Shown here: positions 1-51,228 of the stretch, in pieces
Position numbering within the stretch: the first letter of the stretch is position 1
Layout of the letters: every line of letters starts with the position of its first letter
Source of the DNA: a bacterium
GTDB lineage: Bacteria; Cyanobacteriota; Vampirovibrionia; Gastranaerophilales; Gastranaerophilaceae
NCBI GenBank assembly: GCA_017942035.1
Contig: JAGAVG010000013.1
Span: 1-51,228 of the forward strand
DNA: 51,228 nucleotides
Reading direction: 5' to 3'
Notes under the pieces: model-generated
The model's database searches: none
What the model was told of the DNA's origin: nothing
What the model saw: only the letters and a program-made list of their open reading frames with translations
Program-made: the position numbers and the translations under genes

Positions 1-328
1 AGTTGTTAGTCCGGATAGCGAGGGAATTGAGCGGACTGAGCCATTAGGCTCATTAGCGAAACTTCCCGAGCGTGAAGGAAATACAAGACACTAATCCGAC
101 AAAATTTAATTGTTGGCATAGTAATGCCAACCTACATTTTTTAATAATTAAACTACTTGTTCAAAATCATCAAACCAACTGCCTTTTTACATTTGAGTTA
201 ATGTTGGAGAGACGAGAACTCACCGGACAATGTCCGTGTACTTTTTTGAGTAATTTGGTCGGAAGTTTTTATGTCATTGGAGGGCGGATAGTCCGTAGCA
301 ATCCAGCTTTTAGTCGGTCGGAAGTTGA
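1..328. repeat. Gene-free stretch with degraded composite repeat
   Basis: No convincing gene is seen here. An 86-codon open frame at 72-332 has no ribosome binding site and lies in repeat debris. Pieces match the repeat modules found in full at 10.9, 13.1 and 30.1 kb: TAGTCCGGATAGCG near position 8, GGGCGGATAGTCC near 283, and a GTCATTG...GCAATCC pair around 272-303. GGTCGGAAGTT occurs at 257 and 316. I read it as an eroded copy of the composite intergenic repeat. Confidence 0.55.
158..189 (+). repeat. 32-bp direct repeat, left copy, flanking the LOG gene
   Basis: This 32-base segment recurs at 1028-1059 with two differences (30/32 by eye). The two copies bracket the LOG-family gene at 329-973. 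Read on the other strand, the core (GGTTTGATGATTTTGAACA) resembles the repeated sites near 49.15 kb. It may be a scar of a mobile cassette or a lineage-specific repeat; no transposase is present. Confidence 0.7.
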
Positions 329-973
329 TTAATTTTTTCTTAAAATTAGTCTTAAAACTTCTTCTTTAGAATTTACAACATGAAATAATTTTCCAATAGG
401 ATTTTCTTTCAAAAGGTTCATTTCAAAAACCTTTTTATATTGAGTTACAAGTCCTTCCCAAAAATCTAAACCAAAGAGTATAATCTTTTTAACTTCGTTG
501 TTTTTAGGGTATCTATTATTTTGTATTAGTGTTGTTGCTTCTTGTAGTGTAGTTGCACTACCAGGGAATATTACAAAATTATCAGCAACCTGAGTAAATT
601 TTAATATTCTTTCAGACTCACTATTTGCTTTTCCAATAGGAACACAATCGCGAAGATTTTCATCACCCCACAAAGGCTGCATAATAATTGCAAGATTTTG
701 CAACGGTTTACCTGCAGCATTCTTTATTGAAGCATCCTTTGCAGAATTATAAACTTCTCCCATAATCCCTTTACTGCCACATCCATGAACAATATTAAAT
801 CCGTTTTCTACAAAATGACGTGTTATATCAGAACTTGCTTTTAGATATTTTTCAAGTGATCCAGAACTTCCTGAACTGCCTAATATCGCAACTGTTTTTT
901 GTTTGCTTTTAGCTTTTGTATAATTGCTGTTTAAATTTGGAATCTCATTTATTAAATCAATAGAATTTATCAT
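329..973 (-). CDS. LOG-family protein (lysine decarboxylase-like fold)
   Basis: This 214-residue protein has the Rossmann-like LOG/TIGR00730 layout. AILGSSGSSGS at residues 29-39 is the N-terminal nucleotide loop. HGCGSKGIMGEV at 63-74 matches the glycine-rich YGGGxxGLMG-type segment. PGSATTLQE at 137-145 stands where the catalytic PGGxGTxxE normally is. The Thr and Glu are kept but both central glycines are lost, so activity as a nucleoside-5'-monophosphate phosphoribohydrolase is uncertain. Characterised LOG enzymes release the base from nucleotide monophosphates, and many bacterial members have no known physiological role. The start is the ATG at 973. The gene stands alone between 32-bp direct repeats and next to repeat debris, which hints at mobility. 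Confidence 0.75.
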   Translation of the reverse strand: MINSIDLINEIPNLNSNYTKAKSKQKTVAILGSSGSSGSLEKYLKASSDITRHFVENGFNIVHGCGSKGIMGEVYNSAKDASIKNAAGKPLQNLAIIMQPLWGDENLRDCVPIGKANSESERILKFTQVADNFVIFPGSATTLQEATTLIQNNRYPKNNEVKKIILFGLDFWEGLVTQYKKVFEMNLLKENPIGKLFHVVNSKEEVLRLILRKN

Positions 974-1027
974 ACAGATATAATACTTAAAAATAAAAAA
1001 TTTTGCTATCTAAATACTCAAACTCTC

Positions 1028-1059
1028 TGTTCAAAATCATCAAACCGACTGTCTTTTTA
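1028..1059 (+). repeat. 32-bp direct repeat, right copy, flanking the LOG gene
   Basis: Second copy of the repeat at 158-189, differing at 1047 (A to G) and 1052 (C to T). It lies about 55 bp upstream of the LOG start, so it could also touch that gene's promoter. Confidence 0.7.
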
Positions 1060-1188
1060 TAACAGTTAAACATTTTTCGTTAAAGAAAATAGAAAATTAA
1101 TAAAACGTTACAAAATAACAAATTTATAGAATAAACGTTTTTAATACATTTAAATATAACGTGTAAAAATATAATAGCAGGAGGTTAC

Positions 1189-1593
1189 ATATTAAAATCA
1201 CAATTTAAATTTGACCGAACTCAATCGAGCAGAAATGTTGCACAAAATAAACTAAATTTTGCACCTAAAAATGCAAATAATATTGTAGAATTACCAAAAT
1301 TTCATCTATTATGCAGAACACACTTTGTTTTAAGTGAAGAAGCAGTCTATAATAGTAATGACAAAAAAATGGTTAGAGGTTTGACATCAAGGAATAAATT
1401 GATTAGTGAAGCAATTTCAGCATTTTCTGGTTCTGATACATTTCGTGATATGGATATGGTACACCGAATTAAAGATAAAAAAACAGGAGAAACTATCGGT
1501 GCAATGTTTATAAAATCAAAAGAACAAACAAATATATGCGTGAAGTTTTTAAATATGTTAAAAAATACTTTTAAAAATTTGAGGTTAAGATAA
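1189..1593 (+). CDS. Hypothetical protein, probably initiated at AUA
   Basis: An ATG-initiated reading would begin at 1369 (74 residues), but no ribosome binding site precedes it. A perfect AGGAGG at 1179-1184 lies four bases before an ATA at 1189, and the frame is open from there through 1369 to the TAA at 1593, giving 134 residues. No ATG, GTG or TTG occurs in frame between 1189 and 1369. The added N-terminus is Asn/Gln/Lys-rich and looks like protein. I cannot assign a function. Alternatives are a mutated start codon (recent pseudogene) or a base error. A terminator-like hairpin follows at 1726. Confidence 0.5.
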   Translation: MLKSQFKFDRTQSSRNVAQNKLNFAPKNANNIVELPKFHLLCRTHFVLSEEAVYNSNDKKMVRGLTSRNKLISEAISAFSGSDTFRDMDMVHRIKDKKTGETIGAMFIKSKEQTNICVKFLNMLKNTFKNLRLR

Positions 1594-1725
1594 ACTTACA
1601 GAGTGCAAAATCTTGTGCCAAAATTTGTATCGTGCCAATCAAACAATGGTATTTTAATATCAAAAAATTGCCAATTTGTTACGCTAAAAAATTGAATAAT
1701 CTTACTGCAATAAACTAATAAAAAA

Positions 1726-1757
1726 CGCACCAAATTTTATATTTTGGTGCGAGTTTT
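1726..1757 (+). terminator. Rho-independent terminator
   Basis: CGCACCAAA at 1726-1734 pairs with TTTGGTGCG at 1743-1751 and is followed by a T-rich tract. It ends the transcript of the small gene at 1189-1593. Between 1594 and 1725 I see no further gene. Confidence 0.75.
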
Positions 1758-1868
1758 TTATAGCCTTATTATACAATATTTTCGGACACTTTTCAAGTGG
1801 TGTTTTATCATTTTTTGATGATTTTTTGAATTTTAAAAAGGTATGTTTTAGTGAGTTTTAGACCTACA

Positions 1869-1894
1869 TGCACCAAAATATAAAAAATGGTGCA
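1869..1894 (+). promoter_or_regulatory. Leader hairpin before the pseudopilin gene
   Basis: TGCACCA (1869-1875) pairs with TGGTGCA (1888-1894) about 40 bases before the pseudopilin ATG. It shares the GCACCAAA...TGGTGC arms with the terminator at 1726 but lacks a following T run. It could be a 5' leader hairpin or a relic of a duplicated terminator. Confidence 0.4.
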
Positions 1895-1933
1895 AAAATT
1901 TAAACGTCAGTTTATGGCTGGAAAGGAGACAGG

Positions 1934-2689
1934 ATGCTAAAATATAGAATTATTGAAGGCAAAAATTTGAAAAAGGATAATATCATAAAAAATAAAACTG
2001 CATTTACTTTGGCGGAAGTTCTTATCACACTCGGGATAATCGGGGTTGTTGCAGCAATGACATTGCCTGCGTTAATCACAAAACATCAACAGCAAGTTAC
2101 GGTTTCGGCTTTAAAGAAAAATTACAGTATTTTATCAAATGCGGTTTCTCAGGCCAAAAGTATATATGGGGATGATTTATTCAGCTGGCCTGCTTTTCCG
2201 GATTATTACAATAACCAGAAGTCTATCAATCACAAAGAGCTTTTAAACATATTAAAAAACAGTGGAGTAAATATTATAGATATTACAGATAAGCATCAGC
2301 CTCAATATACAGTAGTCTCATTTTGCGGAGTTGAAAAATATAAAAAAACAAATGGAGAAGATTATGGTACTGGTGCAGGGGGATCGACCATTGCTTGGGG
2401 AATGCTGCCTGACAGTGCTTGTTGGGCTGTTAACGGTATAAGATACCCAAATACAAGTGAATATGCACTGGATACTTTTTTTATTGATATAAACGGAGCC
2501 AAAAGACCTAACAAATTGGGACGTGATTTATTTGTTTTTTCACTAAAGCGCAATGGACAAGTTATTCCATACGAATCAAGCAGAGCTACTTGGGCACATT
2601 GTAGCAACTATTGGCAGGCTTCTGGTTTTGCTTGTGCTGAAAAAATAATGCAGGACGGCTGGCAGGTTAAAGACGATTATCCTTGGTAA
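1934..2689 (+). CDS. Type II secretion/type IV pilin-like pseudopilin
   Basis: A 251-residue protein with a class III prepilin signal: a basic leader of about 23 residues ending KNKTA, then FTLAEVLITLGIIGVVAAM and a long hydrophobic helix to about residue 48. Glu at +5 of the mature protein is present. The residue before the cut is Ala rather than the usual Gly, which some prepilin peptidases accept. The C-terminal part carries paired cysteines and aromatic residues and would form the globular head. The start is fixed by AAGGAG at 1923-1928, five bases before the ATG. Such minor pilins act in a type II or type IV pilus machine in the envelope; no other pilus gene lies nearby. It converges with the Tic20-like gene, two bases apart. 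Confidence 0.85.
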   Translation: MLKYRIIEGKNLKKDNIIKNKTAFTLAEVLITLGIIGVVAAMTLPALITKHQQQVTVSALKKNYSILSNAVSQAKSIYGDDLFSWPAFPDYYNNQKSINHKELLNILKNSGVNIIDITDKHQPQYTVVSFCGVEKYKKTNGEDYGTGAGGSTIAWGMLPDSACWAVNGIRYPNTSEYALDTFFIDINGAKRPNKLGRDLFVFSLKRNGQVIPYESSRATWAHCSNYWQASGFACAEKIMQDGWQVKDDYPW

Positions 2690-2691
2690 TA

Positions 2692-3108
2692 TTAACGACG
2701 GCGGCCGGTATTCATGTCTATAATTTCCGATACGTAAGGAATATAGCTGTATTTCCCCATATACGAAGTTACTGCAAGGTATGTCAAAAGTCCGTATACA
2801 AATAGCTGAGTTATTGAAAATCCTGCAATAAACGGGACATTAAAATAAAAAATCAACTGGGCTACAAGTTTATTTATAAACGGAATAACACTCAAGATAT
2901 TACTTACAAAACTTATGAGCATTGAAAACAAAATAAAAGCAATTGATATAAATATTGACTGAAAAATATGATATTGCATAAACGGTCTCAAGCGAGCTTT
3001 TGTAAAAAGTCCCAGAAGTAACCAAATAAAGCCTATCATACCCATTGTATAATAACTTAGAGCAGCAACAATTCTCTCTATCATATATGGCTTTGTTTCA
3101 TTAATCAT
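2692..3108 (-). CDS. Tic20-like membrane protein
   Basis: 138 residues with three to four membrane segments. The order ERIVAALSY, RLRPFMQYHIFQSIF near residue 40, and a final GKYSYIPYVSEIIDMN matches the Tic20 family as I know it (cyanobacterial members have ...RFNAMQAI... and a closing ...IPxxSEAAxMQ). In plastids Tic20 is an inner-envelope import component; its role in Cyanobacteria is not settled. The ATG overlaps the stop of the TPR gene upstream (TAATG), so the two are translationally coupled. The family call is from motif memory, not from a search. Confidence 0.65.
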   Translation of the reverse strand: MINETKPYMIERIVAALSYYTMGMIGFIWLLLGLFTKARLRPFMQYHIFQSIFISIAFILFSMLISFVSNILSVIPFINKLVAQLIFYFNVPFIAGFSITQLFVYGLLTYLAVTSYMGKYSYIPYVSEIIDMNTGRRR

Positions 3109-4175
3109 TATGCTTCTTCTAATTCTCCGTTACGTTTTTTATCTATATATTCTTCTAATATCTGCATATAAACAAGCTTAAATTCATCATTCTCCGGTGA
3201 CAAGCTCATTGACGCTCTATAAGATGCAATTGCCTGTTCGATTTCACCCTTTAAATAATGTGCATTACCTAACAGCATATATGTTTCAGCACTTGCCGGT
3301 TTTATCTGGAGCACCTGTCTGTATAAATCAACTGCCATATCGGTATGGTTAAAGTTCGTATAAAGGTTTGCAAGCAATGTTTGGGCATCAATTTCTTTCG
3401 GTGCGCAATCTATTGCCCTTTTATACATCTCAACTGCCATTTCATATTCTTCAAATTCAGAAAGCGAAATCGCATAGCAGATATAAGCTTTATAATTATC
3501 GCCTTCCATTTTCAGTGCTTTTTCAAAGTAACTATAAGCTTTTTCACGCTCTTTCATCAAGGTCAATGTGTTACCGATACAAATCGCAACGATTTTGTTA
3601 TCAGGATTAAGAACAAAAACCTTTTTGTATAATTCAAGAGCAGTTTCGTAATCATAGAGTTTGAAACAAACATTACCCATATCCACAAGCGCTGTAATGT
3701 TTTCAGGGTCAAGTGAAAGTGCTTTTTCATAGTACGCTTTTGATTCAACGTAATCTTCTATATCGTTATACAAAAGTGCGATTGCGTTATAAATCTCAGG
3801 ATTTGTAGAATTTAAATCAATAGCGCGGTTATAATAGAAAAGCGCCTTGTCAAAATTTTTCCATTCGGCAAAAACATTACCCATATTATAGTAAATAAGG
3901 AAGTTTTTAGGATTAATTTCAAGAGCTTTATTGTAATAAGACAATGATTTTCTAAAGTCTTTTTCGTAGAACCACATTGTTCCCATTCCGACGAGAGCCT
4001 GAACATCATTCGGATGAATTGTCAAAAGGCTTTCCAAAACTGACATAACCTTATCATAATCGGCCTGTGCAAGATACAATTCTGCAAGCTGATGGTAATT
4101 TTCAGCATTTTGAGGATCTTTTGCCATCTCTGTAATTAATGCGTTTATCTTATTATTTAAATCTTCTCTATCCAT
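3108..4175 (-). CDS. Tetratricopeptide-repeat protein (cytoplasmic)
   Basis: 355 residues almost wholly made of 34-residue TPR units, about nine, with the usual W/L-G-Y-A-F-A-P spacing (for example ALVGMGTMWFYEKDF and IYYNMGNVFAEWKNFDKAL). There is no signal peptide, so it is probably a cytoplasmic or membrane-associated scaffold. It overlaps the downstream Tic20-like gene by one base, suggesting that the two proteins work together. The start at 4175 follows a purine-rich AAGGAAT stretch. No catalytic domain is present and the specific partner is unknown. Confidence 0.85.
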   Translation of the reverse strand: MDREDLNNKINALITEMAKDPQNAENYHQLAELYLAQADYDKVMSVLESLLTIHPNDVQALVGMGTMWFYEKDFRKSLSYYNKALEINPKNFLIYYNMGNVFAEWKNFDKALFYYNRAIDLNSTNPEIYNAIALLYNDIEDYVESKAYYEKALSLDPENITALVDMGNVCFKLYDYETALELYKKVFVLNPDNKIVAICIGNTLTLMKEREKAYSYFEKALKMEGDNYKAYICYAISLSEFEEYEMAVEMYKRAIDCAPKEIDAQTLLANLYTNFNHTDMAVDLYRQVLQIKPASAETYMLLGNAHYLKGEIEQAIASYRASMSLSPENDEFKLVYMQILEEYIDKKRNGELEEA

Positions 4176-4265
4176 GAAAAATTCCTTACCGTATGTTACA
4201 TAAACTAATATTAGCCTAATTTAAAAATTAGTGCAAAATATGTAGAAATGTAAAATCTAACTTAG

Positions 4266-4667
4266 TTAATCTTTATTAAATTCTGAAAATTCCTTGCTAT
4301 TTTCTTTCCATTCATTTTCGGAAACGGAGAAAGCGTTATTCCAAAATTTTTCTATCGCATAAGTTTCACGCTCATCTCTGTGAAGAATATGAACAACAAC
4401 ATCGCCGTAATCCAGCAAATTCCAGCGATTTTTTGCATCGTTTTCCATTCTTACAGGCAATCTTTTAAAATATTCTTTAATTTTTTCTTTTGTATTTGCC
4501 ATCAACGCCTTGACCTGCGGAGTTGAATCTCCGGTAACTATTACAAAATAGTCGGCAAGTGACGAAACATTACTGATATTTAATATAGTAATATCTTTAC
4601 CAAGTTTGTCATCAAGTGTACGAGCGACAACGCAGGCAAGCTTTAAAGATGAAATTTCTTCTGTCAT
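4266..4667 (-). CDS. rsfS: Ribosomal silencing factor RsfS
   Basis: A protein of about 133 residues with the RsfS/Iojap core: KLACVVARTLDDKLGKDI, then NVSSLADYFVIVTGDST, and WNLLDYGDVVVHILHRD. RsfS binds uL14 on the large ribosomal subunit and blocks subunit joining when nutrients are short. The open frame extends to 4703, but I place the start at the ATG at 4667 because GAGGAAT lies eight bases upstream of it and the family begins there. It lies downstream of the ferredoxin gene, separated by a terminator hairpin. Confidence 0.9.
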   Translation of the reverse strand: MTEEISSLKLACVVARTLDDKLGKDITILNISNVSSLADYFVIVTGDSTPQVKALMANTKEKIKEYFKRLPVRMENDAKNRWNLLDYGDVVVHILHRDERETYAIEKFWNNAFSVSENEWKENSKEFSEFNKD

Positions 4668-4706
4668 AATAATTCCTCTACAATCTACAAGTGCATTATA
4701 CACAAA

Positions 4707-4738
4707 AAAGACCCGAATTTCAAGAACTCGGGTCTTTT
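4707..4738 (-). terminator. Bidirectional terminator between ferredoxin and rsfS
   Basis: AAAAGACCCGA pairs with TCGGGTCTTTT around an 11-base loop. A/T runs on both sides let it act on either strand. On the - strand it ends the ferredoxin transcript, so rsfS must start from its own promoter or by read-through. Confidence 0.8.
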
Positions 4739-4760
4739 ATACATTTATTGAATTTAAAAA

Positions 4761-4937
4761 TTATTCAACTTCGATAGCTCCAACCGGACAAGCATCAGCT
4801 GCTTCTTTAACGCAATCAATGTTATCAGCAACAGCAGATTCATTAACTGTAGCTACATCTTCAACTTTAAATACTTCGCCGCATACAGATTCGCAAGCGC
4901 CGCATCCGATACAAGAATCGTTAACTTTTACTGTCAT
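4761..4937 (-). CDS. Single-cluster [4Fe-4S] ferredoxin
   Basis: 58 residues, short enough to be missed by length filters. The N-terminus holds C9-x2-C12-x2-C15 and C19; the C-terminus holds C42 and C50 in ACPVGAI. By analogy with Thermotoga-type ferredoxins, C9, C12, C15 and C50 would ligate one cubane and C19/C42 could form a disulfide. It is a small acidic electron carrier for soluble oxidoreductases. The ATG at 4937 is preceded by an AGGAG-like site (read on the - strand), and a terminator follows. Monocistronic. Confidence 0.9.
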   Translation of the reverse strand: MTVKVNDSCIGCGACESVCGEVFKVEDVATVNESAVADNIDCVKEAADACPVGAIEVE

Positions 4938-5004
4938 AATATTTTCTCCTATTTATTTAATACTGCGTGAACAATCGTCCACAATTTCATTATAATACAA
5001 AATT

Positions 5005-6186
5005 TTAAAATATCCAGTCTTTTATTAAATTTGAAATAAAATCAAAGCCTGTAATCATTCCGAGATTTTTTGGCTGAATTTTATCCCCATAAATCAAGAT
5101 AGGAACGTATTCTCTTGTGTGATCCGTGCCCTCAACTGTCGGATCGCAGCCGTGATCTGCCGTTATTACGAGAATATCATCTTCATTCATTGAGTCAATA
5201 ATTTTCGGGATGTAGGTGTCAATCTCTTCAATAGCCTTTCCGTAACCCTCGGCATCATTTCTGTGACCGAACAGCATATCCGTATCGACAAGATTTGTAA
5301 AAATAAAATCGCCGTTAGCCTGAGAATATTCGGCATTTTTATCATAAGCTATTGAATCTAAATCGAGTTCTCCTTTAACAGCTTTCAGTGTTAATTCCAA
5401 ACCTTCTTTATTTGAACCGGTATGGATGGCATGGGTAATGCCGGATTTTGAAAATATATCTTCAATTTTGCCGATACCAATAACCCTTGACCCTTTATCT
5501 TTAAGGTCATTTAAAACTGTATGAGAAGGCACCATTGAATAATCCCTTCTATCCTTTGAAATTCTGACCGGTTTGCCGTCAATAATTTTATATGGACGGG
5601 CAATTACTCTTGAAACATTCCATCCGTCATCGGTTAAAATTTTTCTGGCAGTTTCACACCATTTGTACAAAGTCTCAAGCGGGATTAAATCTGTATCAAC
5701 AGCAATTTGAAAAACGCTGTCGGCCGATGTGTAAACTATCGGGAATTTAGTTTTATGATGTTCTTCATTCAATTCTGTAATAATTGCAGTTCCGCTTGCC
5801 GGACGGTTAGCCAAAATTCCGCCGCAATTGGTTGCTTTAACAAATTTTTCTGTAAGTTCAGCCGGAAAGCCTTCAGGAAATGTCGCAAACGGTTTTTCTG
5901 AAACAAGTCCCATCATCTCCCAGTGGCCGGTTGTGGTATCTTTCCCTTTTGATTTTTCAACCATTGTTCCGTATTGCCCTGTCGGATTTTCCACAGAATC
6001 AATCCCTTTAAAATCCTGAATATTTCCAAGTCCTAAATTTGCAAGGTTTGGAACATTCAGTCCATTATTAAATTCGCAGACATTTTTCAGTGTATTACAC
6101 TTTTCGCTGTCGCCAAATTTACGGCAATCAGGCATTGCGCCGATTCCCATTGAATCAATAACTATTACAATCGCTCTTTTTCTCAT
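5005..6186 (-). CDS. deoB: Phosphopentomutase
   Basis: 393 residues, the normal DeoB length. Alkaline-phosphatase-superfamily metal site: VIDSMGIGAMPD at 8-19, TTGHWEMMG around the phosphorylated Thr, DTDMLFGHRNDAEGYG, and ADHGCDPTVEGTDHTREY near the C-terminus. It interconverts (deoxy)ribose 1- and 5-phosphate in nucleoside salvage. Its pathway partner deoC lies at 37.2 kb, and rpiB at 11 kb handles the ribose branch, so the genes are scattered rather than in a deo operon. Monocistronic, with ferredoxin downstream on the same strand. Confidence 0.97.
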   Translation of the reverse strand: MRKRAIVIVIDSMGIGAMPDCRKFGDSEKCNTLKNVCEFNNGLNVPNLANLGLGNIQDFKGIDSVENPTGQYGTMVEKSKGKDTTTGHWEMMGLVSEKPFATFPEGFPAELTEKFVKATNCGGILANRPASGTAIITELNEEHHKTKFPIVYTSADSVFQIAVDTDLIPLETLYKWCETARKILTDDGWNVSRVIARPYKIIDGKPVRISKDRRDYSMVPSHTVLNDLKDKGSRVIGIGKIEDIFSKSGITHAIHTGSNKEGLELTLKAVKGELDLDSIAYDKNAEYSQANGDFIFTNLVDTDMLFGHRNDAEGYGKAIEEIDTYIPKIIDSMNEDDILVITADHGCDPTVEGTDHTREYVPILIYGDKIQPKNLGMITGFDFISNLIKDWIF

Positions 6187-6307
6187 AAAAATACCTCTTC
6201 CTGAAAGTTATTTTAACATAATATTTACATTTCGTAAAGAACTCTAAAGTTTTTACGCGTTAAGCCGTTATTATAAATATAATAGGATTATAAGGACGAG
6301 TGTGTAG

Positions 6308-9175
6308 ATGTTTAAAATTGGTTCAAAAATCATTAATTCAATACATTTCAAAGGTGTAAAAGATATTCCGGAAGATAAAACGCAGGAAGTTCAGCTCAAA
6401 ACAGAAATAAATGAACTCCAGCAAACAAGCCCGGATTATCAAGTTAAAACCCCGATGGGTTACACTCCGATGCCGGATTTAAAATTGCCAAATGATTTGA
6501 CCGCAAAGTGTTATAAACTCGCAAACGGGCAAAAAGTAGTTATTCTACCAAAGAAAGGCACTACGACAATAAGAACTTATGTAAATACCGGCTCAATGAA
6601 TGAACCGGATAATATGCGCGGAATAAGTCATTATATAGAACACAATTTATTTAACGGCTCAGAAGGTTTGAATGCCGGAGAATTCTTTCAAAAAGTTCAC
6701 GAAATGGGCGGAAATACAAACGCAAGCACCGGCTTTGACCAGACAAATTATTATATAAGTTCAAATCTCTTGAACGGCAGTGATTTAGAACAAATGGTAA
6801 AACTTCATGCATCAATGCTTGAAACTCCGAAATTCACTCCGGATACTCTTGAAAAAGAAAAAGGTATTGTTTGCTCTGAAATCAACATGATTACACAAAA
6901 TCCCGAAAATCTTGTCGTAAACAAAGCAATTAAAAATTTATACAATATAAAAACGAATTCTGCTGATATGATAGGCGGAACAACTGATAATATCTCAAAA
7001 TTAACGAGAGATGATGTCATTAAATATTACAATGACAATTATTTTCCGGCGAATATGACAACAGTTTTAACCGGAGATGTCAGCCCTGATGAAGGAATTA
7101 AATTAATCTCAAAATATTTTTCATCAATGAACACCCCTAAAAATCCGCAAAAAGAAGAAAAATTATCCCCGATTACAAAAATTAAGCGTGAAGATATTTT
7201 ATCGGATAAAGCCTCCTCAACCCAGCTTGCAATCGCAATTAACGGGCCTCAAAACTCTAACTTAAAAGAAAAACTCGCCCTTGATTGTGCTTTCGAATTT
7301 TTAACCGGCGGTTTATCTTCAAGAATAAATTCAAAACTTAGAGATGATGATGTTTTTGTAAGCTATTTTGAAGAGAGATTTGGCAACAAACCTGAAAGCA
7401 ATACTGTGAGAATTCTTGAGGCAGAATCTGATGATGAGAGTATTGAAAAAGCTTTGACAACAATTTTGACCGAAATCAAAAATCTTGAAAAAAATCCGAT
7501 TACTGAAAAAGAACTTGAAACAATCAAAAAAACAGCAATAAAATATAACCTTATGGCATTTGAGGATAATTTTCAAATTAACGAAAAAATTGGAGATGCA
7601 TTTTTAAACGGAAACATGGATTCTGCCGAAAATTACGAAAAAATCATGAATTCGATTTCGTTAGATGATGTAAAAAATGCAATCGGCAAATATCTTTCAA
7701 AAGAAAACTTTTCAATCAGCGTAATCCATCCGGCTGAGAGCACACCGGCCTCGATAAAACAGCATTACAATAAAGCTAATAATATAGAGGTGAATTTTAC
7801 CGGAAATGAAAATGTAAAACAAAAACAAAAGCCGAATCAAACGAAATCGGTTTCTGCCAGAAACGTAAAACCACTGGATTTGAGTAATGTTAAAAATTAC
7901 ACCCTTCCAAATAATATAAATCTTGTAACTAATGACACTAAAGAGCAAATCGGCTATATCAAATTAATGATTGACCGTAAAGAAATTGACAAAACCCATC
8001 CGGTTGAAAGCATGCTCTTGAACCGATTGCTTCAAGACGGGACTTTAAAACAAAATGATGTTGAGTTTTCAAAAGAATTAAAAGATAAAGGCATAAGATT
8101 GAACATATCTGCCGGCGCCGAATATATAAGCGCTACAGCAGATTATTACAACAAAGATTTTAACAGCGCTTTTGAAAAACTTAAAGAAAATATTTACTCC
8201 CCGAGATTTACCGAAGAAGAATTCAAAAAAGAAAAAGAATTTATAAAAAAAGATTTACTGCTGAGAGAAAAATCAGCTTACGACAAGCTGTTTGAAACCT
8301 TAGACCCTGAAACTTGTCTTTCTAAAGAAAAAATCATCGAAAAACTTGATGAATTAACGCTTGAGGATGTGAAAAATTTGTATAAAAACATTCTTTCGAA
8401 TGCCAAAATCACAACTGCCGTATCCGGCCCGATTGACTCTGATACACAATTTAAACAGAATGTTTTCACACAATTAAGCAGCCTTCCGAATGTTGAAAAG
8501 AATGAATATCAGCTTAAAGATATATACAAGCCTATCGAAAAAACAAAGGTTTTGACCGATACGGATTCTAAAAATCAGGCTGAAATACTTGAACATTTTA
8601 GGTTTAAAGTAAACCAGAATGAGCACGATTCGGTTACTCTCGTTCTTTTGAACAAAATACTGGGCGGAACTCCGTCATCACGGCTTTTTCTTGACTTAAG
8701 AGAAAAACAACAGCTTGCATATCGGGTAAAATCTGAATTTAACCTGAATGATGACGAAAATCAGGGCGAAATTACCCTTTCAATCGGCACCACAACCGAA
8801 AATAAAGAAACCGGCGAAGTCAGCTATGACAACATAAAAAAATCTATTGAAGGATTTAACAAAAATATTGAAAAAATAAAAACGGAAAAAGTTTCCGAAG
8901 AAGAGCTTGAAAATGCCAAGTTGAACCTGAAAAACACAATTTTAAACGGGATTCAAACTACAGAAGACAAAAATTTTGAGCTCGCAAATTCATTTCTTCG
9001 TCCGGCAGGCTTGCAAAGCTTGAATAAAATAATGGAAGAAATTGATAAAGTTACGGCTGATGATATTTATAATGCGGCAAATTATGTATTTTCAACCAAT
9101 CCGGCATATTCAATCCTTGCCACTGAAAATTCACTCAAGGCTAATGAAGAGTTTATAAAATCACTGGAAAAGTGA
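6308..9175 (+). CDS. M16-family zinc peptidase, two fused halves
   Basis: 955 residues: two tandem M16 (pitrilysin/insulinase) modules. The N-terminal half carries the inverted zinc motif HYIEH (His108, Glu111, His112), with the distal Glu in KGIVCSEI near residue 191. The C-terminal half lacks the HxxEH motif and has the R/Y-type closing region (SSRLFLDLREKQQLAYRV), as expected of a partner half. Bacterial M16 enzymes degrade peptides or process precursors. No classical signal peptide is seen. The short N-terminal extension contains SIHFKGVK, which resembles a segment (MNFNGVNP) in the unrelated protein at 11603-12856. The gene stands alone, followed by a composite repeat. Confidence 0.92.
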   Translation: MFKIGSKIINSIHFKGVKDIPEDKTQEVQLKTEINELQQTSPDYQVKTPMGYTPMPDLKLPNDLTAKCYKLANGQKVVILPKKGTTTIRTYVNTGSMNEPDNMRGISHYIEHNLFNGSEGLNAGEFFQKVHEMGGNTNASTGFDQTNYYISSNLLNGSDLEQMVKLHASMLETPKFTPDTLEKEKGIVCSEINMITQNPENLVVNKAIKNLYNIKTNSADMIGGTTDNISKLTRDDVIKYYNDNYFPANMTTVLTGDVSPDEGIKLISKYFSSMNTPKNPQKEEKLSPITKIKREDILSDKASSTQLAIAINGPQNSNLKEKLALDCAFEFLTGGLSSRINSKLRDDDVFVSYFEERFGNKPESNTVRILEAESDDESIEKALTTILTEIKNLEKNPITEKELETIKKTAIKYNLMAFEDNFQINEKIGDAFLNGNMDSAENYEKIMNSISLDDVKNAIGKYLSKENFSISVIHPAESTPASIKQHYNKANNIEVNFTGNENVKQKQKPNQTKSVSARNVKPLDLSNVKNYTLPNNINLVTNDTKEQIGYIKLMIDRKEIDKTHPVESMLLNRLLQDGTLKQNDVEFSKELKDKGIRLNISAGAEYISATADYYNKDFNSAFEKLKENIYSPRFTEEEFKKEKEFIKKDLLLREKSAYDKLFETLDPETCLSKEKIIEKLDELTLEDVKNLYKNILSNAKITTAVSGPIDSDTQFKQNVFTQLSSLPNVEKNEYQLKDIYKPIEKTKVLTDTDSKNQAEILEHFRFKVNQNEHDSVTLVLLNKILGGTPSSRLFLDLREKQQLAYRVKSEFNLNDDENQGEITLSIGTTTENKETGEVSYDNIKKSIEGFNKNIEKIKTEKVSEEELENAKLNLKNTILNGIQTTEDKNFELANSFLRPAGLQSLNKIMEEIDKVTADDIYNAANYVFSTNPAYSILATENSLKANEEFIKSLEK

Positions 9176-9190
9176 AAACTTTAGTTTTTT

Positions 9191-9417
9191 GTCATTGCGA
9201 GGAGCGTTAGCGACGCGGCAATCCAATTTCTAGGGTAGACTAAAGTCTACCCTACTATTTACCCTCTCTCTTTGTGAGAGGGTTGAATTTGTTAGTAAGC
9301 AGAATGCGAACTTACAAATTCGGGAGAGGGTTTTGTGTAATGACGACTTTGACCCCTCACCCTAACCCTCTCCCACAAGGGGCGAGGGAATATTTACATT
9401 GTTCACCTCGCAATGAC
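9191..9417. repeat. Composite palindromic intergenic repeat A
   Basis: A 227-bp block bounded by inverted GTCATTGCGAGG (9191) and CCTCGCAATGAC (9406-9417). Inside, in order: a GGCAATCC tail, the palindrome GGGTAGACTAAAGTCTACCC (9233-9252), CCCTCTCTCTTTGTGAGAGGG, a segment with TTGTTAGTAAGCAG...CTTACAAATTCGGGAGAGGG, and a CCCTCACCCTAACCCTCTCC module (about 9353-9394). The last module is identical over 43 bases to 10826-10868. The 62-codon open frame across it is not a gene. Confidence 0.85.
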
Positions 9418-9488
9418 GTGAGATTTGACATCCCCTTTTTAAATAGTAAAATTACCTTATGAATTAAGATTTGTAAGGAGATTAAGAG

Positions 9489-10766
9489 ATGTCGATAAAA
9501 TCAGTAATTTTAGCCGCCGGAAAAGGCACAAGAATGAAGTCAGAAACCTCAAAAGTTTTGCATGAGATTTTGGGCAAACCGCTTTTGGGCTACGTTTTGG
9601 ATAATGTTAAAAATATTACTGATGAAAACTTTGTAATTGTCGGACATTGCGCGCAGGAAGTAACCGGATTTGTAAACAAAAATTATCCGAATTCCAAAAC
9701 TATTTTGCAAACCCCGCAGTTAGGAACAGGCCATGCAGTTTCAATGGCTTGCCCTGATTTAGAGGATTTTGACGGGCAGGTAATAATTCTCTGCGGCGAT
9801 ACTCCGCTTATTAAGGAAGAAACTTTGAAAAAGTTTATTGATTATCACAACTCTAAAAATTCTGATTTGACAGTTATGAGTGCAATCTTTGAAAACCCGG
9901 CAAACTACGGCAGAATTATCAGAGAAGATAACGGCGCTTTAAAATGTATTGTGGAAGAAAAAGATGCAACACCGGAACAAAAAGCCGTAAAAGAAGTTAA
10001 TGCGGGAATTTACTGCCTCAACTGGAGCAAGATAAAACCGGCATTTTCGCAATTAACCAGCAACAACGCGCAGGGCGAATATTATCTCACTGATATTATC
10101 GAGTGGGGAAAGAAAAAATCGCTTAAGGTTAATGCGTATATTATGGAAGATAACCGCGAAATTTTCGGGATTAATTCAAGATTAAATCTGGCTCAGGCCG
10201 CGAAGATTATGAACGAAAGAAAACTAAACGAACTTATGATAAACGGAGTTACAATAGTTGACCCTGATTCCACCTGGATTTCAGAGGACACTGAAATCGG
10301 TACGGACACAACAATTTTTCCGTTCACTTATATCGAAGGTAAAAATAAAATCGGAAAACACTGCAATATAGGGCCTTGTGCACATTTGAGAGGCGGAGTT
10401 GAAGTTGAAGATTACATCAAAATCGGAAACTTTGTCGAGGTTAAAAAATCAAAAATTTCTTCACATACAAACGTCGGCCACCTATCTTACATTGGCGACA
10501 GTGAGCTGGGAAGCCGCGTTAACATCGGCGCCGGAACGATTACCGCGAATTACGACCCTATAAGCAAAAAGAAATCAAAAACAGTATTGAAAGATGATGT
10601 TAAAATTGGTTCAAATTCGGTGCTGGTTGCTCCTGTCGAGGTTGAAGAAGGTGCAAATGTCGGCGCCGGAGGGATTATAACCAAAAATATTCCGGCATGG
10701 TCACTTGCTGTAACCCGTTCACCATTAAAAGTTTTGACAGACTGGGTTAAGAAAAAGTTAGGATAA
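9489..10766 (+). CDS. glmU: Bifunctional UDP-GlcNAc pyrophosphorylase / GlcN-1-P acetyltransferase
   Basis: 425 residues, slightly shorter than the usual 450-460. N-terminal nucleotidyltransferase: LAAGKGTRMKSETSKVL at 8-24, then QLGTGHAV and CGDTPL. The C-terminal left-handed beta-helix has hexapeptide repeats and the acetyl-CoA/catalytic stretch HLRGGVEVEDYIKIGNFVEV and NIGAGTITANYD. It makes UDP-N-acetylglucosamine for peptidoglycan and lipopolysaccharide. An AAGGAG site lies upstream of the ATG. Repeats lie on both sides, so it is probably monocistronic. Confidence 0.96.
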   Translation: MSIKSVILAAGKGTRMKSETSKVLHEILGKPLLGYVLDNVKNITDENFVIVGHCAQEVTGFVNKNYPNSKTILQTPQLGTGHAVSMACPDLEDFDGQVIILCGDTPLIKEETLKKFIDYHNSKNSDLTVMSAIFENPANYGRIIREDNGALKCIVEEKDATPEQKAVKEVNAGIYCLNWSKIKPAFSQLTSNNAQGEYYLTDIIEWGKKKSLKVNAYIMEDNREIFGINSRLNLAQAAKIMNERKLNELMINGVTIVDPDSTWISEDTEIGTDTTIFPFTYIEGKNKIGKHCNIGPCAHLRGGVEVEDYIKIGNFVEVKKSKISSHTNVGHLSYIGDSELGSRVNIGAGTITANYDPISKKKSKTVLKDDVKIGSNSVLVAPVEVEEGANVGAGGIITKNIPAWSLAVTRSPLKVLTDWVKKKLG

Positions 10767-10807
10767 ATAGAAGTCAAGAAGGAAGGCTGATATCATTTAA
10801 TGGATAT

Positions 10808-11050
10808 GTCATGCTGAACGTAGTGACCCCTCACCCTAACCCTCTCCCACAAGGGGCGAGGGAATATTGTGTCATTGCGAGGCGAATTTGCGGACGGACG
10901 GAGCATAAGCGAGTCCGGATAGCGAAACAGCGAGGGCGGATAAGTCCACAAGGACTAAAAGCCCGAGCCTGTGGAGCGTGGAGCAAATTCAAGACCGAAC
11001 GGAGTGAGCGTGGCAATCCAGTTTTTCTGGTAGACTAAAGTCTACCCTAC
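10808..11050. repeat. Composite palindromic intergenic repeat B with nested element
   Basis: Begins with a CATGCTGAACGTAGTGAC fragment, then the CCCTCACCCTAACCC module (10826-10868), then GTCATTGCGAGG at 10871. An approximately 120-bp nested element (about 10884-11004) interrupts the latter; it is bounded by GAATTTGC and GCAAATTC and contains GAGTCCGGATAGCG. The interrupted repeat resumes as GAGCGTGGCAATCCAG, and the palindrome GGTAGACTAAAGTCTACC closes it (11029-11046). No gene is present. Confidence 0.85.
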
Positions 11051-11069
11051 AATCTTAACTTCTGGCTCT

Positions 11070-11513
11070 CTATTTATCCCCCTCAATCATGGAGATTCTT
11101 TTTTTGTGTTTTTCGAGGTTTGAAAACGGGGTTTCAAGCCAGATTTCAACTATTTTGCGGGCAAGGTTAACATCAATAACGCGCGCGCCCAAACAAAGTA
11201 TATTCGAATCGTTATGTTCCCGAGTGGCGCGCGCGCTGAATTCATCCGGGCACAACGCCGCACGTATTCCCCTAACCTTATTCGCCGCAATCGACATTCC
11301 AATGCCTGTACCGCATATCAAAATTCCTTTTTCAAACTCACCCGATGCAACCCTTTTGGCAACAGTTTGCGCAATAATCGGATAATCGCAGGAATTTTTA
11401 TCGTAACATCCTACATCAATAACCTCATATCCGGCACTTTTTAATTGACTGACAATCTCCTGTTTATAATCAAATCCGGCATGGTCAGAACCAATAACTA
11501 TTTTTTTACTCAT
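11070..11513 (-). CDS. rpiB: Ribose-5-phosphate isomerase B
   Basis: 147 residues, standard for RpiB/LacAB. Substrate loop GSDHAGFDYK at 8-17, catalytic Cys67 in ICGTGIGMSIAANK, then KVRGIRAALC and EHNDSNILCLGARVI. It isomerises ribose 5-phosphate and ribulose 5-phosphate in the pentose phosphate pathway. The ATG at 11513 follows a GAGGTG site (read on the - strand). Its 3' side runs into repeat B. Monocistronic. Confidence 0.96.
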   Translation of the reverse strand: MSKKIVIGSDHAGFDYKQEIVSQLKSAGYEVIDVGCYDKNSCDYPIIAQTVAKRVASGEFEKGILICGTGIGMSIAANKVRGIRAALCPDEFSARATREHNDSNILCLGARVIDVNLARKIVEIWLETPFSNLEKHKKRISMIEGDK

Positions 11514-11541
11514 ACAAACACCTCACTTAAATATTATACAT

Positions 11542-11600
11542 AAAAAGCAGATTTTACATTTATAATATTATAAATGTAAAATCTGCTTTTTATTTTTTTA
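11542..11600 (-). terminator. Long perfect hairpin terminator
   Basis: A near-perfect inverted repeat of about 25 bp per arm (AGCAGATTTTACATTTATAA and its complement) spans 11542-11591, with a T run on the + strand side and A/T on the other. It lies between the start of rpiB and the stop of the 11603-12856 gene, both on the - strand, so its role is to end the latter transcript just upstream of rpiB. Confidence 0.8.
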
Positions 11601-11602
11601 TA

Positions 11603-12856
11603 TTAATATACTTTATTTTTAGGATTATTTCTTACTTCATTAACCTGTCTCTCTAAATCTGTTAAACTTTCACAATTTATATGTTTTACATTTTGTTTCC
11701 AACCATCATGATATTTTATTGTAGTAGAATATACATATTTGCCATGACTTCCTGTAACAGAAACTTTTTGATTTGGATGACTTGCATTCCATTTTTGTGC
11801 TTCAGTTGTCATATTTTGTTTTTTTAGTGCTTGATTACCTGTGAAACCGGTTTGTTTTTGAAATTCACTTTCAGAAATTTGTTTGCCGTTATTATCAAAA
11901 TACCATTTTTCTTTACCGTTAGGACTTACTTTTATTGTAGCCTTATTTCCACTTGGCATACTAAAAGTATACGATTTTGCATTTACATACGAATCTTTTA
12001 ATGTTTTGTGTTCTTCCTTCACAGGCTTATTATCACCATGAGAGCCACTGGCCGTGCGCGTAGGTGCTGATTTTTTCGAAGCCGGCGACGCGTCGCCTTC
12101 GAATCTTAAGCCGTGCGCTTGGTTTTCTGATTTATCCTGCCATTTACCATCTACCTTTTCATATTTATTATCAGAAGTGCATGTTTTGCCATTTTTAGAC
12201 AAAACTTCTAAAGATACAATTGCTCCTGCGGCATTTTTAGTAGCCTTTATCACATAAGTATTAGTTTTACCAGAGCTGGAATCTTCTAATGTAATCTTAT
12301 CGCCTTCAACTTTAGTAATTTTACCCTTTATCGGTAATGTAGCTTTGCGTCCTAATTCATCATGTAATTCCAACGGCATATCTTCTTTAAGTCCATTAAG
12401 ATCCGGTAAATCGCCGGCACCATTATTATTTACTTTTCCATCATTATTGCCGTTTGGTTTGACTTTTTGTTCCTGATTTTGCTCTACGTTCTGCTCATTG
12501 TTTGCAGGCTCATTATTTTGAACATTATTTTCATTTGCGCCTTTTGAGTCTTTATCTTTTACCGTATCGTCATCACCTTTTTTGCCGAACAGAGCAATCA
12601 ACGGGCCTGCTAAAGCTCCGGCAAATCCCAATGCAGTAATTAAATTTTCTAAAAATGACGGCTTAGAATTACAACAGCAGCCATAATCATAAGAACCAAA
12701 AGGATTTACACCATTAAAGTTCATTTGGATATTAGTATTACTCTTGAAAAAGTTAGTGCCGCCAAGGCGTTTATACTGACCGGCAATTACTCGATTACCC
12801 TGAGAAAATCTATTTAACGGTTGTATACCTTGATAGTTTATGCCTGAGTTACGCAT
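11603..12856 (-). CDS. Low-complexity hypothetical protein with possible membrane hairpin
   Basis: I do not recognise this 417-residue protein. The N-terminal 60 residues are polar and include MNFNGVNPFGSYDYG and a CCC triplet. Residues 66-90 are hydrophobic (FLENLITALGFAGALAGPLIALFG). An Asn/Gln/Glu-rich linker (about 100-150) follows, then a beta-rich segment (LGRKATLPIKGKITKVEGDKI), a second linker, and a lysine-rich C-terminus. The second linker (AHGLRFEGDASPASKKSAPT) is encoded by a strikingly GC-rich palindrome unlike the rest of the gene. It may be an envelope-anchored surface protein; that is inference only. Monocistronic, with its own strong terminator. Confidence 0.7.
   Translation of the reverse strand: MRNSGINYQGIQPLNRFSQGNRVIAGQYKRLGGTNFFKSNTNIQMNFNGVNPFGSYDYGCCCNSKPSFLENLITALGFAGALAGPLIALFGKKGDDDTVKDKDSKGANENNVQNNEPANNEQNVEQNQEQKVKPNGNNDGKVNNNGAGDLPDLNGLKEDMPLELHDELGRKATLPIKGKITKVEGDKITLEDSSSGKTNTYVIKATKNAAGAIVSLEVLSKNGKTCTSDNKYEKVDGKWQDKSENQAHGLRFEGDASPASKKSAPTRTASGSHGDNKPVKEEHKTLKDSYVNAKSYTFSMPSGNKATIKVSPNGKEKWYFDNNGKQISESEFQKQTGFTGNQALKKQNMTTEAQKWNASHPNQKVSVTGSHGKYVYSTTIKYHDGWKQNVKHINCESLTDLERQVNEVRNNPKNKVY
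12051..12118. repeat. GC-rich palindromic insert within a coding frame
   Basis: Within an AT-rich gene, 12075-12103 forms TTCGAA...TTCGAA around the perfect 14-bp palindrome GGCGACGCGTCGCC (12084-12097). It is flanked by the direct repeats GCCGTGCGC at 12051-12059 and 12110-12118. The frame stays open through it. This resembles the Rickettsia palindromic elements that insert in frame into proteins. The repeat-to-repeat period is 59 bases, not a multiple of three, so a plain insertion with a 9-bp target duplication does not explain it. Confidence 0.6.
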
Positions 12857-13040
12857 AACTTTCTAAGCTCCTGTTTTTTCTATACTCTTATATATATAAA
12901 GTATATACTCTTTCTAAAATTGCAGGATATGGTATTTTTTGTTACAAATCGTAACATTTAACTTCGGCCGGTTACTCCCAAATCTGCTAATTACAATATT
13001 CCCGGCCTATTAGAAAACTTAACAAAAAGGAATGTATAAT

Positions 13041-13246
13041 CTGATAGACTAAAGTCTACCCTACTTACTGCTCACTAACAAATTCAACCCTGTCTTGAAA
13101 TTGCTCCAAGCTCCACAGGCTCGGGCTTTTAGTCCTTTGGGACTATCCGCCCTCGCTGTTCCGCTATCCGGACTCGCCTTGCTCCGTCCGTACGCAATTT
13201 CGCTCTCACAAAGAGAGAGGGCTGTAGGGTACCATCTCACAATGAC
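13041..13246. repeat. Composite palindromic intergenic repeat C (inverted relative to D)
   Basis: Starts with TAGACTAAAGTCTA, then CTGCTCACTAACAAATTCAACCC. The nested element lies inverted, from CTTGAAATTGC to CGCAATTTCG, about 110 bp, with CTATCCGGACTCGC inside. CTCACAAAGAGAGAGGG and CACAATGACG follow. It is nested at the same point of the host repeat as in copy D near 30.1 kb. The remaining gap 12857-13040 holds only AT-rich sequence that would carry the promoter of the 11603-12856 gene. Confidence 0.85.
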
Positions 13247-13249
13247 GTA

Positions 13250-14494
13250 TTAATTACTTGCAATCATTTTATTTAAAATTTGTTTTGCCGTATTCATTTG
13301 AGAATCGGTTTTATTATTTATGTCCTTTATAGAAAATTCGACATTTACATCCGGTTCGATACCTTTATTATTGATATCATGCCCGTTCGGGGTAAGATAT
13401 TTTGCAATGGTTAGATTGATACCGGTTTCGTTTGGCATTGGAATAATTTTTTGCACCATACCTTTACCGAATGTTCTTGAGCCGACAAGAATGGCTTTGT
13501 GATAATCCTTCAGCGCTCCGGATAAAATTTCGCTTGCGCTGGCACTTGTTCCATCGACTAGAACGACGAGGGGTTTATTTACGCTAAACTCAGTATTTTG
13601 AGCGTCTATAGAGTATTTATATCCATTACGGCCGACTATGCTTACAATATTTCCTTTAGGAATAAAGAGGTTTGCTATAAAAACAGCGTTAGGAAGAAGG
13701 CCGCCGGTATTTCCGCGCAAATCTATTATCAAAGCTTTTGTTTCTTTTGTTTTTTCCAGAGCTTCCAGAAATTCGTTAGGGGTTGTTGAACCTATAAAGG
13801 TTTTTATTTGAATATATCCGATATTTTTATCGACAGAACTTTTTACGGTTTTAACCTTAATTTCTTTGCGCATAATATTTTTAACGATTTTATCATTATT
13901 ACGCAGCAAGGTAATTTGTACAAACGTGTTCTCCGGCCCTTTAACAAGATCCGCAACTTCAGCTATCGACAGACCGTTAACATCTTTACCGTCAATATTT
14001 ATAATAATATCATCCGGCAGGACATTAGAAAATTGAGCGGGGGTATTTTCTACAACGTTAACTATTTTAACCTTTCCGGATTCGCTTGTTATATTTACGC
14101 CGATACCTGTAATTTTTGATTTTATAGAGGTGTTTTGGTCTAAGTATTCCTCTTTTGACATAAATCTTGAATATGGATCATTAAGGCTTGCCAGCATTGT
14201 ATCTATTGCAACTCTGGCATCTTCAGCAGTTTTTATTTTATTGTGGTAACGATATTTCCAGCGGTTCCAATTCTGATGGTTCATTGAACGGTCATAATAA
14301 TTATCATGGATTATCTCAAAGGTTTCGTCCACAAGTTTTTGAGGTGAAACAATGTCATGATTCACCATGTCTTCTACATCAGTAATTTCAGCATGCTCAT
14401 GTGTGAACATTAAATTGTTCAAAACAAGCAGCAGTGCTACAAAACAACTAAATATAATTATCTTTAAACGGTTCATAATACAATTAAACATCAA
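13250..14494 (-). CDS. S41 C-terminal processing peptidase (CtpA/Prc family)
   Basis: 414 residues. An N-terminal membrane or signal segment (about 11-29) puts the enzyme in the periplasm. It is followed by a helical region (60-115), a PDZ domain (about 125-205, ITGIGVNI...VENTPAQ) and the S41 core with LRGNTGGLLPNAV. The catalytic dyad is Ser319 in GTSASASEI and Lys344 in GSRTFGKG, 25 residues apart as in plant D1-processing protease. It trims or degrades envelope proteins from their C-termini. An internal start at 14476 (MNRLK) would give a more typical signal peptide; neither start has a strong ribosome site. Confidence 0.95.
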   Translation of the reverse strand: MMFNCIMNRLKIIIFSCFVALLLVLNNLMFTHEHAEITDVEDMVNHDIVSPQKLVDETFEIIHDNYYDRSMNHQNWNRWKYRYHNKIKTAEDARVAIDTMLASLNDPYSRFMSKEEYLDQNTSIKSKITGIGVNITSESGKVKIVNVVENTPAQFSNVLPDDIIINIDGKDVNGLSIAEVADLVKGPENTFVQITLLRNNDKIVKNIMRKEIKVKTVKSSVDKNIGYIQIKTFIGSTTPNEFLEALEKTKETKALIIDLRGNTGGLLPNAVFIANLFIPKGNIVSIVGRNGYKYSIDAQNTEFSVNKPLVVLVDGTSASASEILSGALKDYHKAILVGSRTFGKGMVQKIIPMPNETGINLTIAKYLTPNGHDINNKGIEPDVNVEFSIKDINNKTDSQMNTAKQILNKMIASN

Positions 14495-14780
14495 CGAAAT
14501 TTTATAATCAATATACTTTCTGCGTAAGTTTGTGAGAGGGAAATTTACGCATCCAACATAATAATATAATATCTGCTAAAATGCGAAAAAGTTCATAAAT
14601 CAACATTAGTATCTTTTCGTTGTCCATGATTTCATGTCCACAATTCTGGGTCCATAAAAATGGGGACTTTTATTTTTTAAAATATCGTTTATACTGAGAA
14701 TGTGGTTAAGGTTAAAGCCCTCGATGGTACAAAATCGTTTGCCACAAGAGGCTTTACACCTAACAATTACGGGGAGAAGT

Positions 14781-15152
14781 ATGGGGTATATACATTGCTG
14801 CGGGGCCTTGCATAAAACAAGGACGTTTATGCTTGTACCGCAAGAAGGTTATTTGACCTGTGAAGTGGATGTTCTAGTTAAATGTCCGATATGCGGGTCA
14901 AGAATAGTTCAGCTTACAAGAATTGAAAATGAAGATAAGCTTTCAGTTATAAGAAAAACAAACGCTAAAGCTAAAAAATTCTTTGAAAATTTAAAATCAA
15001 ATATTTTATATGAGGTTAAAAACTACGATTATTCAAAAATAGTTCAGGGTTCAAAATTTTTCCTTAACTATAACGAGTTTGGTGTTAAAAAAAGGTGCTA
15101 CTCCAATCTATCTGGAATGAAACTCGGGAAATTCGACTTTTCAACCCCTTGA
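14781..15152 (+). CDS. Small zinc-ribbon protein of unknown function
   Basis: 123 residues from the ATG at 14781, chosen because GGGGAG lies four bases before it; the frame also opens at 14700 without a ribosome site. The N-terminus has HCCGALHK and VKCPICGSRIVQL, so a Cys4 or Cys3His zinc ribbon with the pairs about 30 residues apart is likely. A basic helical stretch (KTNAKAKKFFENLKSN) follows. It lies just ahead of the phage-like cassette and may be its regulator or an unrelated host gene. No family is recognised. Confidence 0.65.
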   Translation: MGYIHCCGALHKTRTFMLVPQEGYLTCEVDVLVKCPICGSRIVQLTRIENEDKLSVIRKTNAKAKKFFENLKSNILYEVKNYDYSKIVQGSKFFLNYNEFGVKKRCYSNLSGMKLGKFDFSTP

Positions 15153-15164
15153 AATATGGAATTT

Positions 15165-15292
15165 ATATACAAGTTTACACAGAAATAGTCCCAAGCTGTC
15201 ATGCTGAACTAGTTTCAGCATCTCTTGTTTATGAGACCCTGAAACGAGTCCAGGGTGACATATAGAGGTAAACTTAGTGTAAGCTTGTATAT
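15165..15292. repeat. MITE-like element with 16-bp inverted ends
   Basis: ATATACAAGTTTACAC (15165-15180) and GTGTAAGCTTGTATAT (15277-15292) are inverted copies with one mismatch. They enclose a second inverted pair, GTCATGCTGAACTAGTTTCA and CTGAAACGAGTCCAGGGTGA. The inner pair is of a type I know from many unrelated genomes; the outer ends make a two-layer hairpin of about 128 bp. It carries no coding sequence and sits upstream of the phage-like cassette. Confidence 0.75.
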
Positions 15293-15405
15293 ATAAGTTC
15301 TTGAAATTATTCCCTTCCTAAACAATGAAATATTGTTTCATCTCTTTATGTAAGCGGGGGATTTTATTCCCTCTTTTCTTTTAAGAAATTTCGGGTGGAA
15401 ATATT

Positions 15406-15480
15406 ATGAAAGAATTTTCAAAAGTTTTTAGTATGGTAAAAGTATGTAATAGCCGTTTCATAATAAAGGAATTAAGATGA
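15406..15480 (+). CDS. Possible 24-residue leader peptide
   Basis: A 24-codon frame starting MKEFSKVFSMVK after GGGTGGAAAT. Its TGA overlaps the ATG of the LuxR-type gene (ATGA). The overlap would couple translation of the two. It is too short to judge by composition; chance is a real alternative. Confidence 0.3.
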   Translation: MKEFSKVFSMVKVCNSRFIIKELR

Positions 15481-15686
15481 ATTTATCACCAAAGGAGAAA
15501 GAAGTTTTGACTTTGGTTGCCCGGGGCTACTCTGATAAAGAAATTGGTGTCAGCCTTAATTTAACCTATGGAACTGTCAGAACTTATGTCGACAGAAGTA
15601 TTTATAAGCTTAATGCCAGGAATCGTACAAACGCAGCTGTTATATATTCCCTAAAAAATTCAGAGATAATATTAGAATTTTTGTAA
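15477..15686 (+). CDS. Stand-alone LuxR-type HTH regulator
   Basis: 69 residues that are essentially one GerE/LuxR DNA-binding domain: LSPKEKEVLTLVARGYSDKE, then LNLTYGTVRTYVDRSIYKL with the recognition helix, and KLNARNRTNAAVIY. There is no receiver or ligand domain, so it resembles GerE rather than a response regulator. It is the first gene of the phage-like run and overlaps a possible leader peptide, so it is the obvious candidate to switch the cassette. AAAGGAATTAAG precedes the ATG. The amidase gene follows 15 bp after its stop. Confidence 0.85.
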   Translation: MNLSPKEKEVLTLVARGYSDKEIGVSLNLTYGTVRTYVDRSIYKLNARNRTNAAVIYSLKNSEIILEFL

Positions 15687-15701
15687 ATGAAAAGGAGAAT
15701 C

Positions 15702-16199
15702 ATGAAAAAAATTGTTATTCACTGGTCAGCAGGCGGATATTATCCGTCTGCATACGAAAAAGAATTTTACCATTTTCTGATTGATAAAGATGGTAAAATC
15801 TACAATGGGAAATTTGCTCCGGAAAACAATGAAGTTTGCAAAATGGGTAAATATGCCGCACACACAGGCGGCGGAAATACCGGAGCAATAGGAGTTTGCA
15901 TGTGCGCTATGGCAGGATTTAAAAATAAAAACAATGTTGGGAATTATCCTATAAAAAAAATTCAATTTGAAGCCTGTATGAAACTTTGCGCTGAGCTTTC
16001 AATCAAATACAAAATAGATATCACACCAAATACTGTATTTACACATTATGAATTCGGACGGAGAAACCCTTCTTCAACCAGTAAAGGGAAAATTGATATT
16101 ATCTTTATTCCGCCTTATCCCTGGGTAGGCGAAGAAGATGCAGGTAATTTTATCCGCTCAAAAATAAAATGGTATAAAAATAACATTACAAAAAAGTAA
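15702..16199 (+). CDS. N-acetylmuramoyl-L-alanine amidase, endolysin-like
   Basis: 165 residues of amidase type 2 (T7 lysozyme-like) fold. IHWSAG near the N-terminus gives the first zinc His, KYAAHTGGGNTGAIGV the central segment, and FTHYEFGRRNP the second His. The third ligand position, often Cys, seems to be Asp in KGKIDI. It cuts the amide bond between muramic acid and the stem peptide. I start at 15702 because the AAGGAG lies inside the longer frame that opens at 15687. Without a signal peptide it would need a holin or lysis to reach the wall. It fits a phage endolysin at the head of the cassette. Confidence 0.85.
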   Translation: MKKIVIHWSAGGYYPSAYEKEFYHFLIDKDGKIYNGKFAPENNEVCKMGKYAAHTGGGNTGAIGVCMCAMAGFKNKNNVGNYPIKKIQFEACMKLCAELSIKYKIDITPNTVFTHYEFGRRNPSSTSKGKIDIIFIPPYPWVGEEDAGNFIRSKIKWYKNNITKK

Positions 16200-16210
16200 A
16201 GGAGAGCTTT

Positions 16211-17734
16211 ATGGTTAGTGTATCTTATTACAATTTAGCAGGAGGAATTAATCAATCTCTTACTAAAACAGAATTAGGGTATGATACAAAAAAATTATTC
16301 TGGACTGATGCTAAAAATATTGAAATTTATAAAAACAGAGGAATTATAAAACAGGCAGGTAATGTAGAATTTCTAGATTTGAGTGATGACGGTGCAATTA
16401 CAGGGCTTGCTCAAATGTCTTCTGATGCAACATCAAAACTTGTTATAACAACAGAAACCGGTAACATCTATATCTATGATAAATCAACTCTAAAACTTAA
16501 TAAACTGACTAAAGTTTTGACAGGTAAACATCCACAGTTTGAAAAATTCCTCAATGGAATACTTATTATGACTGAGAGTGATGGATTAATTTTTATCAAA
16601 AACAATTCGACTTTTGATGTAATTGAATGCAATCTGAAAGATGATGATGGCAATCCTGTCATTAATGGAACAATTGCGGTTTTTGGAGGAAGAGTATGGG
16701 TTGCTTCTGAATCCAAAATTTATTACTCCGCATTAGGAACTTATAATGATTTTGAAACTGAAAATGATGCCGGTTATATAAAAGATTTTCACACAAACAC
16801 CGATAATATAACCGCTCTGAAAACTTACAAAAACTTTCTTGCTATTTACAAAAAACAAGCAATATATTTATTATCAGGAACAAATCAGGAAGATTTTTCA
16901 ATTAAGCCTTTTTGCAATATTGGCGCAAGTTCACCAAATTCTATTGTTAACGTTCAAAACAGACAATATTTCTTGAGCTCGGGGATTTTTCCACTTGAAG
17001 AAATCGGTGAACTTAATCAAATTCAACTGGGCTCTGATATTTCAACTAACATCAAATATGAATTTGATAAATTCGATACAACTCGTTTAAAATATTCTTT
17101 TGCACTGCATTTTGAAAAGAAAAGTCAGGTTTGGTACTATTTTCCTTACCTTGCAAATGAATATTACAGCACAATATGGATTAATGATTACGTAAATAAA
17201 TCCTGGTATAAAAGAATAATTCCGCAAAATCTAAAATGTGCCTGCATTTATGACAATGAAATCTATTTTGGAGATAACGACGGAATTATATATAAAGAAA
17301 ACAGCGGAAATACTTTTGCAGGAGAAGTCATTGATTTTATGTGGAAATCACCTTTTCTCGCTGTTACCAATCCCCATCATAAAAAACTTATAGACGAATT
17401 TTATTTTATTATCGATGATGAACAAGACAACAAATTCAAATTCTCTGTATATAAAGATTATGCCGGAGAACTCGCCGATGACGAAGAGGAGATATATTCT
17501 ATTCAGCCAGATTATTTAATGTGGTATGAAAACAGTTTTGGAGAAAATTCTCAATGCTGCTGGGGAAAAGATAACGAAGCAGGACCGTTATGGGCTATAA
17601 ATAGAGAAGCTCTCGAAAAGGCTGAAATTTCCGGCTCAAATTACTCAATTCAATTATGTATAGAAGGCAATGATATAACAGCTAACTGCGCAATTATAGG
17701 ACTTGAATTCAGAGAAATTTATAACGACGATTAA
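16211..17734 (+). CDS. Phage neck/DNA-stabilisation-like protein (P22 gp10-like)
   Basis: 507 residues, all-beta in appearance, with repeated blade-like segments (GLAQMSSDATSKLVITTETG, VFGGRVWVASESKIYYS, LKTYKNFLAIYKKQAIYLLSG). This is the pattern of phage proteins related to P22 gp10 that plug the portal after packaging, as I remember them; a tail-tube or fibre protein is the alternative. GGAGAG precedes the ATG. It lies eleven bases after the amidase and directly before the capsid gene, an unusual place because gp10 normally follows the coat gene. Confidence 0.55.
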   Translation: MVSVSYYNLAGGINQSLTKTELGYDTKKLFWTDAKNIEIYKNRGIIKQAGNVEFLDLSDDGAITGLAQMSSDATSKLVITTETGNIYIYDKSTLKLNKLTKVLTGKHPQFEKFLNGILIMTESDGLIFIKNNSTFDVIECNLKDDDGNPVINGTIAVFGGRVWVASESKIYYSALGTYNDFETENDAGYIKDFHTNTDNITALKTYKNFLAIYKKQAIYLLSGTNQEDFSIKPFCNIGASSPNSIVNVQNRQYFLSSGIFPLEEIGELNQIQLGSDISTNIKYEFDKFDTTRLKYSFALHFEKKSQVWYYFPYLANEYYSTIWINDYVNKSWYKRIIPQNLKCACIYDNEIYFGDNDGIIYKENSGNTFAGEVIDFMWKSPFLAVTNPHHKKLIDEFYFIIDDEQDNKFKFSVYKDYAGELADDEEEIYSIQPDYLMWYENSFGENSQCCWGKDNEAGPLWAINREALEKAEISGSNYSIQLCIEGNDITANCAIIGLEFREIYNDD

Positions 17735-17800
17735 CAAACACGCAACGCACTACTCAAATGTACAATAACAACAACTAAAAAAAAGAAAGGAAACCGAAAA

Positions 17801-18742
17801 ATGACAGAATCAAACGTTAAAAATTCTTACTCAGCGTTTATTCCTGAAGTATGGAGCGGGAAATTAAACTCAATGCTCGAAAAAGAATGCGTTATGCTTC
17901 AATGTGTAAACAGAAATTATGAAGGTGAAATTAAAAATCAAGGTGATAAAGTAAAAATTATCACACCTGCTGAAGTTACTGTTTCAACACTGGGAACATC
18001 ATCTATCTCTTATTCTGAACTTGAACCAACCTCTATGGATTTGGTTATTGACCAGAAAAAATTCTTTGCTTTCAAGATTAATGATGTTGCACAAGTTCAA
18101 TCTAATGCATCGATTATGGAAGCTCATCTTGCCAATGCTAAAAAAGCAATCGAAGAAGTTCAAGATGCATACTTGCTTGCTCAACACTCAAATGTTGCAT
18201 CCGCAAACATTGTAGGCTCTGAAAGCTCTCCTGTTACATTAAACAAAACTACAATTTATGAATATTTCGTAAAATTGGCACTTTGTTTAAAAAATTCAAA
18301 TGCAGTAAATTCTTCAACTCGTCCATGGGTTGTTATTAACCCGACGGTTGAATCTTACTTATTGCAAAGTACTGAATTTATTAACGCTCATAACGTTGCC
18401 GATGAAACACTTAGAAACGGTGCCATCGGAAGAATTGCAGGCATGGATGTTCTTGTAAGTACTAATCTTTCAGCAGTTGACGGCAAATATTATGTAATGG
18501 CCGGTACTAATGAAGCAATTACTTTCGCATCACAGCTTGCAAAAATTGAAAGCCTTAGAGACAAAGACAGCTTCTCTGATTTGGTAAGAGGTTTGTACTT
18601 ATATGGTGCTAAAACTGTTCAGCCGGCAGCACTTGCTAAAATGATTGTCAAAGCTGACACTCAGAGCACTCCTGCTCCGACTCAACCGACAACTCCTACC
18701 GGAGCTACAACTCAAACTCAACCAACTGAACCTACATCATAA
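17801..18742 (+). CDS. Major capsid protein, HK97 fold (P22 coat-like)
   Basis: 313 residues. FIPEVWSGKLNSMLEKECVM near residue 13, then RNYEGEIKNQGDKVKIITP and a middle helix KAIEEVQDAYLL, followed by STRPWVVINPTVESYLLQS, are the order seen in P22-like and related coat proteins. The final 25 residues are a Thr/Pro/Gln tail (TPAPTQPTTPTGATTQTQ), which may decorate the shell surface. A strong AAAGGAAA site precedes the ATG. Its abundance in particles could be tested directly. No separate decoration or protease gene is evident. Confidence 0.85.
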   Translation: MTESNVKNSYSAFIPEVWSGKLNSMLEKECVMLQCVNRNYEGEIKNQGDKVKIITPAEVTVSTLGTSSISYSELEPTSMDLVIDQKKFFAFKINDVAQVQSNASIMEAHLANAKKAIEEVQDAYLLAQHSNVASANIVGSESSPVTLNKTTIYEYFVKLALCLKNSNAVNSSTRPWVVINPTVESYLLQSTEFINAHNVADETLRNGAIGRIAGMDVLVSTNLSAVDGKYYVMAGTNEAITFASQLAKIESLRDKDSFSDLVRGLYLYGAKTVQPAALAKMIVKADTQSTPAPTQPTTPTGATTQTQPTEPTS

Positions 18743-18771
18743 TAAAAAATAATTCTAAGGTGATTTAATAA

Positions 18772-19017
18772 ATGATACTAGACAAAATAAAAGAACAAAT
18801 TAAAGAAAACGCGATTCTTGCGGTAGAAAAAGCTGAAAAAGAACTCGGCTCTAATAATGGTAAATTAAAAAAATCTCAAGCCGTTAATTTTATTATTTCA
18901 AAACTTCCGGTTTCGGATTTTTTAAAACCGATTGCAGGAGTTTTACTTTCAAAAATTATTGATGATACCGTTGAATTTGCTGTTTACTGTATGAATTTGT
19001 TACGTGAGGAAAAATAA
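18772..19017 (+). CDS. Small phage protein of unknown function
   Basis: 81 residues. The N-terminus is a charged helix (KIKEQIKENAILAVEKAEKE) followed by GSNNGKLKKSQAVNFIISKLP. The last 30 residues are amphipathic to hydrophobic (FLKPIAGVLLSKIIDDTVEF). The layout faintly recalls LL-H-type holins, but no clear transmembrane anchor is seen. It sits between capsid and scaffold-like genes, its stop adjoining the next ATG. Confidence 0.6.
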   Translation: MILDKIKEQIKENAILAVEKAEKELGSNNGKLKKSQAVNFIISKLPVSDFLKPIAGVLLSKIIDDTVEFAVYCMNLLREEK

Positions 19018-19653
19018 ATGGATTTTATACAGAATGATATACAACAATGCTTTTCACCTGATGCCGTAAGTCAAAATCCGCAGGCTCAGAATTCTCAAAC
19101 ATATAAAAATCCGGCACCCGACTTCGCTTCAGATGCAATAAAAAAACAAATGAGTGAAGAACTTGGACGGGATATTCAGGCAATTGATTCTCTTTTGCAA
19201 AAGGGTCTTATTGATTCTCAGCAAGGGCTAAATGTGCTTTGTAAAAGGGTTAATGAAGTACAACAAAAATACTTGCAGGGAAGTGTAGAACAAAAATATG
19301 ATCCCGCGCAGAATGAGTTTCTCAAAAAACCTGAATATAAATATGTTTTAGACTACTTGTCCAATACTAATGCTGATTTTAACGAAGGTGAAATTTCTCA
19401 AATAACTGATATTATCAAAAATATTGAGCAGCAAGCAATTGCCAAATATTTGCGAAGTGAAGATTATCAGAAACAGCTCACTGCTGAAAATACGTTAGCA
19501 AAACAAAAACTTAGCTATAATGCTAAAAAAGAAGGAACAGATTTTTCAGCTCCGATTTTTACAAGAGAAATGATCGGCAAAATGAGTAGTGCGGATTTTA
19601 TCAAAAATGAAAAAGCTATAATGGATCAATTAAAAAAAGGTCTAATTCGCTAA
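19018..19653 (+). CDS. Probable scaffolding protein
   Basis: 211 residues, rich in Gln, Lys and Glu and largely helical, with no Trp or Cys other than two early Cys. The N-terminus is disordered (NPQAQNSQTYKNPAPDF); helices run from about 40 to 170. The C-terminus FTREMIGKMSSADFIKNEK resembles endings of phage scaffold proteins. Scaffolds bind coat protein inside the prohead and leave or are digested. The start codon follows the TAA of the preceding gene directly. A terminator follows. Assignment rests on composition and position. Confidence 0.55.
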   Translation: MDFIQNDIQQCFSPDAVSQNPQAQNSQTYKNPAPDFASDAIKKQMSEELGRDIQAIDSLLQKGLIDSQQGLNVLCKRVNEVQQKYLQGSVEQKYDPAQNEFLKKPEYKYVLDYLSNTNADFNEGEISQITDIIKNIEQQAIAKYLRSEDYQKQLTAENTLAKQKLSYNAKKEGTDFSAPIFTREMIGKMSSADFIKNEKAIMDQLKKGLIR

Positions 19654-19667
19654 TTTGAAAAATCAAA

Positions 19668-19698
19668 AAAATCGGGCTGCTTCATGCAGCCTGATTTT
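19668..19698 (+). terminator. Terminator after the capsid/scaffold genes
   Basis: ATCGGGCTGC pairs with GCAGCCTGAT around TTCAT (one G-T pair) and is followed by TTTTTAT. It would divide the cassette into a capsid transcript and a packaging transcript or lower expression of the distal genes. Confidence 0.8.
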
Positions 19699-19722
19699 TA
19701 TACAAAGATTGAAAGGTTAATA

Positions 19723-20364
19723 ATGAATTATTTTGAACTAATAAACAAGTGTTTGACAGAATTAAATTACAAAAATGTTAATGTTTTCTCTGAACTTATC
19801 AAAAATGAACATACTAAAATAAAAAACATATTAAATACATTAAATGCAGAAATTTGTTTAAGCGAGAATTGGCCGTTTTTGATAAAAAAGGTTGAGACAC
19901 TGCTTCCCAGATGTCAGGGGACACTGGAAAATCCGGCAGACGGAAGAATTTTTGCACTAAAAATTGACGGCAAAACTTATAAATATATACCCGATTTTGA
20001 ATGTTTTTTTACAAATTCACAGTCCCCTGAAACTTATAGCACAATCAATAATACAATTTTACTTCCGCAATTTGAAAAAGATAAAATTGTCGAAATACAC
20101 TACTATTCAAAGGATTGTGTAAAATCTGCAGATGGTAATTTCAAAACCTATTTAGAATATACCGATGACGAAACAGTAATTCCGATGCCGTATGCTGAAC
20201 CTCTGCTTGTATATGGCTCTTGTATGAGGTTAAAAGGGAACCCGCAGCATATCAGATTTAATTTCTGGCTGAGCATGTACAATTCTGCTCTGGCAAATTT
20301 AAGAGCGCACTGCATTCCATCAGTTGATTATATTCCTGAAATAAAGATGGATAGGGGAAGATAA
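19723..20364 (+). CDS. Head-completion adaptor (P22 gp4-like)
   Basis: 213 residues from the ATG at 19723 (AAAGG nine bases before); the longer frame from 19684 overlaps the terminator. The pattern LSENWPFLIKKVETLLPRCQ, then KYIPDFECF, KIVEIHYYSKD, VIPMPYAEPLLVYGSCMRLK and a final WLSMYNSALANLRAH is that of phage adaptors that bind under the portal ring. It bridges portal and tail after packaging. It is followed by a palindromic repeat before the terminase gene. Confidence 0.6.
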   Translation: MNYFELINKCLTELNYKNVNVFSELIKNEHTKIKNILNTLNAEICLSENWPFLIKKVETLLPRCQGTLENPADGRIFALKIDGKTYKYIPDFECFFTNSQSPETYSTINNTILLPQFEKDKIVEIHYYSKDCVKSADGNFKTYLEYTDDETVIPMPYAEPLLVYGSCMRLKGNPQHIRFNFWLSMYNSALANLRAHCIPSVDYIPEIKMDRGR

Positions 20365-20384
20365 TAAGGCGTTAAGTTGACATA

Positions 20385-20530
20385 TCCCCCCTTGTTAAAG
20401 GGGGGAAGAGAAGGGGGGATTGTAATACAAAATTGCCAGAAAGAATCCCACCACCGCTAACGCGGTCCCCCTCCCTTTAACAAGGGAGGTTTAGGCTTGC
20501 TAACGCTCATACCTCTGCTCGGCGGACAAA
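20385..20530. repeat. C/G-tract palindromic repeat inside the phage cassette
   Basis: CCCCCCTTGTTAAAGGGGGG (20386-20405) and CCCTCCCTTTAACAAGGGAGG-type sequence (20469-20489) are each palindromic and also inverted copies of each other. Between them lies CACCGCTAACGCGGT. This is another widely seen intergenic repeat type. It fills most of the 305-base gap before terS; the AT-rich remainder (20575-20665) should carry a promoter. Confidence 0.75.
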
Positions 20531-20669
20531 AAAAACAGGAAGTTTTCATTCCCCCCTGTTAAGATTTACACTAGCCGAAATATAAATAGCATGACTATTA
20601 TACTATTTACACAATAAAAATTCAAATCTTAATCTATTTTAATATAGATTTCTTAACAATAGGTTATTT

Positions 20670-21104
20670 ATGAAAAATTTAACTAATCAGCAAAAAAAAT
20701 TTGTAAAAGAATATATAAAACATCTGGATTGTGAAAAAGCTTTGCAATACGCCGGTTATAAGCGGAAAGATTTCCAGGAATTTTCACAAAATCTTCTTTC
20801 CCGTCCGGAAATAGTTAACGAAATCCGAAGACAACTTGATAAGCAAATCCGAGCTTTAAAAGTTGAACGCGGATATGTTGTTCAAAAACTGCTTCAAATC
20901 GCAGAGTTTTCACTTCAAGAAGAAGATATTTTAGACAAAGACGGCAACATAACAGGAAAACGAAAACTTCGTGATACCGCGGCCGGTCTAAAAGCTCTTG
21001 ATGCTTTATGCAAATATATTGGTTTTACTTCAAATAAAAATGAAGATGGCACTAAAGATGCTAAAATTATCACTATTTCTAATCTTGATGACAGCAAAAT
21101 TTAA
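20670..21104 (+). CDS. Terminase small subunit
   Basis: 144 residues. LTNQQKKFVKEYIKHLDCEK and ALQYAGYK, then LLSRPEIVNEIRRQLD, match the Terminase_2 (small subunit) N-terminal HTH and dimer region. The C-terminus (KLRDTAAGLKALDALCKYIGF) is the usual closing helix. It recognises DNA for packaging and regulates the large subunit. The partner gene is 3.4 kb downstream, which is unusual because the two are normally adjacent. Confidence 0.85.
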   Translation: MKNLTNQQKKFVKEYIKHLDCEKALQYAGYKRKDFQEFSQNLLSRPEIVNEIRRQLDKQIRALKVERGYVVQKLLQIAEFSLQEEDILDKDGNITGKRKLRDTAAGLKALDALCKYIGFTSNKNEDGTKDAKIITISNLDDSKI

Positions 21105-21118
21105 GAAAGGTAATATTA

Positions 21119-21487
21119 ATGAAAGATCAAAAATTTAACAATAAAAGCGCTGAAGAATTACTTCTCAGCAACAAATCTCTTGATGATTTAATCAGGATAA
21201 AAATTCAGCAGGAGATAGACTCGATTGAAAAAAATCAAAAAAATACACAGGAAAAAACAATAATCAGAAATATTGCAAACGTTCCGCAAAATCTTATTTT
21301 TTCTAAAAAGTCATACTTTAAAGTTTTTAATAAAGCTAATAAAACAGAAAGTTACATAAACGGAATTCAAGCAGATGGACTTCTGGGACTTCAAAACCTT
21401 GTGCGAGAAAAATTTTTGCAGGGAAAATGCGACGTCTTTTCCTGCGAAAACGGATTTGTAAAATTTGACAGAACAGAGCTTGATTAA
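21119..21487 (+). CDS. Hypothetical phage protein
   Basis: 122 residues. The N-terminal half is a charged coiled coil (KSAEELLLSNKSLDDLIRIKIQQEIDSIEK region); the C-terminal half is mixed (KKSYFKVFNKANKTESYINGI, LVREKFLQGKCDVF). AAAGG precedes the ATG. It ends one base before the GNAT start, so it is co-translated. No family is recognised. Confidence 0.65.
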   Translation: MKDQKFNNKSAEELLLSNKSLDDLIRIKIQQEIDSIEKNQKNTQEKTIIRNIANVPQNLIFSKKSYFKVFNKANKTESYINGIQADGLLGLQNLVREKFLQGKCDVFSCENGFVKFDRTELD

Positions 21488-21488
21488 A

Positions 21489-22037
21489 ATGTGTGAATTT
21501 GTAAGTGTTTCCCCGAATAACTTTAATAAATATTTTTCTAATGTCGCCTTTTTATTTTTAAGATATATCCAATATCTCATAGATGACTTTCAAGACACAA
21601 AAAATACATATTCTTTTCTCTATAATTTCATCAAATCCCGTGCCCCTTTTTTCTGGGTAATTGTTGATAAATATTCAGGGGATTTTGCGGGATTTGTTTT
21701 TCTTGACAATTTCACCGGTAGCAGAGAAATTCTGCATAGTGCCGAAGTAACAGGATGTATTGAACGAAAATACTGGGGACAATTCAGCGCAAAATGCGCC
21801 GATGAATTTTTTAACTACTGCTTTAGTATTCTCAATTTAAATAAAATAAAGGCCCAAATTTACCCGCAAAACTTATATGTCCGCGGGATTTTGATAAAAA
21901 ACGGATTCTCAAAAGAAGGACTTTTAAAAGCTGAAACAATCCGAAAAGGGAAATTGCAAGATATAGAAGTTTACGGATTAACAAGAACAATTTGGAATGA
22001 TAAACATAACGTGAAAGGAAAAATCTATGAAAATTGA
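21489..22037 (+). CDS. GNAT-family N-acetyltransferase
   Basis: 182 residues from the ATG at 21489; the frame extends upstream to a TTG, but the ATG directly follows the previous stop. The core resembles RimJ/RimL-type GNAT: WVIVDKYSGDFAGFVFLD, VTGCIERKYWGQFSAKCADE, then LNKIKAQIYPQNLYVRGILI and KNGFSKEGLLKAE. It would transfer acetyl from acetyl-CoA to an amine; the substrate is unknown. GNAT genes are seen as phage accessory genes. The next ATG (portal) overlaps it by 11 bases. Confidence 0.8.
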   Translation: MCEFVSVSPNNFNKYFSNVAFLFLRYIQYLIDDFQDTKNTYSFLYNFIKSRAPFFWVIVDKYSGDFAGFVFLDNFTGSREILHSAEVTGCIERKYWGQFSAKCADEFFNYCFSILNLNKIKAQIYPQNLYVRGILIKNGFSKEGLLKAETIRKGKLQDIEVYGLTRTIWNDKHNVKGKIYEN

Positions 22038-23718
22038 ACAAGAAGATTTATCAATACAATTGAGTGAAGAAAATGAAAAATACCTTATAGGTGATTTAAT
22101 TAGTAGTTTTGATAGATATAACGACGATAGAAGCATACAGCTTACTGAAATTGAAGCGGTTAAAAATGCAGTGTATTCGCAGCAGCCTCTAAAAAACAAC
22201 TGGAATACAAAAATTGAGCTTCCGGATATATATGAACTTGCGCAAACTCTGAAATCACATCTGAGTGAAAATTTATTTTCGCATCCGGAGGCAATGTTTG
22301 ATATATCAGGAACTTCCCCTGATACACAATCTTGCGCTAACAAACAGAAATCAATGCTTATTGATGTATTTGAAAAGATGAATATTGAAAATGAAATCGA
22401 AAAAGTTATTGATTCAATTGTTATGACTGGAGAAACAACCCTTTTTGTCGGCTGGGAAACAAGGTTGAAACAAATTCGCCGTGCAAAAACTTTTCAGGAA
22501 GAATTGCTTAACCCGACCGCCAGCAAATTTATACTGGAAGAAAAAGTTGTCTATGACAATCCAAGAGTAAAATTTATTAAATCCCAAGATTTCGTTTTTG
22601 ACAAATCTTCAATTGACGAATGGGATAGCTGCGCAAAATTCTACAGAAGCTATCAAACAATAGATAGTATTGTTTCCGATAAAGCAAATAATATGCTTAC
22701 ACCAGACAAGTTAGAAACCCTGAAAGGAGTGGTGGCCTCAAAAAAACATAAATCCGAAGACGACAAAAGCACAAAAGGCAGCAAGCTGGAAATACTTGAA
22801 TACTGGGGAGATATAGAATTAAAAGACGGAACGCTTTTAAAAAACAGACTAATTGTACTTGCAGGAAGAAGAGAAATAATAAGATTTGAAGCAAACCCGT
22901 TTGTTATCAATCCGTTTATCCATGCAAATATTATAGAAAATCCGCATACAAAAAGAGGAATTTCTCCGTTAAAAGTTGCCCTCTCACTTAACGATATATC
23001 ATCAACAATATTAAACAAGCAGCTTGATGCCCTTGCTTTGATGATAAACCCGCCATATCTTGCACCTAAAGGATGTTTTAGGGGCGAGCAGGAAGTTAAA
23101 CCCGGAAAGATTATCGAATATGATTCAGCCCTTATGCCAAACGCGCCGATTCCTTTGAATTTTGATAAAGCAATGGTTGGCTGGGATTTCTTAACTTATT
23201 TCAAAAATAACATTGAAAGTGCGACCGGAATATTCAAAAATATGGCAGGAAACTTACAATCTGTTCAGAGAACTGCAACAGAACTGAATTACTCCGCAAC
23301 CGGTCAGGAAGCAAGATTGAATATGCTGCTTGACAGTATCAATAGAAAAATTATTATACCGATGGTTGAAAAAACAGCAGAAATACTTGCAAACTTCAAA
23401 TTTGGAAAAGAAACAGTCGCAATGCGCAGTAATGACGGAATATCTTTTGTAGAGATTGACGATAATGTAAGATGCGCGGATTATGTCTACAGATACGGCG
23501 ACAGAAAGGCAACCTTAACCCGAAAACTTATGATGAGAGAATTGTTTGAAATTATACAATCTTTCGCACAAGTTCCGGAAGTCGCCGAAAGAGTCGATTG
23601 GCTTGAATGTTTTAAATATGTTCTTGAACAGTACGGCATTGAAAATTCATCAAATTTCTTAAAAAACGAGTTGCCTGATTTGACAAATGCCGGAAACAAT
23701 GTTAATGTTATGCAATGA
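22027..23718 (+). CDS. Phage portal protein (podovirus type)
   Basis: 563 residues. WNTKIELPDIYELAQTLKSH and VMTGETTLFVGWETR near the N-terminus, VKFIKSQDFVFDKSS, the stem region RGISPLKVALSLNDISSTIL and a wing with TELNYSATGQEARLNMLLDS fit the head-tail connector portals of P22-like and related podoviruses. Twelve copies would form the DNA channel at one vertex and dock the terminase. AAAGGAAA precedes the ATG. It overlaps the GNAT gene upstream and, by ATGA, the secreted-protein gene downstream. Confidence 0.85.
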   Translation: MKIEQEDLSIQLSEENEKYLIGDLISSFDRYNDDRSIQLTEIEAVKNAVYSQQPLKNNWNTKIELPDIYELAQTLKSHLSENLFSHPEAMFDISGTSPDTQSCANKQKSMLIDVFEKMNIENEIEKVIDSIVMTGETTLFVGWETRLKQIRRAKTFQEELLNPTASKFILEEKVVYDNPRVKFIKSQDFVFDKSSIDEWDSCAKFYRSYQTIDSIVSDKANNMLTPDKLETLKGVVASKKHKSEDDKSTKGSKLEILEYWGDIELKDGTLLKNRLIVLAGRREIIRFEANPFVINPFIHANIIENPHTKRGISPLKVALSLNDISSTILNKQLDALALMINPPYLAPKGCFRGEQEVKPGKIIEYDSALMPNAPIPLNFDKAMVGWDFLTYFKNNIESATGIFKNMAGNLQSVQRTATELNYSATGQEARLNMLLDSINRKIIIPMVEKTAEILANFKFGKETVAMRSNDGISFVEIDDNVRCADYVYRYGDRKATLTRKLMMRELFEIIQSFAQVPEVAERVDWLECFKYVLEQYGIENSSNFLKNELPDLTNAGNNVNVMQ

Positions 23719-24185
23719 AAAAAGTGCTTATAATTTTTTTATTTTTAGCAAACCTTTTTACTATGGCAAAAGCTGAAACTTTTCCGGGTGAAGATTGGGG
23801 ATTTACAAAAGAAAAATACCCTATATATTATAGCTATCTTAACGATTATGCCAAAATGCTTTACGACAAATTTGACGGTAAACATGTTAGGGGTATAATT
23901 TGTGCCTCTTGGCTTTATACCATTAACAAAGATGGTACAATTTCAGACATCAAATTAGGTTTAAGAAGTCATTATTTATTTGAGCAAAAAATAAAAAAAA
24001 TAATATTAAAAACCCCACCGCCTAAATTTTATGAAGGTATGGAAATTGATAGTATAAAACTTGATACTTATTTTGGTGTCAATGACCGTGACGAAGGAAG
24101 TTTTTATAATATTTATTACAATCCACATCGAAAAGAATTTGATCTAGGTATTCACAAAGACTCACCCGTTAAAATTCCAAAATAG
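23715..24185 (+). CDS. Secreted protein with TonB C-terminal-like segment
   Basis: 156 residues. A clear signal peptide (KKVLIIFLFLANLFTMAKA) ends near residue 20. ASWLYTINKDGTISDIKLGL resembles the strand-turn of TonB/TolA C-terminal domains, but there is no TM anchor or proline arm, so it is not a TonB energy transducer. It overlaps the portal gene by four bases and would be made with structural proteins, yet it is exported, which suggests an accessory gene acting on the host envelope. Function unknown. Confidence 0.65.
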   Translation: MKKVLIIFLFLANLFTMAKAETFPGEDWGFTKEKYPIYYSYLNDYAKMLYDKFDGKHVRGIICASWLYTINKDGTISDIKLGLRSHYLFEQKIKKIILKTPPPKFYEGMEIDSIKLDTYFGVNDRDEGSFYNIYYNPHRKEFDLGIHKDSPVKIPK

Positions 24186-24234
24186 CAGAAAACGCAAAAA
24201 AGAGCTCAAAAATAAAAATACTAATATATAGCAT

Positions 24235-24266
24235 AAAACGGATTACAAAAAATTGTAATCCGTTTT
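24235..24266 (+). terminator. Terminator after the portal transcript
   Basis: AAAACGGATTACAA pairs perfectly with TTGTAATCCGTTTT over 14 bp around a short A-rich loop. It isolates the downstream terminase gene, which has its own promoter. Confidence 0.8.
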
Positions 24267-24296
24267 AGCAATGTAAAAAAGAAAGGATTAATTCAA

Positions 24297-24410
24297 ATGG
24301 ACAAATTTGAAAAGGCAAATGAATACTTTAAACTCAAAAGCAAATTAACCTTTAGTTTAAAAAAATACTTGACATCAACCTTCGCTTTTGATACACTGGT
24401 TGCGCTGTAA
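24297..24410 (+). CDS. Possible 37-residue peptide
   Basis: ATG at 24297 follows GAAAGGA by nine bases; the frame (starting MDKFEKANEYFKLKSK) ends with TAA at 24410. The promoter at 24369-24397 lies inside its 3' half, which argues against selection for the peptide. It is kept as a low-confidence entry. Confidence 0.3.
   Translation: MDKFEKANEYFKLKSKLTFSLKKYLTSTFAFDTLVAL
24369..24397 (+). promoter_or_regulatory. Strong sigma-70-type promoter before the terminase RNA leader
   Basis: TTGACA at 24369-24374, a 17-base spacer, and TACACT at 24392-24397. Transcription should start near 24404, putting the foldable element at the 5' end of the transcript. It is the closest match to consensus that I found in the phage-like region. 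Confidence 0.7.
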
Positions 24411-24490
24411 AGCCCGTTACAAGGGGTCATGAAAGAGGTTGTAGAGGCTATTACATAGTGCTTTCATTTTCCTTTGCTAACGGCTTTTAA
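24404..24490 (+). ncRNA. Candidate structured RNA / leader before terL
   Basis: Nested complementary arms: AAAG and CCGTTA (24409-24419, with one bulged C) with TAACGG and CTTT (24478-24487); CAAGG (24420-24424) with CCTTTG (24471-24476, one bulge); ATGAAAG (24429-24435) with CTTTCAT (24461-24467, seven perfect pairs); and a small apical TGTA/TACA hairpin. No reading frame fits it. It matches no riboswitch that I know. It may be a leader controlling terL, a short RNA of its own, or by position a packaging RNA; the last is speculation. Confidence 0.5.
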
Positions 24491-24538
24491 CTTTTGGGAG
24501 TTTATTGTAATAAAAACATAATTTAAGGAACAGTCATA

Positions 24539-25828
24539 ATGAAATATGATTTATTAAGGGCTCAGCGAGAGTTCCTTGAAATTCCGCATGATTTCAGCCT
24601 GGATGTTGCTGTATATCAAGGCGGATACGGAAGCGGTAAAACCTTTTCCGGATCTCTTCTCGGAATATTATTGTGCATAAAATTTCCGGGGATAAGAGGA
24701 CTTGTCGGAGCTCAAACATACACGCTTGTAAGAGATACAACACTTCAATCTTACTTTGAACATTTTGAAAACATCGGATTTCAAGAAGGAGAAGATTACA
24801 ACTGGTCAAGTTCTCTTCAAAAAATAACCTTCAAAAACGGTTCAGAAATATTATTCAGACACTTCGACGAACCCAATAAATTAAAATCGCTAAATTTAGG
24901 ATTTGTTGAAATTGAGGAAATGTCTGAAGTTCCGTATGAGACGTTTAAAGTCCTGCTCAGCCGCATGAGACAGAGAGTAAAACCTAAATGGAAAAATTTC
25001 ACCTACAGAATTTTCGGCCACACAAATCCGGAATTTAACAGAGGCTGGATTTATGAGACTTTTGTGGAAAACCATCCGGAAAATTACAGATTAATAACTG
25101 CCCCGACCACCGAAAACCGATTTCTTCCGCAAGGATATTGTGATGAATTAAAAAAATTATATGATGAAAAATATTATAACATATTTGTTCTCGCTCAAAA
25201 TGGAGAAAGCTCATCAAACCTGGTGGTCAAAGATTTTACAGACAAAAATGTAAGAGAAATAAAATACCAGCCGGAACTTGATTTACACATTACCTGTGAC
25301 TTTAACGTTGATCCGATGTGCTGGATATTTGCCCACAAAACAGATGAGAAAGTCTTTTACTTTGATGAAATCGCAATGGAAAACACAACAACCGCAAAAG
25401 CCTGCGAAGAATTTCTCAGACGATATCCCGCTCATAAGGGTAATGTCATAGTAAACGGTGACGCCTCGGGAGATAACAGAAGCTGTACAAGCGAATATAC
25501 GAATTACGTCATTATAAAGAAAAAACTTCTTGAATACGGATACGATGCCGAAATTAGAATCAAACCGTTTAATCCGCCTATAAAGAACAGAATTGCGGCA
25601 TTTAATGCTAAAGTTCGAAACGCTAATGGTGATATAGGTATATTTGTTGATAAAAAATGTGAAAAACTTTTATACAACATATATAATCTCAAATACAAAG
25701 AAGGCACCTCCCGAATTGATATTCCGAGCTATCAGCAAATAAAACAAACAAAGGAACTCAAATTCTTATCACACCCGATGGATGCTGCATCATATCTTGT
25801 GGATTACTACTGGCCGATAAAACTTTAA
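24539..25828 (+). CDS. Terminase large subunit
   Basis: 429 residues. The ATPase half has Walker A GGYGSGKT at 28-35 and Walker B FVEIEEMSE near 120. The nuclease half has CDFNVDP, NGDASGD and a closing HPMDAASYLVDYYW, the three acidic RNase H-like positions. It cuts and pumps DNA into the prohead through the portal. All key residues seem intact. AAGGAAC precedes the ATG by seven bases. It is the last large gene of the cassette instead of one of the first. Confidence 0.93.
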   Translation: MKYDLLRAQREFLEIPHDFSLDVAVYQGGYGSGKTFSGSLLGILLCIKFPGIRGLVGAQTYTLVRDTTLQSYFEHFENIGFQEGEDYNWSSSLQKITFKNGSEILFRHFDEPNKLKSLNLGFVEIEEMSEVPYETFKVLLSRMRQRVKPKWKNFTYRIFGHTNPEFNRGWIYETFVENHPENYRLITAPTTENRFLPQGYCDELKKLYDEKYYNIFVLAQNGESSSNLVVKDFTDKNVREIKYQPELDLHITCDFNVDPMCWIFAHKTDEKVFYFDEIAMENTTTAKACEEFLRRYPAHKGNVIVNGDASGDNRSCTSEYTNYVIIKKKLLEYGYDAEIRIKPFNPPIKNRIAAFNAKVRNANGDIGIFVDKKCEKLLYNIYNLKYKEGTSRIDIPSYQQIKQTKELKFLSHPMDAASYLVDYYWPIKL

Positions 25829-25868
25829 AAAGTTTTTTATTATCTTAATAAAAAGCAGAAAGGTAAAC

Positions 25869-26096
25869 ATGGAAAAAATGATAATTTATTCTCCGATTTT
25901 GATTGCCGTAATGGTTTTTCTGATACAGCAAAGAATCGTCGTAACTCCGGAACAATTAGAGAAAAAACACCGCGAAATAATGGAAGATATTGAAGAAAAA
26001 TTTGTAACCATTAACAGTTATAGAGATTTAAAAGAACAGTTTTCCGAAATAAAAGATAAAATTGATAAAATTTACGACGCTATCGTTTTTAAATAA
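25869..26096 (+). CDS. Small membrane protein with coiled coil (holin/spanin-like)
   Basis: 75 residues: one N-terminal membrane segment (IIYSPILIAVMVFLI) followed by a charged coiled coil (TPEQLEKKHREIMEDIEEKF, LKEQFSEIKDKIDKIYD). This layout is shared by phage accessory membrane proteins and inner-membrane spanins. It follows the large terminase by 40 bp, with AGAAAGG before the ATG. With the amidase at 15.7 kb it could complete a lysis set, but no classical holin is identified. Confidence 0.65.
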   Translation: MEKMIIYSPILIAVMVFLIQQRIVVTPEQLEKKHREIMEDIEEKFVTINSYRDLKEQFSEIKDKIDKIYDAIVFK

Positions 26097-26229
26097 ATCC
26101 GGATTTTCTTATTGTAAATTTTTATTAAGAATTGTCTTAAAATTTTTAAAGTTTAAGGATAAAAAAGCCGTAAATATAAACAAAAGGAAAAATTGTTACT
26201 AAAAATAAACTGAAAGGAAAGCTAAAGCA

Positions 26230-27867
26230 ATGGGATTGGCAGCATCACAAGCAAGATTTTTAGCCATAACCGCGAGAAAAGCGAATTGTGAATATAAATC
26301 TATGGCTTATGCTCAGGACAAACTGGAGATAAGCCGTCAGTTGACCAATGCAACCGCTGACTATCAGGATGCGCTAAATTCAACAAAATTAGTCTGGAAC
26401 GCAAGCGGTTCAGAAACTGCAGTAACAGATTTATCTTATAATGTCATGATGTCTCCTTCTGCATTAAACGGATATGATCCGTATCTTATAGTAGATCCAG
26501 CAACCGGCAAAGTTGTTTTAAATGATGTATATAAAAAAGTTATGGAAGATGTTGAGCCTAAAATTTTGTCAGATGGTTCTCAACCAGGACTTCAATCAGA
26601 TGGTACTCCATATCAATACTCAAAAGCTGGCCGCGATGCATTTATTGATTCTCTTGTAAAAAATGGACTTTTGGCATCTTCTATGGGAGATTTGGTAAAG
26701 GGTATGGATTATGTCAAAGATGCCGGTCTTGGCGCAGAACCGCTGGATAAAACGGCATCAAATGCAATGACATTACCAAATTTAATCCAATATTTTAATA
26801 ACAGAGAATATGGAATAGATTTAAATCAGATTTTAACAACAACAGATAAAGATAATAAAAGTACAGCTCCAAAATACTCTTCTGAAAGAAAAGCAAGCGA
26901 AGGCTGGACATTAACAGAGAACGGAACTATTCAATCAGGCTTTAAAAACGCTAAAGATTTTAATATCGCAACACTCTTGAAGAAAGATGTAGTTTTGACA
27001 GCCAACAATATGAGCCGTGAAGATTTTGGCGCTCAGGTTGCTAATATTATAACCTTAATGGCTGAAAGTTTGGGCTACAATTCAAACGAAGCAAAAGCTC
27101 TTTATACAGATACCAAATCACAAGATGCACTGAGAGCAGCTTATGATGCAACAATGCTCAAATTCAGTAACTCTTCAGCAGTTGATGCCGGCGGAACCAA
27201 AAATACAGCAGGACAGTATTCAAATACCCTTGAAAAAGCAAATGATTACAATGCCATTACTTATTCAAAAGGAAAAGATAATACAAAATGCGCAGTAAGC
27301 TTAACGAACATATTAAGCACCTTCTTAACTAACTACGCACAGGCTCTGGAAGGTTATGAATGCGGATATTCGTCGAAAAAAGAAGTTAAAGACAGCGTCT
27401 CCGTTACCGAAGATCCAAGCTATTATTATATAGTTAACAATACTGGCTCAATAGCCTCTGAAACTGATATGCTGATAGCGGATTTCTATAATATTATGTA
27501 CAATAATATATGTTCAAACGGATGGACAACTATAGAAGGCGCAGACATCAATGATCAGGATTACCTGAGACACGCCCTGAAAAACGGCCAGTTATTTATT
27601 TCTTCTCTGAACTCTGATGGCTACTACTATCAAGGTGCTTATACAGATAACGGTTATATAGAAGAAGTTACAGATAATGACGCAATTGCAGTTGCTGAAG
27701 CTGAATACACAAAATTAAAAACACAACTGGATTACAAGGAAGAAAGAATTGATTTGCAGATGAAAAATCTTGACCTTGAAATTTCAGCACTATCAACTGA
27801 ATACGACACAGTTAAGAGTTTGATATCAAAAGGTGTCGAAAAAACATTCACTATGTTTGGCTCTTAA
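26230..27867 (+). CDS. Large helical protein of unknown function
   Basis: 545 residues. No signal peptide. The N-terminal 60 residues are an unbroken amphipathic helix (LAASQARFLAITARKANCEY, then QDKLEISRQLTNATADYQ), and the C-terminal 60 residues are a second coiled coil (KEERIDLQMKNLDLEISALS). A Tyr/Asn/Ser-rich middle separates them. Helices at both ends recall flagellin, hook or translocator proteins, but there is no sequence match that I can state. The 109-residue protein at 41290-41619 has the same end-helix plan without the middle. AAAGGAAAG precedes the ATG. It converges with the glycosyltransferase gene, overlapping by 17 bases. It could be the last gene of the phage-like run or a host surface protein. 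Confidence 0.7.
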   Translation: MGLAASQARFLAITARKANCEYKSMAYAQDKLEISRQLTNATADYQDALNSTKLVWNASGSETAVTDLSYNVMMSPSALNGYDPYLIVDPATGKVVLNDVYKKVMEDVEPKILSDGSQPGLQSDGTPYQYSKAGRDAFIDSLVKNGLLASSMGDLVKGMDYVKDAGLGAEPLDKTASNAMTLPNLIQYFNNREYGIDLNQILTTTDKDNKSTAPKYSSERKASEGWTLTENGTIQSGFKNAKDFNIATLLKKDVVLTANNMSREDFGAQVANIITLMAESLGYNSNEAKALYTDTKSQDALRAAYDATMLKFSNSSAVDAGGTKNTAGQYSNTLEKANDYNAITYSKGKDNTKCAVSLTNILSTFLTNYAQALEGYECGYSSKKEVKDSVSVTEDPSYYYIVNNTGSIASETDMLIADFYNIMYNNICSNGWTTIEGADINDQDYLRHALKNGQLFISSLNSDGYYYQGAYTDNGYIEEVTDNDAIAVAEAEYTKLKTQLDYKEERIDLQMKNLDLEISALSTEYDTVKSLISKGVEKTFTMFGS

Positions 27868-28813
27868 CGGGTTTATTAATAATCTGTCTGAATAAATACA
27901 AATATGATAAAATTACTGTCACAAAAAGAATGACAGTATTTTTTTTACCGAATTTTTCATAAAACTTTTTGCGCTTTTTAAAAATAAATTCAAGTGTTAA
28001 AGGCCTTATTTTTAGATTATTTTTAAGATTTAAAGCTGTTGTATAATCATTGTTAAACCTTTTGTTTCCGCAAACATAATCAGAATGTCCAGCGTTAAAC
28101 TTATGCCTTCTGTAACCGGCAAGCGGCGCATAAATTATTGCAGACCCGCCGATTAAATTAGCAAGATTGAACAGGAATTTATCGGGACAGATTTTCCAAT
28201 TTTCAAAATTTTCATACTCAAGCAGAATTTCTATTGCAGATTTTCTAAACATCCCAGAGCTTGAAGGCGACCAGAACCACCCTCCGAAAGGCGCAGAATG
28301 TTTATCAAGAATTTTAAAACTTAAATTTTCAACATCGCAATTTAAAAGTTCATCAAGCTCCTTAATCTCCAACACACTGCTTTTTTGCGGAGATGATGGC
28401 GAGTGAAGAGTGTGAATATTGTCATTTTCATCAATTTCAATAATTTGAGATGATGTGAAAGCAACATTCGTTGCCATGTGAATTTTTATATGAGCTGCGG
28501 CGTAATCCTTCGTGATAACGTCATCCGAATCAATAAAAGAAACAAATTGCCCTTGCGCCTCTTTTAATCCTGTTTGACAAGCTCTCAACTGCCCATAATT
28601 GCGATCTTGTTTAATCAATTTTATATTTAAATCGGGATTTTTAGCGATATATTCTTCAATCAATTGAACGGAATTATCCTTTGAAAAGTCATCCACAACT
28701 ATAATTTCGAAGTTCCGATAAGTTTGATTTTTAATACTTTCGAGTGTTTTAAGAATATATTTTTCATAGTTATATGAAGTTACAACAAAAGTTATAAGGG
28801 GCAAATTAAGCAT
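27851..28813 (-). CDS. Family 2 glycosyltransferase
   Basis: 320 residues with a GT-A fold: TFVVTSYNYEKYILKTLESI near the N-terminus, IIVVDDFSKDNS, then QLRACQTGLKEAQG and the DxD-type FIDSDD. A C-terminal hydrophobic segment (NTVILFVTVILSYLYLF) would hold it at the membrane. It transfers a sugar from a nucleotide donor to an envelope glycan; donor and acceptor are unknown. It overlaps the stop of the DUF475 gene by eight bases and is probably co-transcribed with it. Confidence 0.9.
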   Translation of the reverse strand: MLNLPLITFVVTSYNYEKYILKTLESIKNQTYRNFEIIVVDDFSKDNSVQLIEEYIAKNPDLNIKLIKQDRNYGQLRACQTGLKEAQGQFVSFIDSDDVITKDYAAAHIKIHMATNVAFTSSQIIEIDENDNIHTLHSPSSPQKSSVLEIKELDELLNCDVENLSFKILDKHSAPFGGWFWSPSSSGMFRKSAIEILLEYENFENWKICPDKFLFNLANLIGGSAIIYAPLAGYRRHKFNAGHSDYVCGNKRFNNDYTTALNLKNNLKIRPLTLEFIFKKRKKFYEKFGKKNTVILFVTVILSYLYLFRQIINKPVKSQT

Positions 28814-29885
28814 CCTGAATTTCTCCTGAATTGCTTTTTTCTGCTAAAAGCCTTTCCATTTTTTTGTTGTGTATAATCGAGGATAAAAACGCCGCAAGAA
28901 TAAATCCAAATCCGATACCGCCTGTCACAATCTCCGGAACTTCTTTTACTGTAGATACAAGCATTAAACAAGCTAATGCGCCGATTGCCCAGTGCGCACC
29001 GTGTTCAAGATATAAAAACTGCTTTAGCGTTTTCTTTTCAACAAGCATAATCGTTAGAGAGCGAACAAACATTGCGCCGATTGCAAGCCCGATTGTAATT
29101 ATAATGATATCTTTACTCAAGGCAAAAGCCCCTAAAACCCCATCCAGAGAGAAAGAAGCATCAATAAGTTCCAGATAAATAAAACTTACCAAACCCGTGC
29201 ACTTGGCTGCCTCACCGCATTTTGCAAGTCTCATGTGTTCATGTTTTTCAAGGTAGTGGGTAAATCCGTCGATTAACAAATAGGTTAAAATTCCGCAAAT
29301 ACCGGATATAAGAACATGAACCTTGTATTCCGGCGCAATAAAATTCTGTGTTACAAGGAGCATTAAAAGTGCAATAACAATTTCAATTCCTTTGATATGA
29401 TCAAGATGAGAAAGCGGTCTTTCAATAGAGCTAATCCAGTGCACGTCTTTTTCATGGTTAAAGAAATAGTTAAGGAAAAGCATAATCAAAAACATTCCGC
29501 CGAAAGTCACAATCGGAGCGTGCGTTTGGTGAAGGTAATACGCGTATTTGTCAGCATTTGTCAGCGCAATTTTTGTGACCTCAAGCATTCCTAATTTTGC
29601 AAAAACAGAAACTACAAGCACAGGAAATAAAAATCTCATCCCGAATACTGCAATAATAATCCCCCAGGTCAAAAATCTATGCTGCCAAATTGGGGGCATT
29701 TTCTCTAATTTTGCGGCATTCACAACGGCATTGTCAAAAGACAAACTGACTTCTAACACCCCGAGAATAAGCGCGATAATAACACAAGTTATACCGGAAC
29801 CCGGATGAACGTGTTCGCCCCAAAGATAAGCCCCAATAACCCCAAATATCGTAACCAGATATGAACCTAAAAAATAATGCAGCAT
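28806..29885 (-). CDS. DUF475/TerC-like integral membrane protein
   Basis: 359 residues with about nine membrane helices. EVSLSFDNAVVNAAKLEKM near residue 45 and ELIDASFSLDGVLGAFALS near 235 are the paired acidic motifs typical of TerC/DUF475 proteins, which are linked to metal-ion export or tellurite resistance. The substrate is not known here. It is the first gene of a two-gene unit with the glycosyltransferase. Confidence 0.88.
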   Translation of the reverse strand: MLHYFLGSYLVTIFGVIGAYLWGEHVHPGSGITCVIIALILGVLEVSLSFDNAVVNAAKLEKMPPIWQHRFLTWGIIIAVFGMRFLFPVLVVSVFAKLGMLEVTKIALTNADKYAYYLHQTHAPIVTFGGMFLIMLFLNYFFNHEKDVHWISSIERPLSHLDHIKGIEIVIALLMLLVTQNFIAPEYKVHVLISGICGILTYLLIDGFTHYLEKHEHMRLAKCGEAAKCTGLVSFIYLELIDASFSLDGVLGAFALSKDIIIITIGLAIGAMFVRSLTIMLVEKKTLKQFLYLEHGAHWAIGALACLMLVSTVKEVPEIVTGGIGFGFILAAFLSSIIHNKKMERLLAEKSNSGEIQDA

Positions 29886-29982
29886 TTTTGCTCTCCCGAA
29901 AAATTATAACAAGAGTATTATATCATAGTTTTTCCCCCGCGCAATATATTAAGGTTTGGAAGTTAATAAGTGAGTAAGTAGC

Positions 29983-30262
29983 GTCATTACGAGCGCAGCG
30001 CGGCAATTTATATAACAGAAGAGGGCAGGCCGGTATCGTAAAAGACATGTCATGCTGAATTTATTTCAGCATCTTTTACCCTCTCTCTTTGTGAGAGCGA
30101 AATTGCGAACGGACGGAGCGAAGCGAGTCCGGATAGCGGAACAGCGAGGGCGGATAGTCCCAAAGGACTAAAAGCCCGAGCCTGTGGAGCTTGAAGCAAT
30201 TTCAAGACGGGGGTTGTATTTGTTAGTGAGCAGTATGCGAACTTACAAATTCGGGAGAGGGT
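29983..30262. repeat. Composite palindromic intergenic repeat D with nested element
   Basis: Starts with a CATTACGAGCGCAGCGCGGC variant, then GTCATGCTGAATTTATTTCAGCATC and ACCCTCTCTCTTTGTGAGAG. A nested element of about 105 bp runs from GAAATTGC (about 30110) to GCAATTTC (about 30200) and contains GAGTCCGGATAGCGG and GTCCCAAAGGAC. The host repeat then continues as TTGTTAGTGAGCAG...ACAAATTCGGGAGAGGG. Same nesting point as copy C, opposite orientation. No gene. Confidence 0.85.
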
Positions 30263-30282
30263 ATACTTTGTATCTACTTGAG

Positions 30283-30510
30283 TTAACCTTCGGATTTTGC
30301 AATCTCAAATTCCTTTAAAAATTCTGCAGGACTTTCATTGAATCCTTTTGTTATTTTTATAAAATTTTGAAAACAAACATCTCCAAAACCTCTTTCAAAT
30401 CGGCTTAATGCCGCCGGTTCAATTTCGCATTCAACCGCAAAGTCACTTAAAGATTTTGGCAATTCTTTTCGTTTTTTTCTTACATATTTCCCAATATCTG
30501 AGTATTGCAT
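30283..30510 (-). CDS. XRE-family HTH regulator, copy 1
   Basis: 75 residues from the ATG at 30510 (MQYSDIGKYVRKKRKE), chosen because copy 2 starts at the equivalent residue; the frame also opens at 30546. HTH: LSDFAVECEIEPAALSRFER. It ends with a conserved GFNESPAEFLKEFE. No Shine-Dalgarno is seen. CATAAT lies eight bases before the ATG, so the message may be leaderless. The 16-bp palindrome at 30545-30560 lies 34 bases upstream. Paralogue of 30909-31136. Confidence 0.85.
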   Translation of the reverse strand: MQYSDIGKYVRKKRKELPKSLSDFAVECEIEPAALSRFERGFGDVCFQNFIKITKGFNESPAEFLKEFEIAKSEG

Positions 30511-30544
30511 TTTATCAATTATGTAATACGATAGAATAAAAATC

Positions 30545-30560
30545 ATTGATAATTATCAAT
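30545..30560. promoter_or_regulatory. Palindromic operator, copy 1
   Basis: The perfect 16-bp palindrome ATTGATAATTATCAAT sits between the divergent XRE and HAD genes. The same palindrome, identical over 18 bases, occurs at 31170 upstream of the second XRE gene. On the HAD side it lies about 20 bases before the ATG, where a bound protein would block transcription. It is the probable binding site of one or both XRE proteins. Confidence 0.75.
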
Positions 30561-30579
30561 ATTTAATCAGGAGATACTT

Positions 30580-30927
30580 ATGCAAGAAATATATAAGAAA
30601 ACTATTTTAGTCGATTTAGATGGTGTTTTAAGTGATTACAAGGGGAATTACGATAAAAAATATATTCCTCCAATAAGAAAAGGAGCAAAAAATTTTTTGG
30701 AAGAATTAAGTAAAACCTATGAAATAAAAATCTTTACATCACGGTCGCTAAAAATAACTACAGAATGGTTAATAGATAATAAGCTAAATCAAATCATATC
30801 AGATGTCACAAATATAAAAGTACCAGCACACCTGATAATTGATGATAGAGCAATTTGCCATAATGGAAATTTTGAAAAGACAATAAAAGATATAAAATCC
30901 TTTGAAGTTTACTGGAAATTATCTTGA
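30580..30927 (+). CDS. Small HAD-superfamily hydrolase-like protein
   Basis: 115 residues. Motif I is DLDGVLSDY (nucleophile and acid/base Asp), motif II is FTSR, and the metal motif is IIDDRA near residue 90. The cap domain is missing, so it resembles short polynucleotide- or nucleotide-phosphatase HADs. AGGAG lies before the ATG. It is divergent from XRE copy 1 across the operator and overlaps the 3' end of XRE copy 2 by 19 bases. The substrate is unknown. Confidence 0.85.
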   Translation: MQEIYKKTILVDLDGVLSDYKGNYDKKYIPPIRKGAKNFLEELSKTYEIKIFTSRSLKITTEWLIDNKLNQIISDVTNIKVPAHLIIDDRAICHNGNFEKTIKDIKSFEVYWKLS

Positions 30928-31136
30928 GCTTCAAAATCCGACAAAAATTCTGCTATTGTTTGGTTAAAGCCTTTTACTATATTTTCCAATGTTTTTATTT
31001 TTACCCCTTGATGGTTATTTTCTATTCTACTTAAAACTGCCGGTTCAACATCGTTTAACATTGCAAATTTATTCAAAGTTAAACCTAATTCTTTTCTTCG
31101 TTCATGTATATATTTGCCGAGCAGTGAATAGTCCAT
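30909..31136 (-). CDS. XRE-family HTH regulator, copy 2
   Basis: 75 residues (MDYSLLGKYIHERRKELGLT), HTH at LNKFAMLNDVEPAVLSRIEN, with the same C-terminal GFNQTIAEFLSDFE as copy 1. No Shine-Dalgarno is seen. GCATAATTAAGCA precedes the ATG, matching the CATAATTGATAAA of copy 1. The palindrome at 31170-31185 lies 33 bases upstream. Its 3' end overlaps the HAD gene, so antisense interference is possible. Confidence 0.88.
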   Translation of the reverse strand: MDYSLLGKYIHERRKELGLTLNKFAMLNDVEPAVLSRIENNHQGVKIKTLENIVKGFNQTIAEFLSDFEAQDNFQ

Positions 31137-31169
31137 TGCTTAATTATGCAAAAGATTAAAAAATATTTC

Positions 31170-31185
31170 ATTGATAATTATCAAT
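31170..31185. promoter_or_regulatory. Palindromic operator, copy 2
   Basis: ATTGATAATTATCAAT, identical to the site at 30545. In both copies 22 bases separate the inner TTGATAATTATCAA from the CATAAT that precedes the XRE start. The rest of the gap to 31305 shows no gene. Confidence 0.75.
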
Positions 31186-31305
31186 ACATAAGGATAGAAA
31201 TTTGAATTAAAATTTCAACACAAAAACCTATACCGAAAGAGGGATTTGTCAAAAGTTTTCGGAAATTTTGCCGTAGATATTTTTGAGAAAAGAAAGGATT
31301 ATTTT

Positions 31306-31470
31306 ATGGCAAGAATTATCGAAGGAAAAAGAAGATTAATCAAAATGAACGCAAATGATGTTATGGCAGTTATCAGACAGTATCAGTTTGTAGTTAAAAA
31401 TTCGATTAACTATGAACATACGCGCGAGCTTTTAGAGAAAGCGGATTTTTATCTTCCTGAAGATGTTTAA
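31306..31470 (+). CDS. Conserved-looking small protein
   Basis: 54 residues from the ATG at 31306 (GAAAGGA eight bases before it): MARIIEGKRRLIKMNANDVM, then VIRQYQFVVKNSINYEHTRE and a LPEDV end. The frame reaches back to 31246 without a ribosome site. Basic N-terminus and helical. No family is recognised. It lies 73 bp before the heptose kinase gene and may be co-transcribed with it. Confidence 0.6.
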   Translation: MARIIEGKRRLIKMNANDVMAVIRQYQFVVKNSINYEHTRELLEKADFYLPEDV

Positions 31471-31543
31471 TCATGAGCCTTACTGACAGTTTTGCTTATT
31501 TTTTATATTTGTGATAAGCTGACTCCAGTAAGGATTTTTGATT

Positions 31544-32548
31544 ATGTATATTAATAAAGAACAAATCGTTTCTTATATAAAGAAACTTGCAGAGCCTAAA
31601 ATTTTGGTTATCGGTGATTTAGCAATAGATGAAATGATATACGGTGATGCTGAAAGAATATCCAGAGAAGCTCCTGTATTGATTTTACAGCACACGAACA
31701 CTAAAATCATCTTGGGCGGAGCGTCAAACGCGGCTCATAACGCGGCGACATTGAACAATTGTCAGGTGAGTGTTTGCGGAGTTTGCGGAGATGATTACCA
31801 GTCCGGACAAATGTTTGATGCATTTAAAGCGGCCGGAATTAATACAAAATACTTGATTAAAGATAAAACCCGAAAAACTATTACTAAGACAAGGATTTCC
31901 GGTTCTATAACAACATCTATAACACAGCAGATTGTCAGAGTTGACCGCCAGACAAACGAAAAGATTTCAGAAGAAACAGAAACCAAACTTCTTGCGGCAA
32001 TAGAGCAAGCTATAAAAGAACACGACGCGGTAATCCTTTCAGATTACCATATCGGAACATTAACTGATAATGTTATAACTAAAACCGTTGAATTATGTAA
32101 TAAAGAAGGAAAAGTTGTTGTCGTCGATGCTCAAAAACATCTTCAAAAATACAAAAACGTCACATCAATGACTCCGAACCTTCCGGATACCCAAAAATCA
32201 GTCGGGTTTGAACTGGAAACCGAAAAGGACTTACAGCGTGCCGGCGATAAATTATTGGCTGAAACAGATGCAAAATCTGTACTTATAACCTGCGGGGCTG
32301 ATGGAATGTTTGTCGTAAGACCGCACGGCAATTACACAAAAATACCGGTATTCAATAAATCGGAAGTGTTTGATGTAACAGGCGCCGGCGATACAGTTAC
32401 GGCGGTTTATACTCTTGCGCTTGCGGCCGGCGCCGATCCTGCTTATGCAGCTATTATCGGGAATATAGCAGCAAGTATTGTCGTCAGACAGTACGGATGC
32501 GCAACTACAACTATTAATCAATTATTAGATGCTGTTGAAACTCTATAG
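31544..32548 (+). CDS. hldE (kinase domain): D-glycero-beta-D-manno-heptose-7-phosphate kinase
   Basis: 334 residues of PfkB/ribokinase fold. ILVIGDLAIDEMIYGDAERI and SREAPVLIL, then GGASNAAHNAATL near the N-terminus and DVTGAGDTVTAVYTLALAAG with the catalytic Asp near the C-terminus, match RfaE/HldE domain 1. It phosphorylates heptose 7-phosphate for the lipopolysaccharide inner core. The nucleotidyltransferase half is absent, so a separate enzyme is expected elsewhere. The start is the ATG at 31544 (AAGGA ten bases upstream), not the earlier TTG. Confidence 0.88.
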   Translation: MYINKEQIVSYIKKLAEPKILVIGDLAIDEMIYGDAERISREAPVLILQHTNTKIILGGASNAAHNAATLNNCQVSVCGVCGDDYQSGQMFDAFKAAGINTKYLIKDKTRKTITKTRISGSITTSITQQIVRVDRQTNEKISEETETKLLAAIEQAIKEHDAVILSDYHIGTLTDNVITKTVELCNKEGKVVVVDAQKHLQKYKNVTSMTPNLPDTQKSVGFELETEKDLQRAGDKLLAETDAKSVLITCGADGMFVVRPHGNYTKIPVFNKSEVFDVTGAGDTVTAVYTLALAAGADPAYAAIIGNIAASIVVRQYGCATTTINQLLDAVETL

Positions 32549-32568
32549 CATCTTTATAGGAGAGAAAA

Positions 32569-33135
32569 ATGAATATTAATTTTGAAAACATTAAAGAAAC
32601 CTTAAGTAAAGTGAAACCGGTTGAGGTAATCGTTCTTGCCGGAGTGATTCTTGCTCTGGGAGTTGGGTATGCAACCTTTAAGCATTTTAGACAGACTGCG
32701 TCAAAACAAATTGAGGCAACTTCAAAAATCTCGTTTGACGTATTTATTAGAGGGATAACTCTTACTTCAGCTGAAAATCCTATCAAACAGGGCGATACAA
32801 CATTTATTAGTATTAGAAATGTTCCGTATACCGACCTTACGGTGCAGGGTGTCAATGCCAGCCGTAAAAAAGTTGTTTTGCCTACGATTAATACTAAAAA
32901 AGTAATGGTTGTGGATGACGTTTCTCAGGCTAATATGTACGACGTAACGGTTTCCTTATCTGATGAAGCTAAAATTACAAAAGATGGTGCGGTTCTCGGT
33001 GGAAACAAGATTAAAATCGGTTTGCCGATTACTTTAGAAGGTAAAAATTACAAATTCAACGGAACTGTTTCCGATTTAAAAGTTATACATAATGTCGAAG
33101 ATGAAGCTTTAAACGATAATAACGATGTTCAATAA
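32569..33135 (+). CDS. DUF4330-family membrane-anchored protein
   Basis: 188 residues: one N-terminal membrane helix (VEVIVLAGVILALGVGYATF) then a beta-rich extracytoplasmic domain with FISIRNVPYTDLTVQGV and GLPITLEGKNYKFNGTVSDL. It fits DUF4330, a family I associate with Cyanobacteria. Function unknown. AGGAGAG precedes the ATG. It overlaps the O-antigen ligase gene by 11 bases, implying a linked role in surface polysaccharide assembly. Confidence 0.7.
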   Translation: MNINFENIKETLSKVKPVEVIVLAGVILALGVGYATFKHFRQTASKQIEATSKISFDVFIRGITLTSAENPIKQGDTTFISIRNVPYTDLTVQGVNASRKKVVLPTINTKKVMVVDDVSQANMYDVTVSLSDEAKITKDGAVLGGNKIKIGLPITLEGKNYKFNGTVSDLKVIHNVEDEALNDNNDVQ

Positions 33136-34435
33136 TATTTTAAAATTCACACAAGATAAAACTAAATATTTATACGAAAACAGTTTGTTTCTATCCCATA
33201 TAGACAAACTGATTTTCTTAACAATAATCGCGGTATATCTGTCATCAACCTTTGCGGGCTCTGATTTTATCGGGTTTATCGCATTGATAACAATATTTTT
33301 AACCGGAATAAAACTTTTGACAAAATCCGGCGAGAAAGTGACTTGCAAGGGATTTGAATTGTTTATACTGGCATATTTTATGCTTGTTATCGTAAGTTTG
33401 TTCGGATCAACTTTGTTTTATTTAAGCCTGAAAGGTTTCTTTAAAACGCTTACTTATGTTGGTTTTTACGCCTCGCTCGTTATTTATTTAAAAGACCATA
33501 AAAAACAAATTCCGCTTATGTTGGGACTAGTCGGAGTGTGCTTAAGCTTTGAAAGTTTTGTGGGTTTCTTGCAAAACTTTGCGCATGTTGATGAGATTTC
33601 AACATGGCAGGATGTTTCGTCATTAAACCCAGAAGAAGTTATGACGAGAGTTTACGGAACTTTAAAGCCGTATAATCCGAATTTGCTCGGCGGTTATTTT
33701 GTAGTCGGAATTCCTGCACTTTTTGGAATGTGTGCTTTAAACCTTTACGAAAAACGACTTAAATGCGCACTTGTCTGGCTGGTATTAAGTGCCGCAGCCT
33801 GCGGAACTTTGTTTGCAACGGGGTGCCGCGGATCATATCTTGCACTTGTCGGAATGCTTTTGGTAACATTTTTGATTTCTGCAAAATTCTTGTGGAAAAC
33901 TTATAAAAAAATATACCTTTCAATTATTGCCGGATGCTCAGCGCTGGTGCTGTTTACCTTAACCTTTATAAGCTCATTGAGAGCGAGAGTGTTTTCAATA
34001 TTTGCAATGAGAAATGATTCTTCAAACTCGTTTAGATTCAATGTTTATCATTCTTCATTGGATATGTTCAAAGATAACTGGCTCTTGGGAATAGGTATAG
34101 GAAACCAGAATTTCCGTGAAATTTACGGGCTTTATATGCGAACCGGATTTGATGCTTTAAGTGCTTATAACATTTTTCTTGAAACGGCCGTGGAAAGCGG
34201 AATTTTCGCATTAATTGCATTTGTGGGATTTTTAATCTGTCTTTTTGTACAAGGGGTTAAGTGTATTCTAAAATCAACGGATGTTAAAAATATTATTTTT
34301 GTCTCTACGGCAATAGTTTCAGTTGTCGGAGTTTGTATTCACGGAATGGTTGATACAGTATTTTTCAGACCGCAAATCCAGTTTGTGTTCTGGCTTATGA
34401 TTGCAATAAGCTCTGTTATAGTAAACGAGAAATAG
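33125..34435 (+). CDS. O-antigen ligase/polymerase-family membrane protein
   Basis: 436 residues with about eleven membrane helices and the Wzy_C/WaaL core: ATGCRGSYLALVGMLLVTFL, then a large loop (SLDMFKDNWLLGIGIGNQNF, TAVESG) carrying the conserved Arg and His-type residues. It joins undecaprenyl-linked glycan to lipid A core or polymerises it. It follows the heptose kinase and DUF4330 genes in one unit. Confidence 0.88.
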   Translation: MFNNILKFTQDKTKYLYENSLFLSHIDKLIFLTIIAVYLSSTFAGSDFIGFIALITIFLTGIKLLTKSGEKVTCKGFELFILAYFMLVIVSLFGSTLFYLSLKGFFKTLTYVGFYASLVIYLKDHKKQIPLMLGLVGVCLSFESFVGFLQNFAHVDEISTWQDVSSLNPEEVMTRVYGTLKPYNPNLLGGYFVVGIPALFGMCALNLYEKRLKCALVWLVLSAAACGTLFATGCRGSYLALVGMLLVTFLISAKFLWKTYKKIYLSIIAGCSALVLFTLTFISSLRARVFSIFAMRNDSSNSFRFNVYHSSLDMFKDNWLLGIGIGNQNFREIYGLYMRTGFDALSAYNIFLETAVESGIFALIAFVGFLICLFVQGVKCILKSTDVKNIIFVSTAIVSVVGVCIHGMVDTVFFRPQIQFVFWLMIAISSVIVNEK

Positions 34436-34466
34436 AAGTTTAGAAGTCAGGCTAATTACGTAAATA

Positions 34467-34638
34467 TACCCTCGCCCCTTGTGGGAGAGGGTGAATTTGT
34501 TAGTGAGCAGTATGCGAACTTACAAATACGGGAGAGGGGTCAGCGTTTTATAATAACAAATAATTGAGTAGGGTAGACTTTAGCCTACCATTTATAACTG
34601 GATTGCCAAGCTCACTATGTTCGCTCACAATGACGAAG
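34467..34638. repeat. Composite palindromic intergenic repeat E
   Basis: ACCCTCGCCCCTTGTGGGAGAGGGT leads into TGAATTTGTTAGTGAGCAG and ACAAATACGGGAGAGGGGTC. The palindrome GGTAGACTTTAGCCTACC (34571-34589) and a GGATTGCCAAGCTC...GCTCACAATGACG end follow. The same modules as in A occur, in a different order and orientation, without the nested element. Confidence 0.8.
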
Positions 34639-34644
34639 AAAAAA

Positions 34645-34676
34645 AAGTCGCCTTGAACAATTGTTCAAGGCGACTT
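34645..34676 (-). terminator. Perfect 32-bp palindromic terminator of hppA
   Basis: AAGTCGCCTTGAACAA and its exact complement form an uninterrupted palindrome, with a T run on the - strand. It lies 25 bases past the pyrophosphatase stop. Confidence 0.88.
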
Positions 34677-34701
34677 AAATGTATGTTTGCTTAACAAACA
34701 A

Positions 34702-37122
34702 TTATTTTCCTGACGGAATTCTCATTGCATAGAACGAACGGATTACGAAAATCAATGCAATCACAAGGAATGCCCAGCCTACAATCGGTGCAATCTCTCT
34801 GAATGATTCATTTATCGCAATTTCCATTGCAAGAAGTCCGAAAAGTGTTGTGAATTTAATAATCGGGTTCATCGCAACAGAAGATGTGTCTTTGAATGGA
34901 TCACCGACTGTATCACCGACAACCGTGGCTTCATGAAGCGGAGTTCCTTTTTCAGCCAAATCCACTTCAACGATTTTCTTCGCGTTGTCCCAGCATCCAC
35001 CGGCATTTGCCATAAATACAGCTTGGAAAAGTCCGAATGTCGCAATTGCAATCAAATAGCTTACAAAGAACGATACAGGTTCGTTTCCATTAGCAGGAGA
35101 TGACAAAAATGCCAGTGCAAGCGCAAATGTAAACAATGCGATAAAGATATTTACCATACCTTTTTGCGCATATTGAGTACAAATTTTTACAACTTCTTTT
35201 GAATTTGCAAGGTTTGCACTTTTTGAATTTGCATCATCAAGCTTGATATTCTCTTTGATGTATTCAGTTGCTGAATAAGCACCGGTTGTAACAGCCTGCA
35301 TTGACGCACCTGAGAACCAGTAGATTACAGCACCGCCGGTTAAAAGTCCTAATAAAGTATAAGGATTTAAAAGGTTCAACACAGCTTCCGGCTGGATACC
35401 AAGAGTGTTTTGGATTACCAAAATCAAAGAGAAAATCATTGTCGTTGCACCAACAACAGCCGTTCCGATAAGTACCGGTTTAGATGTTGCCTTGAAGGTG
35501 TTTCCGGCGCCGTCGTTTTCTTCTAAGTAACGTTTTGCATCTTCAAAATTTGCATCAAATCCGAAGTCTTTTTTGATTTCACCTTTGACATCCGGAATTT
35601 CTTCAATCAAAGAAAGTTCGTAAACGGATTGCGCATTATCTGTAACCGGACCGTAAGAATCAACTGCAATGGTTACAGGGCCCATTCCCAAGAATCCGAA
35701 TGCTACAAGTCCGAACGCAAATACTGACGGATAAATCATTATATCCACAGGGATTTGGACACTTGCCATATAAGCAAGTCCCATAAGTGCAACGATTACC
35801 ATGCCAATCCAGAAACCAGAGAAGTTTCCGGCAACAATACCTGATAGGATTGTCAAAGACGCTCCGCCTTCTCTTGATGCTGTCACAACTTCTGAAGTAT
35901 GTTTAGCCTTAGGTGATGTGAATATTTTTGTGAATTCCGGAATCAAGGCAGCGCCTAAAGTTCCGCAAGAAATAATTAGTGATAATATTAACCACAAGTT
36001 TCCGCCCAAACCTGCAAGCAGCCAGTGGCTTACGCCGAATGTCATTCCGATTGAAAGAATTGAAGTCAGCCATACAAGGTTTGTTAAAGGCTGTTCAAAA
36101 TCGAATTTTTTAGCAGATTTTGCGTAAATTTTGCTGAATATTCCGTTAATCCAGTATGAAACAACAGAAGTTACAATCATCAAGTATCTCATAATGAAAA
36201 TCCAAGCAAGCAGATTAACCTGCATTGACGGATCTTTAACTGCAAGAAGAATAAATGAAACAAGCGCAACCCCTGTTACACCGTATGTTTCAAAACCGTC
36301 AGCAGTCGGCCCGATTGAATCTCCGGCATTATCACCTGTACAGTCAGCGATAACCCCAGGGTTTCTTGGGTCATCTTCTTTGATACCAAATTGAATTTTC
36401 ATCAAGTCAGAACCGATGTCTGCAATTTTGGTGAAAATTCCGCCTGCAACACGAAGTGCTGAAGCGCCCAAACTTTCACCGATAGCAAACCCGATAAAGC
36501 AAGCGCCGGCAAGTTCTCCCGGTATGAATAAAAGAATTGTAAGCATCAAAATCAATTCAACTGATACGAGCAAAACTCCGATGCTCATTCCTGCTTTAAG
36601 CGGAATGTTCATAATGTTTAAAGGGTTGCCCTTAAGCGCCTCAAATGCAGTTCTGGAATTGGCAAGAGTGTTCATTCTGATACCAAACCATGCAACGCCG
36701 TATGAGCCTAAAATACCGATTACAGACCATGCAAGAATAATCAAAACGTTTGATATCGGCATTTTTTGCAAATATCCAAAATAAAACGCAATACATAACC
36801 CGATTAGAACCTCCAACACCAGAAGGAATTTTCCCTGCTGGATTAAGTAAGTTTTACAGGTTTCAAAAATTGTGTTTCCAACCTCGGCCATTTGTTTGTG
36901 AACATCAAGCTTTTTAATTCTCAAAAACTCAATGTAACCAAATATTAACCCTGCAAATGAAATAATCATGCCGATGACAAGCCATTTAAAATTCAAAGGG
37001 TCAATAGATTGGATGTGAGGAACAACTAAATCTGCCTCACTTGCAAATGACGGAGCAGCTCCAAATAACAATGCGCAAAACATCACTAGCAATGCTTTTG
37101 GAGAAAGAATTTTTTTAATCAT
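34702..37122 (-). CDS. hppA: Membrane-bound ion-pumping pyrophosphatase, divergent subfamily
   Basis: 806 residues, longer than the usual 670-720, with an N-terminal signal-like segment ending SFASEA. About 16 membrane helices. The pyrophosphate site reads IADIGSDLMKIQFGIKEDDP, then RNPGVIADCTGDNAGDS (about 234-269), and later VVGDTVGDPFKDTSS. The canonical ADVGADLVGKVE is changed to ADIGSDLMKIQF. GNTFKAT has Lys where potassium-dependent enzymes have Ala, so potassium independence is predicted. It couples PPi hydrolysis to H+ (or Na+) export. It resembles the divergent sodium-regulated H+-PPases described from Chlorobium and others. Monocistronic with a perfect terminator. Confidence 0.92.
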   Translation of the reverse strand: MIKKILSPKALLVMFCALLFGAAPSFASEADLVVPHIQSIDPLNFKWLVIGMIISFAGLIFGYIEFLRIKKLDVHKQMAEVGNTIFETCKTYLIQQGKFLLVLEVLIGLCIAFYFGYLQKMPISNVLIILAWSVIGILGSYGVAWFGIRMNTLANSRTAFEALKGNPLNIMNIPLKAGMSIGVLLVSVELILMLTILLFIPGELAGACFIGFAIGESLGASALRVAGGIFTKIADIGSDLMKIQFGIKEDDPRNPGVIADCTGDNAGDSIGPTADGFETYGVTGVALVSFILLAVKDPSMQVNLLAWIFIMRYLMIVTSVVSYWINGIFSKIYAKSAKKFDFEQPLTNLVWLTSILSIGMTFGVSHWLLAGLGGNLWLILSLIISCGTLGAALIPEFTKIFTSPKAKHTSEVVTASREGGASLTILSGIVAGNFSGFWIGMVIVALMGLAYMASVQIPVDIMIYPSVFAFGLVAFGFLGMGPVTIAVDSYGPVTDNAQSVYELSLIEEIPDVKGEIKKDFGFDANFEDAKRYLEENDGAGNTFKATSKPVLIGTAVVGATTMIFSLILVIQNTLGIQPEAVLNLLNPYTLLGLLTGGAVIYWFSGASMQAVTTGAYSATEYIKENIKLDDANSKSANLANSKEVVKICTQYAQKGMVNIFIALFTFALALAFLSSPANGNEPVSFFVSYLIAIATFGLFQAVFMANAGGCWDNAKKIVEVDLAEKGTPLHEATVVGDTVGDPFKDTSSVAMNPIIKFTTLFGLLAMEIAINESFREIAPIVGWAFLVIALIFVIRSFYAMRIPSGK

Positions 37123-37246
37123 AATACTCTCCCTTCATTATAATTTCGTTTATAATTATAACCTAATTTTGTATTACATACAATAACTTTACAATAAGTA
37201 ACGGAGGCGATTTATGTGGTAAAATTATTCGTAAGGAGGGAAAATG

Positions 37247-37897
37247 ATGGAAAAACTTAACAAATATATAGAACATACCTGCCTTAAACAGGATGCTTCA
37301 AAGAGTGATTTGATAAACCTTTTTGAGGAAGCAAAAAAACATGACTTTTTAGGAGTTTGTATAAACCCTTGCTACGTAAAATTCGCCAAAGAAAACCTTG
37401 AAGGTTCTGATGTAAAAATTGTAACGGTAATAGGTTTTCCGCTTGGTGCAAATACAACCGATGTAAAAGTTTACGAAACTAAAAAAGCAATCGAAGATGG
37501 TGCAGACGAAATAGATATGGTAATAAATGTTACTGCTCTGAAAGATAAAGATTACGATTTTATCGAAAACGAAATAAGAGAAATAAAATCAGCCTGCAGC
37601 GGCCATAACCTGAAAGTAATTCTTGAAACTGATTTGCTGACAAAAGAAGAAATTAAAACAGCCTGCGAATTATGCGTAAAATCCGGCGCTGACTTTGTAA
37701 AAACTTCGACAGGATTTGTAAAAAACGGTGTCGGCGCAAAAGTTGAAGATGTTGAATTAATGTATAAAACTGTCTCCCCTCACGGCCTGAAAGTCAAAGC
37801 CTCCGGCGGAATTCGCGATAAAGAAACCGCAATTGCGATGATTAATGCCGGTGCAAGCCGCCTCGGAACAAGCTCCGGTGTAAAAATTGTCAGCTAA
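37247..37897 (+). CDS. deoC: Deoxyribose-phosphate aldolase
   Basis: 216 residues from the second ATG of an ATGATG pair; AAGGAGG at 37233-37239 is seven bases before it, against four for the first. TIM-barrel class I aldolase: [45 protein letters not shown], the Schiff-base Lys in [11 protein letters not shown], and KASGGIRD. It splits deoxyribose 5-phosphate to glyceraldehyde 3-phosphate and acetaldehyde, downstream of DeoB. Monocistronic. Confidence 0.96.
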
Positions 37898-38011
37898 ATT
37901 GCCCGTTTTTAGCGCTTGTCTTAACAATATTAAATAAACTCTCGACAAGCTGTTATGTTTGTTGTAAATTAGAGCTATGCGTAAATAAATTATATGAAAA
38001 GGAGAAATATT

Positions 38012-38512
38012 ATGCAGGTTATATTAAGAAAAGAAGTTCAAAATCTGGGTGATCCGGGTGACATCGTTAACGTTAAAGACGGTTATGCAAGAAACTTTTT
38101 GCTTCCTCAAGGTGCTGCTGAAATCGCAACTGAAGGCGCTTTGAAAAACAGAGAAAACAATCTTGCTAGAATTCAAGCTAAACAAGAAAAATTACATCAA
38201 GAAGCTCTTGCTAAAGCTGAACAGATTGAAAAATTCGGCAAGCTTGAACTTTCTGCTAAAGCCGGCGAATCAGGAAAATTGTTCGGTACTATCACAACTA
38301 AAAAACTTGCCGAAGAATTACAGGCTCAAGCCGGTATTGAAGTTGACAGAAAAGTTGTTTCTCTTAACGCTCCAATCAACAAAATCGGTGAATACACTAT
38401 GTTGATTAAGTTGACTTCAAAAGTTAAATGCGAACTTCAGGTTGTTGTTACAGCCTCTGAAATTTTGAAAGAATCTGTTGAAGAAACTGAAGAAACTTCA
38501 GAAGAAGCATAA
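38012..38512 (+). CDS. rplI: 50S ribosomal protein bL9
   Basis: 166 residues starting MQVILRKEVQNLGDPGDI. I use the ATG at 38012 because AAGGAG lies inside the longer frame from 37994. The N-terminal domain KDGYARNFLLPQG binds 23S rRNA; a connecting helix and a C-terminal domain follow. The Glu-rich C-terminal tail (VEETEETSEEA) extends beyond the usual length. It may be co-transcribed with the MetE-like gene 24 bp downstream. Confidence 0.97.
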   Translation: MQVILRKEVQNLGDPGDIVNVKDGYARNFLLPQGAAEIATEGALKNRENNLARIQAKQEKLHQEALAKAEQIEKFGKLELSAKAGESGKLFGTITTKKLAEELQAQAGIEVDRKVVSLNAPINKIGEYTMLIKLTSKVKCELQVVVTASEILKESVEETEETSEEA

Positions 38513-38536
38513 GTTTAGAACAAAAAAAGAGGTATA

Positions 38537-39613
38537 ATGGGGCTGACAAAAACATCAAACTTAACACTTGAAGGTGTTGCGATAGGGTCCCTGCCGTGTA
38601 CAGATGCCGATGAAGCTATGTATATTGTGGAAAAATATTTCCATAACGTTCCGTTTTGGCCTCAGTTAACAAAAATCAGTAAAAAAGAAGACATGCTTGT
38701 CCAGTTTTTGGAGAACATGCCTTCTTTTTTTATTGAAAAAAACTGCTTAGATTCCGATTACAAAGATTTTACAAGCGATTTGAAGGCTTTTTTAAACGAT
38801 TATAATAAAATAATCCTTGACCAAAATGCAACGGAGTTTGATAAATACGGCCTTTCTCGAGATTACGCATCCGCATTTGAACGCTTTATTCATCTTGTAA
38901 AAAACAAACGTCCGAGATATGCAAAAGGGCAAATTGCAGGGCCTTTCACTCTTTTAACAACTTTCCATGATAAAAACGGCACAACTGCAATTCATAACCC
39001 TTTGTATCGTGAAATTATGCTTAAAACTCTTATTTTAAAGACTTTATGGCAGATAAAAGAGATTAAAAAAGCCTCACCGGAGACAATTCCGATAATCTTC
39101 ATTGATGAACCGTCTTTATCCAAAATTCAAGTTTTTGATAAAACAATGCAAAACTATGCAGCCTCAATGATTAGAGAAATATCAGCAATAATTCGGGCAA
39201 ACGGCGGGCTGAGCGGAGTTCACTGCTGTTCAAAGTGCGACTGGAGAATTCCGATATTCGCAGGTGTTGACATAATCAATCCGGATGCTTTTTTCTATCC
39301 GGAAACTTTGAACATATATTCAAATGAAATAATTAACTTTATAAATCATGGCGGAAAATTAGCACTGGGAATAGTCCCGACACGTGAAAAGAATGTAATT
39401 GAGAGTTTAACAATACAAGATTTGGAAGAAAAATTTGAAGAAGCTGTAAAAAATTTGACTAATAAAGGAATTGATGAGAAAATTATTATAGACAATTTAA
39501 TCATAACACCGGCCTGCGGTGCCGGAAATCTTGATGAAAGGCTGGCTCTAAAAGCAATGGAAATGACATTTGAATTGTCTGAAAAGTTAAAAAAGAAGTA
39601 TTCAGTGAGGTAA
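38537..39613 (+). CDS. Core-MetE/UROD-like methyltransferase
   Basis: 358 residues matching only the C-terminal catalytic barrel of cobalamin-independent methionine synthase. GQIAGPFTLL at 131-140, IDEPSL at 189, the zinc pair His229-x-Cys231 in GVHCCSKCDW, and Cys327 in TPACGAG. The N-terminal tetrahydrofolate-binding half of MetE is absent. Short core-MetE proteins in other bacteria take the methyl group from methylcobalamin or a corrinoid protein. Neighbours are a CooC-like ATPase and FolD, supporting a one-carbon/corrinoid role. The substrate is inferred only. Confidence 0.75.
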   Translation: MGLTKTSNLTLEGVAIGSLPCTDADEAMYIVEKYFHNVPFWPQLTKISKKEDMLVQFLENMPSFFIEKNCLDSDYKDFTSDLKAFLNDYNKIILDQNATEFDKYGLSRDYASAFERFIHLVKNKRPRYAKGQIAGPFTLLTTFHDKNGTTAIHNPLYREIMLKTLILKTLWQIKEIKKASPETIPIIFIDEPSLSKIQVFDKTMQNYAASMIREISAIIRANGGLSGVHCCSKCDWRIPIFAGVDIINPDAFFYPETLNIYSNEIINFINHGGKLALGIVPTREKNVIESLTIQDLEEKFEEAVKNLTNKGIDEKIIIDNLIITPACGAGNLDERLALKAMEMTFELSEKLKKKYSVR

Positions 39614-39617
39614 ATTC

Positions 39618-40370
39618 TTGACAGTAAAACTTGCAATAACAGGTAAAAGCGGGAGCGGAAAAACATCAGTAACTAAAGCATTTATGCAAATATTTAAGGA
39701 ACAATTTCCCGAAAAATCAATTTTACTTTTTGACAATGATTTAACCGGAGAATTGGGACATAGTTTCGGACTTGATATAAGAAACACAATCTATGGTATC
39801 AGAAGCGGAAAACACGAATATAAAACCGGAATTCCTGAAAACATGTCAAAACAAGAGTTTGTAGAATGGGCAATGGAAGATATTGTCGTATCTTTAGACG
39901 ATAATGTTGATATAATTGTGTCCTGGTTTGTGGGTTCAAAAGATTGCCGCTGTCCGATTACTAAACAGATAAATGATGCCGTGATAAAACTTATTGAACG
40001 CTATGATATTGTTATTTTTGACTGCGAATTTGATTTAAAATATTTAAATCAGCTTGTCGATATTGATATTGATACCGCATTAATAGTAGCAAATCCGAGC
40101 GAAGAATCGGCACATTTGGCCAAAAGAATTGAAGAATTCAGCGCAAAATACGCAGCTGGCACCCAGCTCGGCGTAGTTATAAATAAAGTTGAAAACAATG
40201 AAATATCAACGGTTTATGAACTGCTTAACAAATACAACCTCGATATATTAGGGGTTATACCTTTTGATGATAACATTGAGAAAATCTCAAGAGAATCGGT
40301 AAAAATTCAAGAGGCCATAAAACAGTTTTATTTTAGATTAAATCTTCCGCAAGAAAAGGATTACCAGTAA
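39618..40370 (+). CDS. CooC/AcsF-like P-loop maturation ATPase
   Basis: 250 residues starting at TTG 39618, four bases after the MetE-like stop, with GAGG upstream. P-loop TGKSGSGKTS at 8-17 is of the deviant MinD/CooC type. A CxC pair (Cys110, Cys112 in KDCRCPITK) is the metal-binding, dimerising signature of CooC-type nickel chaperones for CO dehydrogenase/acetyl-CoA synthase. ERYDIVIFDCEF is the Walker B strand. No CODH gene is in view. It could mature a nickel or corrinoid enzyme linked to the MetE-like protein. The next ATG follows its stop directly. Confidence 0.75.
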   Translation: MTVKLAITGKSGSGKTSVTKAFMQIFKEQFPEKSILLFDNDLTGELGHSFGLDIRNTIYGIRSGKHEYKTGIPENMSKQEFVEWAMEDIVVSLDDNVDIIVSWFVGSKDCRCPITKQINDAVIKLIERYDIVIFDCEFDLKYLNQLVDIDIDTALIVANPSEESAHLAKRIEEFSAKYAAGTQLGVVINKVENNEISTVYELLNKYNLDILGVIPFDDNIEKISRESVKIQEAIKQFYFRLNLPQEKDYQ

Positions 40371-41225
40371 ATGACAACAATTTTAAACGGAAAAAATTTA
40401 AGAGATATAATCCTTGCGGATTTGAAAATACGGGTCGAAAAGTTTATGGCGCCCCCTGAACTTGCGGTTATTCTGGTCGGTGAAAATCCGGCGAGCTTGA
40501 TTTATGTAAACAATAAAAAGAAAACTGCTGAAAAACTCGGAATAGTTTCACACGTTATAAAATTTCCGCAAAATGTTTCAGAAAGCAATCTTATAAAAAC
40601 AATAAAAATTTTAAACGAAAAAAAGTCCACAACAGCTATACTTGTTCAATTACCGCTGCCGGAACATATTGACAAATTTAAAGTTATAGATGCAATTGCA
40701 CCGGAGAAAGACGTGGATGGGTTAACTCCATATAACAGCGGAAAACTTTTTTCCGGCGAAAAACCTTTTGTTTACCCTTGCACCCCGCGCGGAATATTAC
40801 ATCTGCTTGAAAAATATCATATTGAAATTGAAGGTAAAAATGTCGTAGTTATAGGCCGCTCAAACCTTGTCGGCAAACCTGTTGCGCAAATGATGATGAA
40901 TAAAAACGCAACGGTTACAATGTGTCACAGCCACAGTAAAAATCTTGCGGAAATAACCAAAAATGCAGATATTTTAATTTCGGCTGTCGGAAAGAAAATT
41001 ATTACTGAAAATATGGTAAAAGAAAATTGCGTAGTCGTTGATGTCGGAATTTTTAAAGATGAAAACGGCAAAACAACCGGTGATGTTGATTTCGAAAATG
41101 TTTCAAAAAAAGCCGGATTTATATCACCTGTTCCGGGTGGTGTAGGCCCAATGACAATCGCATCATTAATGCTCAATACGGTTGATTTATACGAAATTCA
41201 ACACAATATAAATATTTTCAAATAA
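40371..41225 (+). CDS. folD: Methylene-THF dehydrogenase/methenyl-THF cyclohydrolase
   Basis: 284 residues. SLIYVNNKKKTAEKLGI carries the catalytic Tyr and Lys, LVQLPLPEHID and PEKDVDGLTP the folate site, GRSNLVGKPVAQMM the NADP-binding loop, and SPVPGGVGPMTIASLM the C-terminal signature. It interconverts methylene- and formyl-THF. It is the last gene of the rplI-MetE-like-CooC-like-folD run and ends in a hairpin terminator. Confidence 0.96.
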   Translation: MTTILNGKNLRDIILADLKIRVEKFMAPPELAVILVGENPASLIYVNNKKKTAEKLGIVSHVIKFPQNVSESNLIKTIKILNEKKSTTAILVQLPLPEHIDKFKVIDAIAPEKDVDGLTPYNSGKLFSGEKPFVYPCTPRGILHLLEKYHIEIEGKNVVVIGRSNLVGKPVAQMMMNKNATVTMCHSHSKNLAEITKNADILISAVGKKIITENMVKENCVVVDVGIFKDENGKTTGDVDFENVSKKAGFISPVPGGVGPMTIASLMLNTVDLYEIQHNINIFK

Positions 41226-41228
41226 AAA

Positions 41229-41261
41229 CGGCCGCTTTTTATAAAAAGTGACCGCTTTTTT
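41229..41261. terminator. Convergent terminator after folD
   Basis: CGGCCGCTTTTT (41229-41240) pairs with AAAAAGTGACCG (41243-41254), followed by CTTTTTT. It serves folD and, on the other strand, the 41290-41619 gene. Confidence 0.75.
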
Positions 41262-41289
41262 AAAATTTTTAATCTTTTTGAGCTTAAAA

Positions 41290-41619
41290 CTAGCCTCCGA
41301 GCAAGTTCAATGTACAAGACGATTTGATATTGTTGTTTACCATTGTCTTCATTGCAGAAATCGAGTTGTCCAGAATGCTTATCTGGGAATCCAGAGAATC
41401 TTGTCTTGACTGAAGATATTCTTCTTGCTGTTGAAGAGCTACGTATGTCGGATCTTCATCGCAATCCCAATCTGGATTTCCGTCATTTGCCTCTGTAATA
41501 TAGCCCATTTCTTTGGTAACTCTTTGCGCTCTATTCATAATAAGTGTCTGTTCAATTTGCAACTGGCTTTTTTGCATTGTAAATAATGATTTTTGTGAAT
41601 CTACTGCTAAAAATGTCAT
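41290..41619 (-). CDS. Small helical protein, end-helix plan shared with 26230-27867
   Basis: 109 residues: an N-terminal helix (LAVDSQKSLFTMQKSQLQIE), an acidic hinge with two Trp/Cys-type residues (NPDWDCDEDPTY), and a C-terminal coiled coil (YLQSRQDSLDSQISILDNSI) ending CTLNLLGG. The two-helix plan and the Tyr-x2-Leu...Gln start of the second helix resemble the ends of the 545-residue protein at 26230. No signal peptide. It may be a secreted or polymerising small protein. AAGGAGAGAAG precedes the ATG. Function unknown. Confidence 0.7.
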   Translation of the reverse strand: MTFLAVDSQKSLFTMQKSQLQIEQTLIMNRAQRVTKEMGYITEANDGNPDWDCDEDPTYVALQQQEEYLQSRQDSLDSQISILDNSISAMKTMVNNNIKSSCTLNLLGG

Positions 41620-41751
41620 CTCTTCTCTCCTTATATTGTGCTCTCTTACATATATAAAGTTTTTTGATTTATCCCGATTTCAAAGAAGGTAAAATTTGTT
41701 ACATTTATTTACAAATAAAGGTTAACAAATCATTGCGGATAGATTTTGATT

Positions 41752-41916
41752 ATTTTAGGATAAAGAAAAGAGGAAATGGAAGTGAATATCTTCAACTGCT
41801 GCCGCAGCCGTAAAAGTCGGAACACTCAATTGATTATAAAAGTTTTAGTCACGTGCAGTCTGATTAAGGCTTTAGCTGGTCATAGTGTCCTCTTTACGTA
41901 GAAAAAAAGAGGATAT
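41752..41916 (+). promoter_or_regulatory. Cobalamin riboswitch with SD-masking hairpin
   Basis: The leader reads GAGGAAATGGAAGTGAATAT then CTTCAACTGCTGCCGCAGCC and GTAA, matching the cobalamin aptamer core (GGGAA..GTG.AAATC..AACTGC..CCGCA.C.GTAA). AGTCACG and GATTAAGGC further on fit AGCCACTG and GGGAAGGC. The output is visible: TCCTCTTT (41888-41895) can pair with AAAGAGGA at 41906-41913, the ribosome site of the next gene, or with an identical AAAGAGGA at 41767-41774. Cobalamin binding would be expected to switch between these, probably repressing translation. Identified from memory of the consensus, not by a covariance search. Confidence 0.75.
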
Positions 41917-41920
41917 TTTT

Positions 41921-42619
41921 ATGCACTTAGGTGCCGCATTACCGGCTCAAAATTCAAAAATCGGAACCTGTCCGCACGGACTGCCTATAGGAGCCTGCCC
42001 AATATGTAACGGCAGCGGCGGAGGCGGCGGAGTTTCGAGACGTGATGTTCCGCGCAATCCGGGTGAGATGACCTACGCTCAATGTGCAGAAATAGGTGCA
42101 ATGATGAAAGCTAATAAACTGGCAAAACAAGCAAGGGAAGAGGCTAACTTACAACACCTTCAAAATCTTGCAAATTTTCAAAAATCTATGGATAAAGCTA
42201 TTCAAAAAAATATTCAGCTTGCCGCCATTATACAAAATTCCATGCCGGCAATCATCTCTAAACCGGTTAATTTTATCTTAAATACAGTCTTAAACGGAGC
42301 CTTGAATTTCATAAAAAATCTTCCGGTTAACATTTCAAATATTATTCAGAATTTCAACCAAAAACTCATTGATATTTCAGATAAATTAACAGCAATGGCA
42401 GGTGAGTTCAAAGCCGCCGCCGCAAAGACTTTGTCTGACGCATTTAAAATTTTAAAAAAGAAAGCAAAATCTTTATTTTCAATATTTACAGCTCAAAACT
42501 TAGACGATGATGACAAACAAATAGAAGAAACAAAACGAACATTTGAATTAAAAACATTCATTCATGATTTATACAAAAAACTTACAGAAGAAAACAAAAA
42601 GGATATAGAAAATGGTTAA
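41921..42619 (+). CDS. Cys-motif helical protein, first gene of riboswitch operon
   Basis: 232 residues from the ATG at 41921, seven bases after AGAGGA; the frame opens earlier, inside the riboswitch. The N-terminus holds TCPHGLPIGACPICNGSG, a possible four-ligand metal site (Cys, His, Cys, Cys), then a glycine linker. The rest is helical with a hydrophobic stretch near residues 105-145 (IIQNSMPAIISKPVNFILNT, VLNGALNFIKNL) and a charged C-terminus. No family is recognised. The ATG of the next gene overlaps its end by eight bases. Confidence 0.75.
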   Translation: MHLGAALPAQNSKIGTCPHGLPIGACPICNGSGGGGGVSRRDVPRNPGEMTYAQCAEIGAMMKANKLAKQAREEANLQHLQNLANFQKSMDKAIQKNIQLAAIIQNSMPAIISKPVNFILNTVLNGALNFIKNLPVNISNIIQNFNQKLIDISDKLTAMAGEFKAAAAKTLSDAFKILKKKAKSLFSIFTAQNLDDDDKQIEETKRTFELKTFIHDLYKKLTEENKKDIENG

Positions 42620-44117
42620 TGTACACCCGTTCAACGATGCGGAAACCGTACGCCAGCAGCGCAATCTTACAAATTCACAAAAAAAGAATAACCGCTCCAC
42701 AAAGGAAGGTGTTCTTGTTAACAGCTTTGTAAAAGATAAAGATAACAATATTCATACATCATTATCGGAAACGAAAGATGCGTTTGTAATCTCAGAAGAC
42801 ACAAAAATGCCGGAAAAATTATATGAAAACACCCGTTTGCCGGATAGAAAACTTTTTCCTCTGAGCATAGCCGCAATTGGAGTAATGGGCGCTGTCGCAG
42901 GTTTAACAGCATTTGTAAGCCGCAGTGCAAAAATATCAACAGAACTTGCCAAAGAAAAATGGCTTCCTGCTGTAACCCGTAACGTACAGTTGAGCCGTGA
43001 AACAACTCAGGTCATTTATCAAATGGTTCAAAACCCGAACAGAAAAACGTTCATAGCCGGTGCCGGAGTTTTTGCCCTCACGGCTATGGCATTTATGGGA
43101 AAAACATTTTTCGACGGATACAAAGAAATCTGGGTTAAAAGAAGGGAAGCCGAAATTCAGAAAGACCTTCAAGAAAATTTGGTTAACGTTGAAACTCAAT
43201 CTTTCTCGGGAAAAATGCAAATTATAAGGAGCATGCTTTCAAAATATACGCAGGATTTTGAAAAATATTTAACAATTGAAAACAAAAAAAATATAACAAA
43301 TTTTGCAAGCCAGAAAAATTCTTCGTTGTGGTTCGGGCACAAAGATAAAAATTTCATCCAAAACAATTCTAATTCTTCCGGAGCAAATATTCTGCTCGGA
43401 CTTGCTACAATACTCTCAGTTGCAGGTTTGGGGTATATTTCTTTGAAAAATCTTTCAAAAAGCAAAAAACATCTCGAAAATTACATTGATGATACAAAAG
43501 AAATAATATCCAGACTTGTTAAAAAATCCGGGAATGAAACAAAAAATGTTGACAAAAGCAATCTTGAACATCTTTTCCTTGCAGTTGATGCTGACGAAAC
43601 ATTTGTAAGAACGCAGATTAATAATCTAAATTGGCCGCAAAAAGAAAAAGAAGAATTTATAGATTACATTGTGACAAAAATAAAAACCTCCACAACAAAG
43701 GTTAACCCGAACATAGGAGGAGACGGAACTCCGAAACCTGCGTTTAACTCATTTGTAGAAGATTACAGAGCATTTTTCTATAACTGGCTTTTAGATACGT
43801 CTAACCCGCAATTCAAACAGCTCTTTATCGGAGTAACAGGAATTACGGCTGTCGGCTATGGCGGCAAACTTACTGGAGATGCGCTTAAAGAAGTTCAGGT
43901 AAAAAAAATAAACGCTGAAACCGAACTCGAACTTCAAAAAAATCTAGTGTCGACAGAACTTAGAAACTTTAAATCTAAAAAAGATGCGGCGATAAAACCG
44001 CTTGTAGATGAATTCTATAAACAACTGCAAAACGGCAAAGATAAAGAAGAACTTAAAACAATGGCAGAAAATATCTTAAATGAAATCAAAAACGGCCCGC
44101 CGTTTGTATATTCATAA
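42612..44117 (+). CDS. Membrane protein with internal duplication, second gene of riboswitch operon
   Basis: 501 residues. Hydrophobic segments lie near 81-103, 145-165, 257-278 and 402-422. Residues about 144-207 (KTFIAGAGVFALTAMAFMGK, then DLQENLVNVE) repeat at about 402-465 (KQLFIGVTGITAVGYGGKLT, then LQKNLVSTE), each a membrane segment followed by a charged helix with AE.E..LQ.NLV..E...F..K. No signal peptide and no known domain. It overlaps the upstream gene and lies 24 bp from the downstream one. Function unknown; the riboswitch points to a cobalamin-linked role. Confidence 0.75.
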   Translation: MVNVHPFNDAETVRQQRNLTNSQKKNNRSTKEGVLVNSFVKDKDNNIHTSLSETKDAFVISEDTKMPEKLYENTRLPDRKLFPLSIAAIGVMGAVAGLTAFVSRSAKISTELAKEKWLPAVTRNVQLSRETTQVIYQMVQNPNRKTFIAGAGVFALTAMAFMGKTFFDGYKEIWVKRREAEIQKDLQENLVNVETQSFSGKMQIIRSMLSKYTQDFEKYLTIENKKNITNFASQKNSSLWFGHKDKNFIQNNSNSSGANILLGLATILSVAGLGYISLKNLSKSKKHLENYIDDTKEIISRLVKKSGNETKNVDKSNLEHLFLAVDADETFVRTQINNLNWPQKEKEEFIDYIVTKIKTSTTKVNPNIGGDGTPKPAFNSFVEDYRAFFYNWLLDTSNPQFKQLFIGVTGITAVGYGGKLTGDALKEVQVKKINAETELELQKNLVSTELRNFKSKKDAAIKPLVDEFYKQLQNGKDKEELKTMAENILNEIKNGPPFVYS

Positions 44118-44141
44118 AAATAATAACGGAGAAAATTTAAC

Positions 44142-44615
44142 ATGATAAATTCCATAACCATAAACAGTCAAAATATTCCGCAATGTCCCTGCTATCCGCA
44201 AAGACAGCCTAAGAATTATCGTGTATTCAATCAGAACAAAGTTGATTATTTTGTAAAACAGAAGGAGAAAAGTCTCCCTTACCTTGCACAGGTTCTGGGG
44301 CATTCTCAAAACGATAACGAAATAGTTGAACACTTATACATTCTTGACAGATGTATTGAAAACGGGACACAAAATACAAAAAAAATGTATCCGGTATTAG
44401 CGCGTTTTAACAATACACAAAATCCGGAAATACAAACCTTTTTGGCTGGAATTTATCGAAAAATACAAGTTCCGGATGCTTTTGGCCCGCTTGTAAAAAT
44501 GCTTATCAGAAACAGTCTCTCCCCTCAGAAAACTGTCAATTTTGATCCGGATGAAGAAATCGGAGGCGCAATTTTATCCTATATAAATCCGTATTTTTGT
44601 AAAAAGTCTTGTTAA
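44142..44615 (+). CDS. Hypothetical helical protein, third gene of riboswitch operon
   Basis: 157 residues. The N-terminus has CPCYPQRQPKNYRVFNQNK. The remainder resembles short helical repeats (HLYILDRCIENGTQNTKKMY, TFLAGIYRKIQVPDAFGPLV). It ends CKKSC. ACGGAGAA precedes the ATG. It converges with dusB three bases away. No family is recognised. Confidence 0.65.
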   Translation: MINSITINSQNIPQCPCYPQRQPKNYRVFNQNKVDYFVKQKEKSLPYLAQVLGHSQNDNEIVEHLYILDRCIENGTQNTKKMYPVLARFNNTQNPEIQTFLAGIYRKIQVPDAFGPLVKMLIRNSLSPQKTVNFDPDEEIGGAILSYINPYFCKKSC

Positions 44616-44618
44616 ATC

Positions 44619-45611
44619 CTACAAGTTTTCAGATTTTAAATTGACGGAATTCAAAATTTTTATAATATTAGAATAATCATTTTCAATAACTAATTTTGAG
44701 CGCAAAACTTTTGCATTTGAAAATCCGGCAAGGTAATAAGGGTAAAATTTTCTCATAAATTTAATACCTGTATTTTCTCCTCTCAGGGCAATTTCTTCAT
44801 CAAGATGGTATTTCAAAATCTCAATACGCTCTTCCAGTGAAGGCGGCTCAATTATCTCTCCTGAATTTATATACCTCTCAACCCTTGATATTAAAGTCGG
44901 ATCCCCCATAGCACCCCGTCCGATTGCAACTCCATCCGCCTGAGATTGCTCAAGACACTTTGCCGCATCTTCAACTGATTTTATATCACCGTTTGCAAAT
45001 ACCGGAATATCAACATTCTGTTTCAATTCCTTTATTTTTTTCCAATCCGCACTGCCCGAATACATTTGAGAGCGTGTGCGTCCATGGATTGTTATAAATT
45101 GAGCGCCAGCTTCTTGCATTTTTTGACCAAATTCAACAAAATTCATTTCATCAAAAGTGTATCCGAGGCGGAATTTAACACTTACAGGTTTGTCTGTACC
45201 TTCTTTTACAGCCTTTACAAGCTCCGTGGCAAGCTTTGGAGTACGCATCAATGCGGCACCATCCTGTCCTCCGACAACTTTTTTTACCGGACAGCCCATA
45301 TTAATATCTATCATATCGGCTAAACAATTCAAGGCTTCTGCCGCTTTTTTCATTAAATCAGGTTTATGGCCCGAAATTTGATACGAAATCGGAGAATGAT
45401 TATCCCCTCTTTTTAAAATTTCCGTCCCCGAACGGCCGTTAAGTGTCTGTGCCAGATATTCAGAACTTATCATCTCTGTTGTTAACAGTGCTGATTTAGA
45501 ATATCTGCGAACCAAACTTCTCAGTACATAATCTGTTATTCCGGCCATTGGTGCCAGCGAAACCCTGCTTGAAATAAGAGGGATTACTTTTTCATTATTA
45601 CATTTTTCCAT
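44619..45611 (-). CDS. dusB: tRNA-dihydrouridine synthase
   Basis: 330 residues. FMN barrel SLAPMAGITDYVLRSLVRRY, catalytic Cys in DINMGCPVKKVVGG, KFRLGYTFDE, TIHGRTRSQMYSG, PVFANGDIKSVEDA, and GVAIGRGAMGDP. The C-terminal helical domain binds tRNA. It reduces uridines in the D-loop with NADPH. The ATG lies one base past the stop of the large TPR gene, so the two are co-transcribed. Confidence 0.94.
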   Translation of the reverse strand: MEKCNNEKVIPLISSRVSLAPMAGITDYVLRSLVRRYSKSALLTTEMISSEYLAQTLNGRSGTEILKRGDNHSPISYQISGHKPDLMKKAAEALNCLADMIDINMGCPVKKVVGGQDGAALMRTPKLATELVKAVKEGTDKPVSVKFRLGYTFDEMNFVEFGQKMQEAGAQFITIHGRTRSQMYSGSADWKKIKELKQNVDIPVFANGDIKSVEDAAKCLEQSQADGVAIGRGAMGDPTLISRVERYINSGEIIEPPSLEERIEILKYHLDEEIALRGENTGIKFMRKFYPYYLAGFSNAKVLRSKLVIENDYSNIIKILNSVNLKSENL

Positions 45612-45612
45612 T

Positions 45613-47724
45613 TTATTTTACGTCTTTTAATTCGGTTAGTCTTGTTTGTGCGTATTTCTTATAATCGTCATCCTGCGCGTATTTTCCGACAAAATTCTGA
45701 AAATACATTTTTGCATCTTTATACTGTCCTAAAGAATCATAGTCCACTGCAATCAGATAATTTACAATAGATAAATCTTCGTTTCCGCCATTTAACGCTT
45801 TTTTATAATCATTTATCGCATCGCTATACTTCTGCTGAGCATCATAAACCATTCCTCTATAATAAAGCGCGTAGGAATTGTTACTATCGGAAGAAAGCAC
45901 TCTATTCAACAACGGCAGGGCTTTTCCATTATCTCCGCTTTCAAACGCCGCAATCGCATTTTGAAGATCAACGGCCGTTGCATTGTCTTTCAAATCCTGC
46001 TTCAAAGCTATCGCATCTTTATTATTTTTATCAAGCGAAATTGCTTTATCCGCATAGATTTCAGACTGTGCATAATCCTCTTGATCAGCATAAAGAGCGG
46101 CAATATAGTACGCAATATTACTATCTGACGGTTTTAGTGATAATGCTTTTTTATAATAAGCAATCGCATTCGGAATATCTTTCAAATTCTGATACGCAGA
46201 TGCAATTGCAAGATTTGTATCCGCCGTTTGCGGGCTTACTTTTAAATATGCATTGATTGCATTCTGATAATCCCCGTTATTATACAAATCTGCAGCAGTA
46301 TCAAGCAGCATGTCCGAAGCTTGAGCATTAATCTGCGCTATTGTATCTGATACCTGTTTATTAGATGGGAATTTGGCTTTCGCATTATTCAACGTTAATT
46401 CTGCATCCGTATATTTTTTTTGCTGTCCCTGCGCAATTGCAAGGTTTACGTATACTTCCGGATTGTTACCATCAAGTTTCAGAACTTCTTTATACATAGC
46501 GACAGATTCATCCAATTTATTTTCTTTATGCAGTTGAAGCGCGTAAGTATAAAGAATGTTACCCGCATTCTGTCCGGAATTTTTCTTTACGTATTCCACA
46601 AACTGAGCCGGAGTCATCGTTTTTTGAACTATTTTAAGCATTTCAGCCTGAGCTATATCATTATCTGCATCAAGTGAAAGAACCTTTTTGAACTGTTCAA
46701 GCGCTTTTTGGTTGTTATCCATTGAAGCGTAAGCCTTTCCTTTATACAAATTTGCCTGAACATTATACGGATAAAGCACTAGGACTGAATCATAGGCTGT
46801 AATTGCAGTTTTGTAATCCCCTTTTTCCTGATATAAAGTTCCGACATTTAATCTCGTATTAACATTTGACGGGTCAATATATTCAGCTTTAGAATAATAC
46901 CTTAAAGCCTCATCAAAATTGCCCTGTTTCTGCATAATCGCACCGAGATTTGCCGTAACATCCGCATCATTCGGTGTTACCTCCAGTTTTGCTTTATAAA
47001 TTCTTTCAAGTGAATACAAAACTTCTTTATCATCATTAATTCTCGACAATATAAAGTTATACTGTTCCACAGCGGCATCAGCTTCACCGTTTTTATCAAG
47101 AATTTTTGCATAAGACATTCTCAACGGAATATCATTCGGCGCAACAGCGACAGCCTTTTTGTAATATTCGGCGGCTTTCGGATTGTTGCCGACAAGTTTC
47201 ATAATATCACCTATCTGCTGAAAACTCTCTTTTATATAAGATTGATCGGATAAAGCCTGACTAAATTCATATCCGGCCGCCGCAAAATTCCCTTCTGCCC
47301 TGAGTTCTTTTGCCTTATTAAACCGACTTGCTGCTGACGTATTAAACTGCATATTAGCAAGGCATCTGTTCAAGTTTGAAGTGACCTGAACGATTGCCTG
47401 ACTGGAATTTGATACGGCCATTGCATTCGGATATTGTACAAGATAAAACAGTGCCGCTCTATAATCGTCTGCGGCCTTTTCCCAGTTTTTGTCATTATTT
47501 GCGTAATACGTTCCGCGCGCAAGATAAGAATTAACAATTCCAATACGTGCCGAATTATCAAGATAATTTATTCTAAGGGCGCTTTTGAACTCTGTAATTG
47601 CCGCTGAATACTGGTGTTCCGTCAAATATTTCTGTCCCAAATCAAAGTGTTCTTTAAATGTCGCAAAACATGGCTGTGCAATCATTAAAACTCCAACCGC
47701 CAGTATTAACAATGATTTTTTCAC
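45613..47724 (-). CDS. Periplasmic TPR-repeat protein
   Basis: 703 residues from the GTG at 47724, chosen because AGAGGT lies six bases before it and it yields a clean signal peptide (KKSLLILAVGVLMIAQPCFA); the frame reaches to 47757. The mature protein is a chain of about sixteen TPR units (for example DYKTAITAYDSVLVLYPYNV and DIPNAIAYYKKALSLKPSDS). No catalytic domain. It is probably a periplasmic scaffold for envelope assembly or secretion. dusB follows in the same transcript. Confidence 0.88.
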   Translation of the reverse strand: MKKSLLILAVGVLMIAQPCFATFKEHFDLGQKYLTEHQYSAAITEFKSALRINYLDNSARIGIVNSYLARGTYYANNDKNWEKAADDYRAALFYLVQYPNAMAVSNSSQAIVQVTSNLNRCLANMQFNTSAASRFNKAKELRAEGNFAAAGYEFSQALSDQSYIKESFQQIGDIMKLVGNNPKAAEYYKKAVAVAPNDIPLRMSYAKILDKNGEADAAVEQYNFILSRINDDKEVLYSLERIYKAKLEVTPNDADVTANLGAIMQKQGNFDEALRYYSKAEYIDPSNVNTRLNVGTLYQEKGDYKTAITAYDSVLVLYPYNVQANLYKGKAYASMDNNQKALEQFKKVLSLDADNDIAQAEMLKIVQKTMTPAQFVEYVKKNSGQNAGNILYTYALQLHKENKLDESVAMYKEVLKLDGNNPEVYVNLAIAQGQQKKYTDAELTLNNAKAKFPSNKQVSDTIAQINAQASDMLLDTAADLYNNGDYQNAINAYLKVSPQTADTNLAIASAYQNLKDIPNAIAYYKKALSLKPSDSNIAYYIAALYADQEDYAQSEIYADKAISLDKNNKDAIALKQDLKDNATAVDLQNAIAAFESGDNGKALPLLNRVLSSDSNNSYALYYRGMVYDAQQKYSDAINDYKKALNGGNEDLSIVNYLIAVDYDSLGQYKDAKMYFQNFVGKYAQDDDYKKYAQTRLTELKDVK

Positions 47725-47834
47725 TAAATTACCTCTTTTACACATATCTTTAACCAAAATTATCTACGGTATTATTCTTGCATAAAAAAGCTAATTTTTC
47801 CATAACCAAGGGGGATATTATAAGATTTTGTAAT

Positions 47835-47861
47835 AAAAAAGGCTGATAAATTATATCAGCC
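47835..47861 (-). terminator. Terminator of the 48-residue gene
   Basis: GGCTGATA (47841-47848) pairs with TATCAGCC (47854-47861), and a T run follows on the - strand. It lies about 25 bases past the stop of the small gene at 47886. Confidence 0.75.
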
Positions 47862-47885
47862 ATTCAAATAAAAATGTTAAATCCT

Positions 47886-48032
47886 TTAAAAATCAGTTTT
47901 AGACACAAATGTCATAATGTCATCAAAAAGTACCTGAAGCGGAAGCGTCATATCAAACTGCATATACTCCCCGTTATCCATGTCGATAATAACTTCAGTA
48001 GGTTCCACATTTACCATTTGCGATTCAATCAT
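47886..48032 (-). CDS. 48-residue acidic protein
   Basis: A short gene read as MIESQMVNVEPTEVIIDMDN, then GEYMQFDMTLPLQVLFDDIM and FVSKTDF. AAGGAG lies five bases before the ATG at 48032 and a terminator follows the stop, so it has all the parts of a small free-standing gene. Strongly acidic, one possible beta-hairpin and one helix. No family is recognised; the open frame on the opposite strand has no ribosome site. Confidence 0.6.
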   Translation of the reverse strand: MIESQMVNVEPTEVIIDMDNGEYMQFDMTLPLQVLFDDIMTFVSKTDF

Positions 48033-48271
48033 AAAGTACTCCTTATTTTTTGCTCCGTTAATATCTTGTCTGTAAATATATAATCGGCATTTGTTTTTCT
48101 AAACTTTAATACATTTAAGATAAATTTTTAATAAAAAGTAAAAACCCTCACTGATATGGAGTTTTGAGTTTTACATTTTGTTACATAATTATAAACAGTT
48201 GTCTAGCCAAAATTTTATGCTTGTGTTATTATGCAAAAGTCAGGTACAAAAGAAATATAGGAGATACGACA

Positions 48272-48820
48272 ATAGCTAACGACACCAGAAACACCAGGGA
48301 CAATAATAAAGAACAAATTATTATAAATGAAAGAATAAGATCAAAAGAAGTTCGTCTAATAGATGAAAAGGGAGAGAACCACGGAGTAATTTCGACATCG
48401 AAAGCATTGCAAATGGCTTATGATGCAGATTTGGATTTGGTGCTTGTTAGTCCAGGACAGAACCCTCCTGTAGCCAAAATACTTGATTATGGGAAATATA
48501 AATACGAAATGGCAAAACGGGCAAAAGAAGCTAAAAAGAAACAGCATACCGTTGAGGTCAAAGAAGTTAAAGTCCGTTATAAGATAGATACGCATGACTA
48601 TCAAGTAAGAATAAAAAATATCGAGAAGTTTATAGCCCAAGGAAACAAGGTAAAAGTTGTTGTCATGCTTAGAGGCCGTGAAATGCAGCATGCTAACCTT
48701 GCGTTTGAATTGGCAAACAGATTTTTAGCAGACTTAGAGAATTCCCCGATAACAGTGGAAAAGAAACCGCAGTTAGAAGGCCGTAACGTAACAATGTACC
48801 TGGTTGCCAGCGGAAATTAA
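48272..48820 (+). CDS. infC: Translation initiation factor IF-3, AUA start
   Basis: 182 residues. NERIRSKEVRLIDEKGENHG opens the N-domain, LVSPGQNPPVAKILDYGKYK the linker region, and VKVVVMLRGREMQHANLAFE the C-domain. An ATG-initiated reading would begin at 48164, giving an improbable extension. AGGAG at 48259-48263 is eight bases before ATA at 48272, where IF-3 proteins begin. A rare start codon is a known feature of infC: IF-3 rejects it, giving autoregulation. The genes for bL35 and bL20, usually next, are absent; tRNA-Phe follows. Confidence 0.93.
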   Translation: MANDTRNTRDNNKEQIIINERIRSKEVRLIDEKGENHGVISTSKALQMAYDADLDLVLVSPGQNPPVAKILDYGKYKYEMAKRAKEAKKKQHTVEVKEVKVRYKIDTHDYQVRIKNIEKFIAQGNKVKVVVMLRGREMQHANLAFELANRFLADLENSPITVEKKPQLEGRNVTMYLVASGN

Positions 48821-48829
48821 AATAAGTTC

Positions 48830-48857
48830 TTGACTTAAAATCTTTAGCATATACAAT
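48830..48857 (+). promoter_or_regulatory. Promoter of tRNA-Phe
   Basis: TTGACT (48830-48835), 16-base spacer, TACAAT (48852-48857). A GC-rich leader with a GGCGCC/GGTGCC pairing (about 48878-48895) lies between it and the tRNA. Confidence 0.6.
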
Positions 48858-48918
48858 AGTAAATGTGCCGAACGGGCGCCGCAAGCAGGTGCCGGAGGCG
48901 AAAAAGAGAATAAAATAT

Positions 48919-48991
48919 GCCGCGTTAGCTCAGTTGGTAGAGCAAGGGACTGAAAATCCCTGTGTCCTTGGTTCGATTCCGAGACGCGGCA
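48919..48991 (+). tRNA. tRNA-Phe (anticodon GAA)
   Basis: 73 bases. The acceptor stem GCCGCGT/ACGCGGC is fully paired, with discriminator A at 48991. Anticodon stem-loop GGGACTGAAAATCCC, T-loop GGTTCGATTCC. CCA is not encoded. It directly precedes the Mu-like prophage remnant, but no integrase or second copy of its 3' end is seen. Confidence 0.96.
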
Positions 48992-49144
48992 TATTTTTTA
49001 TCTTTATTTATAAGGGTTTTTAGGATATGTTGTCTTTAACAAAATTTTTAAAATATAAAATTGTCGTAAAAATGTCGTAATTAAAAAATAAAAATGTATA
49101 AAGTAGTAGAATAAATTCTCTCTTTTAACCTAATGTATTTTAAA

Positions 49145-49373
49145 GTCCAGTTTGATTATTTCGGACAGTTTGATTATTACCCCCAATACCCTTAATTTTA
49201 TAGGATTTTTTGGGTCGGAAGTTGTTTGATTATCTAATAATCAAACTGGACTAAAACGGACTTTATCAGGACAAAAAAGTAGGCAAAATTCCATGAAAAA
49301 ATCAAGCTATTAGGGAAAGGCACAGACAGTCTGATTTTTTCGGGCAGTTTGATTATTTCGGCAAGTCCGTTTT
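49145..49373. repeat. Repeated and inverted sites at presumed prophage left end
   Basis: CAGTTTGATTATT occurs at about 49148, 49166 and 49345 and inverted within 49236-49248, where TTTGATTAT/ATAATCAAA also forms a hairpin. AAAACGGACTT (49254) is inverted at 49363 as AAGTCCGTTTT. The block has no gene from 48992 to 49519. Spaced copies next to a MuA-type gene suggest transposase end-binding sites; iterons are the alternative. Confidence 0.55.
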
Positions 49374-49519
49374 GAAATTTTATCCGAATTCACCGAGATT
49401 TTTTTAGTTTAAATTAATAAAAAGCGAATTGATACAAAAACAACACATAGACTTCAAATTTAATATATTTGAAGCTAACCTTGAAATGCCTAAAAAGAAG
49501 GCAGAAAGGGAAGTAAAAA

Positions 49520-50005
49520 ATGACAAACAAACAAGTTACAAATTCCAACAATGGTGTAGAACAAAATGTAACAGCTACAGAAAAACTAAATTCAGATGTT
49601 TTAAAAGATACATATGAATTTAATCGAATTAAAGAAGATGATACACCGTTAGATATGGTTATAAAAATGATTCCGTTTTCAGAAAGGGGAATCCAACTTA
49701 CTTCGGGTGATGAAAATTTGAACCAATTATTTAAACAGATTTTCAATTCCTGTACTTCGGAATTGTTACCAGCTGTTCAAAATTTAACAAATTTTGAAAC
49801 ATTAACGGATGAATTAAAACAAGCCGGAGATATACTTGGAAAAATTATTGATTATATCGATGAGGGATTTAAACTAACAGACATACCCGAAGAAGAAGAA
49901 CATTTGGGCAAAGAATTTAGTGAGGAACATCTATTGTTTGCTGAAATGTTGGAGATTGCAGATACTGAAATTAGAAAGTATATTCCAACTCCAACCATAA
50001 AATAA
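49520..50005 (+). CDS. Hypothetical acidic protein, probably prophage
   Basis: 161 residues, acidic and helical (EFNRIKEDDTPLDMVIKMIP, LPAVQNLTNFETLTDELKQA, EEEEHLGKEFSEEHLLFAEM). GGGAAGT precedes the ATG, and a terminator follows at 50025. It lies between the repeated sites and the transposase fragment. No family is recognised. Confidence 0.6.
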   Translation: MTNKQVTNSNNGVEQNVTATEKLNSDVLKDTYEFNRIKEDDTPLDMVIKMIPFSERGIQLTSGDENLNQLFKQIFNSCTSELLPAVQNLTNFETLTDELKQAGDILGKIIDYIDEGFKLTDIPEEEEHLGKEFSEEHLLFAEMLEIADTEIRKYIPTPTIK

Positions 50006-50024
50006 TAGTTTCAATAATCTATTA

Positions 50025-50056
50025 AAACTCGAAGTCAACAACTTCGAGTTTTTTTA
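50025..50056 (+). terminator. Rho-independent terminator
   Basis: AAACTCGAAGT (50025-50035) and ACTTCGAGTTT (50041-50051) pair perfectly, followed by a T run. It ends the 49520 gene's transcript. Confidence 0.85.
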
Positions 50057-50129
50057 TTGATACGAAACTGACACAAAGCTCGGAAGTAGTGTTCCAATTT
50101 AAGCCACTCCGAGTTAATGTGTGTGTACC

Positions 50130-50381
50130 ATGATTAACGATGATTACATAAATATTAATAAGGTGGCAGAAGCCAAAGGGTTAAAAAGTAATCGTTCACT
50201 TCGATTAGAAATTAACAAACCTGAAAGTAAATATATTTCTCGTACAGTTCAAGTTAATGGTGGAACTTCTTATGAAATCCTATTTTCAAGTTTAGAACCT
50301 GAGGTTCAACAGAAACTTCGTGAATTTGAAACCAAATCTACTGCACTTGTTCCTCTGAATCATCAAACACAAGTTTCCTGA
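50130..50381 (+). pseudogene. MuA-type transposase, N-terminal fragment
   Basis: About 83 residues from the ATG at 50130 (a GTG at 50121 is also possible). YININKVAEAKGLKSNRSLR and YEILFSSLEPEVQQKL match the DNA-binding N-terminus of Mu-like transposases. Intact proteins exceed 600 residues and carry a DDE core; here the frame stops after HQTQVS. The sequence then continues as a methyltransferase, so a deletion has removed the rest. Confidence 0.7.
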
Positions 50382-50517
50382 TGAAATGGTTTCTGTTGCA
50401 AAATCATTGGGACTTGCTGATACTCATTTATACAAAATGGCAGGAAATGCCGTAACGGTAAACGTCATTGAATCTGTCGCCCGAAAATTAGCAGAGGTAA
50501 TTGATGGTGCAACTTAA
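50359..50517 (+). pseudogene. C5 cytosine methyltransferase, C-terminal fragment
   Basis: In another frame 50359-50517 reads KFPDEMVSVAKSLGLADTHL, then YKMAGNAVTVNVIESVARKL. This is motif X (GNAV..NV) and the end of a Dcm-type methyltransferase. The catalytic PCQ and SAM motifs are missing. It joins the transposase fragment abruptly near 50360. Confidence 0.75.
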
Positions 50518-50728
50518 AGGTTTATTCAAACTTGCTCCTGCTAAGGCTATAAAGTGTTTTAGAAACAAAAAGAATGCTCTCTCGTGGGATTGGTATGAGA
50601 TTTGGCAAGATGCTCATAAAAAATCATTCACAGTTGCCAAAGTTATGCGAGAGGATATTTTAAAAGATATTCGTGCCTCACTTGATAAAGCATTGTCTGA
50701 ATACACAAACGTCTTGATAAAGTTATGA
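50504..50728 (+). pseudogene. Mu gpF-like head protein, N-terminal fragment
   Basis: About 74 residues from the ATG at 50504. AKAIKCFRNKKNALSWDWYE and HKKSFTVAKVMREDILKDIR, then ASLDKALSE match the start of phage Mu gpF/SPP1 gp7-type minor head proteins, normally over 250 residues. It is cut off at about 50700, where an adenine methyltransferase begins in another frame. Confidence 0.7.
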
Positions 50729-51075
50729 TTGAAAATCGTGACTTTGAAAAACTCATTAAACAGTACGATTTTGAAAATGCGTTTTTCTACTGCGATCCAC
50801 CATACTCTAAAGGCTGTGGCTATGAAGTTACATCAACCGAAGACTTCGACCATGAACGTTTGAGAGAAGTTCTTGGCAATATCAAAGGCAGATTTTTGCT
50901 TTCTTATGATGATTCACCGAAAATCCGAGAACTGTACAAAGGCTATGAGATGGTTGAAATCGAACGTCAAAACGGAATCAATAACAGACAGGGGACTGAC
51001 AGATTAAATAAAACCTTTAAAGAGTTATTGATTGCCAATTATCCTATTAAGGAAATTTTTAAAAATGGCAGATGA
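50701..51075 (+). pseudogene. D12-class adenine methyltransferase, C-terminal fragment
   Basis: Open from 50701: IHKRLDKVMIENRDFEKLIK, then FFYCDPPYSKG with the catalytic DPPY, and LSYDDSPKIRELYKGYEMVE. The N-terminal SAM-binding FxGxG motif is absent, so it is a remnant unless re-initiated at the ATG at 50725. The stop overlaps the gpG-like ATG. Confidence 0.8.
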
Positions 51076-51228
51076 GCCGATTGAGATAAAAATCGATAAT
51101 AAAGCAGTTAACGAAAAACTGCTTGAGCTTGCAAAACGTGGCGAAAACCTGCGACCGTTGATGAAAAACATCGCAGGTATTTTCGCATCTTCAACTGAAG
51201 AAAACTTTAAAGAAGAGGGCAGACCTGA
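51065..51228 (+). CDS. Phage virion morphogenesis protein (Mu gpG-like), partial
   Basis: The frame runs off the window: MADEPIEIKIDNKAVNEKLL, then RGENLRPLMKNIAGIFASST and FKEEGRP. This is the N-terminus of the Mu gpG/virion-morphogenesis family (DLRPLM..I...L..ST...F..EG.P). In Mu it acts in head-tail joining after gpF, so gene order is kept despite the deletions. Coding beyond 51228 cannot be seen. Confidence 0.75.
   Translation, partial: MADEPIEIKIDNKAVNEKLLELAKRGENLRPLMKNIAGIFASSTEENFKEEGRP

Follow-up and report, generated by a model that had tools for sequence, protein, structure and literature searches.

Known cobalamin systems and the analysed locus

The described systems closest to the locus reported here are the cobalamin riboswitches of Rfam family RF01689 (AdoCbl-II, clan CL00101), the BtuB-BtuCDF importer, the ECF-type systems with BtuM and CbrT, the BtuG and BtuH proteins, and NrdDG and MetE. 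BtuM and CbrT are S-components with six transmembrane segments. BtuG and BtuH are surface lipoproteins (PMC10404256, PMC8941943). The B12 source of most gut Gastranaerophilales or 'Melainabacteria' is unexplained: AdoCbl-dependent NrdJ is used, and corrin synthesis and BtuCDF are mostly missing.

We analysed a stretch of 51,228 nucleotides (the window) from a member of the Gastranaerophilaceae, in which an AdoCbl-II riboswitch lies in front of three forward-strand genes, A, B and C. BtuB-BtuCDF is preceded by the same switch in relatives (L067, L071, L073, L084, L086, L092) and is a statistical alternative to A-B-C, whereas A-B-C has no sequence similarity to it and, by Pfam and NCBIfam, contains no TonB receptor, FecCD permease, ABC ATPase or periplasmic binding-protein domain. 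The ECF-type systems, BtuM, CbrT, BtuG and BtuH would fill the same physiological role, but A, B and C match no such family, including the described ECF-type S-component families such as CbrT and BtuM in Pfam and NCBIfam. NrdDG and MetE share the regulator, and would share the repression logic, with A-B-C in the same order of bacteria; unlike them, A-B-C includes a membrane protein, and no enzyme domain was matched in Pfam or NCBIfam. No paper combining Gastranaerophilales with riboswitches was found in the literature searched, and the titles and abstracts of the papers naming the order together with cobalamin do not appear to treat A-B-C or its switch.

The riboswitch in front of gene A

A covariance-model search over the window placed an AdoCbl-II (class II) cobalamin riboswitch aptamer at 41762..41835 on the plus strand (RF01689; 40.1 bits with a gathering threshold of 36.5; E 3.5e-6). 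The preliminary description, which set its start at 41752, about 10 bases 5' of this match, had claimed a cobalamin core in the leader and named RF00174 as the model to be matched. In this literal form the claim did not stand, as RF00174 gave 23.1 bits at the same spot, under its gathering cut-off of 31.5; its substance did, since RF01689, which is above its own cut-off, belongs to the same Rfam clan. The element is a further member of the known family RF01689, and it was the only above-threshold AdoCbl-II match in the host genome (2.0 Mb, 99.7% complete). A second RF01689 match in that genome, at C43:30747, was sub-cut-off (27.6 bits), lay in an unrelated context and was set aside.

Like other members of the family, the window element has the core GGAAA..GUG..UC..GCCGCAGCCGUAAAAGUCGGAA, whose cobalamin-binding positions were invariant columns in the alignment of homologous leaders, together with the potential for an L5-L13 kissing interaction and an expression platform that hides the Shine-Dalgarno sequence. 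It differs in having only a degenerate version of the outer helix drawn in the Rfam model, and in that the genes it precedes are unlike any known B12 gene; the ligand is the one predicted from the family.

Expression platform of the leader

Downstream of the aptamer, folding predicted a P13 hairpin (41840..41873, plus strand), the loop of which, GCAG (41855-41858), can pair with L5 of the aptamer (CUGC) as a kissing loop. The L5/L13 complementarity was 3.17 over 72 leaders, compared with a control mean of 2.77 and a maximum of 3.03 over 200 re-paired draws, which is a modest effect. The next plus-strand element is an anti-Shine-Dalgarno strand, GUCCUCUUU (41887..41895), which can pair with the Shine-Dalgarno sequence of gene A, AAAGAGGAU (41906..41914); the latter, after which comes a U-rich stretch, was folded into one hairpin together with the start codon. 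The GUCCUCUUU/AAAGAGGAU hairpin covers both the Shine-Dalgarno sequence and the AUG of A (–12.7 kcal/mol, z –3.35). The alternative partner of the anti-Shine-Dalgarno strand would be the 5' strand of the aptamer, AAGAGGA (41768-41774). A GTG at 41885, listed as the start of A among the open reading frames, is probably spurious, and the likely start is the ATG at 41921, which has a Shine-Dalgarno sequence.

In the proposed mechanism, the anti-Shine-Dalgarno strand would pair with the aptamer 5' strand when cobalamin is absent, so that the Shine-Dalgarno sequence would be open and A-B-C made; when cobalamin is bound, the aptamer would be locked by the L5-L13 kissing interaction, and the strand would hide the Shine-Dalgarno sequence and the AUG. 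Cobalamin would thus repress A-B-C at the level of translation, and possibly also through termination, because of the U-rich stretch after the hairpin.

Proteins encoded by A, B and C

Gene A (41921..42619, plus strand) encodes a protein of 232 aa with a C-x-H-x6-C-x2-C motif, a Gly-rich stretch, a GEMSW/C box and amphipathic helices, and is conserved in 78 loci. The motif, CPHGLPIGACPIC (41969..42007, plus strand; C17, H19, C26 and C29), reads CPHG..CPIC and was nearly invariant in the alignment of A, which is regarded as a putative cytosolic metal-binding subunit. Gene B (42612..44117, plus strand) overlaps A by 8 bp and encodes a membrane protein of 501 aa composed of two copies of a unit of transmembrane segment plus long helix, and ending in a conserved C-terminal tail, KNGPPFVYS. 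Unit 1 (residues 142-215, GKTFFDGYKEIWVKRREAEIQ...FSGK, 43035..43256, plus strand) and unit 2 (residues 398-470, GKLTGDALKEVQVKKINAETELELQ...FKSKK, 43803..44021, plus strand) were aligned to each other by hhalign with a probability of 97.3% and an E of 2.1e-11, demonstrating an internal duplication. B is cysteine-free, with hydrophobic segments at residues 79-106, 145-167 and 255-279 and a weaker fourth one; its structure model showed long helices at low confidence (pLDDT 63). Gene C (44142..44615, plus strand) encodes 157 aa, for which AF2 predicted a six-helix, HEAT/ARM-like protein (pLDDT 82.1, pTM 0.72) with the conserved stretches LAGIYRK-QVPDAFGPL and FDPnEEIGGAIL.

None of the three proteins matched a family in Pfam, NCBIfam, PHROGs or PADLOC, the last two giving sub-threshold matches only. 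PDB and Foldseek searches returned nothing significant for B and C, the best PDB matches of C being helical-repeat proteins; the best PDB matches of A were S100-type helices with an E of 0.07 or worse. No obvious signal peptide was seen by eye in A, B or C, and there is no ATPase among the three. The preliminary description had read the genes as overlapping or closely spaced frames for a Cys-motif protein, a membrane protein with an internal duplication and a short helical protein, all unlike known B12 genes, and the results above bear it out on each of these points. The A-B-C proteins form a module outside known families, and would represent a new kind of B12 system.

One reading of these features is that A-B-C is an intracellular complex at the membrane that handles cobalamin or cobalt (storage, chaperoning, or delivery to NrdJ and other users), the Cys/His motif of A binding cobalt, zinc or a corrinoid. 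Two of the three proteins are soluble, the motif of A is conserved and no transporter fold was found, all of which would suit such a complex; but the missing importer would be left unexplained, and three CbiC-positive, NrdJ-using relatives that lack the operon would need handling too. This reading is considered rather unlikely.

Conservation of the operon and its switch

B homologues were found in 44 of 59 relatives. In a first set of 30 homologous loci, A, B and C had the same order, C being undetected in three, and the switch was located 5' of A in all 30: at the gathering cut-off in 27, below it in two (31.7 and 36.0 bits), and by an intact core with an inserted helix in one. A second set was obtained by a GTDB genome scan with C, which gave 329 relatives; the 80 kept were, as far as their titles were informative, mostly MAGs of Gastranaerophilales or 'Melainabacteria'. 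A-B-C occurred in order in 77 of these 80 loci, the remaining three ending at contig ends, and the cobalamin core was found 5' of the operon in 76/76 testable loci (72 by motif and four by eye, with an extra helix in P6). The core motif matched four times in 2.4 Mb of background. Given that the score of the window element exceeds the cut-off by just 3.6 bits and that the Rfam outer helix pairs poorly, it could be argued that the riboswitch assignment is spurious or that the element belongs to something else. Its recurrence upstream of the operon in every testable locus of both sets, compared with the rarity of the motif in the background, and an L5/L13 complementarity above control make this extremely improbable, and a chance riboswitch was ruled out by the conservation across homologous loci.

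The switch is the only conserved context of A-B-C, and no set of neighbouring genes is shared across the loci, although six of them have nrdDG close to A-B-C. In the window, a cluster just 5' of the operon (38537-41225) contains a MetE-like gene (a weak methionine synthase match), a gene for a CbiA/MinD-like ATPase and folD. Synteny with this cluster was considered and rejected, the genes not being conserved next to A-B-C. Divergent from the operon lies an open reading frame for a 109-aa coiled-coil-like protein (41290-41619, minus strand), resembling the small proteins of MGLAASQAR type seen repeatedly around these loci. No relative was found on viral contigs.

Two variations were observed among the loci. 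The extra helix sits in P6 in L124, L146, L158 and L163, all 5' of A, and near P4 in L029:583-666; Rfam-style patterns may miss such aptamers. An A-C-C variant without B stands behind the same switch in L077:1-1830 (G031) and L080:4460-6336 (G027).

Distant homologues of B

A profile of B gave weak matches to proteins of about 500 aa in other families of the class. These distant homologues have 15–18% identity to B and the same two-unit architecture, and share with it the residues V-x-K-x-NA-x-TE and, at the C terminus, N-x-(S)-A/P-P. Four of six such genes lie directly 3' of cobalamin switches, one matching RF01689 (37.9 bits), one RF00174 (35.9 bits) and two being sub-threshold (29.4 and 28.2 bits). 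In these outgroups B has no detectable A or C nearby. At this sensitivity B was not found outside the class in 386 genomes of the phylum (oxygenic cyanobacteria and other classes); one weak class-level match, L198, was unrelated and was rejected. These results suggest that B is the ancestral core, and the position of the distant B genes behind cobalamin switches points to an old link with such switches.

The same observation bears on whether the operon is tied to B12 only indirectly, serving the surface, host interaction or the envelope and reading its surroundings through the switch. The gut habitat of the relatives, and proteins that are lineage-specific and of unknown fold, would be compatible with such a role. 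Nevertheless, the link with cobalamin switches reaches very distant B homologues and two switch classes, and the presence of the operon tracks the absence of other B12 routes (see below), so that an indirect role is thought very improbable.

Other targets of the switch in relatives

RF01689 gave 77 matches at E ≤ 1e-3 in the 59 relatives, 38 of which were within 3.5 kb of B. Apart from the B loci, the inspected targets were nrdD-nrdG in many genomes, metE and btuB-C-D-F, as well as genes for a B12-binding radical SAM protein and for an OprB porin, the latter with a CbiM-like gene behind it in one case, and, in the class-level relative G058, nrdA. Since a cobalamin-OFF switch typically governs such genes, A-B-C is expected to be made at low cobalamin.

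Control of nrdDG, metE and nrdA by the same switch family also raises the possibility that A-B-C is a B12-independent substitute or a low-B12 stress system, switched on at low cobalamin as they are, and the operon is indeed kept in five genomes without NrdJ and BtuR. Against this, A-B-C contains no catalytic family, there is nothing in the order to replace in membrane form, and nrdDG is separately switch-controlled in many A-B-C genomes. The absence of the operon from CbiC-positive genomes would be unexpected for a substitute as well, because switch-controlled metE persists there (G036). This explanation is judged quite improbable.

B12 metabolism and co-occurrence

In the host, an AdoCbl-dependent NrdJ is accompanied by two BtuR/CobA adenosyltransferases. 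Its genome contained no MetH activation domain, no CbiC (a corrin-ring marker) and no FecCD/BtuC permease; the matches to B12-binding domains were radical SAM proteins, and no B12 gene cluster was seen by eye in the neighbourhoods of the adenosyltransferases and NrdJ.

Co-occurrence was evaluated in 59 genomes, 45 of them of high quality, counting as operon A-B-C, or A-C-C in two genomes, and as another route CbiC or, as the known importer covered by the genome search, BtuC. CbiC or BtuC was present in 4 of 46 operon genomes and in 8 of 13 others (Fisher p 2e-4 for the 59 genomes and 7e-4 for the 45 high-quality ones, both ignoring ancestry). All six nrdJ-positive genomes without the operon have CbiC or BtuC. 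Among AdoCbl users lacking both CbiC and BtuC, 37 of 38 carry the operon, the exception being G001 (93% complete), and none of three CbiC-positive genomes carries it. The operon and BtuC occur together in four genomes. Users, other routes and the operon are all missing from G018, G028, G032 and G048, the last two of which are incomplete genomes.

Five genomes (G005, G011, G023, G026 and G030) have A-B-C and strong AdoCbl-II switches without NrdJ and BtuR/CobA, so the operon serves not only AdoCbl and NrdJ. These genomes may use other corrinoid enzymes, and their switches may sense non-adenosylated cobalamin. In B. subtilis, QueG is the sole Cbl-dependent enzyme (PMC9600662).

The preliminary description had suggested that the operon might take up, store or replace B12. 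A B12 role was supported, and the genome comparison favours acquisition or uptake over replacement, because the operon is found in nearly all AdoCbl users without BtuC and CbiC and in no CbiC-positive genome. We consider it somewhat probable that a class-II cobalamin OFF switch controls A-B-C and that the operon is the corrinoid (B12) supply of Gastranaerophilales-type bacteria, most likely by uptake across the inner membrane; it is regulation and phyletic pattern that point to uptake. That A-B-C is a new family of B12 importers unrelated to BtuCDF and ECF systems, with an ancient membrane core, B, that occurs across several families of this non-photosynthetic cyanobacterial class under two cobalamin riboswitch classes, seems quite possible and falls a little short of probable.

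In the corresponding model, whose protein roles, transport step, topology and energy source we infer, the duplicated B with about three to four transmembrane helices would be the membrane core, and A, with its metal-binding motif, and the HEAT-like C would be cytosolic partners. Once inside, the corrinoid would be converted to its adenosyl form by BtuR/CobA; its main user would be NrdJ, joined in some lineages by other corrinoid-using proteins. Several points stand against corrinoid acquisition by A-B-C: the proteins have no family or fold likeness to any transporter, the operon encodes no ATPase or energy-coupling protein, and the structure model of B is of low confidence. To these are added the B-less A-C-C variants, the outgroup B without A or C nearby, the four genomes in which the operon and BtuC coexist and the five without NrdJ and BtuR. 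With A-B-C, the riboswitch points to a candidate for the missing system, which makes the gap in the B12 supply of these bacteria directly testable and, if the assignment is true, would extend vitamin transport by a new class of membrane proteins.

Additional switch-controlled genes

Another orphan target was observed at L070:557-2131, where an AdoCbl-II switch (G014:C7:7656-7733, 44.0 bits) precedes genes for two small proteins of 94 and 160 aa. At L072:2318-3985 and L090:599-2790, AdoCbl-II switches precede genes for OprB-type porins; in L090 the gene for a CbiM-like cobalt transporter comes next, and the two genomes are CbiC-positive. This suggests that the switch-controlled OprB-type porin is B12- or cobalt-related. 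Similar N-termini ending in aromatic-x-Gly/Ser were seen in proteins at L209:2431-3093, L211:2664-5336, L077:1-558 and L088:228-584 (SFQGRF, VTFGSE, AFTGKN and AFKS); such an N-terminus occurs in many proteins of these genomes and is possibly a lineage-specific sorting signal.
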